The position numbers and the translations under genes are program-made. Source: Planotetraspora mira (lineage in GTDB: Bacteria > Actinomycetota > Actinomycetes > Streptosporangiales > Streptosporangiaceae). Taken from it: DNA of 64,000 nucleotides. Under the pieces are notes generated by a model that was not told the DNA's origin, searched no databases, and was given only the letters and a program-made list of their open reading frames with translations. Below, in pieces: positions 1 to 64,000 of the stretch (positions are counted from its first letter, which is position 1; each line of letters begins with the position of its first letter). The stretch covers positions 248,001 to 312,000 of the forward strand of contig NZ_BOOO01000002.1 in the NCBI RefSeq assembly GCF_016863275.1. The letters are read 5' to 3'.

Positions 1-246
1 GATCATCACCTGGGCCGCGCATCGCGCCAGGTCCGCGACGAGGATGACGCGTCTTGGAGGCAGCCGATCCGCCACCACCCCGCCGATCGGCAACAGCAGC
101 AACATCGGAATCGTCTCGGCGGCGAGCACGATGCCGAGATCGAGCGCCGAGCCGGTGGCCCGGATGACGGCGAGGGTCAGCCCGGTGGGGATGAGTGCGG
201 TGGCCAGTGCGGCGACCGCCCGTCCGGCGAGGAGTCGAGCAATCAT
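1..246 (-). CDS. MFS transporter, N-terminal part (cut by window edge)
   Basis: Reading leftward from ATG at 246 gives 82 residues without a stop, running off the window. The sequence opens with a hydrophobic first helix (MIARLLAGRAVAALATAL) and a second helix (LGIVLAAETIPMLLLLPIGG), followed by the basic loop VADRLPPRRVILVADL. That is the helix 2-3 loop signature (GxxxDRxxRR) of major facilitator superfamily exporters. The product is therefore probably an inner-membrane drug or metabolite exporter. It is transcribed divergently from the MarR-type gene beginning about 70 bp away, a common regulator/exporter pairing. Substrate cannot be told from the fragment. Confidence 0.75.
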   Translation of the reverse strand, partial: MIARLLAGRAVAALATALIPTGLTLAVIRATGSALDLGIVLAAETIPMLLLLPIGGVVADRLPPRRVILVADLARCAAQVMI

Positions 247-312
247 GTTTTCGAAGGTATTTCGTCAGCAAACTATTCGTCAACTAAATATATTTCGCCG
301 TATGATCGGGAG
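247..312. promoter_or_regulatory. divergent promoter region between exporter and MarR gene
   Basis: This short spacer is strikingly A/T-rich for the window and contains two direct TTCGTCA repeats 15 bp apart (261-267 and 276-282) followed by a run of A/T. Both flanking genes must initiate here, so it probably holds overlapping promoters and the MarR-family operator. The exact operator is not resolved. Confidence 0.4.
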
Positions 313-825
313 GTGGACGACTCGGTGGACCGGCACATCGCCCGTTGGCGCGGCAAGGCGCCCTTCGACGAACGCGCGGAGGCGATCGTCACCAGGCTGC
401 AGTTCCTGGTGAAACACCTCTACCGGAGCAAGGACACCGCGCTCGCCGTCGTCGGCCTCCAGGACTTCGAGTTCGAGACGCTGCATCAGCTCGCCTCACG
501 TGGCGAGCACGGCCGAGCCACTCCCTCAGAGCTCGCCGCGGACCTCAAGCTGTCACCGGCCGGCATGACGGGGCGGCTCGACACCCTGGAGAAGGCCGGC
601 CTCGTGCGGCGGGTCCGCAGTGAGGAGGACCGCAGGCGCGTGGACGTCGAACTCACCGAACAGGGGCGTGCGACCTGGCTGAGGGCGATGGACGTGCGAG
701 GAGAGACCGAGACGGACATGGTCGGCGTTCTCACCCCGGCCGAGCAAGATGTGCTGGCCGCACTCCTCAAACGGATGTTGCTGCAGATGGAAGGACCCCA
801 CGCTCCAGCGGCTCCGGCCGAGTGA
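313..825 (+). CDS. MarR-family transcriptional regulator
   Basis: The product is a 170-residue winged-helix DNA-binding protein of normal MarR length. The helix-turn-helix is visible in the middle (ATPSELAADLKLSPAGMTGRL), followed by the beta-wing motif VRRVRSEEDRRRVDVELT, where D/E-D-R-R-R is the family hallmark. A GGGAGG sequence at 308-313 sits too close to the GTG at 313 but is well placed for the in-frame GTG at 325, so the true protein may be four residues shorter. It is divergent from the exporter gene at 246, which it probably represses in response to a small ligand. Ligand unknown. Confidence 0.88.
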   Translation: MDDSVDRHIARWRGKAPFDERAEAIVTRLQFLVKHLYRSKDTALAVVGLQDFEFETLHQLASRGEHGRATPSELAADLKLSPAGMTGRLDTLEKAGLVRRVRSEEDRRRVDVELTEQGRATWLRAMDVRGETETDMVGVLTPAEQDVLAALLKRMLLQMEGPHAPAAPAE

Positions 826-858
826 GCTCGCGCCCCGCCAGGATCGGCGGCCGAAGCC

Positions 859-1006
859 GGTACGACGGCTCAGCTTGTTCGCGGCCGATACGGAGGCTCG
901 GCTGTGCTCGAGCGGTACGACGGCTCAGCTTGTTCGCGGGCGGTACGGCGGCTCAGCTGTTCGCGGCCCGCCGGTACGGAGGCTCAGCGGCCGGTACGGC
1001 TGGCAG
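859..1006. repeat. degenerate ~27-33 bp tandem repeat overlapping the 3' end of holA
   Basis: Six successive units begin with GGTACG or GATACG followed by a G/C-rich stretch containing GGCTCAGC and, in most units, TTCGCGG. Units start near 859, 887, 914, 942, 973 and 993. The first and third are nearly identical over 26 bp. The last two units overlap the stop codon and final codons of holA (984-1006), so the array appears to have expanded from, or into, the end of that gene. No coding function is apparent. Confidence 0.6.
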
Positions 1007-1949
1007 CGATGACCTGGACGGCGCGTTCCAGGGCGTACGCCGGGTCCGTGCCGGCGCCCTTGACCTGCTCGTCGGCCGACGCGACCGCCTGCATGGCGAT
1101 GGAGATGCCCTCCGGCCCCCATCCGCTGAGCTGGCGCTTGACCCTGTCGATCTTCCAGGGGGGCATCCCGACGTGGCCGGCGAGCTGAGCTCCGCGCAGG
1201 TTTCGCGGCGCGCCCCCCACCTTCGCAAGTGAGCGGAGGCCCCCCGCGAGGGCACTGACGATCAGCACCGGCGCCACCCCGGTGGCCACTGCCCAGCGGA
1301 GCTGTTCGAGCGCCTCGCCGAGCCGTCCCTCGACGGCGAGATCGGAGATGGCGAATCCGGTGACCTCGGCCCGGCCACGGTGGTAGCGGGCGACCGCGGC
1401 CTCGTCGATGTTCTTCCCCGAGGTGTCGAACGCCAGCTGGCCGCAGGCGGCGGCCAGCTCGCGGAGGTCACTGCCCACCGCGTCGAGCAACGCCTGGGCC
1501 GCGGCGGGGGCGATCGTCCGGCCGTGCCGCCTGACCTCGGCCTTGATGAAGTCCAGCCGCTCCCCCGGCTTCGTCGGCTTGGCCACGGTGACGACCTCGG
1601 CGCCCGCCTTCTTGACGCCGTCGACGAGGGCCTTGCCCTTGACCCCGCCGGGGTGGGCCAGGATCAGGACGGTGTCGTCCGCCGGGTGAGCGGTGTACTT
1701 CACGATCTCGGCGATGACGTCCTTCTGGAGATCCTGAGCCGAGCGGATCACGACGACAGACCGGTCTTCGAACAGGGACGGCGAGGCGAGCCGGGTCAGC
1801 TCCCCGATCTCGACCTTCCCTCCCACGAGGTCGTGCACCTCCGCCTCCGGGTCGGTCCCGCGCACCGCCGACACGATCGACCCGACGGCGCGGTCCACGA
1901 GGAACTCCTCGTCGCCGACGACAAGGGTCACGGGAGCTGGGTTCGCCAT
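984..1949 (-). CDS. holA: DNA polymerase III subunit delta
   Basis: The 321-residue product has the layout of the clamp-loader delta subunit. It has an N-terminal AAA+-like fold opening with APVTLVVGDEEFLVDRAV, the LILAHPGG strand, and a helical collar domain with the conserved DLRELAAACGQLAF and alpha-helical C-terminus. It opens the sliding clamp as part of the replisome. Start ATG 1949 is chosen because family similarity begins there; an ATG at 1961 is in frame and neither has a clear ribosome-binding site. It lies 55 bp downstream of comEC in the same direction, the usual actinobacterial and Bacillus order comEA-comEC-holA. The last codons are embedded in a short repeat array. Confidence 0.9.
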   Translation of the reverse strand: MANPAPVTLVVGDEEFLVDRAVGSIVSAVRGTDPEAEVHDLVGGKVEIGELTRLASPSLFEDRSVVVIRSAQDLQKDVIAEIVKYTAHPADDTVLILAHPGGVKGKALVDGVKKAGAEVVTVAKPTKPGERLDFIKAEVRRHGRTIAPAAAQALLDAVGSDLRELAAACGQLAFDTSGKNIDEAAVARYHRGRAEVTGFAISDLAVEGRLGEALEQLRWAVATGVAPVLIVSALAGGLRSLAKVGGAPRNLRGAQLAGHVGMPPWKIDRVKRQLSGWGPEGISIAMQAVASADEQVKGAGTDPAYALERAVQVIAASRTGR

Positions 1950-2004
1950 GTCTGGCAGCATGCCACGCCGCGCCGGGTGTGGCACATCCGCCGGCGTATG
2001 GATC

Positions 2005-4449
2005 TCAGCCCTTCCGCGGCACGATCCCGAGCCGGCCCTCCTGGACGGTCACCGCGAGGTCACCGGACAGGTCGGTACGGTAGACCCGCATGCCGAGCCG
2101 GCTGAGCCGGTTCGTCGTCAACGGGGCGGGATGCCCGTAATCGTTGACTGCGCCGACGCTGATCAGCGCGGCACGCGCCCGGGTGGCGGCCAGGAATCCC
2201 GGATCCTGGCGCCCGCTACCGTGATGCGGGACCTTCAGGACGTCGACGGGCGGGATCCCGAGACGCGACAGGACGGCCTGCGACTCGGTCTCGAGATCTC
2301 CGGCGAGCAACGCGGATCCGAGGAGCCTCCCCGCCGGTTCGAACCAGCGCACGAGCAGCACGACGCTGGCGTTGTTCGCGATGGCTCCCTCCCCCGGACC
2401 CTCACGAGCGGCGTCAGAGGACGGGGCGATCACGGTGATCTCCGCGCCGCCGAACCGCCACCGCGTCCCTGGCGGCATCACCCATTCGGGGACTCCCTTC
2501 GTCCGCAGGCGCCAGGAGACGCGGGCGCTCTCCCGCTCGGGGACGCGGCCCGGGCTCACCAGCGCCGCGCCCACCGCTCTGCCTCGCATGGCTCCCTCAA
2601 GACCTCCGACGTGGTCGAGGTGGGGATGCGTGAGCACCATCAACGGCACCTGCCGGACATCGAGGTCACGCAGACACCGGTCGACCGGTCCCGGCTCCGG
2701 GCCCGTGTCGATCACTATGGCCTTGCCAGGCCCCGCCGATACGGCCAGCGCGTCTCCCTGGCCCACATCGCAGGCCACCAGTAACCAGCCCGGAGGCGGC
2801 CACCGCGAGGCCACCGGCCCGGCGACCAGGACGGCGACCAGTGCGCCCGCCAGCAGAGCGAGGGCGATCCGCCTGCGCGCCCGTCCGCGTAGCAGCGCCC
2901 AAGCGGTCACCGCCGCGACCGCCAGGAGAACCAGCCCGCCCGGACCTCCCGGCCAGCCGATCGTCGCCATGGGGACCCCGGCGGCGTGCTCGGCGACGAC
3001 GATGATCCAGCCGACCGCCCAGCCCGCGGGATGGACCAGGATCTGCGCGGCGCCCATGCTCAACGGAGCGACGATCGCCGCGGCGAAGCCGAGCACGGTG
3101 GCCGGTGCGACGGCCGGCCCCGCGAGCAGGTTCGCCGGGATCGCCACCAGGTCGATCCTGCCGGACATCAGCACCAGCACCGGGGTCACGGCCGCCTGGG
3201 CCGCGGCGGGCACCGCGATCGCCTCGGCGGCGAGCACGGGCATCCGCTCCGCCAGACGTTCGCGCCAGGGCGGGGCGAGGACCAGGATGCCGCCGGTAGC
3301 GAAGACGGACAGGGCGAAGCCGTACTGCCTGGCGAGTCCCGGATCGAAGAGGATCAGGCCGAGCACGGTGGCCGAGAGGATGGCCACCCCGTCCTTCGGC
3401 CGGCCGGTGCCGAGTGCGACGGCGGCGATCGTCCCCATGACGAGTGCGCGCAGCACGCTGGGAGACGGTCTCGCGACCACGGCGAAGCCCACCATCGCGG
3501 CGACCGCGACGAGGGCGCGCAACGGCAGTGAGAGCCCTCCGAGCCTCGCGAGGGCGAGGGCGGCTCCCGCGATCAGGGCGAGGTTGGCGCCGGAGACGGC
3601 GGTCAGATGGCTGAGCCCGGCCGTTGTGAGGTCCTGCCTGACCTGGTCGTCCAGGCGTGACACGTCGCCCACCACCAGGCCTGGCAGCAGACCTCGCTGG
3701 TCGGGAGAGAGCACATCGCTGGCCTCCCGCAGGCCGGCGCGCAGCGCGCCGGCCACCGTCTGCGGCGCCGAGGGCCCGGAGAGGGATCGCGGAGGCCCGC
3801 GCACGAGCATGACGGCCGCGGTGAGCTCGCCCGGCTCCGCGGGCCCCAGACGCCCCCGCACTCTGACCCGCTGGCTCGGCAGCAGGGAACTCCATCCATC
3901 CCCCGACCCGAACAACACGACCGGGACGTCCACGGCGAACCGCGCCGTGCCCGCGCTCACGGACACCATCCGAGCCTCGACGACCGCGCTGTCCCGGCGG
4001 GCGACCCCACCGCGATGGGGCCGGACGCGAGGGTCGTCGGTGATCACGACGTCGGCCGTCACCGAGGCACTCCGCGCCGCCAGTCCGGGCACCGGGCCGG
4101 TGCTGACGGTGTGCACCTTGAAGGCCACGACCGCCGCGGTGGCCGACAGGCAGGCGAGGACTCCCACGACCACGTTCCGGAAAGCAGGAGATCTCGCGCC
4201 CAGGGCCCACCGCCATGTCCTCCGTGTTCGCAGGCCGGACGGTCTGGAAGCACGCGGGCAAAGGGCCCAGCACGCCGCCGCCGCGACGGCGGCGGTGACC
4301 GCTACCACCGCTCCGACGACGGCCGGTTGCCCCAGCAGGACGAGCGCCGCCGCCCAGGACGCCAGAGCGGGTGCGACCAGCAGCAGCGAGTGCGCCATCC
4401 CGGGCTTCGGCGTCGGGCCGCCTCCGGGATCGGCCTGCCCGGCGGTCAC
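2005..4449 (-). CDS. comEC: ComEC/Rec2-family DNA-uptake channel protein
   Basis: This 814-residue membrane protein has the three ComEC parts. An N-terminal membrane and OB-like region is followed by the multi-helix Competence domain (HLTAVSGANLALIAGAAL marks its start). The C-terminal metallo-beta-lactamase domain has GQGDAL, a DTGPEPG turn and LTHPHLDHVGG at about residue 600. In competent bacteria ComEC moves single-stranded DNA across the cytoplasmic membrane. The start codon overlaps the comEA stop by 4 nt (ATGA), indicating translational coupling. Many actinomycetes keep these genes without demonstrated natural transformation, so the physiological role here is inferred. All expected metal ligands of the HxHxDH motif are present. 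Confidence 0.92.
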   Translation of the reverse strand: MTAGQADPGGGPTPKPGMAHSLLLVAPALASWAAALVLLGQPAVVGAVVAVTAAVAAAACWALCPRASRPSGLRTRRTWRWALGARSPAFRNVVVGVLACLSATAAVVAFKVHTVSTGPVPGLAARSASVTADVVITDDPRVRPHRGGVARRDSAVVEARMVSVSAGTARFAVDVPVVLFGSGDGWSSLLPSQRVRVRGRLGPAEPGELTAAVMLVRGPPRSLSGPSAPQTVAGALRAGLREASDVLSPDQRGLLPGLVVGDVSRLDDQVRQDLTTAGLSHLTAVSGANLALIAGAALALARLGGLSLPLRALVAVAAMVGFAVVARPSPSVLRALVMGTIAAVALGTGRPKDGVAILSATVLGLILFDPGLARQYGFALSVFATGGILVLAPPWRERLAERMPVLAAEAIAVPAAAQAAVTPVLVLMSGRIDLVAIPANLLAGPAVAPATVLGFAAAIVAPLSMGAAQILVHPAGWAVGWIIVVAEHAAGVPMATIGWPGGPGGLVLLAVAAVTAWALLRGRARRRIALALLAGALVAVLVAGPVASRWPPPGWLLVACDVGQGDALAVSAGPGKAIVIDTGPEPGPVDRCLRDLDVRQVPLMVLTHPHLDHVGGLEGAMRGRAVGAALVSPGRVPERESARVSWRLRTKGVPEWVMPPGTRWRFGGAEITVIAPSSDAAREGPGEGAIANNASVVLLVRWFEPAGRLLGSALLAGDLETESQAVLSRLGIPPVDVLKVPHHGSGRQDPGFLAATRARAALISVGAVNDYGHPAPLTTNRLSRLGMRVYRTDLSGDLAVTVQEGRLGIVPRKG

Positions 4450-5324
4450 AGGGCGACCCTGTCCTTCATCTCCGAGAACCGCTTCTCTCCGACCCCGGAC
4501 ACCTCGCGCAACTGGTCGACGCTCTGGAACCCGCCGTGGGCCTCGCGGAACTCGATGATGCGCGCGGCGAGCACGTCGCCGACCCCCGGTAGGCCGTTGA
4601 GCTGCTCCGCCGTCGCCGAGTTGAGGCTGATGAGGCCGCCCGCCGCCGACCCTGCCGCCGCGCCCGCAACGGAGCCGCCGCCGGGAGTCATCGGTGTGGG
4701 AGAACCCACCACGATCTGCTCGCCGTCCACGAGACGTCGCGCCAGGTTCACGGCACCCGGCTTCGCACCCGGCCGGACCCCGCCGGCGGCTTCGATGGCG
4801 TCGGCGACCCGGGACCCCGTCACCAGCGACAGCACCCCCGGTCGCCGCACCTTGCCGGTCACGTACACGACCACACTCGTCGTCGGCGACGGGGAAGCCA
4901 CGACCGAGGCCACGCTCACAGGTGCGGGAGGGGCCAACGGCTCGGCCACCGGCCGCGACCGCAACGCGAAGATGCCGGCCGCGATCGCCGCGAGCGCGCC
5001 GAGGACGACGAGCGCCCTGAGACCCGGCACGCCAGGATCGAGCAGCGGCACCGTCCCGGACAGGCGCCCGCGTATCCGCGCCCCGAGTGTGTCCACGGTC
5101 GGTGGTTCCTCCTCCGATGGGCCGGGTTCGTCAGCCTCACGCGTCGCGGCAGCCGTACGAGCCTCATGGAGTGAGCCGAACGACGGTGGCGGGCTGAGTG
5201 ACGGTGGCGAGCCTGGCGAGGAGCGTGGCGGAGCAGCCGGCGGCCCGGACCGCGCCGACGCTGTCAGACAGCGCAGACGTGCCTCTGCGGCGACGCGATG
5301 AGCCGCCTGCTGCGTGGTTCGCAC
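4446..5324 (-). CDS. comEA: ComEA-like helix-hairpin-helix DNA-binding protein
   Basis: The 292-residue protein has a long Pro/Ser/Glu-rich N-terminus and a single membrane helix near residues 104-120 (ALVVLGALAAIAAGIFAL). An SLBB domain follows at about 150-208 (VVVYVTGKVRRPGVLSL), and two helix-hairpin-helix motifs end the protein (INSATAEQLNGLPGVGDVLA-like and LREVSGVGEKRFSEMKD). It would sit on the outer face of the membrane and hand double-stranded DNA to ComEC, whose start overlaps its stop. The start is the first ATG of the open frame; the poorly conserved N-terminus makes it uncertain. Confidence 0.88.
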   Translation of the reverse strand: MRTTQQAAHRVAAEARLRCLTASARSGPPAAPPRSSPGSPPSLSPPPSFGSLHEARTAAATREADEPGPSEEEPPTVDTLGARIRGRLSGTVPLLDPGVPGLRALVVLGALAAIAAGIFALRSRPVAEPLAPPAPVSVASVVASPSPTTSVVVYVTGKVRRPGVLSLVTGSRVADAIEAAGGVRPGAKPGAVNLARRLVDGEQIVVGSPTPMTPGGGSVAGAAAGSAAGGLISLNSATAEQLNGLPGVGDVLAARIIEFREAHGGFQSVDQLREVSGVGEKRFSEMKDRVAL

Positions 5325-5427
5325 GCGGGAGACGCTAGGTGCGGGCGGGTGTTCCGCCTCCGCCGGAACGGCGCTCTGTGGATGACCGGATGCCTGTGGA
5401 AACCGCGGCGCCGCCGAGACCTGGCGC

Positions 5428-6273
5428 TCACTGGGCCGTCGGGGAGATCGTCACACCCAGCAATCCCGGGCCGACATGGGCGCCGAGCGCCGGCCCGACC
5501 TCGACGACCATCATGCGGGCGAGTTTCGGCAACCGCGTGCTCAGACTCTCCGCGAGCGCGTCGGCGCGTGCGGACGCCATCAGATGCTGCACCGCCACGT
5601 TCACCGGCCCGTCCGTGGCCGCCCCGACCGCCAGGTCCTCAAGGCGGGCGATCGCGCGCCCCGCCGTACGTACCTTCTCCAGGACGGTGATCGCACCATC
5701 GCCGAGATGCATCAGCGGCTTGATCGCCAGCGCGGAGCCGACGAGGTTGGCGGCGGCGCCGATGCGGCCGCTCCGCCGGAGGTGCTCGAGCGTGTCGACG
5801 TAGAAGAACGTGCGGGTGACGTCGGCGCATCGCCTCGCCGCGGACACGACCTCCGCGAGCGCAGCCCCCCGCTGGGCCGCCTGGGCCGCGGCCAGCACGG
5901 GGAACCCGAGTCCCATCGCGACGGACCGGCTGTCGATCACCTCGACGGGAATCGGTGCGTCCCGCGCGGCGATGAGGGCGGAGTCCACCGTGCCCGACAT
6001 ATCGCCAGAAAGATGGATGGACACGACGCCCGTCGCCCCCCGCGCGGCAGCCTGCTCGTAGGCATCGGCGAACACCTGCGGCGACGGCCGCGACGTGGTG
6101 GCCCTTCCACGTAGAGCGCTCGCCACGGCGGCGGCGTCGATCGGGGTCCGGTCCTCAAGGATCTGATCGTCGTAGGCGACCTGCAGCGGGACGACGGCGA
6201 CGCCCCACCTGACCGCCTCAGCCTCACCCAGATACGCGGTGGAATCCGTGACGACAGCGATCATCGAGGACAT
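5428..6273 (-). CDS. DegV family fatty-acid-binding protein
   Basis: The 281-residue product begins with the DegV hallmark IAVVTDSTAYL and has the second motif SIHLSGDMSGTVDSA. It continues with VIDSRSVAMGLGFPV and a C-terminal EVGPALGAHVGPGLLGV. Members bind long-chain fatty acids and, as FakB in Firmicutes, present them to a fatty-acid kinase; in actinomycetes the role is less established. The ATG at 6273 is preferred over upstream in-frame codons because those would run into the 53-bp repeat array. The gene is flanked upstream by that array and transcribed toward comEA. Confidence 0.9.
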   Translation of the reverse strand: MSSMIAVVTDSTAYLGEAEAVRWGVAVVPLQVAYDDQILEDRTPIDAAAVASALRGRATTSRPSPQVFADAYEQAAARGATGVVSIHLSGDMSGTVDSALIAARDAPIPVEVIDSRSVAMGLGFPVLAAAQAAQRGAALAEVVSAARRCADVTRTFFYVDTLEHLRRSGRIGAAANLVGSALAIKPLMHLGDGAITVLEKVRTAGRAIARLEDLAVGAATDGPVNVAVQHLMASARADALAESLSTRLPKLARMMVVEVGPALGAHVGPGLLGVTISPTAQ

Positions 6274-6308
6274 ATCGAGAGAGTAACCCCTCCCGATCCG
6301 CTGGGCAC

Positions 6309-6480
6309 GTGCATGATCACGGAATGTGTCTTCGCAGGTGAGAGCACACATAAGCGAAAGTGCGCATGATCACGAAGCGCATCGCCGCAGGTCATGCGCG
6401 CTGCCGGCGAATCCATGCATGATCACGCCCAAGGGAGGGGCAGGTCGGCGGGGGTTCGGCCGAACCTGTGCATGATCACG
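6309..6480. repeat. 53-bp-periodic repeat array, locus 1 (four cores)
   Basis: Four copies of the 10-bp core CATGATCACG start at 6312, 6365, 6418 and 6471, exactly 53 bp apart. The 10 bp before each core tends to CGAAnnTGTG, giving a ~20-bp conserved block, and a weaker GCAGGTC lies mid-unit; the rest of each unit varies. The array lies between the stop of hutI (6508) and the start of degV (6273), both leftward genes. Because 53 is not a multiple of three, it is not coding. The same family recurs at 25.07-25.5 kb. The even period, about five helical turns, suggests a phased protein-binding array. Function unknown. Confidence 0.85.
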
Positions 6481-6507
6481 CGCAAGGGATGCGGGGGTGA
6501 GCTGAGG

Positions 6508-7716
6508 TTACTGGACGGGGGTGCCGCCACGCCAGACCCGGCGGGGCTTGAGGCCGTACGACCAGGCGAACGCGCCCTCGTGGTCGGCGTCCCACTGCAC
6601 GATGTCCGCCAGGCGACCCGGCGCGAGGATGCCGCGGTCGGGGGCGCCCAACACCTGGGCTCCGCCCAGCGTCGCCGCGCGAAGCGCGTCCCCCACGCTC
6701 ATCCCGAACGCCGACACGGCCAGGCTGATCACCAGGGCCATCGAGGTGATGCCGCAGTGACCCGGGTTGTGGTCGCTGCCGAGCGCGATCGGGACGCCCT
6801 GGGCGATCATGCGGCGCACCGGGGGAAGGCTGCCACCCTGCAGGGCGGTGGCAGGGCAGACGACGGCCGGCACGCCGTACCTGCCCATCAGCGCGATGTC
6901 CTCGTCAGAGGTGTGGTGGAGCAGGTCGGCGGACGAGCATCCCATCTCGGCGGCCAACTGGACCGCGCCGCGGCGGTTGTAGGCGCCCGCGTGCACGCGG
7001 GGAAGGAGGCCGACGTTGCGGCCGGAGGCGAGCACCCAGCGGGCCTCGTCGACGCTGAAGTGGCCGTCGTCGCAGTAGACGTCCACGCTGTCGGCCCCCG
7101 CGGCGGCGGCGTCCGCGCACCAGGTGGCGACGGCCTCGACGTAGTCACGCTGGCGGCCGAAGTACTCCGGCGGGACCACGTGAGCGGCCAGGAACGTGAC
7201 GTGCACCCGCGGCATCATCGGCTCTTTCTCGAGCTCGCGCAGCAGGCGGACGTCCGCCAGTTCTCCGTCGCGGGTCAGGTGGTAGCCCGTCTTGGCCTCG
7301 ACGGTCGTCGTTCCGGCCAGCAGCCACTCGCGCAGCCTCTCGCGGACGCCGTTGCACAACGTCCACGGGTCGGTGCCGCGGGTCACCGTGACGGTCGAGC
7401 CGATGCCGCCGCCCGCCGCGTTGATCGCGGAGGCCGTGGAGCCGCCCGACCGCATCGCCATCTCGGCGTAGCGGTTCCCGGCGTAGACGGGGTGGGTGTG
7501 GGCGTCGATGAGACCGGGCGTGACGAGGGCGCCGCCGAGGTTCTCCACATGGTCGACGTCGACGATGTCGTTGACGACCCCGGGAACACTCTGGGGCAGG
7601 TCAGCCGCCCGTCCGACCCAGGCGATGCGGTCGTTGTGGACCAGGATGGCCGCGTTGCTGCATACGTCGTGACCGGTCCAGAGCCGGCCGATGTTGGTGA
7701 GCAGCCGAACGGTCAT
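6508..7716 (-). CDS. hutI: imidazolonepropionase
   Basis: The 402-residue amidohydrolase hydrolyses 4-imidazolone-5-propionate to N-formimino-L-glutamate, the third step of histidine degradation. Metal-binding HTH is at residues 73-75 in DAHTHPVYAGNRY, with further ligands in PRVHAGAY and the GSDHNPG loop. Substrate-binding residues typical of HutI are seen in TVEAKTGYHL. Length matches the family. It is the only hut gene in the window, so the rest of the pathway must lie elsewhere. The ATG overlaps the stop of a 30-codon leader frame (7713-7805) in an ATGA arrangement, suggesting that HutI translation is coupled to that leader. Confidence 0.93.
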   Translation of the reverse strand: MTVRLLTNIGRLWTGHDVCSNAAILVHNDRIAWVGRAADLPQSVPGVVNDIVDVDHVENLGGALVTPGLIDAHTHPVYAGNRYAEMAMRSGGSTASAINAAGGGIGSTVTVTRGTDPWTLCNGVRERLREWLLAGTTTVEAKTGYHLTRDGELADVRLLRELEKEPMMPRVHVTFLAAHVVPPEYFGRQRDYVEAVATWCADAAAAGADSVDVYCDDGHFSVDEARWVLASGRNVGLLPRVHAGAYNRRGAVQLAAEMGCSSADLLHHTSDEDIALMGRYGVPAVVCPATALQGGSLPPVRRMIAQGVPIALGSDHNPGHCGITSMALVISLAVSAFGMSVGDALRAATLGGAQVLGAPDRGILAPGRLADIVQWDADHEGAFAWSYGLKPRRVWRGGTPVQ

Positions 7717-7805
7717 CCGACCACCTGCCCGTCATCCCGGAACACGACAAAGTCCCAGTTCATGGGCGCCGCGCCCACTGGGTCCGCTCCGTGTCCGGAC
7801 GTCAT
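7713..7805 (-). CDS. 30-residue leader peptide coupled to hutI
   Basis: A short frame runs from ATG 7805 to TGA 7713-7715 and encodes a 30-residue peptide ending in MNWDFVVFRDDGQVVG. It has its own GCAGGAG ribosome-binding site about 8-9 nt upstream of the ATG, and its stop overlaps the hutI start in ATGA. Such an arrangement is typical of translationally coupled leader peptides. There is no His-rich run that would indicate classical histidine attenuation. The peptide is not recognised; a second in-frame ATG at 7763 would give 16 residues. It may be a real small protein or only a device for ribosome delivery to hutI. Confidence 0.45.
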   Translation of the reverse strand: MTSGHGADPVGAAPMNWDFVVFRDDGQVVG

Positions 7806-7822
7806 TGGGGGGTCTCCTGCCT

Positions 7823-7848
7823 CATCGCGCACCGGTTGTTGTGCGATG
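7823..7848. promoter_or_regulatory. inverted repeat upstream of the hutI leader
   Basis: CATCGCGCA at 7823-7831 and TGTGCGATG at 7840-7848 form 9-bp arms matching at eight positions, separated by 8 bp. The repeat lies just upstream of the leader ribosome-binding site, where an operator or a structured 5' leader would be expected. The cognate factor is not identifiable. Confidence 0.4.
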
Positions 7849-8186
7849 ACCCTATCGCCAGGATCTTGAACCCGGGCGATTTCAGTTCAGTTACGTTATT
7901 TCACAGGTCGACTGGATGTACAGGGCTATTGAGAAAGAACGCCAATACGCCACAGCCGTATTGATACGTCACATCTGTCCCCGACTTCGCACCGGCAGCC
8001 GTTCCCCGCAGCTTGAACCCGATGCCCTCGCACTCGCCAACGCGTAACAGCACGTTCTAGTGTCATTTTGTTACCCGCGCCATAAGGTCTCGTTAGGCTG
8101 GCGTTATCGTACCAAGGTCACCCCCGGAGGGCCACTAACCAATCGTGACCCTCACAGGGGCGTGTCGGGAGGACGGAAAGCGTCCC
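7849..8186. other. intergenic region, no gene recognised
   Basis: About 340 bp between hutI/leader and hflX holds no convincing frame on either strand. It is A/T-richer than its surroundings near 7880-7980 and probably contains the promoter for the leftward hutI leader. A small hairpin (GGACG 8171-8175 with CGTCC 8181-8185) lies at the 3' end of hflX and may help terminate it. Confidence 0.4.
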
Positions 8187-9599
8187 TCAGACGGTCTCGA
8201 CGGGCTTGGCGGCCCGGTCCAGTTCGGCGAACAGCGCCCCGAGAACCCTTGCGTGCAGGATCGTCCCGTCACCGGTGTGCTCGAGGGACAGCACCTCGCC
8301 CTCCTTGTGGGCGCGCGCGACCAGATCGGCCCTGTCGTACGGCACGAGCATCCGGACCTCGTGGTCCAGGCGGGGAAGCTCGGTCTCGATCATCGTCATC
8401 AGCTCGTCGATGCCGGAGCCGGTGCGCGCGGACACCACCACGCTGCGCCGTTCCTTCATGGTCAGCCGGGCGAGCGTCACCGGGTCGGCGGCGTCGGCCT
8501 TGTTGATCACGACGATCTCGGGGATCTCGCTCGCGCCCTCGATCTCGGAGAACACCTCGCGGACGGCGGCGAGCTGCGACTCGGGATCGGGGTGCGACCC
8601 GTCCACCACGTGCAGGATCAGGTCGGCGTCGCCGACCTCCTCCAGGGTCGAGCGGAACGCCTCGACCAGCTGGTGGGGCAGGTGCCGGACGAACCCGACG
8701 GTGTCGGCGAGCGTGAACAGCCGGCCCTCGGGCGTGCGGGCCCGGCGCACGGTGGGGTCGAGGGTCGCGAACAGCGCGTCCTCGACCAGCACACCCGCAC
8801 CCGTCAGCCGGTTGAGCAGCGACGACTTGCCCGCGTTGGTGTAGCCGGCGATCGCCACCGCCGGCACCTCGCGGGCCTGGCGGTGGTGCCGCATGGTCTC
8901 GCGCGCCGTCGACATGCCCTTGATCTGACGGCGCAGCTTCGCCATCCGCTCACGGATCCGGCGCCGGTCCAGCTCGATCTTCGTCTCACCGGGACCACGG
9001 CCGCCGATGCCGACGCCGCCGGCGGCGCGGCCGCCGACCTGCCGGGAGAGGTTGCCGCCCCAGCCTCGCAGGCGCGGCAGCAGGTACTGGAGCTGGGCCA
9101 GCTCGACCTGGGCCTTGCCCTCGCGGCTCTTGGCGTGCTGCGCGAAGATGTCCAGGATCAGCGCGGTCCGGTCGATGACCTTGACCTTGACGATCTCCTC
9201 CAGCTGGCGCAGCTGACCGGGGGTGAGCTCGCCGTCGCAGATCACGGTGTCGGCGCCCGAGGCGGCCACCGTGTCACGCAGCTCGATCGCCTTCCCCGAT
9301 CCGATGTACGTCGCGGGGTCGGGCTTGTCACGGCGCTGGATCAGCCCTTCCAGGACGTCCGATCCCGCGGTCTCCGCGAGGAGCCTCAGCTCCTGCAGCG
9401 AGTTCTCCGCGTCGAAGACGGAGCCGCTGGTCCAGACTCCTACGAGGACGACCCGCTCCAGCCGCAGCTGGCGGTATTCGACCTCGGTGATGTCCTCGAG
9501 CTCCGTCGAAAGACCGGCCACGCGGCGGAGCGCCTGGCGCTCTTCCAGTTCGTATTCGCCCATGGCCAGGTCTTCGGGCTCGTCATGCATATATGTCAT
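8187..9599 (-). CDS. hflX: ribosome-associated GTPase HflX
   Basis: The 470-residue protein has the HflX N-terminal domain (ERVVLVGVWTSG, then the signature ATYIGSGKAIEL). It is followed by the glycine-rich linker GGRGPGETKIELDRRRIRER and a TrmE/Era-like G domain with G1 GYTNAGKSS at residues 252-260, G3 DTVGFVRHLPH and G4 NKAD. HflX binds the 50S subunit and splits stalled ribosomes under stress. ATG 9599 is used because AGAAGAG precedes it closely and family similarity begins soon after; upstream in-frame codons lack support. It stands alone between hutI and a lipoprotein gene, transcribed leftward. Confidence 0.94.
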   Translation of the reverse strand: MTYMHDEPEDLAMGEYELEERQALRRVAGLSTELEDITEVEYRQLRLERVVLVGVWTSGSVFDAENSLQELRLLAETAGSDVLEGLIQRRDKPDPATYIGSGKAIELRDTVAASGADTVICDGELTPGQLRQLEEIVKVKVIDRTALILDIFAQHAKSREGKAQVELAQLQYLLPRLRGWGGNLSRQVGGRAAGGVGIGGRGPGETKIELDRRRIRERMAKLRRQIKGMSTARETMRHHRQAREVPAVAIAGYTNAGKSSLLNRLTGAGVLVEDALFATLDPTVRRARTPEGRLFTLADTVGFVRHLPHQLVEAFRSTLEEVGDADLILHVVDGSHPDPESQLAAVREVFSEIEGASEIPEIVVINKADAADPVTLARLTMKERRSVVVSARTGSGIDELMTMIETELPRLDHEVRMLVPYDRADLVARAHKEGEVLSLEHTGDGTILHARVLGALFAELDRAAKPVETV

Positions 9600-9723
9600 C
9601 TCTTCTAGGAGAACGGTCCGACACCCCTGGTGTCTTCCCATCGATGGTTGCACGACGCCCCGATGTCCGCATCTGGTTATGGTCGTGCCGCGTTCCGCCA
9701 GGCCCGGAGCCCCGGGGGGACCT

Positions 9724-10419
9724 TCACGCCTTGAGGACCCGGGCGTCGCCGGAACCGGTCTTGACCACGACGGTCCGGGGGGACGACGGGTCCTGGACCA
9801 CGGAGACCTCCCTCTCCCCCGAACCCGGGTCGGCGGTCACGTTGTAGGACCCGGACGGCACCCAGACCGCTCCTTCGCCCGAGCCGGTCTCGACGTGCAC
9901 GTTGTCGGGGGCGGCCGCGAAGCGCAGCTTGACCTCGCCTGACCCGGTCGTCGCGGTCACCTGACGGCCGGCCAGTCCCCTCGCCTCGATGTCGCCGGAG
10001 CCCGTCGCGGCGCTCACCGGGCCGGTCAGCTGGCGGAGGGTGATCGTCCCCGACCCCGAGTCGACCTTCACGTCCAGGCCTTTGGGGACCTCCACCTCGT
10101 AGTCGACGGAGCAGTCGTGGCACCGGTAGCGCAACGTGAGCGTTCCGGCGTCGACCTGGTGCCCGTCCTGCGGCTTGTCACCCCGCCAGTGCAGAGTCTC
10201 GGTGACGTGAACGCCGGTCCTGTCGGACTCGTTGATGACGATCTCGCCTGCCCCCGTGTTGGCGTGCAGGGCCGTGATCTCGTCGGTCACGTCGTAGGAC
10301 TGGACGGCCTGCTCGCCGCCGAAACCGACCTTGCCCAGATCGAGGTCCGTGCCGCACGCGGTGAGAGTGAGGGCGGAGCCCAGGGCCACTCCCGCCATGA
10401 TCATGCTCTGCTTTCTCAT
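9724..10419 (-). CDS. DUF4097-family lipoprotein
   Basis: This 231-residue protein starts with a lipoprotein signal peptide (MRKQSMIMAGVALG) ending in lipobox LTAC with Cys at residue 22, so it is probably membrane-anchored outside the cell. The mature part is built of repeated beta-strand units carrying the TGSG motif (ATGSGDIEA, TTGSGEVKL, ETGSGEGAV, KTGSGDARV). This is the pattern of the DUF4097 beta-helix family. Function of the family is unknown. Its start is divergent from malate synthase, with about 150 bp between. Confidence 0.82.
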   Translation of the reverse strand: MRKQSMIMAGVALGSALTLTACGTDLDLGKVGFGGEQAVQSYDVTDEITALHANTGAGEIVINESDRTGVHVTETLHWRGDKPQDGHQVDAGTLTLRYRCHDCSVDYEVEVPKGLDVKVDSGSGTITLRQLTGPVSAATGSGDIEARGLAGRQVTATTGSGEVKLRFAAAPDNVHVETGSGEGAVWVPSGSYNVTADPGSGEREVSVVQDPSSPRTVVVKTGSGDARVLKA

Positions 10420-10573
10420 GACACCGATTCTTCAGCCTGGTACGGCCCGCCCAATCAGGGAGATCCCCAAGAGTGCCCCTGACGCGTCCCCTGCATTGAC
10501 CCTCGGATCAGCGGTGGAGTAGCGTCGATTCCACCTTTTAGAACTATATTTCCGTATCGTGGAAAGGGTGCCG

Positions 10574-12160
<1,587 letters not shown>

Positions 12161-12244
12161 CATGACCGATTCGACGGTCAGGAATCTCCCCGCCCGGTGG
12201 AAGGTTCCTGATCTCGAACGGTGTACGACTAGACGAGCGCATCC

Positions 12245-12268
12245 CTCCAGATGTCGCTACATCTGGAG
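12245..12268 (+). promoter_or_regulatory. perfect 24-bp dyad covering the ribosome-binding site of the DUF1016 gene
   Basis: CTCCAGATGT (12245-12254), a 4-nt loop and ACATCTGGAG (12259-12268) form a perfect 10-bp inverted repeat ending one base before the ATG at 12270. Its right arm contains the only Shine-Dalgarno-like GGAG. As RNA it would fold into a hairpin hiding the ribosome-binding site; as DNA it is a plausible dimeric operator. Either way expression of the downstream gene is probably controlled here. Confidence 0.6.
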
Positions 12269-12269
12269 C

Positions 12270-13349
12270 ATGACCGAATTCAGAGAGACAGGCGACCACG
12301 CCGAGGGCCCCGTGGAGCCGCCCCGGACGATCACTCGCGAGATCGCCAGGAGCCACTACCGGTCGGCGCTCACGGCCAACGGCGAGCTGATCCACCAGTA
12401 CTGGCGCATCGGCCGCCACATCCTCGGCCACCGGCTGAGCGACAGCCGGTACGACGAGGTCCTCGCCCGCCTGACGGCCGAGATCAGGGCCGAATATCCC
12501 CGGGCCAGGGGGTACTCCCGGGCCAACCTGCACCGCATGACGACCTTCGCCGCCGCGTGGCCGGAGTTCGTCCCGCAGTCCATGGAGCTGATCCCGTGGG
12601 GTCACGTCGTCGTCCTGCTCGACATGCTCGACGACCGCGCGACCCGGGAGTTCTACGCCATGAAGGCGGCCCACGAGGGCTGGGCCAGGAGCACGCTGAC
12701 GATGATGATCCGGAGCGGGCTCCACCTGCGGCCCGATCATCCCCTGTACGACACCGGCAGGACGGTCCCGCTGGAGGACCGGGACTGCGTCCGGGACATG
12801 CTCACCGACCCCTACGTCAGGGAACTGTTCGACGGGGGCGAGCGTCGCGGGCGCGACCTCGAGGCGCGGATCGTCGACGCCGTCGTCACGTTCCTCCAGG
12901 ACCTCCGGGTGGGCTTCGCGTTCGCCGCCAGGCGGCGCCGCCTGTCCGCCCGAGGCGAGGAGTTCTTCGCCGACCTGCTCTTCTACCACCTGACGTTGCA
13001 CCGCTACGTCGTCGTCGATCTCAGGACCGACGGCTTCGCCCCGGAGCACACCGACCGGCTGGATCTCTGCGTCGCCGCCGTGGACGACCAGGTCCGCGAC
13101 CGGATGCGGGACGAGCCGACGCTGGGCGTCCTCCTGGTCGCCTCGCGCGATCAGATCATGGTCGAGTACAGGCTCGGCGCGATGATCTCGCCGCTCTCGG
13201 TGGGTCCGCACACGTTGCCCGCCGACCTCCAGGCGGCCCTTCCGACGCCCGCGGAGCTGGCAGGTGCCATCGCCCCTGCTCTGCGAGATGATTCAAGGGA
13301 AGACGACATTCTCGAGCGAACCATCACAGAAGGCCCGGCCGGCCCATGA
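12270..13349 (+). CDS. YhcG/DUF1016-family protein with altered PDDEXK-like site
   Basis: The 359-residue product has the DUF1016 N-terminal helical domain (ELIHQYWRIGRHILGHRL) and the C-terminal nuclease-like domain (GEEFFADLLFYHLTLHRYVVV). In this family the C-terminal domain normally carries D...E-x-K, seen as DLLFYH followed by VIELK. Here the second half reads VVDLRT, so E-x-K is replaced by D-x-R, and the usual GQLNFY region reads DRLDLC. Catalysis is therefore doubtful. The start is set at 12270 because the conserved region begins soon after. It sits between aceB and glcD in the same direction, unusual company for a family mostly found near restriction or mobile loci. Function unknown. 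Confidence 0.78.
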   Translation: MTEFRETGDHAEGPVEPPRTITREIARSHYRSALTANGELIHQYWRIGRHILGHRLSDSRYDEVLARLTAEIRAEYPRARGYSRANLHRMTTFAAAWPEFVPQSMELIPWGHVVVLLDMLDDRATREFYAMKAAHEGWARSTLTMMIRSGLHLRPDHPLYDTGRTVPLEDRDCVRDMLTDPYVRELFDGGERRGRDLEARIVDAVVTFLQDLRVGFAFAARRRRLSARGEEFFADLLFYHLTLHRYVVVDLRTDGFAPEHTDRLDLCVAAVDDQVRDRMRDEPTLGVLLVASRDQIMVEYRLGAMISPLSVGPHTLPADLQAALPTPAELAGAIAPALRDDSREDDILERTITEGPAGP

Positions 13350-13393
13350 ACGACGAGGGCCCGGGGCCGCAGACGCACGAGGAGGAACGGTAG
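13346..13393 (+). CDS. 15-codon coupled linker ORF before glcD
   Basis: ATG 13346 overlaps the stop of the DUF1016 gene (ATGA) and the frame ends with TAG at 13391-13393, three bases before glcD. It contains the GGAGG ribosome-binding site used by glcD. The distance from this ATG to the glcD ATG is exactly 50 nt. The same spacing recurs at the next two junctions. It may be a translated coupling device rather than a functional peptide (MNDEGPGPQTHEEER). Confidence 0.35.
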   Translation: MNDEGPGPQTHEEER

Positions 13394-13395
13394 CG

Positions 13396-14847
13396 ATGTC
13401 CACCCTCCAGCGGCTGACCGCACGGCTCAGCGAGATCCTGGACCAGGACTCGGTGATCACCGATCCCGTACGGCTGCGGACCTACGACTGCGATGGGCTC
13501 ACCTATCACCGGGCCACCCCCGGCGTCGTCGTGCTCGCGGAGTCGGCCGAGCAGATCGCGGCCGTGGTGCGGCTGTGCGACGAGTACGGCGTGCCGTTCG
13601 TGGCGAGGGGATCGGGGACCGGGCTGTCGGGCGGCGCCCTCCCCCGGACCGACGGAGTGCTCATCGTCACCTCGCGCATGCGCAGGATCCTGGAGATCGA
13701 CATCCCCAACCGGCGCGCGGTGGTCGAGCCGGGGGTGACGAACCTGGCCATCACCGAGGCGGTCCGCGACCAGGGCCACTACTACGCGCCCGACCCCTCC
13801 AGCCAGCAGATCTGCTCGATCGGCGGCAACGTCGCGGAGAACTCGGGCGGCGCACACTGCCTGAAATACGGCTTCACGGTCAACCACGTCGTCGGGGTGG
13901 AACTGGTCACCCCGCAGGGGGAGATCGTCGAGCTGTCGGACCGCGATCCCGGCTACGACCTCCTCGGGGCCTTCATCGGCTCGGAGGGCACGCTCGGAAT
14001 CGCCACCAAGATCACCGTACGGCTGTCGCGGACGCCCGAGGCGGTCACGACCGTGCTCGCGGCCTTCACCGGGATCGAGGGCGGCGGCCGGGCCGTGTCG
14101 GCGATCATCGGCGCGGGGATCGTCCCGGCGGCCATCGAGATGATGGACGCCCTGGCGATCGAGGCGGCCGAGGCCGCGGTCCACTGCGGCTACCCCGAGG
14201 GGGCCGGGGCCGTGCTCGTGGTGGAGCTAGACGGCCCGCACGCCGAGGTGGACCACCAGTTCGCCGCCGTCGAGCGGATCTGCCGCGAGACGGGCGCCTT
14301 CGAGATCCGGGTCGCCGCCTCCGCGGAGGAGCGGGCCGCGATCTGGAAGGGCCGCAAATCGGCCTTCGCCGCCGTGGGACGGATCAGCCCCGCCTACATC
14401 GTCCAGGACGGGGTGGTCCCGCGGACGGCGCTGCCCGAGGTCCTCGCCGGGATCGACCGGCTCCAGGAGGAGTTCGGCATCCGGGTGGCGAACGTGTTCC
14501 ACGCGGGCGACGGGAACCTCCACCCTCTCGTCCTGTTCGACGACGCCGTGCCCGGCCAGGGCGAGCGCGCCGAGACCGTCAGCGGCCGGATCCTCGACCT
14601 GTGCATCGAGCACGGCGGCTCGATAACCGGCGAACACGGCGTCGGTGTTGATAAATCTCGCTACATGCCGCGAATGTTCAGTGAGGAGGACCTCGACACC
14701 ATGCAACTCGTCCGGTGCGCCTTCGATCCGAAGGGCCTGTCCAATCCCGGCAAGGTCTTCCCCACCCCACGGCTGTGCGGGGAGGTCCCCGGGGTGCGCA
14801 GGGGCGTCCACCCGCTCGTGGAGTCCGGCGCGGCCGAGCAGTTCTGA
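13396..14847 (+). CDS. glcD: glycolate oxidase FAD subunit
   Basis: The 484-residue flavoprotein has the PCMH-type FAD-binding domain (FVARGSGTGLSGGALP, then IGGNVAENSGGAHCLKYG) and the C-terminal cap ending in HAGDGNLHP and TGEHGVGVDKSRYM. This is the arrangement of GlcD and related alpha-hydroxyacid dehydrogenases. With GlcE and GlcF it oxidises glycolate to glyoxylate and passes electrons to the respiratory chain. The start at 13396 is supported by GGAGG at 13381-13385. Its stop TGA overlaps the ATG of the following linker frame (TGATG). D-lactate as substrate cannot be excluded, but malate synthase in the same block favours glycolate. Confidence 0.92.
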   Translation: MSTLQRLTARLSEILDQDSVITDPVRLRTYDCDGLTYHRATPGVVVLAESAEQIAAVVRLCDEYGVPFVARGSGTGLSGGALPRTDGVLIVTSRMRRILEIDIPNRRAVVEPGVTNLAITEAVRDQGHYYAPDPSSQQICSIGGNVAENSGGAHCLKYGFTVNHVVGVELVTPQGEIVELSDRDPGYDLLGAFIGSEGTLGIATKITVRLSRTPEAVTTVLAAFTGIEGGGRAVSAIIGAGIVPAAIEMMDALAIEAAEAAVHCGYPEGAGAVLVVELDGPHAEVDHQFAAVERICRETGAFEIRVAASAEERAAIWKGRKSAFAAVGRISPAYIVQDGVVPRTALPEVLAGIDRLQEEFGIRVANVFHAGDGNLHPLVLFDDAVPGQGERAETVSGRILDLCIEHGGSITGEHGVGVDKSRYMPRMFSEEDLDTMQLVRCAFDPKGLSNPGKVFPTPRLCGEVPGVRRGVHPLVESGAAEQF

Positions 14848-14900
14848 TGAGCACCCGCCCGCAGGCCCCGGCCGACTCTCACAGGAGGTGGCTGTCATGA
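14847..14900 (+). CDS. 17-codon coupled linker ORF between glcD and glcE
   Basis: The frame starts at ATG 14847 inside the glcD stop (TGATG) and ends with TGA 14898-14900, overlapping the glcE start (ATGA). It contains the AGGAGG site for glcE. Distance from its ATG to the glcE ATG is exactly 50 nt. The encoded peptide would be MSTRPQAPADSHRRWLS. Confidence 0.35.
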   Translation: MSTRPQAPADSHRRWLS

Positions 14901-16117
14901 GCGCCGACGCCGATCTCGCCGCCTGCGGCACGACCGTGCGCCCCGCCGGCGACGGCGACGCGGTGGCCGGCGTCCTGCCGCGCTGGGTGGCGCTGCCGGA
15001 GACGACCGAGGACGTCTCGGCCGTGCTCCGCGTGGCCGCCGCGCACGACCTCGCCGTCGTGCCCACCGGCGCGGGGACGATGCTGGACTGGGGGCCGCCG
15101 CCCGGCCGCTGCGACCTGCTGGTCGACACCTGCTGCCTCAACGAGGTCCTCGAACACGCCGCCGGCGACCTGGTGACCCGCGTCCAGGCCGGGGTGACGC
15201 TCGGCGCCCTCGGCGAGACGCTGGCGTCGCAGGGGCAGCGCCTCGTCGCCGAGCCGCCGCTCGCGGGCTCCACCGTGGGCGGGATGCTCGCGACCGGAGT
15301 GGCCGGGCCGCTCAGGTTCCGGTACGGCACCAGCCGCGACCTGCTCATCGGCATAACCGTCGTGCTGGCCGACGGCACGATCGCCAAGTCGGGCGGCAAG
15401 GTCGTGAAGAACGTCGCGGGATACGACCTCGGCAAGCTGTTCACCGGCTCGTACGGCACGCTCGGCGTCATCACGGAGGCGGCGTTCCGGCTGCATCCGC
15501 TGGCCGCCGACAGCCGGTGGGTCACCGCTCCCCTTCCGGAGGCCGAGCGCGGCCAGGAACTTGCGGCGACGCTGGCCGCGTCCGTCCTCGAACCCGCCGC
15601 GATCGAGCTCGACCGGCCCGTGCCCGGCGGCGGCATGCTCGCGGTCCTCGTCGAAGGCGTCGCCGCGGCCGAGCGGGCGAAAGCCGTACAGGACCTGATG
15701 GGGGTCGACGCCGAGATCGGCGAGGAGCCGCCCTCCTGGTGGGGGCGCCTTCCCGGCGAGGACCTCCTGCTGTCGCTGCGCGGGCTGCCCGCGGCACTGG
15801 CGGCCACGCTCCGGGTGGTCGACGCGCATGCCGCCCGCCTCGCCCTGACCCCGCACGTACGCGGCTCGGCGGGCACGGACGACCTGCACGTCGCCCTCCC
15901 GACGTCGTCGGATCCGGATCGGGTCGCCGGCTTCGTCAGCGCCGTCCGCGACGAGATCCGGCCACTCGGCGGCCGGCTGACAGGCGTGGCGCTGCCGCCC
16001 GGCGTCGCGGTGGACTTCTGGGGCGAGACCGGGGCGCTCGGTCTCATGCGCCGGGTGAAGGACCGGTTCGACCCCGATCACCGGATGTCCCCCGGCCGGT
16101 TCGTCGGAGGCCTCTGA
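14897..16117 (+). CDS. glcE: glycolate oxidase FAD-binding subunit GlcE
   Basis: The 406-residue protein is a shorter PCMH-type FAD-binding subunit. Conserved segments are VVPTGAGTMLDWG, the PLAGSTVGGMLATG loop, GGKVVKNVAGYDLGKLF and GSYGTLGVITEAAFRLHP. The last two are diagnostic for GlcE. The C-terminus FDPDHRMSPGRFVGGL is also typical. The ATG at 14897 follows AGGAGG at 14883-14888; upstream sequence in this frame has no family similarity. It is the second structural gene of the glc operon and is joined to both neighbours by 50-nt linkers. Confidence 0.92.
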   Translation: MSADADLAACGTTVRPAGDGDAVAGVLPRWVALPETTEDVSAVLRVAAAHDLAVVPTGAGTMLDWGPPPGRCDLLVDTCCLNEVLEHAAGDLVTRVQAGVTLGALGETLASQGQRLVAEPPLAGSTVGGMLATGVAGPLRFRYGTSRDLLIGITVVLADGTIAKSGGKVVKNVAGYDLGKLFTGSYGTLGVITEAAFRLHPLAADSRWVTAPLPEAERGQELAATLAASVLEPAAIELDRPVPGGGMLAVLVEGVAAAERAKAVQDLMGVDAEIGEEPPSWWGRLPGEDLLLSLRGLPAALAATLRVVDAHAARLALTPHVRGSAGTDDLHVALPTSSDPDRVAGFVSAVRDEIRPLGGRLTGVALPPGVAVDFWGETGALGLMRRVKDRFDPDHRMSPGRFVGGL

Positions 16118-16182
16118 TGAAGCCCCGCGACCGCAGGCCGCCGGACCGTCACAGGGAGGACGCCGCATGGACCCCGAGCTGA
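16117..16182 (+). CDS. 21-codon coupled linker ORF between glcE and glcF
   Basis: ATG 16117 overlaps the glcE stop (TGATG). The frame continues past the glcF start at 16167 and ends at 16180-16182. The CAGGGAGG ribosome-binding site for glcF lies inside it. The ATG-to-ATG distance is again exactly 50 nt, and its DNA resembles the glcD/glcE linker, with shared CCCGC and a TCACAGG-GAGG tail. The coding potential may be secondary to coupling. Confidence 0.3.
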   Translation: MKPRDRRPPDRHREDAAWTPS

Positions 16183-17426
16183 TCAAGGATTGCGTGCACT
16201 GCGGGTTCTGCCTGCCCACCTGTCCCACGTACGTGTTGTGGGGCGAGGAGATGGACTCCCCTCGCGGGCGGATCCAGCTCATGGACCAGCACGTGCACGG
16301 CACGCCGGTCACCGACGAGATGGCGGGGCACCTGGACGCCTGCCTCGGCTGCATGGCCTGCGTGACCGCCTGCCCCTCGGGTGTGCGGTACGACCGGTTG
16401 ATCGAGCAGACGCGCGCCGTGGTCGAGGAGGAGCACACGCGGACGCCCGAGGAACGGGCCGTCAGGGCCATGGTCTTCGCGCTGTTCCCCTATCGGCGGA
16501 GGCTGCGGGCGATGCGCCTGCCGATGGCGCTGAGCAAGCGGCTCCAGCCGCTGCTCGAACGCGCGAATCCGACGCTGGGCGCGATGGCCGAGCTCGCTCC
16601 CCCGGCCGCCAGGCCTGTACGGCTCCCGCCCGTGGTCAGGGCGCGCAGACGGCGCAGGGCCACGGTGGGGCTGCTCACCGGATGCGTCCAGGGCGAGTTC
16701 TTTCCACAGGTCAACGCGGCCACCGCCCGGGTGCTCGCACTCGAGGGCTGCGACGTGGTCATCCCACCGCGGCAGGGGTGCTGCGGTGCGCTCTCGCTGC
16801 ACTCGGGCCGCGAGGCGGAGGCGAAGAGGTTCGCCATGCGCACGATCGCGACCTTCGAGCGGGCCGGGGTCGACACGGTCGTGGTCAACGCGGCCGGGTG
16901 CGGATCGAGCATGAAGGACTACGCCGAGGTGCTGAAGGACGAGCCCGGCTGGTCCGGGCGCGCCGACGCGCTGGCGGTCCGCGACCTCGCCGAGTTCCTG
17001 GTCGAGCTGGGGCCCGTCGCCGAGCGCCACCCCCTGCCGGTCTCCGTCGCCTACCACGACGCCTGCCACCTGGCCCACGCCCAGGGCGTGCGGTCCCAGC
17101 CGCGGGAGCTGCTGGGCGGAATTCCGGGACTCGACCTGCGGGAGATCGCGGAGTCCGCCATCTGCTGCGGGTCGGCCGGCACCTACAACCTGTTCCAGCC
17201 TGTGGCGGCCCGGGAGCTGGGCGACCGCAAGGCCGAGCGCGTGCTGGCGACCGGCGCCGACCTGCTGGTGTCGGCCAACCCCGGCTGCACGATGCAGATC
17301 GCGGCCGCGACCCGGCGCGCGGGCAAGGGTGAGATCCGCGTCGCGCACACCGCGGAGGTGCTCGACGCCGCGCTGCGCGGGCTCTCCCCGCAGACCCTGG
17401 GGTGGGTCACGGAGGACGCCGGGTGA
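16167..17426 (+). CDS. glcF: glycolate oxidase iron-sulfur subunit
   Basis: The 419-residue subunit has two 4Fe-4S motifs near the N-terminus, CVHCGFCLPTCP at residues 9-20 and CLGCMACVTACP shortly after. Two cysteine-rich CCG domains follow (PPRQGCCGALSLHSG with AGCGSSMKDY, and YHDACHLAHAQ with ICCGSAGTYNL). It transfers electrons from the flavin subunits to the membrane quinone pool. All clustered cysteines are intact. Its stop overlaps the GTG start of the IclR regulator, placing the regulator in the same transcript. Confidence 0.93.
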   Translation: MDPELIKDCVHCGFCLPTCPTYVLWGEEMDSPRGRIQLMDQHVHGTPVTDEMAGHLDACLGCMACVTACPSGVRYDRLIEQTRAVVEEEHTRTPEERAVRAMVFALFPYRRRLRAMRLPMALSKRLQPLLERANPTLGAMAELAPPAARPVRLPPVVRARRRRRATVGLLTGCVQGEFFPQVNAATARVLALEGCDVVIPPRQGCCGALSLHSGREAEAKRFAMRTIATFERAGVDTVVVNAAGCGSSMKDYAEVLKDEPGWSGRADALAVRDLAEFLVELGPVAERHPLPVSVAYHDACHLAHAQGVRSQPRELLGGIPGLDLREIAESAICCGSAGTYNLFQPVAARELGDRKAERVLATGADLLVSANPGCTMQIAAATRRAGKGEIRVAHTAEVLDAALRGLSPQTLGWVTEDAG

Positions 17427-18157
17427 GCGTGCAGAGCGTCGACAGGGCGCTCGACGTTCTGGAGGCCCTCGCCGAGCGGGGCGGGCAGGCCGGTCTGTCG
17501 GAGATCGCGGCTCGGACGGGCCTGCCGTACGGGACGATCCACCGGCTCCTGCAGACGCTCCTCGCGCGCGGGTACGTCCGGCAGGAGTCCGACCGTCGTT
17601 ACGCGCTCGGCGGGGCGCTGCTGCGGATCGGCGGCACGGCCGAGCGCATGGTCGCCGCCCGGGCCGAGCCGTACCTCGCGCGGCTGGTGGAGTTGTCGGG
17701 CGAGACGGCGAACCTGGCGGTGCTGGAGGGCGACTTTGTCGTCTATGTGGCCCAGGTGCCGTCGCCGCGCAGGTTGCGCATGTTCGCCGAGGTGGGCCGG
17801 CGGGTGCTCCCCCACAGCACGGCGGTCGGGAAGGTACTGCTCGCCGAGCGCGCGGACGCCGCGGCGGTGTTCCAGCGGACCGGCCTGCCGCGCCGTACGG
17901 ACAGGACCATCACGACCGTCGACGGCCTCCTCGGCGAGCTGGACGAGGTCCGCACCCGGGGGTACGCGCTGGACCTCGGCGAGGAGGAGGGCGGCGTGCA
18001 CTGCATGGCGGTCCCGGTCGTGGACGGCGGCAGGACCTTCGCGGCGATGTCGGTGTCCGGTCCCGCCGACCGGATCGACGCCATCGACCGCGACGAGCTG
18101 GCCTCGATGTTGCGGAAGGTGGCCGGCGACTTCGGCTCTGCGGTCTTCGGCCTCTGA
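17423..18157 (+). CDS. IclR-family regulator of the glycolate block
   Basis: The 244-residue protein has an N-terminal winged helix (SVDRALDVLEALAERGG, LSEIAARTGLPYGTIHRLL) and a C-terminal effector-binding domain ending in VDGGRTFAAMSVSGPADRI. This is the IclR architecture. The GTG at 17423 overlaps the glcF stop (GTGA) and is preceded by GGAGG at 17411-17415. IclR proteins often respond to glyoxylate, pyruvate or allantoin. Its place at the end of the operon suggests feedback control of aceB-glcDEF. Activator versus repressor role cannot be read from sequence. Confidence 0.88.
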   Translation: MSVQSVDRALDVLEALAERGGQAGLSEIAARTGLPYGTIHRLLQTLLARGYVRQESDRRYALGGALLRIGGTAERMVAARAEPYLARLVELSGETANLAVLEGDFVVYVAQVPSPRRLRMFAEVGRRVLPHSTAVGKVLLAERADAAAVFQRTGLPRRTDRTITTVDGLLGELDEVRTRGYALDLGEEEGGVHCMAVPVVDGGRTFAAMSVSGPADRIDAIDRDELASMLRKVAGDFGSAVFGL

Positions 18158-18194
18158 AACGATCGCTGAAACGGTCGCTGATTCGGTCGCTGAT
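18155..18194 (+). repeat. 12-bp tandem repeat at the IclR stop codon
   Basis: Starting exactly at the IclR stop, three 12-bp units (TGAAACGATCGC, TGAAACGGTCGC, TGATTCGGTCGC) and a partial fourth (TGATC) follow in tandem. Each unit repeats the stop codon TGA in the same frame as the gene. The stretch probably arose by slippage and provides several backup stops. Confidence 0.6.
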
Positions 18195-18233
18195 CCCCCA
18201 CACGTTTGCGGCGTTTCCGTGGAGGATGAACGT

Positions 18234-18470
18234 ATGTGTCGAAGCATCAAGACCTTGCGTCCGCCGTTCACCGACGAGGTGACGGAGCAGGACATCCACG
18301 CGGCGGCCCTGCAGTACGTGCGGAAGATCTCGGGATTCCGGGCGCCCGCCTCGCACAACGCGGAGGCCTTCCAGCGCGCCGTCGAGGCGATAACCGAGGC
18401 CAGCGCGGCGCTTCTCGCATCCCTGGAGGTCCGCGGCCAGCGACCTCCCGGCGAGGCCGCCGCGTCGTGA
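18234..18470 (+). CDS. DUF2277 small protein
   Basis: This 78-residue protein matches the DUF2277 pattern: MCRSIKTLRPP at the N-terminus, TEQDIHAAALQYVRKISGFR in the middle and AFQRAVEAITEASAALLASL near the end. The ATG at 18234 is preceded by GGAGG at 18221-18225. Family function is unknown; many members are about 70-90 residues. It stands between the IclR gene and an ECF sigma gene, both rightward. Confidence 0.85.
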   Translation: MCRSIKTLRPPFTDEVTEQDIHAAALQYVRKISGFRAPASHNAEAFQRAVEAITEASAALLASLEVRGQRPPGEAAAS

Positions 18471-18580
18471 ATCCGTTCCGCGGGAAGTAGGGAACAGCCC
18501 GAGCGGGTCCGGCGGAGTAGGGGTGAAAGGCGCGAAGCCGCCAACGGAAGGATTCCCCCTATGAACGGACAGAACGGGTG

Positions 18581-19231
18581 GTGAGTACCGCGGCCACCGA
18601 ACAGGGCACCCGACCCTGGAGTCGCCGTGCCGCCGCGCGAGGCCTCCAGGCCGGTCCGGGAGAGAACGCCACCGACGCCGGGCTGATCCGCGCGTCGCTG
18701 GCCGACCCCGACGAGTTCGCAGGCGTCTTCGACCGGCACTCCGACGAGATCCACGCCTACGCGAGCAGGCGACTGGGCCTCGACCACGGGCACGCGGACG
18801 ACGTGACGGCGGAGACGTTCCTCGTCGCGTTCCGCAAGCGGCACCGGTACGACCTGGACAGGCCGGACGCCCGGCCATGGCTGTACGGCATAGCCGGCAA
18901 CCTCATCTCCGGCCACCGGAGGTCGGAGGTCCGGCGTCTCAAGGCGCTCGCCCGGACGGCGGGCGGCGCGGAGACACATGAGCTCCACGAAGAGGAGCGA
19001 AGCGCCGAGCGGGCCAGCGCCGCGGCGCTTCGCCCCGCCCTCGCGGCCGCGCTCGCGCGGCTGTCGACGGCCGAGCGGGAGTTGCTCCTGCTCATCGCCT
19101 GGGCCGACCTCAGCTACGAGGAGACCGCCCACGCACTGAAGATCCCGGCAGGGACGGTCCGATCCCGGTTACACCGGATCCGCGCGAAGCTCCGCCGCCA
19201 CCTTGACCTTCCCAAGGAGCAGACCTCATGA
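18581..19231 (+). CDS. ECF-type RNA polymerase sigma factor
   Basis: The 216-residue protein has sigma region 2 (FAGVFDRHSDEIHAYASRRL, HADDVTAETFLVAFRKR, ARPWLYGIAGNLISGHRR) and region 4 (LSTAERELLLLIAWADLSYEETAHAL and IPAGTVRSRLHRIRAKLRRHL). No anti-sigma with a zinc finger follows; its partner is a CU044_5270-type protein whose ATG overlaps the stop. The GTG at 18581 overlaps the TGA of a seven-codon frame (18561-18584, MNGQNGW), another coupling-type leader; GTG 18578 is an alternative. Target promoters are unknown. Confidence 0.88.
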   Translation: MSTAATEQGTRPWSRRAAARGLQAGPGENATDAGLIRASLADPDEFAGVFDRHSDEIHAYASRRLGLDHGHADDVTAETFLVAFRKRHRYDLDRPDARPWLYGIAGNLISGHRRSEVRRLKALARTAGGAETHELHEEERSAERASAAALRPALAAALARLSTAERELLLLIAWADLSYEETAHALKIPAGTVRSRLHRIRAKLRRHLDLPKEQTS

Positions 19232-20331
19232 ACGACGAACTCGACCTGGTCACCCGGGCGCGGCCTGAGGTGCCGGCCTACTCCGCCGCCGCCAAGGCCG
19301 CGGCCCGCCGGAAACTGGCCTCTCCCCCGGCCCGGCGCAAGCCGTACGGCTTCGCGATCGCCGGAGTGGCCGTGGTCGCGGGCGCGAGCGTCGTGGCGGT
19401 CAACGTGCTGGCGGCCGCCCCCGGCGGCAGCGGACGCGCACCGGACGTGACAGCGCTGCCGAAGGTCACGAACATGTCGGCGAGCGAGGTGCTCGGCAGG
19501 GCCGCGCAGGCCGTGACCGACCTCAAGCCGCGGAACAACCAGTTCATCAAGGTCACCTCGCAGACGATGTACGGATCGTTCGGTGGTCACGCTGTGGGTG
19601 GAAGCGATCAGGCTCTACCTGCTCCGCCGCCCCGACCCGACGGTGCCGCGACGAACCCGGCGACTGAGGAGGCCAGCACGGAGTTCCGGTACCTCTACCG
19701 GACGAAGCGGACCATCTGGCTCTCGGCCGACGGCCGCAAGGATGGCGCGCTCAAGGTCGAGCACCTGAAGCCGCGCGCCTATCCGGGCTGGCCCATTCCC
19801 AAGGAGGCCTATGGGGAAGCGGGCCATACCGAATGGTTGATGCTGCCCACCTGCGGCTACGTGCCGGACAGCACCTACACCAAGCTCAAGAGGCTGCCGA
19901 CCGACGCCAAGGGGATGCGCGCCTACCTGTACTCGGGTCCCGACACCAAGAATCCGGCCGACACAGACGCGTGGACCAGGGTGGGTGATCTGCTCAGGGA
20001 GACCTATATGCCGGCGGACCAGCGTGCCGCGCTGTTCAAGGCGGCAGGAACGATCCCCGGAGTCAGGGTGACCGACAACGTGACGGACGCCGCCGGACGC
20101 AGGGGCATCGGCGTCGGCCGGGTGCACGTGGGCATCCGTGAGGATCTCGTCTTCGATGCGAAGACCTTCGAGTTGCTCGGTGAGCGGGGAACCGTCGTCG
20201 ACCCGAAGACGGCGAAAGCACCCCGTGGAAGCGTGGTGGAGGCCACCGCGCGGCTCCAGGTCTCTGTGGAGGACAAGGCCCCGAAGGCGCCGGACCCGAT
20301 CAGCGAGAAGAAGGGCGCGAGCTGCGGCTGA
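19228..20331 (+). CDS. CU044_5270-family membrane-anchored protein
   Basis: The 367-residue product begins with a short cytoplasmic segment and one membrane helix (GFAIAGVAVVAGASVVAVNVLAA, residues about 46-68). A large extracytoplasmic domain with conserved blocks TEFRYLYRTKRTIWLSADG and YMPADQRAALFKAAGTIPGV follows. Actinobacteria typically carry such genes directly after ECF sigma genes, as here (4-nt ATGA overlap). It is therefore likely to modulate that sigma factor from the membrane, though no anti-sigma domain is visible. A strong hairpin lies about 75 bp downstream. Confidence 0.8.
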   Translation: MNDELDLVTRARPEVPAYSAAAKAAARRKLASPPARRKPYGFAIAGVAVVAGASVVAVNVLAAAPGGSGRAPDVTALPKVTNMSASEVLGRAAQAVTDLKPRNNQFIKVTSQTMYGSFGGHAVGGSDQALPAPPPRPDGAATNPATEEASTEFRYLYRTKRTIWLSADGRKDGALKVEHLKPRAYPGWPIPKEAYGEAGHTEWLMLPTCGYVPDSTYTKLKRLPTDAKGMRAYLYSGPDTKNPADTDAWTRVGDLLRETYMPADQRAALFKAAGTIPGVRVTDNVTDAAGRRGIGVGRVHVGIREDLVFDAKTFELLGERGTVVDPKTAKAPRGSVVEATARLQVSVEDKAPKAPDPISEKKGASCG

Positions 20332-20406
20332 TCCACCGCATGTCCCGGTGCGACCGGCCGCGGGCTTCCGCGGCACGGCTGATCGGCCGCCCGCATACGG
20401 CGCAGC

Positions 20407-20440
20407 GGCGCCCGCCTCTCGATCGTGAGAGGCGGGCGCC
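20407..20440. terminator. bidirectional terminator hairpin
   Basis: GGCGCCCGCCTCTC (20407-20420) pairs perfectly with GAGAGGCGGGCGCC (20427-20440) around a 6-nt loop. This 14-bp stem lies between the ends of two convergent genes (stop codons 20331 and 20458), so it probably stops transcription from both sides. Confidence 0.8.
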
Positions 20441-20457
20441 GTGCCGTACCGCTGGAT

Positions 20458-21834
20458 CTAGGACTGGAGGGCGGGCTCCTCACGGTCCTTCAGCGGCGTG
20501 GGTGCGTCCTCGTCCAGCAGGGTGGTCTCGTCGAACGGTTCCCGTCCGGCGAGCACCTCCTCGGCCCGTTCCCGGTCGAACTCGTTCGTCCATGTGGCGA
20601 CGAGCACGGTGGCGATCGCGTTGCCCGCGAAGTTGGTCAGCGCGCGGGCCTCGGACATGAACCGGTCGATGCCGACGATGAGGCCGACACCGTCGACCAG
20701 CTCGGGCCGGTGCGACTGCAGGCCGCTCGCGAGCGTCGCGAGGCCCGCGCCGGTCACGCCCGCGGCGCCCTTCGACGCGATCATCATGAAGGCCAGCAGG
20801 GCGATCTGCTCGCCGAGCTCGAGCGGAGCGCCCGTCGCCCTGGCCACGAACAGGGTGGCCATCGTGAGGTAGATGGCGGTCCCGTCGAGGTTGAACGAGT
20901 AGCCCGTCGGCACGGTGATGCCGGCGACCGGACGGCTCACGCCGAGGTGCTCCATCTTGGCGATCAGGCGGGGCAGCGCCGACTCCGAGGACGACGTGGA
21001 CAGGATGAGCAGGAACTCCCGCCGCAGGTAGTTCAGCAGCGCGAGCACGTTGATCCGGGCGACCGACCACAGCAGCGGCCCGAGGATCACGAAGACGAAG
21101 ACCAGACAGGTCGCGTAGAAGCTGACCATGATGAGGCCGAGGCTCTTGAGCGCGTCCATGCCCGTCGCGCCGACGACCGCCGCCATCGCGCCGAAGGCGC
21201 CGATGGGCGCAGCCCACATGATCATGGCGAGGATGCGGAAGACGAGCCGCTGGATGTGCTCGATGCCGGCCAGGATCGGCGCCGCCTTCGGGCCCATGGC
21301 CTGGAGGGCGAACCCGGCGAGGAGGGCGACGAGCAGCGTCTGCAGAACCTGGCCCTCGGTGAACGCCGACACGAGCGTGGTCGGGATGATGCCGAGCAGG
21401 AACTCGGTGGTGTCGCTCTCACCGCCGGTGGCCGCCTGGGCCTCCGCGGCCTTGCGGAGCTCGTCGGTGAGCTGCAGCCCCTGCCCCGGGTCGATGAGGT
21501 TGCCGACCACCAGGCCGATCGCGAGCGCGACCGTCGACATCACGAGGAAGTAGACGAGCGCGAGCCCGCCGACCTTGCCCACACTCGCCGCCTTGGCGAC
21601 CGAGCCGACTCCCAGCACGATCGTGCAGAAGATGATCGGGCTGATCATCATCTTGATCAGCGCGACGAAGGCGGTGCCCAGCGGCTTGAGCGCCGCGCCC
21701 AGGTCAGGGGCGACGAAGCCGACGGCGATGCCGGCCAACACCGCCACGATGACGGCGAGGTACAAATAACGGGTCCGGTCTGGGCGCTCGGGGGTGGCGG
21801 CCTGGGGTTCAACCGGGGACGCGGACATCGACAC
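20458..21834 (-). CDS. dicarboxylate/amino acid:cation symporter (DctA/GltP family)
   Basis: The 458-residue membrane protein has the DAACS fold. TLYLAV-type helices near the start lead to PLGTAFVALIKMMISPIIF, the serine-rich re-entrant loop LSTSSSESALPRL, and the substrate/cation motif GYSFNLDGTAIYLT. The loop near residue 365 (MIASKGAAGVTGAGLATLA) is also conserved. It would import C4-dicarboxylates or acidic amino acids with H+ or Na+. It is divergent from a CitA/DcuS-type sensor kinase and its regulator, which favours a dicarboxylate substrate. A GltP-like glutamate role remains possible. Confidence 0.9.
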   Translation of the reverse strand: MSMSASPVEPQAATPERPDRTRYLYLAVIVAVLAGIAVGFVAPDLGAALKPLGTAFVALIKMMISPIIFCTIVLGVGSVAKAASVGKVGGLALVYFLVMSTVALAIGLVVGNLIDPGQGLQLTDELRKAAEAQAATGGESDTTEFLLGIIPTTLVSAFTEGQVLQTLLVALLAGFALQAMGPKAAPILAGIEHIQRLVFRILAMIMWAAPIGAFGAMAAVVGATGMDALKSLGLIMVSFYATCLVFVFVILGPLLWSVARINVLALLNYLRREFLLILSTSSSESALPRLIAKMEHLGVSRPVAGITVPTGYSFNLDGTAIYLTMATLFVARATGAPLELGEQIALLAFMMIASKGAAGVTGAGLATLASGLQSHRPELVDGVGLIVGIDRFMSEARALTNFAGNAIATVLVATWTNEFDRERAEEVLAGREPFDETTLLDEDAPTPLKDREEPALQS

Positions 21835-21952
21835 TCACTTTCCTCGGGGGAAGGAACTTCAGTGGAGCGACTATGCGGCCCGATATGACCTGGGTCACTA
21901 TTGCGTACATTTCGTTCATCACCGAAGTGCGCTCGTGGAAGTGAGACAGCAG
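21835..21952. promoter_or_regulatory. divergent promoter region, symporter versus two-component system
   Basis: About 118 bp separates the starts of the symporter (leftward) and the sensor kinase (rightward). The central part is comparatively A/T-rich (around 21890-21920) and must hold both promoters and presumably the response-regulator site. No clear inverted repeat was identified. Confidence 0.45.
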
Positions 21953-23542
21953 ATGGTGATCTCCGGCCGGGTGCGGCGCTGGAGTCTCGCCCGGCAGATC
22001 CTGATCCTGCAGATCGTCATCGTGGGCGTGACCGTGGCGGTGAGCACCACCATCGGGTTCCTCCAGGCGCGTGACCTGCTGACCGACGAGGCCACGGGCG
22101 TGACCACGGCCGTCGCGGTCAGCGTGGCCGACTCCCCCGCGGTGCTCGACGCGCTGAACGGGTCCGACCCCACGGCGGCGCTGCAGCCGTACGCCGACCG
22201 TGTCACCGCGGAGACCAAGGTCGACTTCATCACCATCATGAGCCCGGCCGGCATCCGGTTCACCCACCCCAACCGCAGTCAGATCGGCGGGCACTACCTG
22301 GGCAGCATCACCCAGGCCCTCGCCGGAAAGACCTTCAGCGAGACCTACACGGGAACGCTCGGCCCCTCGGTGCGTACGATCACTCCCGTGAAGGATCCGG
22401 CGGGGAGGGTCAGAGCCCTGGTCAGTGCCGGAATCACGGTCGAGAGGCTCAGCAGCAGGCTCCGCGCGCAGATCGGAGCCGCGGGGCTGGCCGGGCTGGT
22501 CGGCCTGTCGGCCGGGGTGGTCGGCTCCTATCTCGTCGGCACCCGCCTGCGGCGGCACACGCACAGCCTCGGGCCGACGGAACTGAACCGCATGTACGAC
22601 CACCACGAGGCGATCCTGCACGCCGTGCGCGAGGGGCTGCTCCTGATCGACGCCCGGGGCACGCTCACGCTGTGCAACGACGGCGCCCGCGAACTGCTCC
22701 GCCTCGGCGCCGACGCGGAGGGCCGCCAGGTCACGGATCTCGGTCTGCCGCCGTCCCTCACCGAGCTGCTCGCATCCGGTGAGAACCGTACCGACGAGAT
22801 CCACCTCACCGGTGAGCGCGTGTTGCTGGTCAACGTCGCCGTCGTGCGGTCGGGGGCGCGCTCGCTCGGCACCGTGGTGACCCTGCGCGACCACACCGAG
22901 CTGCAGGGGCTGGCCGGGCAGCTCGACGCCGAGCGCGGCTTCGCCGAGGCGCTGCGCTCCGCGGCGCACGAGGCGGCCAACCGGCTGCACACCGTGATCA
23001 CCCTGGTCGAGCTGGGCCGTCCGGAGCAGGCCGTGGCGTTCGCCACCGCCGAGCTCAGGGCCGCCCAGGAGCTCACCGACCGCGTGGTCGCGGCCGTACG
23101 CGAACCGGTGCTCGCCGCGCTGCTTCTCGGCAAGTCCGCCGAGGCGGGCGAACGCGGCGTGGAGCTGTCGATCAGCGAGGACACCGAGCTCGACGACGTG
23201 GGCCTCGACGAGCGCGACCTGGTGACGGTCCTCGGCAACCTCATCGACAACGCGATGGAGGCCGCGATGTCCGGCAGCCCGCCCGCCCGTGTGACCGTAC
23301 ACGTGCGGACCGACGGGACGGACTGCCTGATCCGGGTGACCGACAACGGCCCCGGGCTCGACCCGGCGGCGGCGCAGGAGGCGTTCCAGCGGGGGTGGAC
23401 CACGAAGGGCACCGGCCGCGGCATCGGGCTCGCCATGGTCGCCCAGGCCGTGCGGCGGCTGAACGGCACGATCGAGGTGTCCGACGACGGAGGCGCCGTG
23501 TTCACCGTACGGCTCCCGCTGCCGGTGGAGAGCCGGCCATGA
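21953..23542 (+). CDS. CitA/DcuS-type sensor histidine kinase
   Basis: The 529-residue protein has a first membrane helix (ILILQIVIVGVTVAVSTTIGFL) and an extracytoplasmic PASTA-free PAS-like sensor domain containing DFITIMSPAGIRFTHPN and IGGHYLGSI. These motifs are typical of citrate/fumarate sensors. After a second helix (GLAGLVGLSAGVVGSYLVG) come a cytoplasmic PAS domain, the phosphoacceptor segment SAAHEAANRLHTVITL, and an HATPase with NLIDNAMEA and GRGIGLAMV. ATG 21953 is chosen; in-frame GTGs at 21935 and 21941 are alternatives. It probably senses an external di- or tricarboxylate and controls the divergent symporter through its partner. Confidence 0.9.
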   Translation: MVISGRVRRWSLARQILILQIVIVGVTVAVSTTIGFLQARDLLTDEATGVTTAVAVSVADSPAVLDALNGSDPTAALQPYADRVTAETKVDFITIMSPAGIRFTHPNRSQIGGHYLGSITQALAGKTFSETYTGTLGPSVRTITPVKDPAGRVRALVSAGITVERLSSRLRAQIGAAGLAGLVGLSAGVVGSYLVGTRLRRHTHSLGPTELNRMYDHHEAILHAVREGLLLIDARGTLTLCNDGARELLRLGADAEGRQVTDLGLPPSLTELLASGENRTDEIHLTGERVLLVNVAVVRSGARSLGTVVTLRDHTELQGLAGQLDAERGFAEALRSAAHEAANRLHTVITLVELGRPEQAVAFATAELRAAQELTDRVVAAVREPVLAALLLGKSAEAGERGVELSISEDTELDDVGLDERDLVTVLGNLIDNAMEAAMSGSPPARVTVHVRTDGTDCLIRVTDNGPGLDPAAAQEAFQRGWTTKGTGRGIGLAMVAQAVRRLNGTIEVSDDGGAVFTVRLPLPVESRP

Positions 23543-24210
23543 TCTCCGTACTGGTCGTGGAGGACGAGGAGATCACCGCCGAGGCGAACCGGGTCTACGT
23601 CGAACGTGTGCCGGGCTTCGAGGTCGCCGGTGTGGTCCGCTCGGGCGGGGAGGCGCTGCGCTTCCTCGGACGCCGGCCGGTCGACCTGATCCTGCTCGAT
23701 CTCTACCTGCCCGACATGCACGGACTCGACCTGTGCAAGGCCGTCCGGGGCGCGGGCATCCTCTGCGACGTCATCGTGATCACCTCGGCGAGGGACCTGT
23801 CGATCGTGCGGTCGGCGGTGTCGGTGGGAGTCGCGCACTACCTGCTCAAGCCGTTCACCTTCACCGCGTTCAGCGACAGGCTCCGGCACTACGCCCGTTT
23901 CCGGGACTCGGTCGACGCGTCGGGGGAGGCCAGCGGGCAGGAGGAGGTCGACAACGCCCTCGCGGCGCTGCACGGACCCCCTCAGCCGCGCCTGCCGAAG
24001 GGGATGTCGCCGATGACCATGGCGGCGATCGTCGGCGTCTTGACGGACACTCCCGGCGGCGTCTCCGCCTACACGGTGGGGGTGACGATCGGCGTGGCCC
24101 GGGTGACCGCCCGGCGTTACCTGGAGCACCTGGCTGAGTCCGGGATGGCCCAACGGGTCCCCCAGTACGGGTCGGTCGGCCGGCCGGAACTGCTCTACCG
24201 ACTCATCTGA
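23539..24210 (+). CDS. CitB/DcuR-type response regulator
   Basis: The 223-residue regulator has a receiver domain (SVLVVEDEEITAEANRVYV, phosphoacceptor Asp in LILLDLYLPDMHG, conserved TSAR and LLKPFTF). A C-terminal DNA-binding region of the CitB type follows (GVSAYTVGVTIGVARVTARRYLEHL). Its ATG overlaps the kinase stop in ATGA, so the two are translationally coupled. By family precedent it activates the neighbouring dicarboxylate transporter gene. Confidence 0.9.
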   Translation: MISVLVVEDEEITAEANRVYVERVPGFEVAGVVRSGGEALRFLGRRPVDLILLDLYLPDMHGLDLCKAVRGAGILCDVIVITSARDLSIVRSAVSVGVAHYLLKPFTFTAFSDRLRHYARFRDSVDASGEASGQEEVDNALAALHGPPQPRLPKGMSPMTMAAIVGVLTDTPGGVSAYTVGVTIGVARVTARRYLEHLAESGMAQRVPQYGSVGRPELLYRLI

Positions 24211-24213
24211 CGC

Positions 24214-24987
24214 TCAGGCGCACTGGTCGAGCATCGTCTCCTTGTCCGCGGCCGTGACCGGAAGGTCGTACTTGAGGGAGACCTGGGCGAACCGTACGGC
24301 GTAGGAGCACCGGATGCCCTTGGCGGGCGGCAACCATGACGCCGGGCCCGAGTCGCCCTTGGCCGAGTTGGCCGAGCCGTCCACCGGCAGCAGGTTGAGG
24401 GGGTCGTTGGCGATCCGCTTGCGTTCGGCGTCGCTCCAGCGGGAGGCGCCCATCTGCCAGTCGTAGGACAGCGGCATTACATGGTCGATCTGTACCTCCG
24501 ACGCGTCCTCCTTCCGCCACTCGATGGTGTCGCCCGTGTAGGGGTCGTACAACGTCATCGAGACGACGACACAATCGGAGCCGCTGCGGTACTTGACCTC
24601 CGCCCCGTCCCGCTTGAGCAGGTCGTTGCGGGTGTCGCACCCGTTGTGCGCCAGGGGGACGTCGTCGGCGTTGTCCGCCCACGCGTAGCCGAACTCGTCA
24701 CGGTCGTAACCGGTCTTGGGCCCGCGCCCCTTGGTCGTCACCTTGTCGATCAGGTCACGGGCGTCGGCCCGGTCCTTGTCCGAGGTGATCCGGGCCAGGC
24801 CCGGCTCCACGCCGTCCGGGTTGTCGAGAGGGTTCGTGCCGTGGGACTTCCCGGTGTCGTCACCTTGGGAGTCCTTATGTCCTGGCTGGTCCAGGCTGAG
24901 CCCCTCCGAGGGCCCACATCCGGCGAGTACGGCGATCGCCACCGACATACCGACGAAGATCCGAGATCCGCGCCCGCCCACAGTCAC
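24214..24987 (-). CDS. secreted HNH-family nuclease lipoprotein
   Basis: From GTG 24987 the product is 257 residues with a lipoprotein signal (GSRIFVGMSVAIAVLAGC). The C-terminal half has an HNH/DUF1524-like site: VQIDHVMPLSYDWQMGA, then NDPLNLLPVDGSANSAKGD. This is the DH...N...N...K pattern of secreted actinobacterial nucleases. Conserved cysteines in NGCDTRNDLL and SDCVVV could form a disulfide. The reading frame extends upstream through the 53-bp repeat array to 25119, but that extension is repeat sequence and is excluded. It is probably an exported DNA-degrading enzyme for nutrient scavenging or defence. Confidence 0.82.
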   Translation of the reverse strand: MTVGGRGSRIFVGMSVAIAVLAGCGPSEGLSLDQPGHKDSQGDDTGKSHGTNPLDNPDGVEPGLARITSDKDRADARDLIDKVTTKGRGPKTGYDRDEFGYAWADNADDVPLAHNGCDTRNDLLKRDGAEVKYRSGSDCVVVSMTLYDPYTGDTIEWRKEDASEVQIDHVMPLSYDWQMGASRWSDAERKRIANDPLNLLPVDGSANSAKGDSGPASWLPPAKGIRCSYAVRFAQVSLKYDLPVTAADKETMLDQCA

Positions 24988-25070
24988 CCCTAGGTCATGA
25001 AATTTTCCACCTAGGTATAGCAAATGCCCAAGAACCCGCAAATAAACGTACCCAGTCCACCCTCTCTCGG

Positions 25071-25494
25071 CGTGATCATGCACACATTCGCGTAGAGCAC
25101 CGACGAGCTGGCCGTTCATTGCCCGTGATCATGCACACATTCGGTGATGCACGGCCCGAGCTGCGCAAGCTCATTTCGTGATCATGCACGGATTCGGAGG
25201 AAGGCGCCTTGAACTGGCACGACGACGATCGTGATCATGCAGTGACACTCACCGTTGCGGGCGACGCTCGTACATGATCACGAACAGGGGACGGCCAGGT
25301 CATCCGCCGTTTCCCCGAACTTGCGCATGATCACGATTTGTATCGTGGCCGGTCAGGACGCCTGTCGCCGAATGTGCGCATGATCACGGGCGATGAACGG
25401 CCAGCTCGTCGGTGCTCTACGCGAATGTGTGCATGATCACGACCCAGGGGTGGCCAGGTCAGGGGTGGTATCCACGAACCTGTGCATGATCACG
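25071..25494. repeat. 53-bp-periodic repeat array, locus 2 (two opposed arms, nine cores)
   Basis: Left arm cores read CGTGATCATG at 25071, 25124, 25177 and 25230. Right arm cores read the reverse complement CATGATCACG at 25273, 25326, 25379, 25432 and 25485. Every step within an arm is exactly 53 bp. The arms diverge from a 33-bp centre (25240-25272). Each unit, read outward, is CATGATCACG, about 11 variable bases, a GGCCAGGTC-like block, about 14 variable bases, then CGAATGTGTG. Unit 25081-25133 is the inverted near-copy of 25379-25431. It lies between the HNH nuclease start and a betaine-binding protein stop. It is not coding, and its role is unknown. Confidence 0.9.
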
Positions 25495-25554
25495 GAGTGT
25501 GGGGCGGGCGGGCGGAGTGTGGGGGCCGGGCGGGGAGGTGGGCGAGTGGGGGCG

Positions 25555-26502
25555 TCAGGCGGCGGGGATCCAGTCCTGCCAGACGATCTTGTTCTGCTCG
25601 ACCCACTTCTGGGCTGCGGCCTGCGCGCTCAGTTTCCCGACGGCCATGTCGTAGGCCACGGCGTTCTGGTCGTCGTTGGTCCACACGAAGTTCTTGATCA
25701 GTTCGTACGCCTTGCCACCCTCCGCGGCGAATTTCTTGCTGACGATCTTGTCCAGCAGGTACGGCGGATAGTCGCACGCGACCTTGGCGGGGTTGGCGTC
25801 GCATCCGATCGAGTACGGCGGGAGGTTGATCTTCACCAGCTTCAGCTGGGAGAACAGCCACTGCGGCTCGTAGAAGTACATGAGCAGCGGCTTCTTGTTC
25901 TTGTCGGCGTCCTGCGCCGCCTTGATCAGCGCGTCCTCGCTGCCGGCGTAGACCACCTTGTACGGGAGGTTGAGATTCTTGATCAGCGCGTCGTCGTTGG
26001 TCACGTAGCTCGGATCACCCGCGAGGAATTGCCCCAAATTGCCCGACTTCTCGGTCTGGAACAAGGACTTGTAGGTGACAAGCTTGTGATAGTCCGTGAT
26101 GTCCGGATATTGCTTCACCATCCATTCGGGCACATACCACCCGATGACGCCCTTGTTGCCGTCCTCCCCCGCCGTTAGGGCGACCTTCTTCTCGTCGATG
26201 TACTCCTTCTTCAGCTCCGGGTGGGCCCAGTTCTCCAAAATGGCGTCGACCTTGCCATTCTCGAAGCCCTTCCAGGATTCCGCCTCCGCACTCTCCACAC
26301 GCTCGACTTTGTATCCGAGCTGGTGAACGAGCAGATATTCGACCACGGCGGCGCTGGCCTCGTAGCCGATCCACGGGTTGATGGCCAGGCGCACCGTGCC
26401 GGAGGCGCCTGCACTCGGGCCTCCCGCGTTCTCGGAACTCCCGCTGCACCCGGTCATCGCCAGCGCGATCGTGAGCACCCCGGCAAGAAGACGGACCCTC
26501 AT
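25555..26502 (-). CDS. glycine betaine/choline ABC transporter substrate-binding protein (second copy)
   Basis: The 315-residue lipoprotein begins MRVRLLAGVLTIALAMTGC with lipobox Cys. It has the OpuAC/ProX fold: VRLAINPWIGYEASAAVV, NWAHPELKKEYI, the aromatic ligand-cage segments GWYVPEWMVKQYPDITDY and YEPQWLFSQLKLVK. It closely resembles the protein encoded immediately upstream (26634-27614), pointing to a tandem duplication with divergence. ATG 26502 is preceded by a GAGG-type site. A strong hairpin separates it from the transporter operon, so it may be expressed at a lower or independent level. Confidence 0.9.
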   Translation of the reverse strand: MRVRLLAGVLTIALAMTGCSGSSENAGGPSAGASGTVRLAINPWIGYEASAAVVEYLLVHQLGYKVERVESAEAESWKGFENGKVDAILENWAHPELKKEYIDEKKVALTAGEDGNKGVIGWYVPEWMVKQYPDITDYHKLVTYKSLFQTEKSGNLGQFLAGDPSYVTNDDALIKNLNLPYKVVYAGSEDALIKAAQDADKNKKPLLMYFYEPQWLFSQLKLVKINLPPYSIGCDANPAKVACDYPPYLLDKIVSKKFAAEGGKAYELIKNFVWTNDDQNAVAYDMAVGKLSAQAAAQKWVEQNKIVWQDWIPAA

Positions 26503-26592
26503 AAGTGACCTCATCAGAAGTAGGACGAGCGGCGTGCGCGGGCGACGAGACCGCGGGCGACACCGGCAGAGTATTTCACAACCGAAAGCGGC

Positions 26593-26627
26593 GAATCGGC
26601 CGCGATCCAAAGGATCGCGGCCGATTC
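26593..26627 (-). terminator. perfect 16-bp stem hairpin between the two binding-protein genes
   Basis: GAATCGGCCGCGATCC (26593-26608) and GGATCGCGGCCGATTC (26612-26627) pair perfectly around a 3-nt AAA loop. It lies a few bases after the stop of the first binding-protein gene. It should terminate or attenuate the leftward ABC operon before the second binding-protein gene. Confidence 0.75.
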
Positions 26628-26633
26628 ACTCGA

Positions 26634-27614
26634 TCACTTCGGAATCCAGGCCTGCCACACGGTGGGGTTGGCGTCGACCCACTTCTTGGCGGCGGCCTCG
26701 TCGGACAGGCCGTTGTTGGTGATGTCGTCGGCGACCTTGTTCTGGTCGTCGTTGGACCACGTGAAGTTCTTGATCAGCTCGTAGGCCGGGCCACCGGTCT
26801 CGGCGAACTTCTTGCTCACGATCTTGTCGAGATCGTAGGGCGGGTAGTCACACGCGATCTTCTTGGGATCGGCGTCGCATCCCGGCGTGTACGGCGGGAG
26901 GTTGATCTTCACCAGCTTGAGCTGCGAGAACAGCCACTGCGGCTCGTAGAAGTACATGAGCAGCGGCTTCTGCTGCTGAGTGGCCGTCTGGGCCGCCTTG
27001 ATGAGGGCCGCCTCACTGCCCGCGTAGACGACCTTGTACGGCAGCTTGAGGTTCTTGACGAGGGCCTCGTCGTTGGTGACGTAGGAGGGGTCACCGTCCA
27101 GCAGCTGGCCCTTGCCGTCCGACTCGGAGGTCTTGAACAGGTCGGCGTACTTGGGCAGGTTCTTGTAGTCCGTGATGTCCGGGTACTTCTGGACCATCCA
27201 CTCGGGGACGTACCAGCCGATGACACCCTTGTTGCCGTTCGGGCCCGCCTCGACGGCGACGCCCTTCTCCTCGATGTACTTCTTCTTCAGGTCGTCATGA
27301 CCCCAGTTCTCGAGAACGACGTCGACGTCGCCGGACTCCATGCCCTGCCACGACGGCTCCTCGTTGAGGGTCACCTTCTCGACCTTGTAGTGGAGCTCGT
27401 TCTCCAGCAGGTAGTCGACGACGGCCGCGCTGGCCTCGTACCCGACCCAGCCGTTGATGGCCATCTTGACGGTTCCCGCCGAGCCCGCGGCCGCACCTGC
27501 GGACGCGTTCGCGCTGGGCGCGGCCGAGGAGGTGTCGTCGACCTTCGCGCCGCCACAGGCCGCGGCGCCCAGGCCAAGTACGAGAACACCTGCGATCAGG
27601 CGTAACTTCTTCAT
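26634..27614 (-). CDS. glycine betaine/choline ABC transporter substrate-binding protein
   Basis: The 326-residue lipoprotein starts MKKLRLIAGVLVLGLGAAAC with a lipobox Cys at about residue 20, then a Ser/Ala-rich linker. The binding domain has VKMAINGWVGYEASAAVV, the ligand-cage region GWYVPEWMVQKYPDITDY and YEPQWLFSQLKLVKINLPPY. It captures quaternary ammonium osmoprotectants outside the cell for the fused permease encoded just upstream, whose stop overlaps its ATG (ATGA). The first of two related binding proteins, it is the one within the operon proper. Confidence 0.92.
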   Translation of the reverse strand: MKKLRLIAGVLVLGLGAAACGGAKVDDTSSAAPSANASAGAAAGSAGTVKMAINGWVGYEASAAVVDYLLENELHYKVEKVTLNEEPSWQGMESGDVDVVLENWGHDDLKKKYIEEKGVAVEAGPNGNKGVIGWYVPEWMVQKYPDITDYKNLPKYADLFKTSESDGKGQLLDGDPSYVTNDEALVKNLKLPYKVVYAGSEAALIKAAQTATQQQKPLLMYFYEPQWLFSQLKLVKINLPPYTPGCDADPKKIACDYPPYDLDKIVSKKFAETGGPAYELIKNFTWSNDDQNKVADDITNNGLSDEAAAKKWVDANPTVWQAWIPK

Positions 27615-29535
27615 GCGATCCTCTTCTTTTTGGAGTTCGGGCGCCCGCTGGCGCCCTGCGTGATCCGGTCGAGCATGACTCCGAGCAGGACGAGCGCCAC
27701 GCCGGCCGCCAGTCCCTTGCCGTAGTCCTCCTGCTGCGCGATCCCGGCCACGACGTCATATCCGAGGGCTCCCGCCCCCACCAGCGCGCCGATCACCACC
27801 ATCGCCAGGGTCATCACGATCCCCTGGTTGGCGGCCAGGAGCAGCGAGCTCTTGGCCATCGGAAGCTGGACCTTCCACAGGAGTTGCCGATCGGTCGAAC
27901 CCGCGGACCTGGCCGCCTCCACCACGGTCCCCGGCACCGCCCGTACGCCGTCCTCGACCAGACGTGCGACCACGGGCACCGCGTAGATGAGCGACGCGAT
28001 GATCGCGGTGAACCGCCCGTTGCCGAACAGCGCGACGGCGGGCAGCAGATAGGAGAAGGACGGCATGGTCTGCGCGGCGTCGAGGATCGGCCGCAGCACG
28101 GCGGCGAACCATCTCGACCTGGCCGCGGCGATTCCGAGTGCCAGCCCCACCGCGATCGTGATCACGGAGGCCACCAGCACGATCGTCAGCGTCTCCATGC
28201 CGTGCTCCCACAGGCTCAGAGCCGCGATCGCCACCAGGCACCCCGCAGCCACCAGGCCGGCGCGCAGCCCGCTGAACCGCCACGCGAAGGCCAGCACCGC
28301 GAGGGTGACCAGCCACCAGGGCGCGCTGGTCAGCACGTCCTGAAGCGGGTTGAGCAGTCCGTACGCCACGGTGTCGTTGAGGAAGCCGGTGAACCCGTAC
28401 CAGTTGGCCTCGATCCAGCCGACCACGTCGTTGATCGGGCGCACGATCTGGATCTGCCACTGCTCGGGGAACTCCGGCGCCAGGACCGGGGTGAGCGCGA
28501 GGCCCGCCACGATCGCCACCGCGAAGCCCGCCCAGCGCACGACGGAGGACCGGGCGCGGGAGACCGCGGCGGACCTGGTGATGCGGTCGAGTACGATCGC
28601 GATGATCACGATGGCGATGCCCGGCACGAGCGCGGCGCCCACGTTGACCCGCGCGAGCGCGCGGATGAGGTCCACGCCGAGCCCCGGCGCCGCGATCAGC
28701 GCGACGAGCGGGACCATCGACAGCGCCGCCGCGATCGTCTGGTTGACGCCCAGCGTGATCGTGTTGAGCGCCATCGGGAGCCGGACCTTGCGCAGGGTCT
28801 GGCCGCCGGTCGCGCCCAGCGACTCCGAGGCCTCGACCGCCGTGGGTGAGACGCGCTGGATGGCGAGCGCGGTGATCCGGATCGCCGGCGGGATCGCATA
28901 GATCATCGTGGCGATCGTGGCCGACGCCGGGCCGATGAGGAACAGCAGCACGATCGGCGACAGGTACGAGAACGTCGGCATGATCTGCATGACGTCGAGC
29001 ACCGGGGACACGATCCGCCGGACGCGGGGGGAACGGCCCGCGAGTATGCCGATCGGGATGCCGATGACCAGGGAGAGCAGCACGGAGCTGAGGGTGAGCG
29101 CGAGAGTGTCGACGCTCGCATCCCACAGGCCGAGCGCCCCGATCCCGGCGAATCCGACGACCGACACGAGGGCGATCCGCCAGCCGCCCGCCAGCCAGCC
29201 GAGCCCGGCGGCGACGCCGATGAGCCCCGGCCAGCCGAGAGCGGTCAGCGCCGTCTGGAACAGGGTGAAGAGCTCGGCCACCCCGAGGCGGACGTAGTTG
29301 ATGAAGTACAGGAAGAACGGGCTGGTGTTGCGGTTCTCGTCGACCCAGTCACGGGCGTCGTTGAGCCAGTGGAACAGCGAGGCGTCGTCGTCGTGCGGCA
29401 GCACGGCCGTGTTCTTGAACGCCACGTAGAGCGCCACGACCAGGACGGCCCCGGCCACCGGCAACCATCGGACGAGCCGCTGCGCCCGTTCCCCTACGGG
29501 GACGGGCGGTGCGATGTCGGCGGGGGCGGCCACCA

Positions 29536-29536
<1 letters not shown>
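27611..29536 (-). CDS. glycine betaine/proline-type ABC permease with two fused permease domains
   Basis: The 641-residue membrane protein holds two complete ProW-type permease domains in tandem. The first has SLVIGIPIGILAGRSPRV and the EAA loop EASESLGATGGQTLRKVRLP. The second has LALGIAAARSRWFAAVL and the EAA loop EAARSAGSTDRQLLWKVQLP. Most OpuA/ProW systems use two copies of a single-domain permease, so a fused dimer is less common but known in actinomycetes. The GTG start touches the stop of the ATPase gene (one-base overlap). The encoded protein forms the transmembrane channel for the betaine importer. Confidence 0.92.
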
Positions 29537-30651
<1,115 letters not shown>

Positions 30652-31090
30652 TCTGATTCCCCTCACTCGGCTATCGCCCGAGAAGCGGCGTGAACGCCCG
30701 GGAACGCCACAGCACGGCGTGGAGATCGTCGCTCGCACACCGTGGATGAAGAGCTGGGGGTCAACGACTCCTCATTGGGCATATGCACAGGAGTTGCGCG
30801 ATGCGCAACTCATCGTGTTGAACAGTGATGAGGCTAGGCCCCACCAACCCCACAGATAGCCCTAAATAACACGATAAGCGCCATATCGTGATCATTCAGT
30901 GATCTATGCATCCGAGCCTTGGGCGCGCGCCTGCGTGGCCGCGGGAACCACGGCGGTACAGGGAAAGCCGCCTACCTGGAAAGGCTTCGGGCCCGCCGTC
31001 CGATGGACAGGCCTGGTCACCAGATGGGACACGTAACCATCAGGTGGGACGGCGCGGCGCCGGCCAGGGGGCCGTCACGCCGCCGATCCG
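30652..31090. other. regulatory region upstream of the betaine importer operon
   Basis: About 440 bp without a convincing gene. It contains a perfect dyad at 30791-30811 and an A/T-rich stretch near 30830-30900, consistent with the importer promoter. A lone degenerate copy of the 53-bp array core (CGTGATCATT at 30887-30896) also lies here. The right part (30900-31090) shows nothing recognisable. Confidence 0.45.
30791..30811. promoter_or_regulatory. perfect 21-bp dyad, candidate operator of the betaine importer
   Basis: GAGTTGCGC (30791-30799) and GCGCAACTC (30803-30811) are perfect 9-bp arms around GAT, about 140 bp upstream of the ATPase start. The TTGCGC/GCGCAA form is typical of sites bound by dimeric helix-turn-helix repressors. 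The cognate protein is not adjacent. Confidence 0.5.
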
Positions 31091-31852
31091 TCAGGTGATC
31101 AGAATGCCGCCGTCCACGGCGAGGACGGCGCCGCTGATGTAGGAGCCCGCGTCGGAGGCCAGGAAGACCGCGGTGGTGACGAGTTCGATCGGCTCACCCG
31201 CCCGCTTCATCAGCACCCGCTGCTCCATCACCCGGTCCAGATAGCCGGGCGGATACTGCTCGGTCATCTCCGAGTGGAAGAACCCGGGCTCCAGGCAGTT
31301 GACGCGGATTCCCCGTCGGGAGGTCCACTGCTGCGCGAGGTCACGCGTGAGCCCCGCCACGGCGGCCTTCGATGCGCTGTAGGCCGCCTGAGGCAGCCCG
31401 GCGGTCGTCTCGCCGAGCACGCTCCCGATGTTCACGATCGCCGACCCGGGCCGCATGACGCGGGCGCACGCCTGCGCCATCCAGAACGTGCCGTGCAGGT
31501 TGACGTCGATCACGTGGCGGAACTGCTCGGGCGTCTCGCGCAGGGCCGGTACGGCCGTGCCCACGCCCGCGTTGTTGATCAGGATGTCGACGTGGCCGAA
31601 CTCGGCGACGGCGGCGTCGACGAGGGCCTGGCACTGCTCGGGGACGGCGACGTCCGTGGCGACCGCCAGGCAGCGGCGGCCGGTCTCCTCGACCAGCCGC
31701 CGTGTCTCCTCGAGCATGTCCAGGCGGCGCGCCCCGATCACGATGTCGGCGCCCGCCTCGGCGAAGCCTCGTGCGAAGGCCACTCCGAGGCCCGACGAGG
31801 CCCCGGTGACGATCACGACCCTGCCGTCCAGCCGGAAGCGTTCCAGTACCAC
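31091..31852 (-). CDS. short-chain dehydrogenase/reductase
   Basis: The 253-residue enzyme has the classical SDR motifs. These are cofactor site VTGASSGLGVAFARG, NNAGVG, catalytic Ser in IVNIGSVLGE, YSASK with catalytic Tyr and Lys, and the C-terminal SGAVLAVDGGILI. Acidic residues after the second strand are lacking in favour of GARRLD, which suggests NADP(H) preference. GTG 31852 is chosen because AAGGAGG lies directly upstream. No neighbour reveals the substrate. Confidence 0.9.
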   Translation of the reverse strand: MVLERFRLDGRVVIVTGASSGLGVAFARGFAEAGADIVIGARRLDMLEETRRLVEETGRRCLAVATDVAVPEQCQALVDAAVAEFGHVDILINNAGVGTAVPALRETPEQFRHVIDVNLHGTFWMAQACARVMRPGSAIVNIGSVLGETTAGLPQAAYSASKAAVAGLTRDLAQQWTSRRGIRVNCLEPGFFHSEMTEQYPPGYLDRVMEQRVLMKRAGEPIELVTTAVFLASDAGSYISGAVLAVDGGILIT

Positions 31853-31928
31853 GCCGACCTCCTTGGTCCCGGGGTCCACGTCCCCGGGATCGACCGAACG
31901 TGATCCTAGAACAGCGACCGGCGGCGGG

Positions 31929-34211
31929 TCACAGCCCGTATTCCTTGGCGATGCGCTCGTGCCGCTCGACCTCGACGCCGACTTCGCGGGCCAGGTCGAC
32001 CCAGGTGACGGGGTGGGTCCACTGCTCGGTGGCGTCGTCGAGAACGGCGTCGAGCTCAGCCGGCTCGACGGTCGGAGGCACCGCGATCCAGCCGAACACG
32101 CCGGGCAGGCGCTCTCCCGACACCGGGTGGGTGACGCCGTAGTTCTCGTCGCTGTAGACCCACATCGGCCAGCCCCGCTCGGCCAGCACCTCGTTGAACT
32201 CGGTCCACTCGTGCTCGGTGGGCGCGACGCCGTCGAAGAACCAGCTGGTGAAGCCGCCGGGCCGCAACATCGTGACCCCCGCGAACGGGATGACGAAGTC
32301 CTCCTGCTCCTTGGGGTCCTCGGGGACCGGCTCCAGCGGGCGGGGGTCGAAGACGATCACATCGCCCGCGTTGTACTCCATGCCGCGCGGCTGCGGGACG
32401 GCGAGGCGTGCCGTCGCCGGCCCGGTGCGCAGGGCCAGCACCTCGCGCCGGCTTCCGTCGGGCGCGGGGAGGACGGCGCGGATGAGGTGCCACTGCTCAT
32501 CGATCGGCCCCTCCGTGGTCTGGAGCGGCAGGTTCAGCTTGGCGGAGGCCGCGTGGACGGTCGCCCAGTCCTCCGCGGCGGTGGCGGCCACGATCAGCCG
32601 CCAGATGTCCTCCTCCTCGGCTTCGTCGGAGTCGAGCAGCGGCCGCAGGATCTCGGCCGCGGCGGCGTTGTCTCCGAGCTGTTGCGCGGCCACCGACCAC
32701 AGGCGGCGGCTCTCCACCGAGTCTTCGGCCGCGACCGCGGCCTCGGCCTCCGCTGCGGCCTCCGCCCAGCGCTCGCGCGCCCGGTACAGACGCGCCAGGG
32801 CGAGGTGGGAACCGGCCGCGGGCAGCCGTGCCGCCAGCTGTTCGACGCGGTCGTCCTGTCCGGCCTCGATGAGCAGGCCACTGAGGTAGGCGATGTCCTC
32901 CTCGCTCGCCGTGGCGGGGTCGCCGTCCTCGACGATCACCTTCCAGTAGACGCCGGCCCCGATCGAGGGGTAGCCGAGGAAGCCGAGCGTGGTCGTGTGG
33001 CGGCGGGTGATCTCCAGGTCCTTCCCGGAGTGCGGCGCGAGCCAGCCGACCCAGCGCTCCGGGTCCGCGCTCTGCCCGTCGGCGGCGTCGAAGAGGGCCA
33101 CCAGCTCGTCCGCGCCTCCCGGCGCGGGGATCTCGGCGGCCCCGTCGGCTGCGGCGCGCAGTTCGGCGATCCGCTCGGGCAGTCCATCGGTGGTCGTCAG
33201 GGCGGGCAGCACCGCCTCCGCCTGGTCGGCGAGCAGCCGGGCCTGCCAGATCCCCTGGCGGGCGACGGCGAGATGGCCGGCGGCCAGGGCCAGCTCGAAC
33301 CGCGCGCGGTGGCCGCCCATCGTCTCGAAGTAGGTGATCCACTGGCCGAGGATGCGGCCGAGCTGCCAGGTGTTGGCGATCGAGCCGCTGTTCGCCAGGA
33401 GGCCGATGGCCCGGGACCATTCCACCCAGTCACGCGGGTGGTCGCCCACCACGTCGAGGTCGGGCAGGGCCTCGTAGGCCCCCTCCATGCGCCCGAGCGT
33501 GCCGAGGATCAGCGAGGTGAGCAGCGCCTCACGGCGGGCCTTGGCCACGGGGTCGTCCGGCTTGAAGCCGGTCGCGGCCTCCAGCGCGGACAGCGCGTCC
33601 TCCCCGCGCCCGGCGGCGAGCAGCGCGCGGGCGGCCTCGGCGCCAAGTTCCCAGCTCGCCTCCCGTCCCGCCTTGCCCAGGCGGCCGATGGCCGCCTCCG
33701 CGTAGGTGACGGCCTCCTCGGGACGTCCGGCGTCCAGCAGGGCGGCGACGTACTGCGTGGTCAGCCCGGAGAAGACGAGCGAGTCGGGCTCGACGCCGGC
33801 CAGAGCCTCGCCGAGCGACGCGAGCCGCGCCTCGGCATATCCGGGGCCGTCCGTGTTCGCCTGCGCCATCGCCAGGGCCTCGACGGCCGCGGGTGCGGCC
33901 GGGCAGTCGCGGACGTCGTCGCGCTTGGCGAACTCGGCCAGATCGGAGGCGTCGCCCAGGGCGACGGCGCCGTTGGCCCGGTCTCCGACCCTGCCGATCA
34001 GGTGCCAATAGCGCACGAAGAGCTCCAGCCAGGGCAGGCCGAGCGTCTCCGCGTGCTGGGCGACGGCGGGCGCCACGACGTCAAGCTGCGCATAGCGCCC
34101 CTCCAGGGCCTGCCCGGGCACGTCGCCCAGCGCCATGGCCAGACCGGCGTTGCCGGCTTCGTGCAGTTCCCGCTGGGTGCCGCCGACCCAGGCCCAGATG
34201 TCCACGTCCAT
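31929..34211 (-). CDS. large TPR-like repeat protein of unknown function
   Basis: The 760-residue protein is mostly alpha-helical and Ala/Glu/Leu-rich, with repeated helix pairs typical of tetratricopeptide arrays (LLDAGRPEEAVTYAEAAIGRL, LLAAGRGEDALSALEAA, LYRARERWAEAAAEAEAAV). The C-terminal ~170 residues are different, with aromatic-rich segments (SWFFDGVAPTEHEWTEF, RGWPMWVYSDENYGVTH). They may form a separate globular domain. No signal peptide or membrane segment is evident, so it is probably cytoplasmic. Start ATG 34211 is the first of the frame. Specific function not recognised. Confidence 0.75.
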   Translation of the reverse strand: MDVDIWAWVGGTQRELHEAGNAGLAMALGDVPGQALEGRYAQLDVVAPAVAQHAETLGLPWLELFVRYWHLIGRVGDRANGAVALGDASDLAEFAKRDDVRDCPAAPAAVEALAMAQANTDGPGYAEARLASLGEALAGVEPDSLVFSGLTTQYVAALLDAGRPEEAVTYAEAAIGRLGKAGREASWELGAEAARALLAAGRGEDALSALEAATGFKPDDPVAKARREALLTSLILGTLGRMEGAYEALPDLDVVGDHPRDWVEWSRAIGLLANSGSIANTWQLGRILGQWITYFETMGGHRARFELALAAGHLAVARQGIWQARLLADQAEAVLPALTTTDGLPERIAELRAAADGAAEIPAPGGADELVALFDAADGQSADPERWVGWLAPHSGKDLEITRRHTTTLGFLGYPSIGAGVYWKVIVEDGDPATASEEDIAYLSGLLIEAGQDDRVEQLAARLPAAGSHLALARLYRARERWAEAAAEAEAAVAAEDSVESRRLWSVAAQQLGDNAAAAEILRPLLDSDEAEEEDIWRLIVAATAAEDWATVHAASAKLNLPLQTTEGPIDEQWHLIRAVLPAPDGSRREVLALRTGPATARLAVPQPRGMEYNAGDVIVFDPRPLEPVPEDPKEQEDFVIPFAGVTMLRPGGFTSWFFDGVAPTEHEWTEFNEVLAERGWPMWVYSDENYGVTHPVSGERLPGVFGWIAVPPTVEPAELDAVLDDATEQWTHPVTWVDLAREVGVEVERHERIAKEYGL

Positions 34212-34278
34212 GGGCAGTCAGTCTGCCAGGTCGGTCACCCTGCCCCAAACAACCGCGAGGGCCACCGCTCCGGGGAAA

Positions 34279-35046
34279 TCACCTGGCGAAAGCCGTGGCG
34301 ACGGCCGCGGCGAGAAGATCGGCCAGTTCGGCGCGCTCGGCGTCGTCCAGCACGCCGAACGCGGGGGCCACCAGGTCGTCGGTGATCTCCTCGGCCCTGG
34401 CCCGCCGTTCGACCGCCTCGGGCGACGGCGTGCCGTACGGCTCGGGCCACTCGAGGAAGCGCGCGACGGAGGCGTTGCCTGACTGCGGGTCCCACGCTCC
34501 GGCCTCCGGCGCGCCGATGAGAGTGGCCTCAAGGGGACTGAGACCGCAGGCGACGATGGCCGTCGTGTGCTGGGCGCCGCGGTGCTCGCGCAGGACATGG
34601 AGCAGATGGGCGGCGAGTTCCGCCTCCCCCGTTGGACGCGACACGGCACGCCAACCGGCGAACAACGGCGCGCAGAACACGTCGGAGCCGTCCGCGATCG
34701 CGGCGAGCAGTTCGGCGAGACGTCCCGCGCCCTCGAAGCCGGCCAGCCTGCGCCGCCCCCACGCGTGGCACGCCGACGCGTAGAGGTCCGCCGCCTCGTC
34801 GGCGGGCAGTTTCCTGCCGCCCTCCCACCACTCGCGCACACGGTCGGCGGGGAAGAAGATCGAGGCCGCGACCACCACGTCGGCATGGACCTCGCCCAGG
34901 ACGCCGCACCGCCCGCGGAAGTACATCTCCCGGCTGCTCAGGCCGAGGCGGTCGCAGAGGCCCTTGACCTCTCTCGACATCATGAAGCCCCCGCCCAGGG
35001 CCCAGATCGCCGCCTTCGTCGCCACCACCGTGCCGCGCGGATCCAT
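34279..35046 (-). CDS. SCO6745-family protein
   Basis: The 255-residue protein matches the actinobacterial SCO6745-like (EvbL-type) family. The N-terminus has MSREVKGLCDRLGLSSREMYFRGRCG, then LGEVHADVVVAASIFFPADRV and the WEGGRK segment, with a conserved AHLLHVLREHRG helix. Family members are about 250-290 residues and of unknown function. It lies close behind the repeat-protein gene, transcribed leftward; the two are separated by 67 bp. Confidence 0.75.
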   Translation of the reverse strand: MDPRGTVVATKAAIWALGGGFMMSREVKGLCDRLGLSSREMYFRGRCGVLGEVHADVVVAASIFFPADRVREWWEGGRKLPADEAADLYASACHAWGRRRLAGFEGAGRLAELLAAIADGSDVFCAPLFAGWRAVSRPTGEAELAAHLLHVLREHRGAQHTTAIVACGLSPLEATLIGAPEAGAWDPQSGNASVARFLEWPEPYGTPSPEAVERRARAEEITDDLVAPAFGVLDDAERAELADLLAAAVATAFAR

Positions 35047-35132
35047 CGGTCCTCCTCCTCGGTCTACTTAATGGACCGAGAATGGGCCAACAGAACAACC
35101 TTCTGCAACCCACCGCCGCAGTGGGGATCCGG

Positions 35133-35948
35133 CTAGACGACGGCGGGATACTCGCCCGAGGCGACGAGCACGGCGGGCCCGGACAGGTGGCTCGTCCGCT
35201 CGTCGAGCGTGACCGTCAGCGTGCCCCCGGGCACGCGCACGGTCCAGGTGCCGGTGGTCTCACCGATCCCGTGTGCCGCGGCCACCGCGGTGGCGACCGT
35301 TCCGGTGCCACACGACCGCGTCTCGCCGGAGCCGCGTTCGTGGACGCGCATGGACACGGTGTGGTCCGCGACCAGGTTGAGCAACTCGATGTTCACGCCG
35401 GCGGGATAGACCTCACGGTCGAAGTCCGGCTCCCAGTAGCGCAGGTCGAGGTCCCCGACCGGGTCGTCGATGACACACGCGAGGTGGGGGTTTCCGACGC
35501 TCACGTTGAGCCCCTGATACTCGCGGCCGTTCACGTTCACGCCGCTCACACCGAGCACCCGCGGCATCCCCATGTCGACGGAGACGTCACCGGTCGCGCC
35601 GAGCCGTACGCGCTTGACGCCGTCACGGGTGGCGATGGCCAGCTCCCCCGCGCCGGCCAGCCCCGAGTCGACCAGATAGCGGGCGAAGACCCTGACACCG
35701 TTGCCGCACATCTCGGCGATGCTGCCGTCGGCGTTGCGGTAGTCCATGAACCATTCGGCCTCGGCCGCCTGACCGGCGACCTCGGCGCAGAGCTTCGTCC
35801 GCACGACATGCAGCACCCCGTCGGCGCCGATGCCCGCGCGCCGGTCGCACAGCGCCACGACCTGCTTGTGGCCCAACTCGAGACGGCCGTCGGCGTCCGG
35901 CAGGATGACGAAGTCGTTCTCGGTGCCGTGCCCCTTCACGAATCGCAT
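35133..35948 (-). CDS. dapF: diaminopimelate epimerase
   Basis: The 271-residue enzyme interconverts LL- and meso-diaminopimelate for lysine and peptidoglycan synthesis. The two catalytic cysteines are present: Cys81 in AEMCGNGVRVFARY and Cys213 in ETRSCGTGT. The N-terminal KGHGTENDFVIL and the substrate loop SVGNPHLACVI are also conserved. ATG 35948 starts directly at the family N-terminus, though no strong ribosome-binding site is seen. It lies downstream of miaA in the same direction, an order common in actinobacteria. Confidence 0.95.
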   Translation of the reverse strand: MRFVKGHGTENDFVILPDADGRLELGHKQVVALCDRRAGIGADGVLHVVRTKLCAEVAGQAAEAEWFMDYRNADGSIAEMCGNGVRVFARYLVDSGLAGAGELAIATRDGVKRVRLGATGDVSVDMGMPRVLGVSGVNVNGREYQGLNVSVGNPHLACVIDDPVGDLDLRYWEPDFDREVYPAGVNIELLNLVADHTVSMRVHERGSGETRSCGTGTVATAVAAAHGIGETTGTWTVRVPGGTLTVTLDERTSHLSGPAVLVASGEYPAVV

Positions 35949-36006
35949 GTGAACGAAGTCTAGGCGGGCCGGCCGCTCGGGCAGTGCCCAGGACCCGGCT
36001 CCGGGT

Positions 36007-36912
36007 TCAGCCGCCGACCAGGGCGAGAGCGCGGCCGATGAGGTCGGGCGCGTCGAACGGCAGCCACACCACGCGGGGGTCCCTGCGGAACCACGACTCC
36101 TGCCTGCGGGCGAACCGCCGGGTGGCGCGCACGGTCTCCGCACGGGCCTGCTCCTCGGTCCACTCGCCGTCGAGGAAGCGCAGGACCTGGGCGTACCCGA
36201 GCGCCCTGCTCGCCGTCCTGCCCTCGGCCAGGCCTTCCGCCACGAGGGCGCGGACCTCGTCGACCAGGCCGGCCTCCCACATGCGGCCGACCCGGAGCTC
36301 GATCCGCTCGTCCAGGACCGGCCGAGGCACCTCGACTCCGATCTGCACGCTGTCGTAGATCGCGTCGAACGACGGCATGGTGGCGGAGAACGGACGGCCG
36401 GACAGCTCGATGACCTCGAGCGCTCGGACGATCCTGCGGCCGTTGCTCGGCAGGATGTTCTCCGCGGCGGCCGGGTCGAGATTCCTGAGCCGCTCGTAGA
36501 GAGGAGCCGGGCCGGTCGCCGACAGCTCCTCCTCCAGGCGGGCCCGGATCCCCGGGTCGGTCCCGGGGAACTCCAGGTCGTCGATGGCCGCCCTGACGTA
36601 CAGGCCCGAGCCGCCGGTCAGGATCGGCACGCGGTCGCGGCCCCTGATCTCCTCGATCAGCGGGCGCGCCAGCCCCTGGTATTCGGCGACGCTGGCCGTC
36701 CGGGTCACCGGCCAGATGTCCAGCAGATGGTGGGGCACGCCCCGGCGCTCGGAAAGGGAGAGCTTGGCCGTGCCGATGTCCATGCCGCGGTACAGCTGCA
36801 TCGAGTCGGTGTTGACGACCTCGCCCCCGAACTCGAGCGCCAACTCGACCGCCAGGTCCGATTTCCCTGCCGCCGTGGCGCCCACGACGGCGATCACTGG
36901 TAGTTGCCCCAC
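36007..36912 (-). CDS. miaA: tRNA dimethylallyltransferase
   Basis: The 301-residue enzyme transfers dimethylallyl to A37 of tRNAs reading codons that begin with U. The P-loop GATAAGKS is at residues 11-18, followed by NTDSMQLYRGMDIGTAK, the GVPHHLLDI segment and GGSGLYVRA, all diagnostic. The C-terminal RRFARRQESWFRRD is the usual tRNA-contacting helix. GTG 36912 gives a family-length N-terminus. GTG 36945, which overlaps the ogt stop in GTGA, would add 11 residues and is possible if the two are coupled. Confidence 0.95.
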   Translation of the reverse strand: MGQLPVIAVVGATAAGKSDLAVELALEFGGEVVNTDSMQLYRGMDIGTAKLSLSERRGVPHHLLDIWPVTRTASVAEYQGLARPLIEEIRGRDRVPILTGGSGLYVRAAIDDLEFPGTDPGIRARLEEELSATGPAPLYERLRNLDPAAAENILPSNGRRIVRALEVIELSGRPFSATMPSFDAIYDSVQIGVEVPRPVLDERIELRVGRMWEAGLVDEVRALVAEGLAEGRTASRALGYAQVLRFLDGEWTEEQARAETVRATRRFARRQESWFRRDPRVVWLPFDAPDLIGRALALVGG

Positions 36913-36941
36913 AGGGCCCAGTCTCCCAGCGCCGGGAGTGC

Positions 36942-37472
36942 TCACAGGTCCCAGTCGAGCGTGGGAGGGAGATGACCTTCCAGGGTCAGCAGCCAGCGCT
37001 TGGACTCCACTCCGTCGCCGCCGCTGAACCCGCCGAGCCCGTTGCCCGCCACGACGCGGTGGCACGGCACGATGATCGGAATCGGGTTGCTGCCCATGAT
37101 CGACCCGATTCCCCTGGCCGGGACGGCCGTCCCGCTCCTGGCCGCCAGCTCGCCGTAGGTCACGACCTGTCCGTACGGAACGGTCGTGTAGAGCGTGCCG
37201 AGGACCTGCCGCTGAAGGGCCGACATGAGCCGCCAGTCGACGGTGACGGCGAACTCCCTGACGTCTCCCCCGAAGTACGCCTCAAGCTCCCGGCGCGCCC
37301 CGGCCGTACGGGCGGGGTCGTCGGCGACGGCCAGGCCGACGCGACCGGCGATGCGCGCCCGCACATCCGGCCCGTCGTTGAACGACGTGGCCACCACGCC
37401 CGTCTCGGTGACTGCCGCGAGCACGTCGCCGAGCTTCGTCGGCACGCTGCCGAACGCCACGGTCTCCGCCAT
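36942..37472 (-). CDS. ogt: methylated-DNA--[protein]-cysteine S-methyltransferase
   Basis: The 176-residue suicide DNA-repair protein removes alkyl groups from O6-alkylguanine. The acceptor Cys137 lies in the signature IPIIVPCHRVV, followed by GLGGFSGG, and the helix-turn-helix arginine finger region is VPARGIGSIMGSNP. ATG 37472 starts shortly before the N-terminal domain; an ATG at 37493 is a weaker option. It is divergent from the padR gene across a short A/T-rich region. Confidence 0.93.
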   Translation of the reverse strand: MAETVAFGSVPTKLGDVLAAVTETGVVATSFNDGPDVRARIAGRVGLAVADDPARTAGARRELEAYFGGDVREFAVTVDWRLMSALQRQVLGTLYTTVPYGQVVTYGELAARSGTAVPARGIGSIMGSNPIPIIVPCHRVVAGNGLGGFSGGDGVESKRWLLTLEGHLPPTLDWDL

Positions 37473-37500
37473 GCGCCCATTGTCGCGCATCATGCCTTGT

Positions 37501-37515
37501 AGGTTAAGTTAACCT
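37501..37515. promoter_or_regulatory. palindrome between ogt and padR, candidate PadR operator
   Basis: AGGTTAA-G-TTAACCT is a perfect 7-bp inverted repeat, followed at 37519-37529 by a partial second TTAACT half. It sits just upstream of the padR GTG (37532) in the most A/T-rich stretch of this region. Autoregulation by the PadR protein is the simplest reading. Confidence 0.6.
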
Positions 37516-37531
37516 AGATTAGATTAACTCC

Positions 37532-38050
37532 GTGTACTCCGACATACTCATCCTGAATCGGCTGGCGCAGGGCCCGGCGCACGGTTACGAGATCAAGAAG
37601 CGTGTCGAGCTCGCGACCGGGCAGGCGATCAACAACAACACGCTCTATCCGGCGTTGCGCAGGTTCGAGCAGCAGGGCGCGATCGAGCGCGTGGCCGCGG
37701 AGACGGACCCGGGCCGCCCGCCCCGGACGATCTACGCGATCACCGACACGGGACGCGACCAGCTTCACGCCCTCCTCCACGACACCGACCCGGCGGTCCT
37801 CGCCGACCACGCGGAGTTCGAGATCCGGGTCGCCTACTTCGAGCTGATCGACGTCGGGACCCGCCGCGCGATCATCGCGGCGAGGCGGCAGGCGGTCGAG
37901 CGCATGGTCGACCTCCACCAGAAGGCCTTCATGGGCACCGGCCGCGCCTGGGCCCGCCGCGTCGTCGACCACAACCTCAAGGCCTACCGCCTCGAACTGA
38001 CCTGGCTGGACGAGTTGGCGGACGCCGCCGAGGAGCCCCCCGATGGATGA
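37532..38050 (+). CDS. PadR-family transcriptional regulator
   Basis: The 172-residue protein has the PadR winged helix (ILILNRLAQGPAHGYEIKKRV, NNNTLYPALRRFEQQGAI, RPPRTIYAITDTGR) and a C-terminal dimerisation helix. Its last codons overlap the start of the DHA2 exporter gene by 8 nt, so they form one operon. PadR proteins usually repress adjacent multidrug exporters and are released by the drug. A palindrome directly upstream is the likely binding site. Confidence 0.92.
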   Translation: MYSDILILNRLAQGPAHGYEIKKRVELATGQAINNNTLYPALRRFEQQGAIERVAAETDPGRPPRTIYAITDTGRDQLHALLHDTDPAVLADHAEFEIRVAYFELIDVGTRRAIIAARRQAVERMVDLHQKAFMGTGRAWARRVVDHNLKAYRLELTWLDELADAAEEPPDG

Positions 38051-39401
38051 CCGGCCCGAGACTCCCCCGCTGTCGCCCCTCATGCTCCTCGGCCTCGTCG
38101 CGGGGCCGGTGTTGTCCATGGTCGACTCGGCCGTGGTCAACGTGGCGGTTCCCGAGATCGCCCGGGACCTGGGCGGCGACCTGCCGACCGTCCAGTGGAC
38201 GATCAGCGGATACCTGCTCGCGATGGCCGCCGGGCTGGCGGCGTCGGCCTACCTGGGACGCAGGTTCGGCCTCCTCCGCGCGTACTCGTGGGTGCTCGCC
38301 GCGTTCACCCTCGCCTCCGCCCTGTGCGCCTTGGCGCCGGGCGTGCAGGCCCTGATAGCCGCACGGGCGCTGCAGGGGCTGGTGGCCGCACCCATGGTCC
38401 CCCTCGCGGTCGGCATGCTGCTCGGTCGCGGCACCGGCAAGATGCCCGTGACCGGCGGGCTGATCTTCTTCACCGCCCCCGCGATCGGTCCCGCCCTCGG
38501 CGGTCTGCTGATCAGCGCGTACGGCTGGCGCTCAGCGTTCCTCGTCAACGTCCCTCTCGGCCTGGTGGCGCTGGTGGGCGCCGTCCGGGCCGCGCGGTCG
38601 GCCGGGGCGCCCGGTGATCGCGGGGCCCGCCTGGACGTCCCCGGACTGATGGTGCTCGCCCCGGGACTCGCACTGACCGCGTACGGCACGAGCGAGGCCG
38701 CCCAGCAGGGATGGCCGTCGACGGCGGCGTGGTGGGCGACCGGTGTGGCCCTGCTGGCCGTCTACGTCGTGTGGGCCCGCCGCGAGCGGCCGGTGCGGCC
38801 CGTGGTCGATCTCGGCCTGCTCGCCGACTCGCGCAGAGCCCTCGCCGTCGCCCTGGCCGGAGCCGCGAGCGTGGTGCTGTTCGCCGTGTTGTTCCTGGTA
38901 CCGGTCTTCCTCCGCGGGGTCCAGAACGCCTCGACGACCCTGACCGGCCTGGTGCTGCTGCCCCAGGGGCTGGTGATGGGGCTCGGCGTGGCCCTGGGCA
39001 ACCGGACCGCGGAGCGGTTCCCGATCCGCGGGATCGTCGCCTCAGGCATGACCGTGCTCGCCGCCTCCACCGGTCTGCTGCTCCTCCTCGACGCCACCAC
39101 TCCGTCGTGGGTGACCGCCCTGCTGCTGTGCGGCCGGGGCCTCGCGCTCGGGTTCACCGTGCAACCGCTGACGATCATGTTGCTGAGCGGCCTGCCGGAC
39201 GATCGGGTGGCCGACGCCAACACGCTGTACAGCATCTCCCAGCGGCTGGCGGGATCGGTCGGCATCGCCCTGCTCGCCACCTTCTACAGCTCCCATGCGA
39301 TCACGGGGTCTCCCGTGGACGCCCTGCACGCGAGCGGGCTGCTGCTGTCGGCCGTGGCGGGCGTGGGGGCGCTGGCCGCCCTCGCGCTCCGGCACACGTG
39401 A
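38043..39401 (+). CDS. DHA2/EmrB-type MFS drug exporter
   Basis: The 452-residue membrane protein has the 14-helix DHA2 pattern. It contains VDSAVVNVAVPEIARDLG in helix 1, the helix 2-3 motif YLGRRFGLLRAY, and the antiporter motif C region PAIGPALGGLLISAYGWRSAFLVNVPLG. It would export drugs in exchange for protons under control of the coupled PadR gene. The C-terminus ends abruptly at ALAALALRHT. A near-identical tail continuing with LESVRQTVV then a stop is found at about 55.17-55.23 kb, beside a fragment of rnz. The present stop may therefore be a truncation created by an insertion. Confidence 0.9.
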   Translation: MDDRPETPPLSPLMLLGLVAGPVLSMVDSAVVNVAVPEIARDLGGDLPTVQWTISGYLLAMAAGLAASAYLGRRFGLLRAYSWVLAAFTLASALCALAPGVQALIAARALQGLVAAPMVPLAVGMLLGRGTGKMPVTGGLIFFTAPAIGPALGGLLISAYGWRSAFLVNVPLGLVALVGAVRAARSAGAPGDRGARLDVPGLMVLAPGLALTAYGTSEAAQQGWPSTAAWWATGVALLAVYVVWARRERPVRPVVDLGLLADSRRALAVALAGAASVVLFAVLFLVPVFLRGVQNASTTLTGLVLLPQGLVMGLGVALGNRTAERFPIRGIVASGMTVLAASTGLLLLLDATTPSWVTALLLCGRGLALGFTVQPLTIMLLSGLPDDRVADANTLYSISQRLAGSVGIALLATFYSSHAITGSPVDALHASGLLLSAVAGVGALAALALRHT

Positions 39402-39408
39402 CGTCGCC

Positions 39409-39693
39409 GTGGAGGACGCGACCATCGTCGTCAACGCCCCGGCCAGATTCGCCGCGGCCACCGCGCCGGCCGCGGAGACCGGGAAGTACTTCATCTACCA
39501 GTTCGCCGCCACCGGGACCCCCGCACCCAAGGTCACCCTCGCCTCCGGGACACTCCCGCCCGGCCTGCAACTGGCCCCCGGCGGCACCCTGTCCGGAACC
39601 CCCACCCAGGGCGGCACCTACACCCTCACCCTGCAAGCGACCAACGGCATCGGCACCCCCGCCACCGCCACCAAAACCGTCACCGTCCGATAA
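39409..39693 (+). pseudogene. putative-Ig (He_PIG) domain fragment
   Basis: A 94-codon frame from GTG 39409 contains one Ig-like He_PIG repeat: TLASGTLPPGLQLAPGG, TLSGTPTQGGTYTLTLQATN. These domains normally occur in large secreted or surface proteins, but here there is no signal peptide and no other domain. It starts 8 bp after the exporter stop, at the left border of the accessory region. It is best read as a leftover 3' end of a larger exported protein gene, followed by that gene's own terminator. Confidence 0.6.
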
Positions 39694-40145
39694 CCAGCAC
39701 GGACCCGACGATCCCAGGGACCCGGCACACCACCGAGCCCCTGGGACAATCCACGACCAAGCTGGCAGTCAGCCCGAAGCCGCCCTGGCTCTCCGGCACA
39801 CTCCGGAGAACATCCGGCACCACCGAATTCGTGCCAGAGCCGCGTCTTACAGTCCCCTACGTCTGAAAGGCAGAAGGTCGATGTTGCGCTATCTCAGGCC
39901 ACGACCAAATGTGCCCTCGGGGTCGACGCGCCCGCATCCGCAGCGAGAAAGGCATCCGCTCCGGCGGACGCCCACTCACAACGGCAGTCTGACCACACCG
40001 CGCCCCAGACCGTCTGGCTTCGTCCACGAGAACGGACAGCGCGTCGACAGCGTTTCGGGAGGCGTTCGGCCGTGACCGCCTGGTGAGACGTTCATGAGTT
40101 TCAACACTGCTGGGCTCCGTCCTAGCAGTGCTGTCGAGCACGAGC
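39694..40145. other. non-coding gap with a fragment similar to the exporter tail
   Basis: Beyond the hairpin this 450-bp gap has no convincing gene. At about 39778-39822 the sequence encodes AALALRHTPENIRHH in one frame. It resembles at DNA level the AALALRHTLESVRQ segment at 55.17 kb and the end of the exporter at 39.38-39.40 kb. It looks like a rearranged remnant. Confidence 0.4.
39712..39746 (+). terminator. terminator hairpin after the He_PIG fragment
   Basis: TCCCAGGG (39712-39719) pairs with CCCTGGGA (39739-39746) across a 19-nt G/C-rich loop that can fold further. It lies 20 bp past the stop codon of the fragment gene. Confidence 0.45.
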
Positions 40146-40685
40146 TCAAGCAGACGGCGTGACCGGGGACCGCAGGCCGAGCCACTGCTCGGCGTCCCAG
40201 GCCTGGAAACGCTCTACCTCGGTGAACCCCAGCTTTGCCGCAAGGCGCATCGAGCCGACGTTGGCGGTTTGGGTGGTAAGCACCACCGGCTCGCCGGGAA
40301 GGACGCCGTCGAACCAGTCAAGTGCCGCCGCGCACGCCTCGGCGGCGTACCCGAATCCCCACGCCCGCGGCAGGAACAGGTAACCGAGATCGGCCTTCCC
40401 CGCGGCAGCCGGGCGACGGTGCCCCGTTGCTCTCCTGAGCAGGATCTGGCCGATCATCGCCCCGTCGAGATCAACGACGAAACTCCCAGGCCACCGCTCG
40501 GGCGCCCCGGGCATCTCGCGCTCAAGCTCTTCACGCGGCCGGGGCCCGCCGAGGTAGGTGTGCACCTCAGGCGACGCCAGCAGCTCGATGAACGCCGAAC
40601 GGTCCCGGGCCTCGGACTCACGGAGCACGAGCCTCTCGGTCCGGATCGGCTCAGGCGGCCAGGCAACGGGTCCGAGCTCAGTCAT
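40146..40685 (-). CDS. GNAT-family N-acetyltransferase
   Basis: The 179-residue protein has the RimJ/RimL-like GNAT fold: IRTERLVLRESEARDRSAF at the N-terminus, ADLGYLFLPRAWGFGYAAEA as the acetyl-CoA-binding motif A, and TANVGSMRLAAKLGFTEVER as motif B. It probably acetylates an amino group of a protein or small molecule. It is transcribed leftward and alone; the substrate is unknown. Confidence 0.9.
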   Translation of the reverse strand: MTELGPVAWPPEPIRTERLVLRESEARDRSAFIELLASPEVHTYLGGPRPREELEREMPGAPERWPGSFVVDLDGAMIGQILLRRATGHRRPAAAGKADLGYLFLPRAWGFGYAAEACAAALDWFDGVLPGEPVVLTTQTANVGSMRLAAKLGFTEVERFQAWDAEQWLGLRSPVTPSA

Positions 40686-41175
40686 GTCGGCCAGCTAATC
40701 AACAAGACTCGGCAGCGATCAAGACTCGCGGACCGATCAACCCACCGGCCCGGGCCTCACCCTCACCTGCGGGGCCGGGCCCTACAAGCCACGCCTGCTA
40801 GGAACGGGATGTCTCCCGTTCTCGTGAACATCGACTTCGGCAGCGGCGCGGCGCCTCTCCCGAAGTGCCGTACATCTGCTGTCGGGATTCGTGAATGGAA
40901 CCAACCGTCAGACCACCAGAGCCGCGTGCAGCGCGTGGAACGCCTCACGCAGGTCCTCGATCGGGATCGGACCGAATTCCATCTGCAGTGCGACGCCTGG
41001 CGTCCCGCCGCCCAGGTCCAACCCCATCGACGGGCAGACCTACCTGAAGGTTCGCCGCACGCGGCTCGATCCGTCGACGGGTAAATCAGTGCCGATCACC
41101 AGCGCCACGAGGTGAACACGTCGTCGGCCCATTCGTGTTTGCCGACGATCCGCCGGCCGAGCCCAACTCGCGCCA
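40686..41175. other. decayed sequence, no intact gene
   Basis: About 490 bp with no intact frame. On the minus strand around 40910-41010 a stretch reads GVALQMEFGPIPIEDLREAF followed by HALHAALVV and a stop. It looks like the C-terminal scrap of an unidentified gene. The region borders the first attachment-like module. Confidence 0.35.
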
Positions 41176-41312
41176 TCAGCTTGGGAATCGGCTACTGATC
41201 TACCCTCTGCGAACTGGGAAACGGGGGTGCAGCTCAGCGGCGGCCGAGTGACCGTGAGTCCCCGTGATTCACCGCTGATCGCCGTTCAATCTGGCACGCA
41301 TCTGGCACGCGA
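41176..41312 (+). other. attachment-like module A1
   Basis: The module begins with the 12-bp core TCAGCTTGGGAA (41176-41187), which equals the anticodon-loop region of tRNA-Gly(CCC) read in reverse. It continues through GGGAAACGGGGGTGCAGCTC and GTGACCGTGAGTCCCCGTGA to a pair of CTGGCACGC repeats (ending 41312). A near copy, A2, lies at 46315-46450. Repeated ends of this type are typical of sites left by integrative elements that target tRNA genes. Confidence 0.6.
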
Positions 41313-41755
41313 CCTTGGGCGAAGGAGCTGTTCGCGTCTGGCTTCACCAGGTGCGCCAGGCGGTCCGTGATCTCGTAGCGGTGGAGGCCCCGGCGTGTAG
41401 CCAATGCTGCGACATCGATGCCAGCGTGGACGAGCGTTCGGTCGATGTACATGCACAAGGCTTCCCGTTCATCCGTTTGGTAAGCCCCTTCGTGATGGGC
41501 GTTGACCTTGTTGAGTGCCAAGACCACGTGTTTGATGACATCGAGTACGGCTTCGTCCGTTGGCTTTGCGAGGGCTGAGAGGTCCGCCTCGAAGGTCAGC
41601 AGCACTTCGTCCGTGTCCGCCAGCATCGGCTCGGGGTAGCTCTCTGAAGCACCGGCGCATTCCGGGTCAAGCTCGCCAGCAGCGAGCTCCCGGGCTTCCT
41701 CCGCAATGGCTTGCCGCCAGCTATCAGTGGGTCTAGCTGTCATGTGTTGGGACAC
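41234..41755 (-). CDS. hypothetical actinobacterial protein ending inside att-like module
   Basis: The 173-residue product is acidic and helical, with conserved-looking DVIKHVVLALNKVNAHHEGAY and TDEREALCMYIDRTLVHAGI followed by LATRRGLHRYEITDRL. Similar segments occur in small hypothetical proteins of actinomycetes, but no function is known to me. The last ~25 residues (from about 41312 to 41234) are encoded by the attachment-like module A1, so the natural C-terminus was probably replaced on integration. No ribosome-binding motif stands out before ATG 41755. Confidence 0.55.
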   Translation of the reverse strand: MSQHMTARPTDSWRQAIAEEARELAAGELDPECAGASESYPEPMLADTDEVLLTFEADLSALAKPTDEAVLDVIKHVVLALNKVNAHHEGAYQTDEREALCMYIDRTLVHAGIDVAALATRRGLHRYEITDRLAHLVKPDANSSFAQGRVPDACQIERRSAVNHGDSRSLGRR

Positions 41756-41878
41756 TAGCGATACAGACGGCCCTGCTCATCCCGTCCGCCATCGTCCCGC
41801 ACGAAGGAAGACAGACCAGTACTTTGAGACGATCAACGCTGGGTTGAGAACCATCCTCTGACCTGGGTCTTTGCGCGT

Positions 41879-41922
41879 GGAGCGGGTGACGGGAATCGAA
41901 CCCGCGCTGTCAGCTTGGGAAG
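41879..41922 (-). pseudogene. 3' half of tRNA-Gly(CCC), displaced fragment
   Basis: Read on the minus strand the sequence runs from the anticodon loop (CTTCCCAAG) through the variable region and T-arm (GCGGGTTCGATTCCCGT) to an acceptor strand CACCCGCTCC. It ends exactly where a tRNA-Gly would, without encoded CCA. The 5' half (GCGGGTG acceptor strand and D-arm) is missing: the upstream sequence does not pair. Integrative elements that insert in tRNA genes leave such a 3' half at one end. This is therefore probably an attachment-site scar, not a functional tRNA. Confidence 0.7.
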
Positions 41923-42034
41923 TCTTTCAACATCATGCCGGGTGACCTGGGGAAACGGTGAGCTGCGCGTATGCCGGTCGAGTGACCGTGAGTCACCGTG
42001 GTTCCCCCACTGCTTGCCGACCGTACGGGCACGC
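41910..42034 (+). other. attachment-like module B1
   Basis: The 12-bp core TCAGCTTGGGAA (41910-41921) overlaps the tRNA-Gly fragment and is followed by GTCTTTCAACATCAT. Then come GCCGGTCGAGTGACCGTGAG and a TACGGGCACGCG end. Module B2 at 47052-47190 shares this sequence. B modules share the core and the GACCGTGAGT block with A modules but differ between. Confidence 0.6.
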
Positions 42035-42190
42035 GCGGCTCACGGTACATTCCGGCAGGTATCGCAGTCTGCGGGGAGGGACCCGATGGGGACTTCCGCG
42101 AAGATCCTCGCAGTGGCGCCCAGGCGAGCCGTGCGCTCACGGCGTCATCGTGAGGCCCTGCCGGGACACTTCAGGCGCCAGGAGGAAGCA

Positions 42191-43195
42191 ATGCCGAGCA
42201 AGTCCACACAGGCCACGCTGGCCACCGTCGCGGCCTCGGCGGGCGTGTCCGTGGCCACCGTGTCTAAAGTGCTCAACGGCCGCAGCGACGTTGCTCCGGC
42301 CACCCGCATGCTGGTGCAGCGCCTGTTGGTGGAACATGGCTACGTGCACCGATCGGCACGCCCGGAGCTGACGGCGACGGTCGAGCTGCAGGTGGACGGG
42401 CCGCTGTGCGCGTACTCGGCCGAGATCGTCCAGGGCGTGATGCAGGCCGCAGCCGAATCGGGCGTGGCGGTCGTCGTGACCAGCACCGAGCACATGGCCG
42501 GCGGTGTCTCCTGGGCTCGCGGCCTAATCGACGCCGGGCGGCGAGCGGTGATCACACTTGCCGCGGAGCCAACGCCGGCTCAACTCAAGGTGCTGCTCCG
42601 GGCGCACCTGCCAGTGGTGGTGATCGACCCGATGAACGTGCCGGCCAGCCCTGTGACGAGCGTCGGCTCGACCAACTTCGCCGGCGGCATGTCCGCCACG
42701 CAACACCTCCTGGCCCTCGGACACCGCCGCATCGCCTACCTCGGCGGCCCCGTCACCGCCGCCTCCAACCAGGCGCGCATGCACGGCTACCGGGCCGCCA
42801 TGGAAACCGCAGGCGTGCCCGTGCCCGCTGAATACGTGCGCACCGCGGGTTTCTGCTACCCCCACGGGATCCAGGAAGGGACCACACTGCTCGACCTGCC
42901 GACCCCGCCGACGGCCGTCTTCGCCGCCAGTGACGAGAACGCCCTCGGCGTCATCCAGGTCGCCAGGGCACGGGGGCTGCGCATCGCCGAGGACCTCAGC
43001 GTGGTGGGCTTCGACGATACCCAGATCGCCACGATGACCGCGCCGCCACTGACCACCGTCCGGCAGCCATTGCGCGAGATGGGCGCCGTCGCGCTGCACA
43101 CGGCACTGCGTTTGGCAGCCGGCGAGAAGATCGAGTCCCGCCACATCGAACTCGCCACCGAGCTGGTGGTTCGCGGATCAAGCCTGGCCGTCTGA
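42191..43195 (+). CDS. LacI-family transcriptional regulator
   Basis: The 334-residue repressor has the LacI helix-turn-helix at the N-terminus (TLATVAASAGVSVATVSKVLNG) with hinge region, and a periplasmic-binding-protein-like effector domain. Diagnostic blocks are FAGGMSATQHLLALGHRRIAYL, AVFAASDENALGVI and LSVVGFDDTQIATMTAPPLTTVRQP. GGAGGAAG lies just before ATG 42191. No sugar transport or catabolic gene adjoins it, so it is an orphan within the accessory region and its inducer is unknown. Confidence 0.92.
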   Translation: MPSKSTQATLATVAASAGVSVATVSKVLNGRSDVAPATRMLVQRLLVEHGYVHRSARPELTATVELQVDGPLCAYSAEIVQGVMQAAAESGVAVVVTSTEHMAGGVSWARGLIDAGRRAVITLAAEPTPAQLKVLLRAHLPVVVIDPMNVPASPVTSVGSTNFAGGMSATQHLLALGHRRIAYLGGPVTAASNQARMHGYRAAMETAGVPVPAEYVRTAGFCYPHGIQEGTTLLDLPTPPTAVFAASDENALGVIQVARARGLRIAEDLSVVGFDDTQIATMTAPPLTTVRQPLREMGAVALHTALRLAAGEKIESRHIELATELVVRGSSLAV

Positions 43196-43374
43196 CGGCG
43201 ACAGGACCCGTTGACCGCCCACCGTGCGCAGGACTCGGGCGCGTGCACCATCGTCAGCTCTGGTTCATTGGCGACTAGACCCCCAGTTCGGAAGGTTTCG
43301 GTACGCGATTGTCTAGCCTGCTGCGACGCTGGTCACGCGCCTAATCGTTTCGCTCATGGCTTTCCGCGGCTTGC

Positions 43375-43418
43375 CGTGAGTCACCGTGCTGACGGGCACG
43401 CGACGGGCACGGGCTAGA
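43375..43418 (+). other. partial B-type attachment-like repeat
   Basis: CCGTGAGTCACCGTG followed by GACGGGCACGCGACGGGCAC repeats the right half of the B modules without the 12-bp tRNA core. It lies in the otherwise featureless spacer after the LacI gene. Confidence 0.4.
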
Positions 43419-43467
43419 AACGCCGGTGCGGGTAGCTGTCGAGGTGGAAATCGATAAGGTGAGGTCC

Positions 43468-43953
43468 ATGGATTCCCGAGCCGATCCGGACGGCGGCGAT
43501 GGTCACAGTAGCCCGCGTGACGTGTTTCTCCGCCTGGTGAATGGGGTCTGCGAAGGGCCGTACGAAAATTTGGCCGACCTCTATGCCGAACAGACCCATG
43601 TCACCCACCCGTTTCACCCGCTCAACCCGCCGCCGCTGCTGAGCCGTAGCGAACTGCACGAGCACTTCACCGCGCCGCCGCCGTTTGCCCGGACGCTGAA
43701 CCGTAAGCCGGTCAACATCATCATCCACGACACCGCCGATCCAGAGGTGATCGTCGCCGAGTTCGCTTACCAGGGGCACGTGGACGAGACAGGAGAGGCG
43801 TTCACCGTGCCCTGTGTCTTCGTTCTCCGTATTCGCGACGGGCTCATCGTCGAGTCTCGCGATTACATCGATCACATTGCCAGCGCACGGGCATGGGGCC
43901 AGCTCGAAAGCCTCCTGACCGCGCTGCGCCCATCGAGCGACGTCGACCGTTAA
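43468..43953 (+). CDS. SnoaL/NTF2-like protein
   Basis: The 161-residue protein has the cone-shaped NTF2-like pattern: DVFLRLVNGVCEGPYENLADLYAE, then THVTHPFHPLNPPPLLSRSELHEHF, strand-rich EVIVAEFAYQGHVDETG and IRDGLIVESRDYIDH. Such proteins are small-molecule isomerases, hydrolases or binding proteins. ATG 43468 is chosen for the GAGG just upstream. No neighbouring pathway suggests a substrate. Confidence 0.8.
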   Translation: MDSRADPDGGDGHSSPRDVFLRLVNGVCEGPYENLADLYAEQTHVTHPFHPLNPPPLLSRSELHEHFTAPPPFARTLNRKPVNIIIHDTADPEVIVAEFAYQGHVDETGEAFTVPCVFVLRIRDGLIVESRDYIDHIASARAWGQLESLLTALRPSSDVDR

Positions 43954-44599
43954 AAGGCAGTTGCTGGTGATCGCGGGATCGCGTGCTTGGTCTCCGGCCG
44001 AACCATGTTAGATCGAGGTGGGCTCTCGGTCGCCGGGTGGCGCCAGCGGCATCATGTCGCAATAGCCGATAACTAGATGCCTCCAAAAAATCCAAACTCT
44101 CGAATGAAGCGACTTGTCTGAAGCCTCGTAGGTTTTGCGCTGTACGCGCAGCCCTACGGGGCTTCTCCCTGCCGGTCTGCTTCTTGCGTGTCTCCTTCCG
44201 TCGAGAGGAAGGAGTGAATTTGGAGGCTAAGCCGAGCACGCTGGCACGTGAGTGGGGTAAGAAGAAGGCCGCCGAACGCCGAGACAGTCTCTACACCGAC
44301 TCTCATTGGTCCGTTTACCCGGTACGACAGCCTCCTCGATCAGAAAAAAGAGCTCACGCACACGATCAGATCGCATGCGGAAATGAACTCCGCGATCCGC
44401 TCCGAGAGAGTTATTCCGCCCTCACCAAGATCCGCCCACTTGTGACGATCCATCTTCCATTTCATTTGTGTCACCACCTCCTACTGGACCTGATTAGGAG
44501 CAGACACGAACGCGCCCTTCTGTGGGAGAGTAATAAAATGCGCTTCATCACGGGGGCACCCCGATCGGAAATACTTACCTTGCATACAGACAGATTAGA
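43954..44599. other. A/T-richer decayed region without a confident gene
   Basis: About 650 bp with lower GC than the backbone. A plus-strand frame from 44184 could encode a basic peptide (LAREWGKKKAAERRD near its start). However, it overlaps the opposite membrane-protein gene and shows no family similarity or convincing codon bias. A GGAAGGAG at 44208-44215 precedes a TTG at 44220, so a short truncated gene is possible. Otherwise nothing is recognised. Confidence 0.35.
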
Positions 44600-44983
44600 T
44601 CAAACAGGTATGAAACTCGGCCACCATGGTGGCACGTTCCCCGGGCATATTGGATCTGGATATGACTCCATCGCACCGAAGTGCGCCACCAGGAACCAAA
44701 GAAGCCCAAGATTGAAGACTATTCCGAACATTATTGCCACGCCATGATTGAATCTTCCGATCGCACCATACAGAATCAGCCATGAAAGCGCAGAGGCCAA
44801 CCAAATTATCGGCGCGAACAAAATCAGCGTCAGAGAATTAGCGCCCGCATTCACACCTACATTGCACGAACTCCACATATGTCCGATGACAAAAATCGTG
44901 ATGAGGGTTGTCGGAACACCAACGAGACCTCCGACTAAGCATCCGGAGTACCAGACAGATGAGGTATTGCGTACCTCTTCCAT
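44600..44983 (-). CDS. small integral membrane protein, unknown
   Basis: The 127-residue product has three clear hydrophobic segments: GCLVGGLVGVPTTLITIFVI, LILFAPIIWLASALSWLIL and VAIMFGIVFNLGLLWFLVA. It ends in the aromatic/proline-rich tail NVPPWWPSFIPV. ATG 44983 is preferred because GAGG lies 9 nt before it; ATG 44998 is an alternative. The gene is notably A/T-rich with rare codons for this genome (ATA, AAA, TTA-like), suggesting recent acquisition. Function unknown. Confidence 0.6.
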   Translation of the reverse strand: MEEVRNTSSVWYSGCLVGGLVGVPTTLITIFVIGHMWSSCNVGVNAGANSLTLILFAPIIWLASALSWLILYGAIGRFNHGVAIMFGIVFNLGLLWFLVAHFGAMESYPDPICPGNVPPWWPSFIPV

Positions 44984-44998
44984 GATTATTTTCCTCAT

Positions 44999-45329
44999 AT
45001 TGAAGCAGGCAGAAGCACAACCGCGCCAGCACTAATAAGCGCCGGCGCAGCATGCCCCGCAGATTATTGTACGGATACGACTTGCCTAGAACTTTGGCTA
45101 TGCAATCAATCAACGGTTGACATCAACAGGCTGCATGGAACTGCTCACGAACCGAAGAGTTAGGACTCGTCGCCACCCTGCTCGACTGCGGCGACGATAC
45201 TGCCCAGACCGCGAACGGAGTAGATCAAGTATGGGGACCTGGCCAGCATGGCGGGGACTCGCCTGAAAAGCGTGCAGCCCTGTCCTCGGTGATTGCGCCG
45301 AAGGGCTCCCCCGATTCGGAGGTCAGACC
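44999..45329. other. gap, no gene recognised
   Basis: About 330 bp of mixed composition. The left part is A/T-rich and probably contains the promoter of the membrane-protein gene. The right part returns to high GC and carries only the GGAGG site for the next gene. Confidence 0.35.
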
Positions 45330-45536
45330 ATGCGCGAGCCTGCCCCCGAGGTTGCCGAGTTCGACACGTGGATCGGCGACGACGGACGGTTCTACGGTCG
45401 TCACAAGTCCACTGGGCGACAGATCTCCGCTGACTCCGAAGGTGGGCTCAACCTCGCCGCTTGCGCTGCGCGAATGGTGATCACGTGGCAGCGGGCGGAG
45501 CAAGAGGCTCGCTTCACGGTCGGCGATCTGCGGTGA
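45330..45536 (+). CDS. small hypothetical protein, first of a coupled pair
   Basis: The 68-residue protein has an orderly composition with DTWIGDDGRFYGRHKSTGRQ and LNLAACAARMVITWQRAEQE. GGAGG at 45318-45322 is well placed before ATG 45330. Its stop overlaps the GTG of the next gene (GTGA), supporting a real two-gene operon. No domain is recognised. Confidence 0.55.
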   Translation: MREPAPEVAEFDTWIGDDGRFYGRHKSTGRQISADSEGGLNLAACAARMVITWQRAEQEARFTVGDLR

Positions 45537-46144
45537 CGTCCGCGCCTCCGTGGAGGCCAGGCACGCAGATTGCCGCCCTCCGCGACGAAGCAGTGCGGCG
45601 CATCCTCGCCGGGGAAGCTGGCGACGCGGTCAGGCGCGAACTCAAGCTCGATCTCCAAGAGGGTCGCCTGATCACTGACTACATCCGAACAATCACGACG
45701 GAGACGAGGCGTAGGGCTGCTCTGGTCCGCCTGCGAACAGGCGAGATGATCGACGCCGTGCGGTCGGATCTCATGCTCGGATCCCCCGACGTGGAAGCTG
45801 TCGCAGACGAGTTGCGGGCAACGCACCCATGGATCGCGGCCATTGCCTTCGGCCCCGATGACGACTGGTCGGACTGCCCCAGGGTCTCGCCCCATGCTGC
45901 GGCACCGCAGGCACGACGGGTTGAGCTGTCATGGTGCGACGACTCGCCTGGCGATGGACGGTCTGTTGACCACACCTGTATGTGCGTCATGACGGTCTAC
46001 GAACTGGTGTCATACGGCGGGATCTACAGGCTCAGACGTACGACTGAACGGCACGACGGTCACTCGGTGTCATATGCCGGCGGATGGCGGCGAACTGATG
46101 CATACGTGTGGTGGTCACGCTTGCTGGCTGGGCTCGCCCGGTAG
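45533..46144 (+). CDS. hypothetical protein, second of a coupled pair
   Basis: The 203-residue product starts at GTG 45533 inside the upstream stop. The first half is helical and charged (IAALRDEAVRRILAGEAGDAV, LDLQEGRLITDYIRTITTET). The second half has VELSWCDDSPG and a Tyr/Trp-rich C-terminus (GGWRRTDAYVWWSRLLAGL). Nothing identifies its function. It lies within the accessory region between attachment-like modules, so it is likely element cargo. Confidence 0.55.
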   Translation: MTSAPPWRPGTQIAALRDEAVRRILAGEAGDAVRRELKLDLQEGRLITDYIRTITTETRRRAALVRLRTGEMIDAVRSDLMLGSPDVEAVADELRATHPWIAAIAFGPDDDWSDCPRVSPHAAAPQARRVELSWCDDSPGDGRSVDHTCMCVMTVYELVSYGGIYRLRRTTERHDGHSVSYAGGWRRTDAYVWWSRLLAGLAR

Positions 46145-46541
46145 CAATCACCGTTCCCGCCGCGACAGCTCACACCGCGCCTGTCCGGATAGCGGCCGAG
46201 CGCGTGGCGGTGGCGGGCGCGTACGGCCCCCAGGGCCGCATGCGCAAGCCCGCCAGGCCGCCGCCGAACGCGCGCAGGCCGCAAGTACGCAGCGCTGCGG
46301 AGATGTGCACACTGTCAGCTTGGGAATCGGCTAGTGATCTACCCTCTCTGAGCTGGGAAACAGGGGTGCAGCTCAGTGCTGGTCGAGTCCCCGTGACTCC
46401 CCGTCAGTCCCCGCTGATCGCCGTTCAATCTGGCACGCATCTGGCACGCGATCAAGCTTGTCTCGATGGACTTCTATGCCGCCGCTCGACGGCGGCCCGA
46501 TGACTCCATGGTTGTCGTAGATGCGTTCTTATACTGGGATC
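46145..46541. other. gap containing attachment-like module A2
   Basis: Left of the module the sequence is G/C-rich without a gene. Module A2 occupies 46315-46450, and the remaining 90 bp leads to the next small gene. Confidence 0.4.
46315..46450 (+). other. attachment-like module A2
   Basis: The core TCAGCTTGGGAA (46315-46326) is followed by TCGGCTAGTGATCTACCCTC, GGGTGCAGCTCAG, GTCCCCGTGACTCCCCGT and GATCGCCGTTCAATCTGGCA, ending in the double CTGGCACGC. It matches A1 (41176) nearly base for base over most of its length. The A1-A2 and B1-B2 distances are 5139 and 5142 bp. Confidence 0.6.
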
Positions 46542-46994
46542 ATGTCGACATCGGAGTCTCCCTTCGTTCATCCGCGTTGGGGCCTTCAGTTCCATTGGTG
46601 GGCGGTCGATCCGTCGGGTTGCGTCGGTCTGTTCTCGTCCGCGATGGGCCCGGTGCCTTTGACGGTTGCGGCCAATGTGCAGGTCATGGACGAGGCGACG
46701 GCCAGTGCCAAGGCCCGATACCCGGATTGGTTTGACGCGTATTGTCCTCACGATGAGTACCAGCCACACTGTCTTGTCGCATTGACATATGGGCCACACC
46801 TATTTATGTGGAACGAGATAGACGACAACCGCTACACGCAGTACGGCATGCCAGCACGACCGATTCTGTCGTTCGAACTACCTGGAGAGCTAGAAAGAGC
46901 TGCACTCCTTGTGAAGGTCGGCTTCGCATTCGGCAAAACCCCTGATATCCAGCTGAACTATCTGGAGGGAATGGAAGTGCTTTCCGCAATGTAG
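46542..46994 (+). CDS. hypothetical protein between modules A2 and B2
   Basis: The 150-residue product from ATG 46542 contains HPRWGLQFHWWAVDPSGCVG, then YCPHDEYQPHCLVALTYGPH and FELPGELERAALLVKVGFAF. The pattern is that of a soluble globular protein, but no family is recognised. It occupies the same position between A2 and B2 as the unrelated 41234-41755 gene does between A1 and B1, consistent with interchangeable cargo. Confidence 0.5.
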   Translation: MSTSESPFVHPRWGLQFHWWAVDPSGCVGLFSSAMGPVPLTVAANVQVMDEATASAKARYPDWFDAYCPHDEYQPHCLVALTYGPHLFMWNEIDDNRYTQYGMPARPILSFELPGELERAALLVKVGFAFGKTPDIQLNYLEGMEVLSAM

Positions 46995-47051
46995 TCGTGC
47001 ACACAAAAGGTGCGGACCCGCGCTGTGCTCTCCGGTCTGCTCAGAGTCCTA

Positions 47052-47190
47052 TCAGCTTGGGAAGTCTTTCAACATCATCCGGTCTGAGCTGCGGAAAGGC
47101 TGACCTGGGCATATGCCGGTCGAGTGACCGTGAGTCCCCGTGATTCCCCGCTGGTTGCCGACGTACGGGCACGCAACGGGCACGCGAGGC
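47052..47190 (+). other. attachment-like module B2
   Basis: The core TCAGCTTGGGAA (47052-47063) is followed by GTCTTTCAACATCATCCGGT, GCCGGTCGAGTGACCGTGAG and GTACGGGCACGCAACGGGCA. It corresponds to B1, but without an adjacent complete tRNA T-arm. Confidence 0.6.
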
Positions 47191-47270
47191 CCCTGGGCCC
47201 CAAAAGTGCCCTGGGTCGGCTTCCGAGCAGCCGCGTCGGCGCGGATCAGCGGAGGAAGCAGGGAAAGCCG

Positions 47271-47891
47271 TCAGCCATCCAATCCGAGCAACCTGGTGGC
47301 TAGCTGGTGCAGGTACGCACGGAACCGCTGCAGGTACACAATGTCGCGAGGCCCATGGGGCTCCCCTTTCGGGGAGAGCATGCCACCTACCACGAAGCCG
47401 CGGACGCACCAGACGATGACCTCCACGGTCTGCCCGACGTCCACATCGGGTCCGACAACGGGCCGGAACGCTTCGTTGACGCGGTCTCGATTCGGCTTGA
47501 CGTACTGAGCCTCAACCCCGGCGACGTCGGCGGCGTCGGACATCCATCGGTGTATCCACAACTCGGGGATCTCCGGGTGATCGATGTAGAAGTCCAGAAA
47601 GCGGTCCACCACCAAGAGAACACCCGCCCGATCGGGTGTGAACTCGGCGAATGCCGAGTCCAACATCGCCTGTGTGGCGAGGTAGTTCCGACGCGCCACC
47701 ATCATGTAGATCTCGCGTTTACCGCCGACGAGGTCAGTGACGGTGGCGATGTCGACTCCGGCGGCATCGGCGATCGTCAGGGCCGGGGTTCCGTCGTACC
47801 CCAGAGACGCGAAGAGCCGAGTGGCCTTCTCGATGATGCGCTCCCGCACCATGTTCGACTCGAGCTCGCTGCCGCGGCTAACCCCACCCAT
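47271..47891 (-). CDS. TetR-family transcriptional regulator
   Basis: The 206-residue protein has the TetR helix-turn-helix (RERIIEKATRLFASLGYDGT, LTIADAAGVDIATVTDLVGG, KREIYMMVARRNY). A variable ligand-binding C-terminus follows (LLVVDRFLDFYIDHPEIPEL, WCVRGFVVGGML). The recognition helix is slightly unusual (ATVTDLVGGKREIY instead of xxLYYHFxxKxxL), but the spacing is kept. ATG 47891 is used; ATG 47852 is possible. Upstream there is an inverted repeat that may be its operator. No obvious target gene adjoins. Confidence 0.85.
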   Translation of the reverse strand: MGGVSRGSELESNMVRERIIEKATRLFASLGYDGTPALTIADAAGVDIATVTDLVGGKREIYMMVARRNYLATQAMLDSAFAEFTPDRAGVLLVVDRFLDFYIDHPEIPELWIHRWMSDAADVAGVEAQYVKPNRDRVNEAFRPVVGPDVDVGQTVEVIVWCVRGFVVGGMLSPKGEPHGPRDIVYLQRFRAYLHQLATRLLGLDG

Positions 47892-47930
47892 GAACATCAC
47901 GTTAGTCGCGTCTCTGCCGCTACCGACCGT

Positions 47931-47967
47931 AATGTTCCGTTCCTATTCCGCTGGATAGCGAAACATT
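47931..47967. promoter_or_regulatory. inverted repeat upstream of tetR
   Basis: AATGTTCCG (47931-47939) and CGAAACATT (47959-47967) match at eight of nine positions as an inverted repeat with 19 bp between, 40 bp upstream of the tetR start. It is a plausible autoregulatory site. Confidence 0.35.
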
Positions 47968-48033
47968 GGGCCCATCCAACGCGATCATGAACACCGTGAT
48001 GGCCTGACACCCGACCGAACAGGAGCCGCCGTC

Positions 48034-48102
48034 CATCCCGTTTACCGTTGACCCAACCGCGGAGCGGCAGTGGGCCGACGAGGGAGGGGCAAGCCCGGCT
48101 TG
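48034..48102 (+). repeat. dispersed 69-bp repeat, copy 1
   Basis: This 69-bp stretch, beginning CATCCCGTTTACCGTTGACC and ending AAGCCCGGCTTG, matches 54642-54710 at 61 of 69 positions in the same orientation. It is G/C-rich and contains the self-complementary stretch AAGCCCGGCTTG. It may be an IS end or a small non-autonomous element. Confidence 0.6.
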
Positions 48103-48489
48103 CTTCGTCCGTAGATTGCCAGCATCGCCCAACGCCATGCCTCGTCATGGGAAGATGTGCCTGCGGAATAGCGCGTTGCTCGCCTCGTAGGGATAGCGCT
48201 CCGAGGCTGCCGTTTCCGCCTGAGCCGGCGTGATGCCTCCGGTGCGGTTGCATCACCGACGCGAAGCGCCGACGCTCGCCGTGCAGGTACTCGACGTATT
48301 CGTTTTCGGTCCAGTGGTCGGCCAGGTGACGGGACCTGGGGCACCCTCATGCTCGTCGGCATGGTGTGGCTCGCTCAAGGCCTCCACGGTGGCCCCAATG
48401 TCCCCAGGCTGCCAGATTGACTTAGAGCGCACTTCAAGTCCTATTGTCGCCGATATGGCCGAATCGATAGGGATCGTGCACGGGGCACG
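48103..48489. other. gap between tetR and merR, decayed
   Basis: Apart from the frameshifted minus-strand fragment there is no gene. The last 100 bp before merR is moderately A/T-rich and probably contains the promoter for the merR-AKR pair. Confidence 0.4.
48145..48337 (-). pseudogene. frameshifted 3' fragment of a hypothetical gene
   Basis: On the minus strand one frame reads RHLADHWTENEYVEYLHGER and RRFASVMQPH. After a frame change it continues GITPAQAETAASERYPYEAS and NALFRRHIFP before a stop at 48145-48147. The two halves join into a sensible protein tail only if one or two bases are inserted or removed. An upstream in-frame stop removes the 5' part. The family is not named. Confidence 0.5.
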
Positions 48490-48843
48490 ATGTCGATCTC
48501 CGATGTCGCCGAACGCACCGGACTTTTGACGCACGCTGCGCTACTACGAGCGCGAAGGGCTCATGTTCGCGCCGGTCGACCGGGCGTCGTCGACGCATCG
48601 CCGGTACACCGAGGCCGACCTCAACTGGGTGACCTTTCTCACCAAGCTGCGCATGACCTCGATGCCCATCGCCAAGATGCGCGAATACGTCGAGCTCGCC
48701 TGCCGCGGCGACGAAAGCACCGCGGAACGGCTCGAACTGCTGCTCATCCACCGGATGAACGTCGAGCGCCAACTCGGGGAGATGACGGCGAGCCTCGCCG
48801 CTATCGACTACAAGATCGGTCTCTATCAGGAAAGGCTATCCAC

Positions 48844-48847
<4 letters not shown>
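48490..48847 (+). pseudogene. MerR-family regulator disrupted by a frameshift
   Basis: ATG 48490 opens with [14 protein letters not shown], the first helix-turn-helix of a MerR protein. The expected continuation [11 protein letters not shown] is found one frame over, from 48533, then runs intact ([56 protein letters not shown]) to the stop at 48847. Removing a single base near 48531 restores an uninterrupted MerR of normal length. It is therefore a recent pseudogene or a sequencing error. Its stop overlaps the aldo/keto reductase start (ATGA), a common pairing. Confidence 0.8.
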
Positions 48848-49836
<989 letters not shown>

Positions 49837-50298
49837 AGCGCGGCGAACAGGGTCGTGGTGCCGTGCCGGTACTAGTCGTGGGAGCGTCGCTCGATCGGGC
49901 CGGGTTGCATCGGCAGTACCGGCACCGTGCGGTCCAGGGCCTCGATCTGGGACTTCTCATCGATGCACAGCACGATCGCGTCATCGGGCAGATCCTCGTG
50001 GGCGCCCAGGTACAGGCTACGGATGTCGGTGACTTTGCCGACCAGCTCGGGGTCGGTGGAGAACCGGAACGACTCCGCTTCACGGTTCGATCTCATAGGC
50101 CCGCCACGCCGCGCGACCGAGATGTTGGAGATCTTGAGCCGATCGGCGAGAAGTCGGCTCGACCAGTGCGTGACACCGAACTTCTTTGGCGGGGGCTTGA
50201 GCGTCTCGGCCGCGATCGCACGATGGCCCAGAGTGCGCGGCCGGCCCGAACGAGCGCGATCATAGAAAGCCTCACTCTGGCACGGGATCCACTCCGCC
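49837..50298 (-). mobile_element. IS630-family transposase remnant
   Basis: On the minus strand the sequence encodes AETLKPPPKKFGVTHWSSRL, FSTDPELVGKVTDIRSLYLG and IVLCIDEKSQIEALDRTVPV, all characteristic of IS630 transposases. A segment between SNISVA and FRFSTDPELV is shortened. An in-frame TAG follows RRSHD, after which [14 protein letters not shown] continues until it is cut by the AKR stop. Only the first catalytic Asp region remains. It is truncated at both ends and inactive. Confidence 0.8.
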
Positions 50299-50748
50299 TC
50301 ACGCCAGGGACGCACTCCGTGTGGCGCTCATGTCGTACGCGTCCTGGTGGCGTCGGATCTCGGTGTGCTGTTCGGCGCTCCAGGCAGCCAGGTGCTCGAT
50401 GGCGGAGAGCAGGGAGGCGCCGAGGCTGGTGAGGGAATACTCGACGCGGGGTGGCACCTCCGCGTAGGCAGCGCGGTCGACTAGCCCGCTGCGCTGAAGG
50501 CGCTTGAGGGTGAGGGTGAGCATGCGCCGGGAGATGGCGGGGATCGCGGTGTCGAGGTCCGAGTAGCGGGCGTCGCCGTTGGCCAGGGCGCCGATGACCA
50601 GCATGCTCCACTTGTCGCCCACCAGGTCGAGGATCTCGCGAATGAAGTCCGCGTCCCGCTCGTCCCAGCGCTCACACGGGCCCGAGAGGCGCAGTACGTT
50701 TGCCCGCGCCTCGCCGGTGGAGGCCGCCTGGCCCTCGTAGTTGCTCAC
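50299..50748 (-). CDS. HxlR-family transcriptional regulator
   Basis: The 149-residue winged-helix protein has the HxlR signature: LDLVGDKWSMLVIGALANGDARYS, then PAISRRMLTLTLKRLQRSGLVDR and PPRVEYSLTSLGASL. GTG 50748 is preceded by GGAAGGG. It is divergent from an SDR/FMN-reductase pair, with about 240 bp between. HxlR proteins next to such genes usually sense quinones or aldehydes and control the divergent reductases. The extreme 3' end abuts the IS630 remnant but appears complete. Confidence 0.88.
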   Translation of the reverse strand: MSNYEGQAASTGEARANVLRLSGPCERWDERDADFIREILDLVGDKWSMLVIGALANGDARYSDLDTAIPAISRRMLTLTLKRLQRSGLVDRAAYAEVPPRVEYSLTSLGASLLSAIEHLAAWSAEQHTEIRRHQDAYDMSATRSASLA

Positions 50749-50985
50749 TGATGACGCCCTTCCGGTGTTCCTCAGGAACACAAACATGCCTTTTGTAACC
50801 CTTGTCGCGCTGCTGCACAGTGGGCTTACGCACCAGCGTCAACGCGCCGGTCGAAGCGGTCGTTCTGCGCACGTGGCGGTAACTACCAGGCATTTTAGGC
50901 GTATTCCCGCCTCATCGCCTCCGGCATTGTTCCCGCCTGCCGAGCCGGCGCCGCACCCTCACAAGCCGAAAGGACATGCCCAGCA

Positions 50986-51756
50986 ATGGAAGGGCTCAAG
51001 GACAAGGTCTTCATTGTCACCGGCGGCGGATCGGGCATCGGCGCGGCCACCGTACAGCGACTGCTGGCCGAAGGCGCCCGAGTGACCGCGGCCGGTACCA
51101 ACGCCGAGAAGCTCGCGTGGACCCGCGAGCAGGCATCGGAAACGGCCGATCGGCTGCTCACGGTCCAGTTTGACCTTCGGGACGAAGATTCCATCGCCTC
51201 TCTGGTCGCCCAGACCACTGACCGATTCGGCCGACTCGACGGCGTCGCCAACGTCGCCGCCGCCGTCGGCGCCGACCTCATGGCCCGCGACCAGGGCGTC
51301 GACACCATGGACCCCGACGTGTGGGCCGAGATGATGCGGATCAACGTCACCGGCGCCGGGCTCATGATCCGCGAAAGCCTGCCCGCGCTGGTCGCCTCGG
51401 GCGGCGGCTCGATCGTCAACGTCTCCTCCCTGGCGGCGTGGCAGCGGGAATCGGCGCTCGCCGCGTACGCCTCATCCAAGATCGCCCTGCACGCGCTCAC
51501 CCGCCACACCGCCCATGCGTGGGGCCAAAAGAACATCCGGTGCAACGCCGTCGCCCCCGGGGTCGTCCTCACGGAGAACGTCCGTACCGGCACGCCCCCA
51601 GAGGTTCGCGAGGCTCTGTTGGAGAAAACTGCGCTCCCGCGGCTTGGCAAGCCCGAGGACCTCGCCTCCATGCTCGCCTTCCTCCTGTCTGCGGAGTCCG
51701 GTTGGATCACCGGCCAGATCCTGTCGGTGGACGGCGGCCTGACCATGCGCGAGTAG
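50986..51756 (+). CDS. short-chain dehydrogenase/reductase
   Basis: The 256-residue SDR has cofactor motif IVTGGGSGIGAATV, the VANVAAAVG variant of NNAG, catalytic Ser in IVNVSSLAAWQ, YASSK and the ending ITGQILSVDGGLTM. The NxAG motif is replaced by NVAA, a mild deviation. It is followed after 79 bp by an FMN reductase gene. With the divergent HxlR regulator these may form a small redox-stress unit. Confidence 0.92.
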   Translation: MEGLKDKVFIVTGGGSGIGAATVQRLLAEGARVTAAGTNAEKLAWTREQASETADRLLTVQFDLRDEDSIASLVAQTTDRFGRLDGVANVAAAVGADLMARDQGVDTMDPDVWAEMMRINVTGAGLMIRESLPALVASGGGSIVNVSSLAAWQRESALAAYASSKIALHALTRHTAHAWGQKNIRCNAVAPGVVLTENVRTGTPPEVREALLEKTALPRLGKPEDLASMLAFLLSAESGWITGQILSVDGGLTMRE

Positions 51757-51835
51757 CGCCGCTCACCACCGCGAACCAAGATCCACACCTCTCTCAGTCG
51801 TATTTGTCCCGGGCACGTCTATGTCTGGAGAACCC

Positions 51836-52396
51836 ATGCCCGTCCACATCCTCGCCCTCGTCGGCAGCCTGCGCTCCGGCTCACACAACCGCCAGCTCGC
51901 CGAAGCCGCGGTCAAACACGCCCCCGACGGCGTCAAGGTCACCCTCTACGAGGGCCTGGCCGAGGTGCCCTTCTATAACGAGGACATCGACACCGACGAA
52001 CAGCGTCCCGCCGCCGCCACCCGCCTGCGCGAGACCGCCGCGCGCGCCGACGCGTTCCTGCTCGTCACCCCCGAACACAACGGCACCATCCCCGCCGTGC
52101 TGAAGAACGCCATCGACTGGCTGTCCCGCCCGTTCGGCTCCGGCGCCCTAGCGGGTTCGCCGACCGCCGTCGTCGGCACCGCCTTCGGTCAGTACGGTGG
52201 CGTGTGGGCCCAGGACGACGCCCGCAAGTCCGCCGGTATCGCCGGCGCCACGATCCTGAAGGACGCCAAACTCGCGATACCCGACTCAGTGACTCGCTTC
52301 GCCCAGACCCACCCGGCCGATGACGCCGAAGCCGTCGCGCAGCTCGTGCAGGTGCTCAGCGCCCTCGCCGCCGCCATCAAGGTCCCCGCGTCCTGA
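51836..52396 (+). CDS. NADPH-dependent FMN reductase
   Basis: The 186-residue flavodoxin-fold protein has the flavin phosphate loop GSLRSGSHNRQLA, the TPEHNGTIPAVLKNAIDWLSRP segment typical of the family (PEYN-like), and VVGTAFGQYGGVWAQ. It reduces FMN, azo dyes or quinones with NADPH. ATG 51836 follows TGGAG. It is in the same direction as the SDR upstream. Confidence 0.92.
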   Translation: MPVHILALVGSLRSGSHNRQLAEAAVKHAPDGVKVTLYEGLAEVPFYNEDIDTDEQRPAAATRLRETAARADAFLLVTPEHNGTIPAVLKNAIDWLSRPFGSGALAGSPTAVVGTAFGQYGGVWAQDDARKSAGIAGATILKDAKLAIPDSVTRFAQTHPADDAEAVAQLVQVLSALAAAIKVPAS

Positions 52397-52488
52397 GCCC
52401 CGTATTCCCGGCACGCTCCGAGCGGAGGCTTTCCGGGGCCAGATGGCGGGCGGGGACGGCATTCCATCCGGCGTGCAGCAATGGCGTA

Positions 52489-52671
52489 CCTCGGTGGCTG
52501 TGGCCACCGGCAAGCTTCGGAATCGCTGTCGATGACGTCGACTTCCTCGGCCGCACCATCCGGATAAACCGGCAGGTTCGGATCATTCGCGGAGAGCAGC
52601 AAGTCACGCTCGCGGCCGTCGTAGCCGGCCACAACCTGAACCCACGACCGCACCAGCACCGGTACCACTAA
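52489..52671 (+). pseudogene. tyrosine-integrase-like fragment
   Basis: In the frame ending with TAA at 52669-52671 the sequence reads SFGIAVDDVDFLGRTIRINR followed by QVRIIRGEQQV. It resembles the region of phage-type integrases that reads GLxVEDVDFLRRTVxVxRQ. Upstream similarity is lost within about ten codons, and the catalytic R-HxxR-Y part is absent. It is a scrap, consistent with past integrative elements here. The identification rests on a short match. Confidence 0.4.
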
Positions 52672-52681
52672 AGGAGTTCTG

Positions 52682-53332
52682 ATGGCAGCACAAACCGACA
52701 AATTGCACATCGACGTCTGGGCAGACGTGGCCTGCCCGTACTGCTACGTCGGAAAGCAGCGCCTCAAGACCGCGATCTCGCGGTCCGGACACCAGGAGGA
52801 GATCGAGCTGGAGTTGCACACCTTCGAACTTGACGCCACAGCTCCGAAAGAGCCGGCCGAGATCGCGAGCTACACCGCCCAGAAAATGGGAGTGAGCCGG
52901 GAGCGGGCGCTCGAGATGGATCGCCGCGTGAAGGGCATGGCTGATCAGGATGGGCTGCCGTACGAGACGGAGCGCATCCATGCCAACAGTTTCGACGCGC
53001 TGCGGCTGCTCCAGCTGGCCAAGCAGCACGGGGTCGCCAACGAGCTCATGAGCCGGTTGCAGCGCTCCCTGTTCAGCGGTCGCCGGGACACCTACGACCA
53101 CGCCGCCATGACCGCCTCAGCGGTCGACCTGGGTATCCCTGAGGATGAGGTCCGCACCGTGCTGGCCGGGGACCAGTTCGCCGCCCAAGTCCGCCGCGAT
53201 CAGCAGGCGGCGCTCCGCCTGGGGGCTACAGGCGTCCCGTTCGTTGTGCTCGCCGGTCGTTATGGCGTCCCCGGTGCCGGGACCGTTCAGTCATACGCGG
53301 ATGCCATCCGCACGGCGTGGGAGAACCGATGA
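52682..53332 (+). CDS. DsbA-family oxidoreductase, FrnE-like
   Basis: The 216-residue protein has a thioredoxin-fold active site CPYC at residues 18-21 (WADVACPYCYVGKQRL) with the long helical insert of the FrnE/2-hydroxychromene isomerase-like group. The cis-proline loop is GATGVPFVVLAGRYGVPGA. No signal peptide is present, so it acts in the cytoplasm, probably in thiol/disulfide exchange. AAGGAG precedes ATG 52682. Its stop overlaps the start of a 40-codon frame with a Cys pair. Confidence 0.9.
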   Translation: MAAQTDKLHIDVWADVACPYCYVGKQRLKTAISRSGHQEEIELELHTFELDATAPKEPAEIASYTAQKMGVSRERALEMDRRVKGMADQDGLPYETERIHANSFDALRLLQLAKQHGVANELMSRLQRSLFSGRRDTYDHAAMTASAVDLGIPEDEVRTVLAGDQFAAQVRRDQQAALRLGATGVPFVVLAGRYGVPGAGTVQSYADAIRTAWENR

Positions 53333-53451
53333 GTGACAAGTACGACCCGCTCGAGCCCCTCGAGCTGCTGCCCGACGCTGTCGAGGGGTACTGCGACCTC
53401 GAAACCGGCAAATGCGTCACCTCGCCGCTTTCAGCAGACGACAAGTCGTGA
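53329..53451 (+). CDS. 40-residue small protein with a Cys pair, coupled to the FrnE-like gene
   Basis: ATG 53329 overlaps the upstream stop (ATGA) and the frame runs to TGA 53449-53451. The peptide starts MSDKYDPLEPLELLPDAVEG and contains YCDLETGKCV, a C-x6-C pair. It is acidic and lacks a signal peptide. Tight coupling to a cytoplasmic dithiol oxidoreductase suggests it could be a partner or substrate of that enzyme. The function is unproven and the family is not recognised. Confidence 0.55.
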   Translation: MSDKYDPLEPLELLPDAVEGYCDLETGKCVTSPLSADDKS

Positions 53452-53721
53452 CGGCCTACCCGCCGCCTGTCGTTGCGCCCAGTAGAAGGAGCACTGATCC
53501 GTCTGATCGCGCGCGCTGACGGCCTGGCCGAGGCCGGAGTGGACCAGGGGAACCTGCATGACAGCGAATCCTTTACTTGAAGATGCTCGACGCAGGTCGC
53601 GGCTTGTGACGCAGCGTCATCCCGGCTTCGTTGATGAGGTGGACTCCGACTACTCCATCCGTGGAGCCTGCCAGTCCCTACCCCCGTCTCGCCGAGGGGT
53701 CGGGTGGGGAATCATCCCGTC
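53329..53721. other. spacer after the small protein, no further gene
   Basis: Between 53452 and 53721 one plus-strand frame reads GALIRLIARADGLAEAGVDQ and ends soon after. It has no start signal and looks like residual coding sequence. The rest shows nothing recognisable. Confidence 0.3.
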
Positions 53722-54567
53722 TCAGCGTGACGACGTTTCGCATGACTGGTCCACACGAGGCCTCATAGCGCTCAACTTGGCCAGGGCCTCCTCGGAGGGA
53801 CCGGGTTCCGCTTGGCTGAGGAAAACACGCTGGCCGGGGGCACTGTCGATGGAGAACGACTCATCCCAGAAGATCAGGTCGCCGACAAGAGGATGGTGGA
53901 GGCGATAGACGTTGTGCCGCCTGGCGCGTACGTCATGGCGAGCCCACATCTGCCGAAAGTCCTCGCTGCTCTCCGAGAGCTCCTCGACCAGCTCGAGCAC
54001 GGACGGATCCTTGTTGTCTGCCCCCACAGCGGCGCGTAGGTGGGCGACCATGGAACCGGCCTCCTGTTCCCAGTCTGGCCACACCCGCCTGGCCTCCGGG
54101 CTGAGAAAAAGCATCCGCATGAAGTTGTCGGTGCGCCCCAACCTTTCGGCGAGAGCGGCAAACAGCGAGTTATGGGCCAGCACGTCCGTTCGACGGTTCA
54201 CCACGGACGCCGGCCCGTGGCCCCAACTGTCCATGAGTCGCAGCACCTGCGGCTTGACCTTGTCTTTCCCGCCATCGATTCCCCAGCTACGCGCCCGAGG
54301 GTGAGCGAGCTGGTAAAGGTGCTCGGTGGCATCGGCATCAAGCTGAAACACCCGTGCCAGGGCGTTGAGCACCTGATCCGACGGACAGCGGTCTCTTCCC
54401 TGCTCCAGCCTCGTGTAGTAATCCCTGCTGACACCGGCCAGCAGGGCCACCTCGTCGCGGCGCAGTCCCGGTGTCCGCCGGTGGCTGGCACCGCGCGACA
54501 AGCCCACCTCGTCGGGGGACATGATCTGTCGCCGAGCGCGAAGGAAGTCGCCAAGAGGAGTCCCCAT
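53722..54567 (-). CDS. MmyB-type helix-turn-helix regulator
   Basis: The 281-residue regulator has an XRE helix-turn-helix (TPGLRRDEVALLAGVSRDYYTRLEQGRD) followed by the MmyB-like ligand-binding domain (VVNRRTDVLAHNSLFAAL, NFMRMLFLSPEARRVWPDWE, LVGDLIFWDESFSIDSAPGQ). This architecture is widespread in actinomycetes; such proteins often repress a divergent oxidoreductase gene and may bind fatty acids. Here no intact target gene lies on its divergent side, so it appears orphaned. ATG 54567 matches the family N-terminus LGDFLRARR. Confidence 0.9.
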   Translation of the reverse strand: MGTPLGDFLRARRQIMSPDEVGLSRGASHRRTPGLRRDEVALLAGVSRDYYTRLEQGRDRCPSDQVLNALARVFQLDADATEHLYQLAHPRARSWGIDGGKDKVKPQVLRLMDSWGHGPASVVNRRTDVLAHNSLFAALAERLGRTDNFMRMLFLSPEARRVWPDWEQEAGSMVAHLRAAVGADNKDPSVLELVEELSESSEDFRQMWARHDVRARRHNVYRLHHPLVGDLIFWDESFSIDSAPGQRVFLSQAEPGPSEEALAKLSAMRPRVDQSCETSSR

Positions 54568-55236
54568 GCCAGACAGCGTAAGAAATCGCAGGTAAAGGCG
54601 CAAAAAGGCGACTCACTCCAGTCTGTGCCACCTGCCTGCCCCATCCCGTTTGCCGTCGACCCGACCGCGGAGCGGCAGCGGGCCGGTGACGGAGGTGCAA
54701 GCCCGGCTTGACGTGTCCCTGCGCGTGTGCACCTTCCTCGGTGATTGGATGCCAACGGTCACAGCCGGGCTTGCGGTGGAGGAGGCGGGCTGCTGGGCTT
54801 GCCTGGGTCGATGGCGGGATGGTCACCCACCCCCACAACCCGCACGTACGTTCGAACACCACCCCGGAGCCGGAGCCCCCGCCGGAGGCATCACCACGCG
54901 CGGCCGGCACCTGGCGGGCACTTCCAGCTCAGCCCGACATCCCCTGTGAGCGGACTTGTACTGTCACCTGGCGGCCCTTCCACTCGTCCGCGCCAGCCCT
55001 CCGGCGTTGTTTGCGCGCTGTCCGCCGGGAGCGCTAGGGGGAGGCGGCGGCGTACGCCGTGAGGGCGCCGCGTGCGGCCCGGTTAGGGCCGCCATGACCT
55101 TGTAGAGAAGGTTCTCGCCGCAAACATCTCGAACTGCCGGGCGTCGACCGGCCCTGTACTCACGACCAGCGGCGGTGGCCGCCCTGGCGCTCCGGCACAC
55201 GCTGGAGAGCGTCCGGCAGACGGTAGTTTGACCCGC
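54568..55236. other. gap with dispersed repeat and exporter-tail fragment
   Basis: No intact gene lies here. The region holds repeat copy 2 (54642-54710), about 450 bp of G/C-rich sequence without a supported frame, and at about 55160-55230 a frame ending RPAAVAALALRHTLESVRQT and a stop. The latter resembles the C-terminus of the DHA2 exporter at 38.0-39.4 kb and lies 6 bp before a truncated rnz start. Confidence 0.45.
54642..54710 (+). repeat. dispersed 69-bp repeat, copy 2
   Basis: It matches 48034-48102 at 61 of 69 positions, same strand, 6.6 kb apart, with no length difference. Both copies lie in decayed intergenic DNA upstream of leftward regulator genes. Confidence 0.6.
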
Positions 55237-55304
55237 ATGACCCGCGAGCTCGTCGTCCTGGGCACGGCAAGCGCAGTGCCGACCCGGCACCGCAACCACA
55301 ACGG
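55221..55304 (+). repeat. 84-bp direct repeat, left copy (cassette boundary)
   Basis: This stretch matches 61441-61524 at 83 of 84 positions (A at 55275, G at 61495). It covers 16 bp before the rnz ATG and the first 68 bp of rnz. Similarity stops at both ends abruptly. The two copies bracket the sigma/ABC/hydrolase cassette at a distance of exactly 6220 bp. Confidence 0.85.
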
Positions 55305-55308
55305 GTAG
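55237..55308 (+). pseudogene. truncated rnz 5' fragment
   Basis: ATG 55237 starts 23 codons identical at protein level to the beginning of the ribonuclease Z gene at 61457 ([20 protein letters not shown] then HNG). Then a TAG at 55306-55308 arises at the cassette junction. The fragment lacks all metal-binding motifs and is non-functional. Confidence 0.85.
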
Positions 55309-55344
55309 ATCTTTCCTTAGGGTAAGAACTCTAGGAGGGGTCCC

Positions 55345-55449
55345 ATGAGCGATCTCGTCCCCGTTGTCGAGTCTGGCGTTGCCCGCTATGTCCGGCCAAC
55401 AGCCGCCAAATCGGACTATCTCGATATCGCCGCCAGCCCGGTGTCCTGA
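55345..55449 (+). CDS. 34-residue small ORF with strong ribosome-binding site
   Basis: CTAGGAGGGGTCCC precedes ATG 55345, one of the best Shine-Dalgarno matches in the region. The frame encodes 34 residues beginning MSDLVPVVESGVARYVRP and ends at TGA 55447-55449. It is the first gene inside the left cassette boundary. It could be a genuine small protein or the start of a truncated gene. No family is recognised. Confidence 0.35.
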   Translation: MSDLVPVVESGVARYVRPTAAKSDYLDIAASPVS

Positions 55450-55688
55450 CCGACTCTCAACTCCCCGACCGAGCCACTCGGGCCATCCCCGGCCGCGTCG
55501 CAAAGTGGACTGCTCACCTCCGCTGGAGATCAGCCCATCACCCTCCACCACCTGACGGTGTCCAGATTTACCTGGCGGGGTTAGTAGCGGCATCGCGCTG
55601 CCGGGCCAGCCGGGGCCCGCCACCCCGTGGCCGGCACGTTGCGAACCGAAGCGTGAACCGTCGAACGGGCTCGATCCGATGATGGGGT

Positions 55689-56234
55689 GTGAGCGCCGTA
55701 CCTGAGCAGAGCGACGCGGAGTTGCTGGCCGCGACCGCGGCCGGCGACCGCGCCGCGTTCGAGGCGCTGTACCGGCGTTACGGGCCGTGGTTGGCGACCC
55801 GGCTGCGGTACCGGTGCCCGGACGCGGCGCTGGTGGACGACGCGGTGCAGGAGACGTTCCTGGCGGTATGGCGCGGTTCGGCCCGGTACCGGGAGCGCGG
55901 TGACGTCGCCGGCTGGCTGTGGCAGATCGGGTTCCGACGGCTGGTCGACGCGATCCGCGGGCAGCACGCCCGGGACCGGCTGCTGCGGCTGCTGTCCGGT
56001 CACCGCTGGCGTACCGCGCCCTCGGCGGAGGAGGAGCTGCTGCTGGGCGTGGAGCATGGCGACCTGGCTGGGGCGCTGGCCCGCCTGTCCCCGGAGCTGC
56101 GCGCGGTGATGCAGGCCACGGTGCTGGACGGGCTGAGCACGCACGAGGCGGCGGCGCTGCTGGGCATCCCGGTGGGCACGGTCAAGACCCGGGCGATGCG
56201 GGCGCGGCGGCAACTGCGTGGGGACCTGACATGA
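55689..56234 (+). CDS. ECF-type RNA polymerase sigma factor of the ABC cassette
   Basis: The 181-residue sigma factor has region 2 (FEALYRRYGPWLATRLRYRC, LVDDAVQETFLAVWRGSARY, VAGWLWQIGFRRLVDAIRG) and region 4 (LSPELRAVMQATVLDGLSTH, EAAALLGIPVGTVKTRAMRA). It starts at GTG 55689. Its stop overlaps an eight-codon frame (56231-56257) that itself overlaps the anti-sigma start, so translation is coupled down the operon. It likely directs transcription of its own operon. Confidence 0.9.
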   Translation: MSAVPEQSDAELLAATAAGDRAAFEALYRRYGPWLATRLRYRCPDAALVDDAVQETFLAVWRGSARYRERGDVAGWLWQIGFRRLVDAIRGQHARDRLLRLLSGHRWRTAPSAEEELLLGVEHGDLAGALARLSPELRAVMQATVLDGLSTHEAAALLGIPVGTVKTRAMRARRQLRGDLT

Positions 56235-56253
56235 CGACCCCGGGAGGTGGGCG

Positions 56254-57120
56254 ATGAGCGCCCGTGACTGGCACGTCGCGGACGACGACTTGCGGGCATA
56301 CGCCGACGGCGCGGCACAGCCGCCGTGGCTATGGTCGACCGAGACACACCTCGCGGCCTGCCCGCGCTGCCGGCAACGGCTGGCGGAGCACGTCGATCCG
56401 GCAGCGGTCCGGGCCGGCTGGGCACGGCTGGACGCAGAGCTGGACGCCCCCCGGCCGGGCCCGGTCGAGGCGCTGCTGGTGCGGCTGGGCCTGCCGGCGC
56501 ACACCGCCCGACTGCTGGCCTGCACACCGGCGCTGCGCAGATCGTGGCTCACCGCGGTGGGCTTCGCCCTCGCGGTCACCACGGCCGCCGCGCACCTGGC
56601 ACGGTCGAATACGGTACCGATCCCCCTGCTCGCGATCGCCCCGCTGCTTCCGCTGATCGGCGTGGCGATCTCGTTCGGCCCGCGCGTTGACCCCAGTTAC
56701 GAACTGGCCGTCGTCGCGCCGCTGCACACCTTCCGCCTGCTGTTGCTGCGCTGCGCGGCGGTGCTGTCCGCGACCACGGCGCTGACCGGCGTGGCCAGCC
56801 TCGCCATGCCGGAGTACAGCCCGGTGGTGCTCGGCTGGCTTGCACCGTCGCTGGCGTTGACCCTGTTGAGTCTGGCGCTGACGCCCCGGTTCGGCCCGGT
56901 CACGGCGGCGCTCGCCGTGGGGTTCGGTTGGCTGGCGCTGCTGGGGGCCACCGTGCACGTCACCACCGGCGAGTCGGTCCTGTTCACCGCGCCCGGCCAG
57001 GCCGGGCTCGCGGCCATCGCCGCCGCGGCGGCGATGGCCCTGTGGAAGGTCCGCGCCGCCTTCGATACCAACCACCACCTGGGTCGCACCGCCGACCCGA
57101 CCACGAGGAGGACGACGTGA
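56254..57120 (+). CDS. zinc-finger anti-sigma factor with multi-helix membrane domain
   Basis: The 288-residue protein begins with a cytoplasmic zinc-binding motif His32, Cys36, Cys39 (ETHLAACPRCRQRL), the ZAS signature of anti-sigma factors. About six hydrophobic segments follow (for example WLTAVGFALAVTTAAAHLA, LLAIAPLLPLIGVAISF, VVLGWLAPSLALTLLSLAL). It would hold the cognate ECF sigma factor at the membrane until a signal releases it. GGGAGG precedes ATG 56254. Its stop overlaps the GTG of the ATPase gene. Confidence 0.85.
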   Translation: MSARDWHVADDDLRAYADGAAQPPWLWSTETHLAACPRCRQRLAEHVDPAAVRAGWARLDAELDAPRPGPVEALLVRLGLPAHTARLLACTPALRRSWLTAVGFALAVTTAAAHLARSNTVPIPLLAIAPLLPLIGVAISFGPRVDPSYELAVVAPLHTFRLLLLRCAAVLSATTALTGVASLAMPEYSPVVLGWLAPSLALTLLSLALTPRFGPVTAALAVGFGWLALLGATVHVTTGESVLFTAPGQAGLAAIAAAAAMALWKVRAAFDTNHHLGRTADPTTRRTT

Positions 57121-57971
57121 CGACGGTGCAGGCCGAGGGACTGTCCCTGCGGTTCGGGCGCACGACGGCCCTGAAAGACGTGTCGTTCGCGCTGGACGAC
57201 GGGGTCACCGGGCTGCTCGGGCCGAACGGGGCGGGCAAGACCACGCTGCTGCGCATCCTGGCCACCGCGATCCCGGCGGACGCCGGGCAGTTGCGCATCC
57301 TCGGCGCGGACCCGCGCGGCGCCGCCGGCCGACTGGCGGTCCGGCGCCGCCTTGGGTACCTGCCGCAGAACCCCGGCTTCCACCCGCACTTCACGGCGTT
57401 CGAGTTCGTCGACTACATCGCGATCCTCAAGGAGATCGTGGCCGGCCGGCACGACGAGGTACGCCGGGTGCTGCACGCGGTCGGCCTGGACGACCAGCGC
57501 GGCAAGAAGATCAAAGCCTTGTCCGGTGGTATGCGCCAGCGCGTCGGGTTGGCCGCGGCACTGCTCGACGACCCGGCACTGGTGATCCTCGACGAGCCCA
57601 CCGTCGGCCTGGATCCTGAGCAGCGGCTGCGGTTCCGGGAGCTCATCGCGCATATCGGCGAGGGACGCACCGTGCTGCTGTCCACCCACCAAACCGAGGA
57701 CGTGGCCACCGTATGCCAGCGCGTCATCGTCCTGAACCAGGGCCGGATCCCGTTCGAGGGCGAGCCTGTGGCACTGGCCGGCGTGGCGCGCGGTCGGGTG
57801 TGGACCAGCCCGGCCCGCGCGGATGGCGCGCTCGCCGCGTGGCGCACCGGCAACGGTGACTATCACAACATCGGCGACCCGCCGCCCGGCGCGCGGCTGG
57901 TCGATCCGAGCATCGAGGACGGGTATCTGATGGTGATCGACGCCGCGAGCCTCGCGGGGCGTGCGGCATGA
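57117..57971 (+). CDS. ABC transporter ATP-binding protein
   Basis: The 284-residue ATPase has Walker A GPNGAGKTT at residues 35-43, Q-loop LGYLPQNPGFHPHFTAFEFV, signature LSGGMRQRVGLAAAL, Walker B LVILDEPTVGLDP and H-loop LSTHQTEDV. The type matches ABC-2 exporters. It overlaps both neighbours by 4 nt (GTGA at the start, ATGA at the end) and would energise the two downstream permease proteins. Confidence 0.92.
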   Translation: MTTVQAEGLSLRFGRTTALKDVSFALDDGVTGLLGPNGAGKTTLLRILATAIPADAGQLRILGADPRGAAGRLAVRRRLGYLPQNPGFHPHFTAFEFVDYIAILKEIVAGRHDEVRRVLHAVGLDDQRGKKIKALSGGMRQRVGLAAALLDDPALVILDEPTVGLDPEQRLRFRELIAHIGEGRTVLLSTHQTEDVATVCQRVIVLNQGRIPFEGEPVALAGVARGRVWTSPARADGALAAWRTGNGDYHNIGDPPPGARLVDPSIEDGYLMVIDAASLAGRAA

Positions 57972-59548
57972 CCGCAGTGGTGGCCGAAGCACCCGGCTCC
58001 CCGGCGGCCGACGCCTCGGCCCCGCGCCGAGCCGTCCTGGCCCTGGCCCGGGTGGAGATGGTCCGGATGCTCCGGCACCCGGTGACCGTGGCCGCGACCC
58101 TCCTCCTGGCCGGCCTGTGGGTGTCCGACTGGTTCACGACCAAGACCACCCGCTACCCGGTGCTGCAGGAACTCGACCACGACAGCGCGATGGGCATGAT
58201 GATTCTGCTCGGCGGCGCCGCGCTGATCGTCGGCAACCTCGCCGTCCTGCGGGCGCACCGCGACGGCACCACGGGCCTCAGCCGGGTGCTCATCCTCCCG
58301 GACCACGCACGTACCCTCGCGCACCTGCTCGCCCCGCTCCCGCTGGCCGTGGTCGGCGCCGTCCTGATCCTCGCCCGCATGGCGGTCCTCGCGATCTGCG
58401 CCCCGGCCGCGGGCCACCCGAACCCGTACGAGCTGGCGGTCGGGCCGGCCACTGTCCTGCTGCTCGGCGCGCTCGGCGTCCTGCTGGGCCGGCTCACCCG
58501 GTCGGCGGTCGTCGCACCCCTGGCGCTGCTCGTCCTGCTGGCCGGCCTCGTCTTCCTGGAGCCGCTCACCAACGGCGGAAAGGCCCTGTGGCTGGCACCG
58601 CAGGGCCAGCCGACCCCCATGATGCCCATACCGGTATCCCTGCTGGCCCGCCCGGCCGCGGCCCACCTCGGGTACCTCCTCGGCCTGGCCGGGCTGCTGG
58701 CCACCGCCGCCGTGCTGCGCGCCGGCGCCCGTGGCGTCCGGGTGGCCGGGGCCGGGGCGGTGGCGCTGGCCTGCACGGTGGCGGGCGGCACGGCCCAGCT
58801 GTCCCCGCCGAGTCCCGCCGTCACCGCGGCCCGGATCGCGGTAATGAACCAGCCGTCCCAGCACGAGACCTGCCAGGAGCTCGGACACGTCACCTACTGC
58901 GCCTTCGCGGAGTTCAGCCGCTGGATCCCCGCGTGGAACACAGTCGTGCAGGCTGTCGTGGCCCGGGTACCCGCCACGGCCCGGTCCACGCAGCTGACCG
59001 TCCGGCAACGCATCGCGATCCCGGCCTTCGACCGCGGGACCGGGCCGGAGCAGCTGCTCGCCGCCTGGCGGGCGGACGACGCTGCCGCCGGCACCCCCGG
59101 CGCGATCGGCATCGACACCAGCTGGGGTGACAGCCCCGCCGCCGCCAACCTCGCCGGGCAGGTCGCATATCGGCTGGTCACCGGCCAGACCGGCGAGGCA
59201 CCCATCGAGCAACGCGACGGCGCCACCGCCTGCGGCGGCGCGGGCGTGCTCGTGGTCTGGCTCGCCGGGCAGGCCAGCACACACGCCGGCACCGGGCTGG
59301 GCCTGCTCGCCGAGGACGCGCGCGATGAACGGGGTGGCGTCTCGTTCTACGAAACGCAGCGGTTCCCGACCGTCTACGTACCGACGCCCGAACTCACGGT
59401 GGCGACGCAGGCGCTGGCCCGCCCGCGCGCCGACATCGCCGCCCGCGTCCAGCAGTCGTGGGCCACGCTGACCGCGCCCGGCACAACCGCCGCGCAGGCC
59501 GCGCAGATCCTCGGCGTACCTGCCCCGGCCACGAGCACGGCCTGCTGA
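57968..59548 (+). CDS. ABC-2-type permease with large C-terminal extracytoplasmic part
   Basis: The 526-residue protein has about six hydrophobic segments in its first 290 residues (HPVTVAATLLLAGLWVSDWF, AMGMMILLGGAALIVGNLAV, VGPATVLLLGALGVLLGRL, APLALLVLLAGLVFL). About 235 residues without membrane helices follow. The tail contains HETCQELGHVTYCAFAEFSR and CGGAGVLVVWLAGQASTH and is probably outside the membrane. Its start overlaps the ATPase stop and its end overlaps the next gene (TGATG). Substrate unknown. Confidence 0.82.
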   Translation: MTAVVAEAPGSPAADASAPRRAVLALARVEMVRMLRHPVTVAATLLLAGLWVSDWFTTKTTRYPVLQELDHDSAMGMMILLGGAALIVGNLAVLRAHRDGTTGLSRVLILPDHARTLAHLLAPLPLAVVGAVLILARMAVLAICAPAAGHPNPYELAVGPATVLLLGALGVLLGRLTRSAVVAPLALLVLLAGLVFLEPLTNGGKALWLAPQGQPTPMMPIPVSLLARPAAAHLGYLLGLAGLLATAAVLRAGARGVRVAGAGAVALACTVAGGTAQLSPPSPAVTAARIAVMNQPSQHETCQELGHVTYCAFAEFSRWIPAWNTVVQAVVARVPATARSTQLTVRQRIAIPAFDRGTGPEQLLAAWRADDAAAGTPGAIGIDTSWGDSPAAANLAGQVAYRLVTGQTGEAPIEQRDGATACGGAGVLVVWLAGQASTHAGTGLGLLAEDARDERGGVSFYETQRFPTVYVPTPELTVATQALARPRADIAARVQQSWATLTAPGTTAAQAAQILGVPAPATSTAC

Positions 59549-61311
59549 TGAACACCAGGACCCTGTACCCGCTGATGCGGTCCACCGCGCACGCCATCAC
59601 GTGGCGGCCGATGGTGCTCGGCGCGGCCCTGGGATCGGCCGTCCTGCTGGTACCCGAGGTGCTCACCGAGAGGCTGACCGCCACCCACCTGACCACGCTG
59701 GCCCGCATCGCGGCGATCTGCGTCGCGCTCGGCGCGGCCTTCCTACTCGACGACCCCGCCACCCGCAGCACCCCCACGGTGCCGACTCCGCGCGTGGCCC
59801 GCAACCTGGTTCGGGTCACCCTGGCCGTGCCGGCCGTCGCGCTGTGGTGGACGCTCACTCTCGGCCTCGCGAAGACGACCGGCCACCACGCGGCCGCCGC
59901 ACACCTGCCCGTCGCCGCGTTGACGCTGGAGGCAGCGACCCTGCTGACCGCCGCCCTCGCCCTGGCCGCCATCGCGCAGCGGCGCACCGCCGACGGGAAC
60001 ACGGGCGTCATCGCGGCGCCAGCCGTGCTGTTGCTCGCAGCCGTCGCCTGGTTCCTGCCGCACTCGGCGGCACTGATCCTCACGCCCACCGACCCGGACT
60101 GGACAGCGTCGCACGACCGCTGGACTGCCGTCCTCGCGATCGCGCTCGTCTCGTTCCTGTGGGCCGGCCATGAGCGGGAACGGCGGCCGGTTCCGCGCGG
60201 ATGGCGGCTCACCGTCATCGCCGTCCTGATACTGCTGGTGGGCGGGGGTACGGTGTTCGCCTTCCGCAGTGACAGCGAACAGCGCACCGCGCCGCCGTCG
60301 GGGGGCATCGACACCGGAACGCCCGCGTGGAGACAGATCGTGCCGGGAGGCGCCTGCCAGTGTGCCAACGGCAGCCGGTTCTCCTTCTGGGAACGGCAGG
60401 CCGATCCGACCAGGGTCGTGCTGTTCCTGAATGGCGGAGGCGTTTGCTGGGACGCCACGATGTGCGCCTTCACCAGCACCGGCCAGCCGGGCGAGAACGA
60501 CTTCTACGACTGGAACGACGAGGGCGGCGAGAGACCGTACGACCAGAAGTCCGGCTTCTTCGACCTGACCCGGGCCGACAACCCGTTCGCCGGATACTCG
60601 ATCATCTACCTGAGCTCCTGCACCGGTGACGCGCACCTCGGCAACGTCGCCCAGAAGTACTCACCGACGCTGACCGTCCAGCACCGCGGCTATGTCAACG
60701 GCACCGCGGCGCTCGACTACCTCGCCACGCACTATCCGAACGCCGCGCAGGTCGTCGTCATAGGCAAGACCGCGGGGTCGATCGCCGCTCCCCTCTACGG
60801 CGGCCTGGTCGCCGACCGGCTTCCGCACGCCAAGGTCACCGTGTTCGGTGCGCAGTCCGGCGCCTGGCCCGACAATCCCGACTTCAACGCCAAGGTCCTC
60901 GCCAAGGCGTGGGGTGCCTATGACGCCGTGCCCGCCTGGGCGGTCGACGGGCTCACCGTCCGTAACTGGGGCATCCCCCGGTTCTGGGTCCAAGCCGTCC
61001 ATCATGCTCCTGAACTCGTCCTGTCCCGCTTCGACCACGCCTTCGACCCCGCCGCCGCAGTGGAGGTGACCACATGGATGCCCGGGAACCCACCGAACCT
61101 CCTGACCGTCATCGACGCCAACGAGACCGCGATCGAGACCGCCGGGGTGACCCTGCACAGCTATACGGCGCCCGGCAAGGGCCACGGACTCTTCGAGTTC
61201 GACAGGTTCTACGACCTCAAGGTCAACGACGTCCGCTTGATCGACTGGCTCAAACAGCTCGTAACCGGCAAATCGCCCAGCGACGTCCACTGCGACACAT
61301 GCAACCAGTGA
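59548..61311 (+). CDS. fusion of ABC-permease-like domain and pectinacetylesterase-like hydrolase
   Basis: The 587-residue protein has two parts. Residues 1-215 are a six-helix permease-like domain that ends in a basic [12 protein letters not shown]. Residues 221-240 form another membrane helix ([19 protein letters not shown]), followed by a pectinacetylesterase/Notum-type alpha-beta hydrolase ([48 protein letters not shown]). The nucleophile elbow reads GKTAGS, with Thr408 where the family has Ser. The active-site His in [10 protein letters not shown] is retained. The gene ends the sigma/ABC operon. It looks like two adjacent genes joined in frame; catalytic activity is uncertain. Confidence 0.82.
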
Positions 61312-61440
61312 CGACAGAGGCCCCAAGTCAGCCGATCCACGATCGGGCGGTCAGTGCCTGGTGCGACGCCGAGCACACAATCCGGCCGTTGGCGGCTCAG
61401 CGCGGTGGCTTGACGTGAACGACCGGCACCCGGCGGCGGG

Positions 61441-61524
61441 CGGTAGTTTGACCCGCATGACCCGCGAGCTCGTCGTCCTGGGCACGGCAAGCGCGGTGCC
61501 GACCCGGCACCGCAACCACAACGG
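61441..61524 (+). repeat. 84-bp direct repeat, right copy (cassette boundary)
   Basis: It is the right partner of 55221-55304, with 83 of 84 bases identical. It includes the last 16 bp before, and the first 68 bp of, the intact rnz gene. Upstream of 61441 the sequence differs completely from the left flank. Confidence 0.85.
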
Positions 61525-62380
61525 CTACCTGCTGCTCTGGGACGGTCATGGCTTCCTGTTCGACCCGGGCGAGGGCACCCAGCGGCAGATGACGATGGCC
61601 GGGGTGAGCGCGCACGACGTGACCTGGATCTGCGTCACGCACTTCCACGGCGACCACTGCCTCGGTGTGCCCGGCGTCGTGCAGCGCATCGCGCGCGACA
61701 AGGTGAGCCACGCCGTACAGGCGGCCTATCCGGCGAGCGGAGAGACGTATTGGCGACGGCTGCGCCATGCCGCCGCGTTCGCCGACACGTCGGCGATCAC
61801 CCCGCGCCCGGCCTCCGGCGACGTCGTCCAGTGGCCGGCGGGACCCGTGACCCTGACCGCCCGGCCCCTCTCCCACCCCGTCGAGTCGTACGGCTACCGC
61901 GTCGACGAGCCCGACGGCCGGCGGATGTTGCCCGACGAACTGGCCGCTCGAGGGATCGCCGGACCGATGATCGGCGAGTTGCAGCGGGAGGGCTCGGTGA
62001 CGCTGGACGACGGCTCGGTCGTGTCGCTGGCGGACTGCAGCGTGCCGAGACCGGGGCAGAGCGCGGCCTTCGTCATGGACACCCGCCTGTGCGACGGCGT
62101 GTACGCGCTGGCTGACGGGGTCGACCTCCTGGTGATCGAGTCGACCTTCCTGTCAGAGGAGGAGGCGCTGGCCGCCGAGTACGGCCACCTGACGGCGGCC
62201 CAGGCGGGCCAGGTCGCGCGGGCCTGCGGAGTGCGGCGCCTCGTGCTGACCCATTTCTCCGAGCGGTACTCCTTCGCGGACGAGCCACGTTTCGTCGAGG
62301 AGGCCGCGAAGGCGTTCGGCGGCGAGATCGTCACAGCTCGCGACCTGACGCGGGTTCCGGTCCCGCGCCGGCGTCCCTGA
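61457..62380 (+). CDS. rnz: ribonuclease Z
   Basis: The 307-residue metallo-beta-lactamase-fold nuclease removes 3' trailers from tRNA precursors. The zinc motif HFHGDH is at residues 62-67 and is preceded by [15 protein letters not shown]. The C-terminal ligands lie in DTRLCDGV (Asp) and VLTHFSERY (His), in the RNase Z arrangement. The gene is intact, but its first 68 bp and 16 bp upstream are duplicated at 55.2 kb. Its native promoter has therefore probably been displaced by the cassette. Confidence 0.92.
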
Positions 62381-62382
62381 CC

Positions 62383-63414
62383 TCAGGCGCGCGACGTGGA
62401 CATGGCCGTGGTGGCGACTGTGTCCTTGGACGCGGACATGGACGTGGACGTGGACGTGGACGAGTTCACGGACCGGTAGCGCGACGGTGGAATGCCGTAT
62501 CGGTCCACGAACGCCTGGCGCAGGGTCTCGGCCGTGCCGAAACCGCAGCGCGCCGCCACGACGGCGACGGGTAGGGAGGTGGTGGCCAGGAGGTGCGCCG
62601 CGGCCTCAATGCGCGCCTGCCGTACGAACCGGCCCGGTGTCCGTCCCACGTGCCGCAGGAACAGCCGGGTCAGATGCCGTTCGCTCACTCCGGCGGCGAC
62701 CGCCAGCGTCGCCGTGGTCAGGTCCGCCGACAGGTCGCCATTGATGTGGTCGACGATCCTCCTGACCAGGCCGTCCGCGACAGGAGGCGCGGTCGTGAAC
62801 ATGCTCATCTGGGCCTGGTTGCCGGGCCGTTGCATGTAGATCACCAGATTGCGGGCCACCCGGCGCGCCAGTTCGGGGCCGTGGTCTTCCTCGATGAGGG
62901 CGAGCGTGAGGTCCAGGGCACTGGTGACCCCCGCCGAGGTGATCGTGTTCCCGTCCCTGATGAAGATCGGGCCCGGATCGAAGACGACATCCGGATTGCG
63001 CGCGGCGAACGTGTCCGCCCACTGCCAATGAGTCGTGGCCCGCCGGCCGTCGAGCAGGCCCGCCGCCGCGAGGATGCCCGCCCCGGTGCACACCGACGCC
63101 GTACGGCGGCTCTCCCGCGCGAGACGCCGGACATGACCGATGATCGACCGGTCGCGGGCCGCGGCCTCGTGCCCGATTCCGCCGACCACGACGAGCGTGT
63201 CGAGGGGGCCGATGACCCGTTCCAGCGATTCCTGGACCTGGAGCGTCAGGCCTGTGCCGCAGGTGATGGGCCGGCCTCCGGGGGCGGCCAGGCGCACGAT
63301 GTAACAGGGCGACGCGCCCTCGGCGTTCGCCATCTGGAGCGCCGTGGTCACGCACGCGATGTCGAGCAACTCCGCCGCGTCGTACCCGATGACGACGACC
63401 CGCCGTTCCGCCAT
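62383..63414 (-). CDS. GlxA-type transcriptional regulator (DJ-1/PfpI plus AraC domains)
   Basis: The 343-residue protein has an N-terminal DJ-1/PfpI-like domain (VVVIGYDAAELLDIACVTTA, LVVVGGIGHEAAARD, RRTASVCTGAGILAAAGLLD) and a C-terminal AraC helix-turn-helix pair (LAVAAGVSERHLTRLFLRHV, VVAARCGFGTAETLRQAFVD). Such GlxA-like regulators sense metabolites through the first domain. The last ~25 residues are a Ser/Thr/Met-rich tail produced by a GTGGAC hexanucleotide run (62434-62464). The gene ends 2 bp from the rnz stop (convergent). Confidence 0.9.
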   Translation of the reverse strand: MAERRVVVIGYDAAELLDIACVTTALQMANAEGASPCYIVRLAAPGGRPITCGTGLTLQVQESLERVIGPLDTLVVVGGIGHEAAARDRSIIGHVRRLARESRRTASVCTGAGILAAAGLLDGRRATTHWQWADTFAARNPDVVFDPGPIFIRDGNTITSAGVTSALDLTLALIEEDHGPELARRVARNLVIYMQRPGNQAQMSMFTTAPPVADGLVRRIVDHINGDLSADLTTATLAVAAGVSERHLTRLFLRHVGRTPGRFVRQARIEAAAHLLATTSLPVAVVAARCGFGTAETLRQAFVDRYGIPPSRYRSVNSSTSTSTSMSASKDTVATTAMSTSRA

Positions 63415-63511
63415 GGCACGACACTATGTCGCAAAGACAGGGAGCCCAAGTATTCGGACCGGCACATCCACCTTCCTTGGCCACCGGCCGGCGGGGAAAC
63501 ACCGTTGGGGC

Positions 63512-63910
63512 ATGACTTCGACGACATCGGACACCCGCTCCCGACGGCTGGGATTCATCCGGCACTACATCGAGATGATCATCGCCATGTTCGCCGGGAT
63601 GATCCTCCTCGGACTGCTCCTGGGCGCCGCAGGGCTCGGGTTCTCACACGAACGGGATCCCGAACTCGCCTACCTGCTCATGGCGTTCGACATGTCCGTG
63701 GGCATGGCCGCGTGGATGCGGTATCGCGGGCACGGCTGGGCGCCGACCCTGGAGATGTGCGGCGCCATGTTCGCTCCCGCGCTGCCGCTCTTCCCTCTCC
63801 TGTGGCTGTACGTCGTCGACGGCGAGTCGCTGATGGTCATCGCGCACGTGGCGATGTTCCCGCTCATGCTCGTCGCGATGTTGTGGCGCCGCGACGAGTA
63901 CGCACATTGA
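63512..63910 (+). CDS. small integral membrane protein
   Basis: The 132-residue protein has four hydrophobic segments (YIEMIIAMFAGMILLGLLLG, LAYLLMAFDMSVGMAAWM, MFAPALPLFPLLWLYVV, LMVIAHVAMFPLMLVAML) and a basic C-terminus (WRRDEYAH). ATG 63512 opens with a soluble Ser/Thr-rich stretch. Such proteins are sometimes labelled FliP-like, but a flagellar role is not supported here. It is divergent from the GlxA-type gene, which may regulate it. Confidence 0.7.
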   Translation: MTSTTSDTRSRRLGFIRHYIEMIIAMFAGMILLGLLLGAAGLGFSHERDPELAYLLMAFDMSVGMAAWMRYRGHGWAPTLEMCGAMFAPALPLFPLLWLYVVDGESLMVIAHVAMFPLMLVAMLWRRDEYAH

Positions 63911-63996
63911 GCACCGGGCCTGTCTCGGTCAGGGCGGACAGCAGTCGCAGGACGCCGCCGTTCGGCGTGCTGAACGCCCTGGTACGCAAGGAGTGA
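63907..63996 (+). CDS. possible 29-codon ORF at the window end
   Basis: A TTG start at 63907 overlaps the upstream stop (TTGA) and the frame ends at TGA 63994-63996, encoding a basic peptide ending NALVRKE. AAGGAG at 63989-63994 could serve as the ribosome-binding site for a gene starting just past the window. The peptide may therefore be only a coupling frame. Weak. Confidence 0.2.
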   Translation: MSTGPVSVRADSSRRTPPFGVLNALVRKE

Positions 63997-64000
63997 CCCC

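What the first reader, a model, noticed from the sequence alone, without database searches (positions are those of the whole stretch)
25071..25494. Two-armed inverted array with an exact 53-bp period
Nine 10-bp cores (CGTGATCATG or its complement) occur at 25071, 25124, 25177, 25230 and then, in opposite orientation, 25273, 25326, 25379, 25432, 25485. Each step is exactly 53 bp. Every unit has the boundary block CGAATGTGTG|CATGATCACG and a weaker central GGCCAGGTC, with variable filler. 53 bp is about five turns of B-DNA, so all cores face the same side. The flip around a 33-bp centre is like a centromere, an origin or an architectural-protein site, not a gene. I know of no named element of this form.
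Basis: seen in the sequence. Interest (0 to 1): 0.85.

Follow-up and report, generated by a model that had tools for sequence, protein, structure and literature searches.

The report
Phased repeat arrays at gene ends
A soil actinomycete carries an estimated 150 copies of a precisely spaced DNA repeat array, mostly just after the ends of ordinary genes where other gene ends have a stop hairpin, which may be an undescribed way of fencing one gene off from the next.

Summary
The array is real: nine exact cores at the stated places, steps of exactly 53 bp, a flip over a 33-bp centre. It belongs to a family: 563 core pairs at exactly 53 bp in this genome, 0 in the reversed control, about 146 loci by proportion. 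All 5 Planotetraspora genomes searched have it. In the Planotetraspora-type loci read, two-armed arrays are always '-' then '+'. Outer ends face a gene 3' end in 150 of 215 arms, 32 with the TGA stop inside the outermost core. Array-bearing gene ends lack the strong hairpin of other convergent ends. Scattered Actinomycetes carry simpler relatives at gene ends: single cores or core hairpins with genome-specific tags. RAYT, phage and plasmid origins are not supported. Best reading: a polar, factor-dependent terminator or insulator made of DNA-phased protein sites. Spacing, polarity and position are shown; the protein and termination are inferred. Centromere or origin is not supported; an architectural-protein site stays open.

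The parts
25071..25239 (-). Left arm: 4 cores (CGTGATCATG at 25071, 25124, 25177, 25230), 53-bp steps; outer end 123 bp before the predicted start of the HNH lipoprotein gene
25240..25272 (.). 33-bp centre of the V (core starts 43 bp apart; the commonest family value is 27)
25273..25494 (+). Right arm: 5 cores (CATGATCACG at 25273, 25326, 25379, 25432, 25485), linkers with a GCAGGTC-like middle motif and a CGAAnnTGTG-like block
25495..25554 (-). Flank between outermost core and the opuAC stop; G-rich on +, so C-rich and G-poor in the sense of the incoming transcript, as in the family
25555..26610 (-). Glycine betaine substrate-binding protein (OpuAC) gene whose 3' end the right arm faces
24214..24948 (-). 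Predicted protein with GmrSD_C/HNH nuclease domain (lipoprotein by eye); its 5' end faces the left arm
6312..6480 (+). Second member in the window: one-armed array of 4 cores, 28 bp from the 3' end of the minus-strand gene at 6508-7716
   Evidence: C2:254312-254480 minus 248000

Best explanation
The array is a polar transcription fence at gene ends. A transcript leaving a gene meets a C-rich, G-poor stretch and then a series of sites, GTGATCATGCA plus a species tag, set about five helical turns apart with a second motif (GCAGGTC) between. I propose that a cognate DNA-binding protein binds each core and, because the cores lie on one face at a fixed distance, cooperates along the arm. The bound arm stalls RNA polymerase coming from the gene, and release follows, perhaps with Rho loaded on the C-rich leader. 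One arm guards one gene end; two arms back to back (V) guard two convergent genes, or a gene end and the next promoter. Shown: family, spacing, polarity, link to gene 3' ends, C-rich entry, weaker hairpins at array ends, gain and loss of whole units. Inferred: the protein, cooperative binding, stalling, termination, Rho.
For: Outer ends face gene 3' ends in 88 of 121 V arms and 62 of 94 single arms; 32 of those 150 have the stop TGA inside the outermost core. V arrays lie in 29 convergent, 23 tandem and 4 divergent regions of 56, against 105, 394 and 105 of 604 regions in own C1+C2. Entry flank C 50%, G 21% (151 arms) against 37% and 34% after 778 stops without array. Best 50-nt fold at array-bearing 3' ends: median -18.4, n=33; at convergent ends without array: -29.7, n=146, p=1e-11; shuffles -16.7 and -23.4. 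Same-orientation steps of 43-63 bp are exactly 53 in 154 of 164 cases in the fetched stretches of G000, G204 and G203 and 394 of 446 in the named loci, while linkers differ widely. In the G000/P. silvatica pairs that aligned, and in P. phitsanulokensis, arms differ by whole 53-bp units. In other genera 58 of 65 outermost units within 60 bp of a gene edge face a 3' end (p=4e-11), with C 54%, G 19% entry flanks. G086 has steps of 41 and 53, near whole turns. Flanking genes look ordinary and mixed (by eye; only window genes were scanned).
Against: No binding protein was identified and no transcript data exist here. 65 of 215 arms face a 5' end, and they have the same C-rich flank. In own C1+C2 alone the 3' excess (15:7 V, 8:3 single) is not significant. 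Where the stop codon lies in the first core, a block there would cut the mRNA before its stop, so the block would have to lie deeper. The hairpin contrast is partly built in, since the array fills the 130 nt measured, and composition explains part. Where P. phitsanulokensis lost or shortened arrays, hairpins did not consistently take over. Steps near 42 or 63 bp are few (42: 3, 62: 1), so length, not only helical face, is kept. Arm lengths of a V are not correlated (rho 0.155, p=0.22). Other genera also have '+-' pairs (7 against 44 '-+' within 60 bp).
Confidence: 0.42

Rival explanations
1. REP-like interspersed repeat: a proliferating, partly palindromic element, once mobile or driven, tolerated at gene 3' ends, with arms growing and shrinking by recombination between cores. 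Any effect on genes is secondary.
For: Patchy distribution (5 of 15 Microbispora; G432 has 40 inverted pairs, G388 of the same genus none). Hairpin forms at gene ends elsewhere. Genome-specific consensus. Unit-wise contraction in P. phitsanulokensis. Slightly raised likeness of units within a locus.
Against: Y1_Tnp (RAYT) is absent from 7 of 13 array-bearing genomes, the own one among them, while 6 of 10 Microbispora without arrays have it; it is in 1 of 13 further genomes. No target duplication was seen by eye at the one clean empty site of P. phitsanulokensis (27.8 kb of C1). Linkers differ while length is held.
Confidence: 0.25
2. RNA-level element: the 3' UTR sequence or its hairpin is read in RNA, as a hairpin terminator or a decay-protecting 3' end.
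For: In other genera the element is often a strong hairpin. In G021 inner stems match locus by locus (38 different hairpins, z 7.2; z 3.3 within the ATGC type). In 24 pooled hairpins of several genomes stems and outer flanks match beyond shuffles across genomes, and the A/T position pairs in 24 of 24.
Against: With shuffles kept within each genome, 37 hairpins of ten other sets show no excess (outer z 1.6, inner z -0.4). In Planotetraspora outer flanks of 65 V arrays are not complementary beyond chance (z -0.4; inner 5 nt z 2.6, 8 nt z 1.6). Block and middle motif are not among the 25 top covarying pairs. Many arrays are one-armed; no hairpin-plus-T-run in 24900-25700. A fixed 53-nt register has no obvious reason in RNA.
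Confidence: 0.18
3. Chromosome-architecture or gyrase-type site: a nucleoid protein or topoisomerase binds the phased arrays to bridge loci or to absorb positive supercoils between convergent genes.
For: Many scattered loci, near-exact helical phasing, enrichment between convergent genes.
Against: Polarity tied to gene 3' ends, single arms and stop codons inside the first core are not needed for it. No long-range data here.
Confidence: 0.1
4. DNA-uptake-type recognition word with species dialects, reused as terminators, as in Neisseria and Haemophilus.
For: Conserved core plus genome-specific tag, inverted pairs at gene ends.
Against: Hundreds rather than a thousand or more copies per genome; 10 of 194 cores in fetched loci of other genera lay inside predicted genes (loci were fetched around elements). 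Competence was not examined.
Confidence: 0.05

Closest known systems
REP/BIME elements with RAYT transposases (PMC3733652: listed abstract and one passage seen)
   Same: Extragenic, at gene 3' ends, palindromic form in several genera, many copies, genome-specific consensus
   Different: No Y1_Tnp in the own genome; directional tandem units at a 53-bp register; a 10-12 bp core rather than a GTAG or CGTC tag
DUS/USS uptake words paired as terminators (PMC1852404: passages seen; dialects PMC3630211: listed abstract only)
   Same: Conserved word, inverted pairs forming gene-end hairpins, species dialects
   Different: Fewer copies, few inside genes in the loci read, tandem phased arms, no competence link shown
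BOX elements of pneumococcus (PMC3049150: listed abstract only; module structure recalled)
   Same: Intergenic element with variable numbers of inner tandem units
   Different: Not a two-armed V and no fixed 53-bp register (recalled)
Mycobacterial MIRU repeats, some of 53 bp (recalled, not looked up)
   Same: Actinobacterial intergenic tandem repeats of like length
   Different: MIRU units are alike along their length and lie in one orientation (recalled); here only core, block and middle motif are kept and two arms diverge
Roadblock terminators of eukaryotes: TTF-I Sal boxes, Reb1 (recalled)
   Same: Polar protein-bound sites after gene ends, as a model of action
   Different: No bacterial counterpart came up in the searches made; the protein is not identified

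Membership tests
REP/BIME with RAYT | Dedicated Y1 transposase (TnpA-REP) in the genome | tested here: not met
   PF01797: none in G000 and in 6 more of 13 array-bearing genomes; 1 of 13 genomes (12 of them element-bearing)
REP/BIME with RAYT | Extragenic, at gene 3' ends | tested here: met
   a majority, not all
DUS/USS | About 1,000 or more copies, many in coding DNA | tested here: not met
   685 TGCAWGATCACG in G000, at most 943 (G205) among 342 genomes; 10 of 194 cores inside predicted genes (loci fetched around elements)
DUS/USS | Promotes DNA uptake | not testable with these tools
   needs a transformation assay
Intrinsic (Rho-independent) terminator | GC-rich stem-loop followed by a T-run | tested here: not met
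   0 found in 24900-25700; array ends fold weakly
Rho-dependent terminator | C-rich, G-poor RNA before the stop zone | tested here: met
   C 50%, G 21% in the 20-nt entry flank
Rho-dependent terminator | Termination depends on Rho | not testable with these tools
   needs transcription assays
CRISPR array | Identical repeats, unrelated spacers, cas genes | tested here: not met
   linkers share GCAGGTC and CGAA motifs and arms are inverted; no cas gene among the eight window genes scanned; cas genes were not sought genome-wide
MITE | Conserved interior and target-site duplication | tested here: inconclusive
   interiors vary; no duplication seen by eye at one clean empty site of G203
Centromere or replication origin | One or few sites per replicon | tested here: not met
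   563 core pairs, about 146 loci estimated

The most novel reading that the evidence does not exclude
A previously undescribed class of bacterial gene punctuation: polar nucleoprotein arrays, built on a DNA register of about five turns and read with a species-specific tag, that stop RNA polymerase at gene ends in place of hairpin terminators, evolved from a conserved-core gene-end hairpin scattered through the Actinomycetes together with an unknown, apparently transferable cognate protein.
Probability: 0.33. Interest if true: 0.92.

Novelty: new variant of a known kind. Interest (0 to 1): 0.75.

Why it matters
If right, some high-GC actinomycetes would have a protein-based, directional terminator that can be found by sequence alone and tested by deleting one array. 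The forms seen, from single core to hairpin to phased arms, with dialects by genome, also give a way to find the cognate protein by comparing close relatives with and without the element, for example within Microbispora.

Tried and rejected
Plasmid and phage DNA search with the window array: no match. Exact-pattern scan of viral contigs: 0. A looser 14-base viral scan gave one match in each of the 80 rows shown of 120 and was read as chance. Rfam: 0 in the window. tRNA: none. RAYT as the mover: not supported. Giant RNA hairpin from the two arms: outer flanks and arm lengths do not support it; mirror units are slightly more alike (0.41 and 0.40 against 0.36 for non-mirror and 0.34 for random loci; 8.4% and 6.5% of pairs at 0.7 or more against 1.7% and 0.4%), which I read as local duplication. 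Pairing between block and middle motif: not among the top 25 pairs. Period scan of 80 kb each of G065, G156, G213 and G300: no like array seen in the top periods; G086 gave steps of 41 and 53. A gene recurring beside elements in several genomes, as rayt would: only four cross-genome pairs of common enzyme families, 27-36% identical. Empty-site test in G388: intergenic DNA too diverged to align. Literature: no description of this element in searches of the held library.

Mended on checking: the complementarity of hairpin stems came from shuffles across genomes; within genomes it is absent in 37 hairpins and present in G021. One search counted one Microbispora locus twice (L066 and L199); one search replaces it. 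One of the five G000/P. silvatica pairs (27.8 kb) was taken from the wrong stretch and tells nothing.

Rows dropped: L057 (Anaerolineae, read as chance) and L066 were left out of the pooled counts, but not. Repeated loci were removed by identical sequence; one search was not de-duplicated. Related species are not independent, so pooled p-values are too small; this holds for too (G000 and P. silvatica). Genes were called with my own simple script.

Full report
What is there. The window holds nine exact copies of a 10-bp core at the stated coordinates, four reading CGTGATCATG and then five reading CATGATCACG, every step 53 bp, with 33 bp between the arms. It lies between an opuAC-type gene (25555-26610, minus) and a gene with a GmrSD_C/HNH domain (24214-24948, minus). 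No Rfam family or tRNA is found in the window and no hairpin-plus-T-run in 24900-25700.

It is one of a genome-wide family. The own genome (9.03 Mb, 100 contigs) has 288 forward and 275 reverse pairs of the core at exactly 53 bp, and none of the reversed control. In the 702 kb of C1 and C2 that I read, 85 such pairs fall in 22 intergenic regions, so about 146 loci are expected by proportion. All 5 genomes of the genus have it: 563, 366, 101, 568 and 553 pairs; G058 of another genus has 284. That G058 is Planotetraspora sp. A-T 1434 is inferred from its unit dialect.

Anatomy. An arm is core-linker-core-linker-core. The own-genome unit consensus (86 units) is CATGATCACG...gG.GT..GcGCAGGTCaGggGgc.t.tc.CCGAAcCTGTG. 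Inner ends lack the CGAA block in their consensus and outer ends stop at a core. Same-orientation steps between 43 and 63 bp are 53 in 154 of 164 cases in the fetched stretches of G000, G204 and G203 and in 394 of 446 in named loci; 52 and 54 are the main exceptions, and an extra core-like word 18 bp before the next gives paired steps of 35 and 18. Linkers are otherwise diverse: identity at variable positions is 0.34 between random loci, 0.39 within an arm, 0.40 to 0.41 at mirror positions, 0.36 at non-mirror positions of opposite arms. Neighbouring arms are '-' then '+' in 65 V arrays; no '+-' was seen among these loci. The commonest distance between the two inner cores is 27 bp (14 of 65), about half of 53.

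Position. In C1+C2 the 22 array regions are 9 of 105 convergent, 11 of 394 tandem and 2 of 105 divergent. Over de-duplicated arms of all species the outer end faces a gene 3' end in 88 of 121 V arms and 62 of 94 single arms, and in 32 of these 150 the TGA stop lies inside the outermost core. In own C1+C2 alone the excess points the same way but is not significant (15:7 and 8:3). The 20 nt before the outermost core are C-rich and G-poor (C 50%, G 21%; 151 arms), against 37% and 34% after 778 stops without array; 65 arms facing 5' ends have nearly the same flank (48%, 22%). Array-bearing 3' ends lack a strong hairpin (median -18.4, n=33) where convergent ends without array have one (median -29.7, n=146); shuffled values are -16.7 and -23.4, so composition explains part, and the array itself fills the stretch measured.

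Evolution. At 13 array regions of C1, P. silvatica has arms at 12 (one neighbour gene was not found), and P. phitsanulokensis has arms of two or more cores at 7 and none at 6, though single cores remain at some of the 6. In the alignments that worked, length changes inside arms are whole 53-bp units; 52- and 54-bp steps show that one-base changes also occur. At the region before a thiI-like gene (name recalled) the marked cores are 5|5 in G000, 5|5 in G204, 3|6 in G202, 4|4 in G205 and 1|1 in G203, some off register; G058 has one arm of three; G075, G212 and G086 have none. GC-rich hairpins are visible there by eye in G075 and G212. Where P. phitsanulokensis has reduced arrays, hairpins did not consistently replace them (best folds -8.7 to -43.8).

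Relatives. A looser pattern finds arms in 5 of 15 Microbispora (G066 36, G070 41, G072 34, G075 124, G076 9; the other 10 none), in g51 (37 and 156), and three or fewer in most others. Fetched Microbispora arms often have three cores with a special outermost unit, TGCGACAAACTACAAGATCACG. G086 has steps of 41 and 53. Core words are also high in g5, g7, g12, g34 and in G341 of another family, where many form inverted pairs. Of 394 genomes sampled from the class 7 have an inverted pair; five of these lie outside the order, in families f30, f32, f33 and f42. There the layout is again stop codon, C-rich tract, GTGATCATGCA, genome-specific tag, singly, in tandem or paired. Over fetched loci of other genera 58 of 65 outermost units within 60 bp of a gene edge, and 95 of 133 in all, face a 3' end; 10 of 194 cores lie inside predicted genes; neighbours of opposite orientation within 60 bp are 44 '-+' and 7 '+-'. 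In G021 the inner stems match locus by locus (38 hairpins, z 7.2); in 37 hairpins of other genomes they do not beyond within-genome shuffles, so the pooled result mainly reflects tags that differ between genomes.

What it is not. RAYT is missing from the own genome and many others; no phage, plasmid or exact viral match; in Planotetraspora the flanks of the two arms are not kept complementary (outer z -0.4; inner 5 nt z 2.6). Centromere and origin do not fit the number. Uptake words differ in number and, in the loci read, in placement. Flanking genes look ordinary and mixed.

Reading. Position, polarity, C-rich entry and the weaker hairpins point to transcription ending or insulation. Near-exact spacing with diverse linkers, a second fixed motif and the lack of hairpin pairing in the genus point to protein on DNA rather than RNA folding. 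I therefore propose a polar, protein-bound terminator array at confidence 0.42. The step I cannot show is the protein. The strongest points against are the 5'-facing arms, the stop codons inside first cores and the partly built-in hairpin contrast.

Literature. Passages of PMC1852404 (paired uptake words as terminators) and one of PMC3733652 (REPs and gyrase) were read by term search; PMC3630211 and PMC3049150 were seen in listing only. Searches found no description of this element in the held library, going by titles and abstract starts. MIRU, TTF-I and Reb1 are recalled.

Noticed in passing
window 6312-6480: A second, one-armed array of four '+' cores, 28 bp from the 3' end of a minus-strand gene that resembles imidazolonepropionase (recalled, not scanned).
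   Followed up: partly
65 units from 17 named P. thailandica loci: Their consensus block is CGAACTTCTG instead of CGAACCTGTG: a species-wide dialect change.
   Followed up: partly
L022 (own C1:270255-270423) and others: Some linkers hold an extra core-like word 18 bp before the next core (7 and 14 steps of 18 bp).
   Followed up: no
L194, with near forms in L193, L197, L198, L201: Some Microbispora V centres are palindromes; L194 has the perfect CGTGATCATGCAATTGCATGATCACG.
   Followed up: partly
own C1 about 48821-48990 and 19755-19820: Short unrelated direct repeats with 33- and 36-bp periods came up in the period scan.
   Followed up: no
window 24214-30738: A GmrSD_C/HNH nuclease gene beside a glycine betaine transporter cluster with two OpuAC paralogues.
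   Followed up: no
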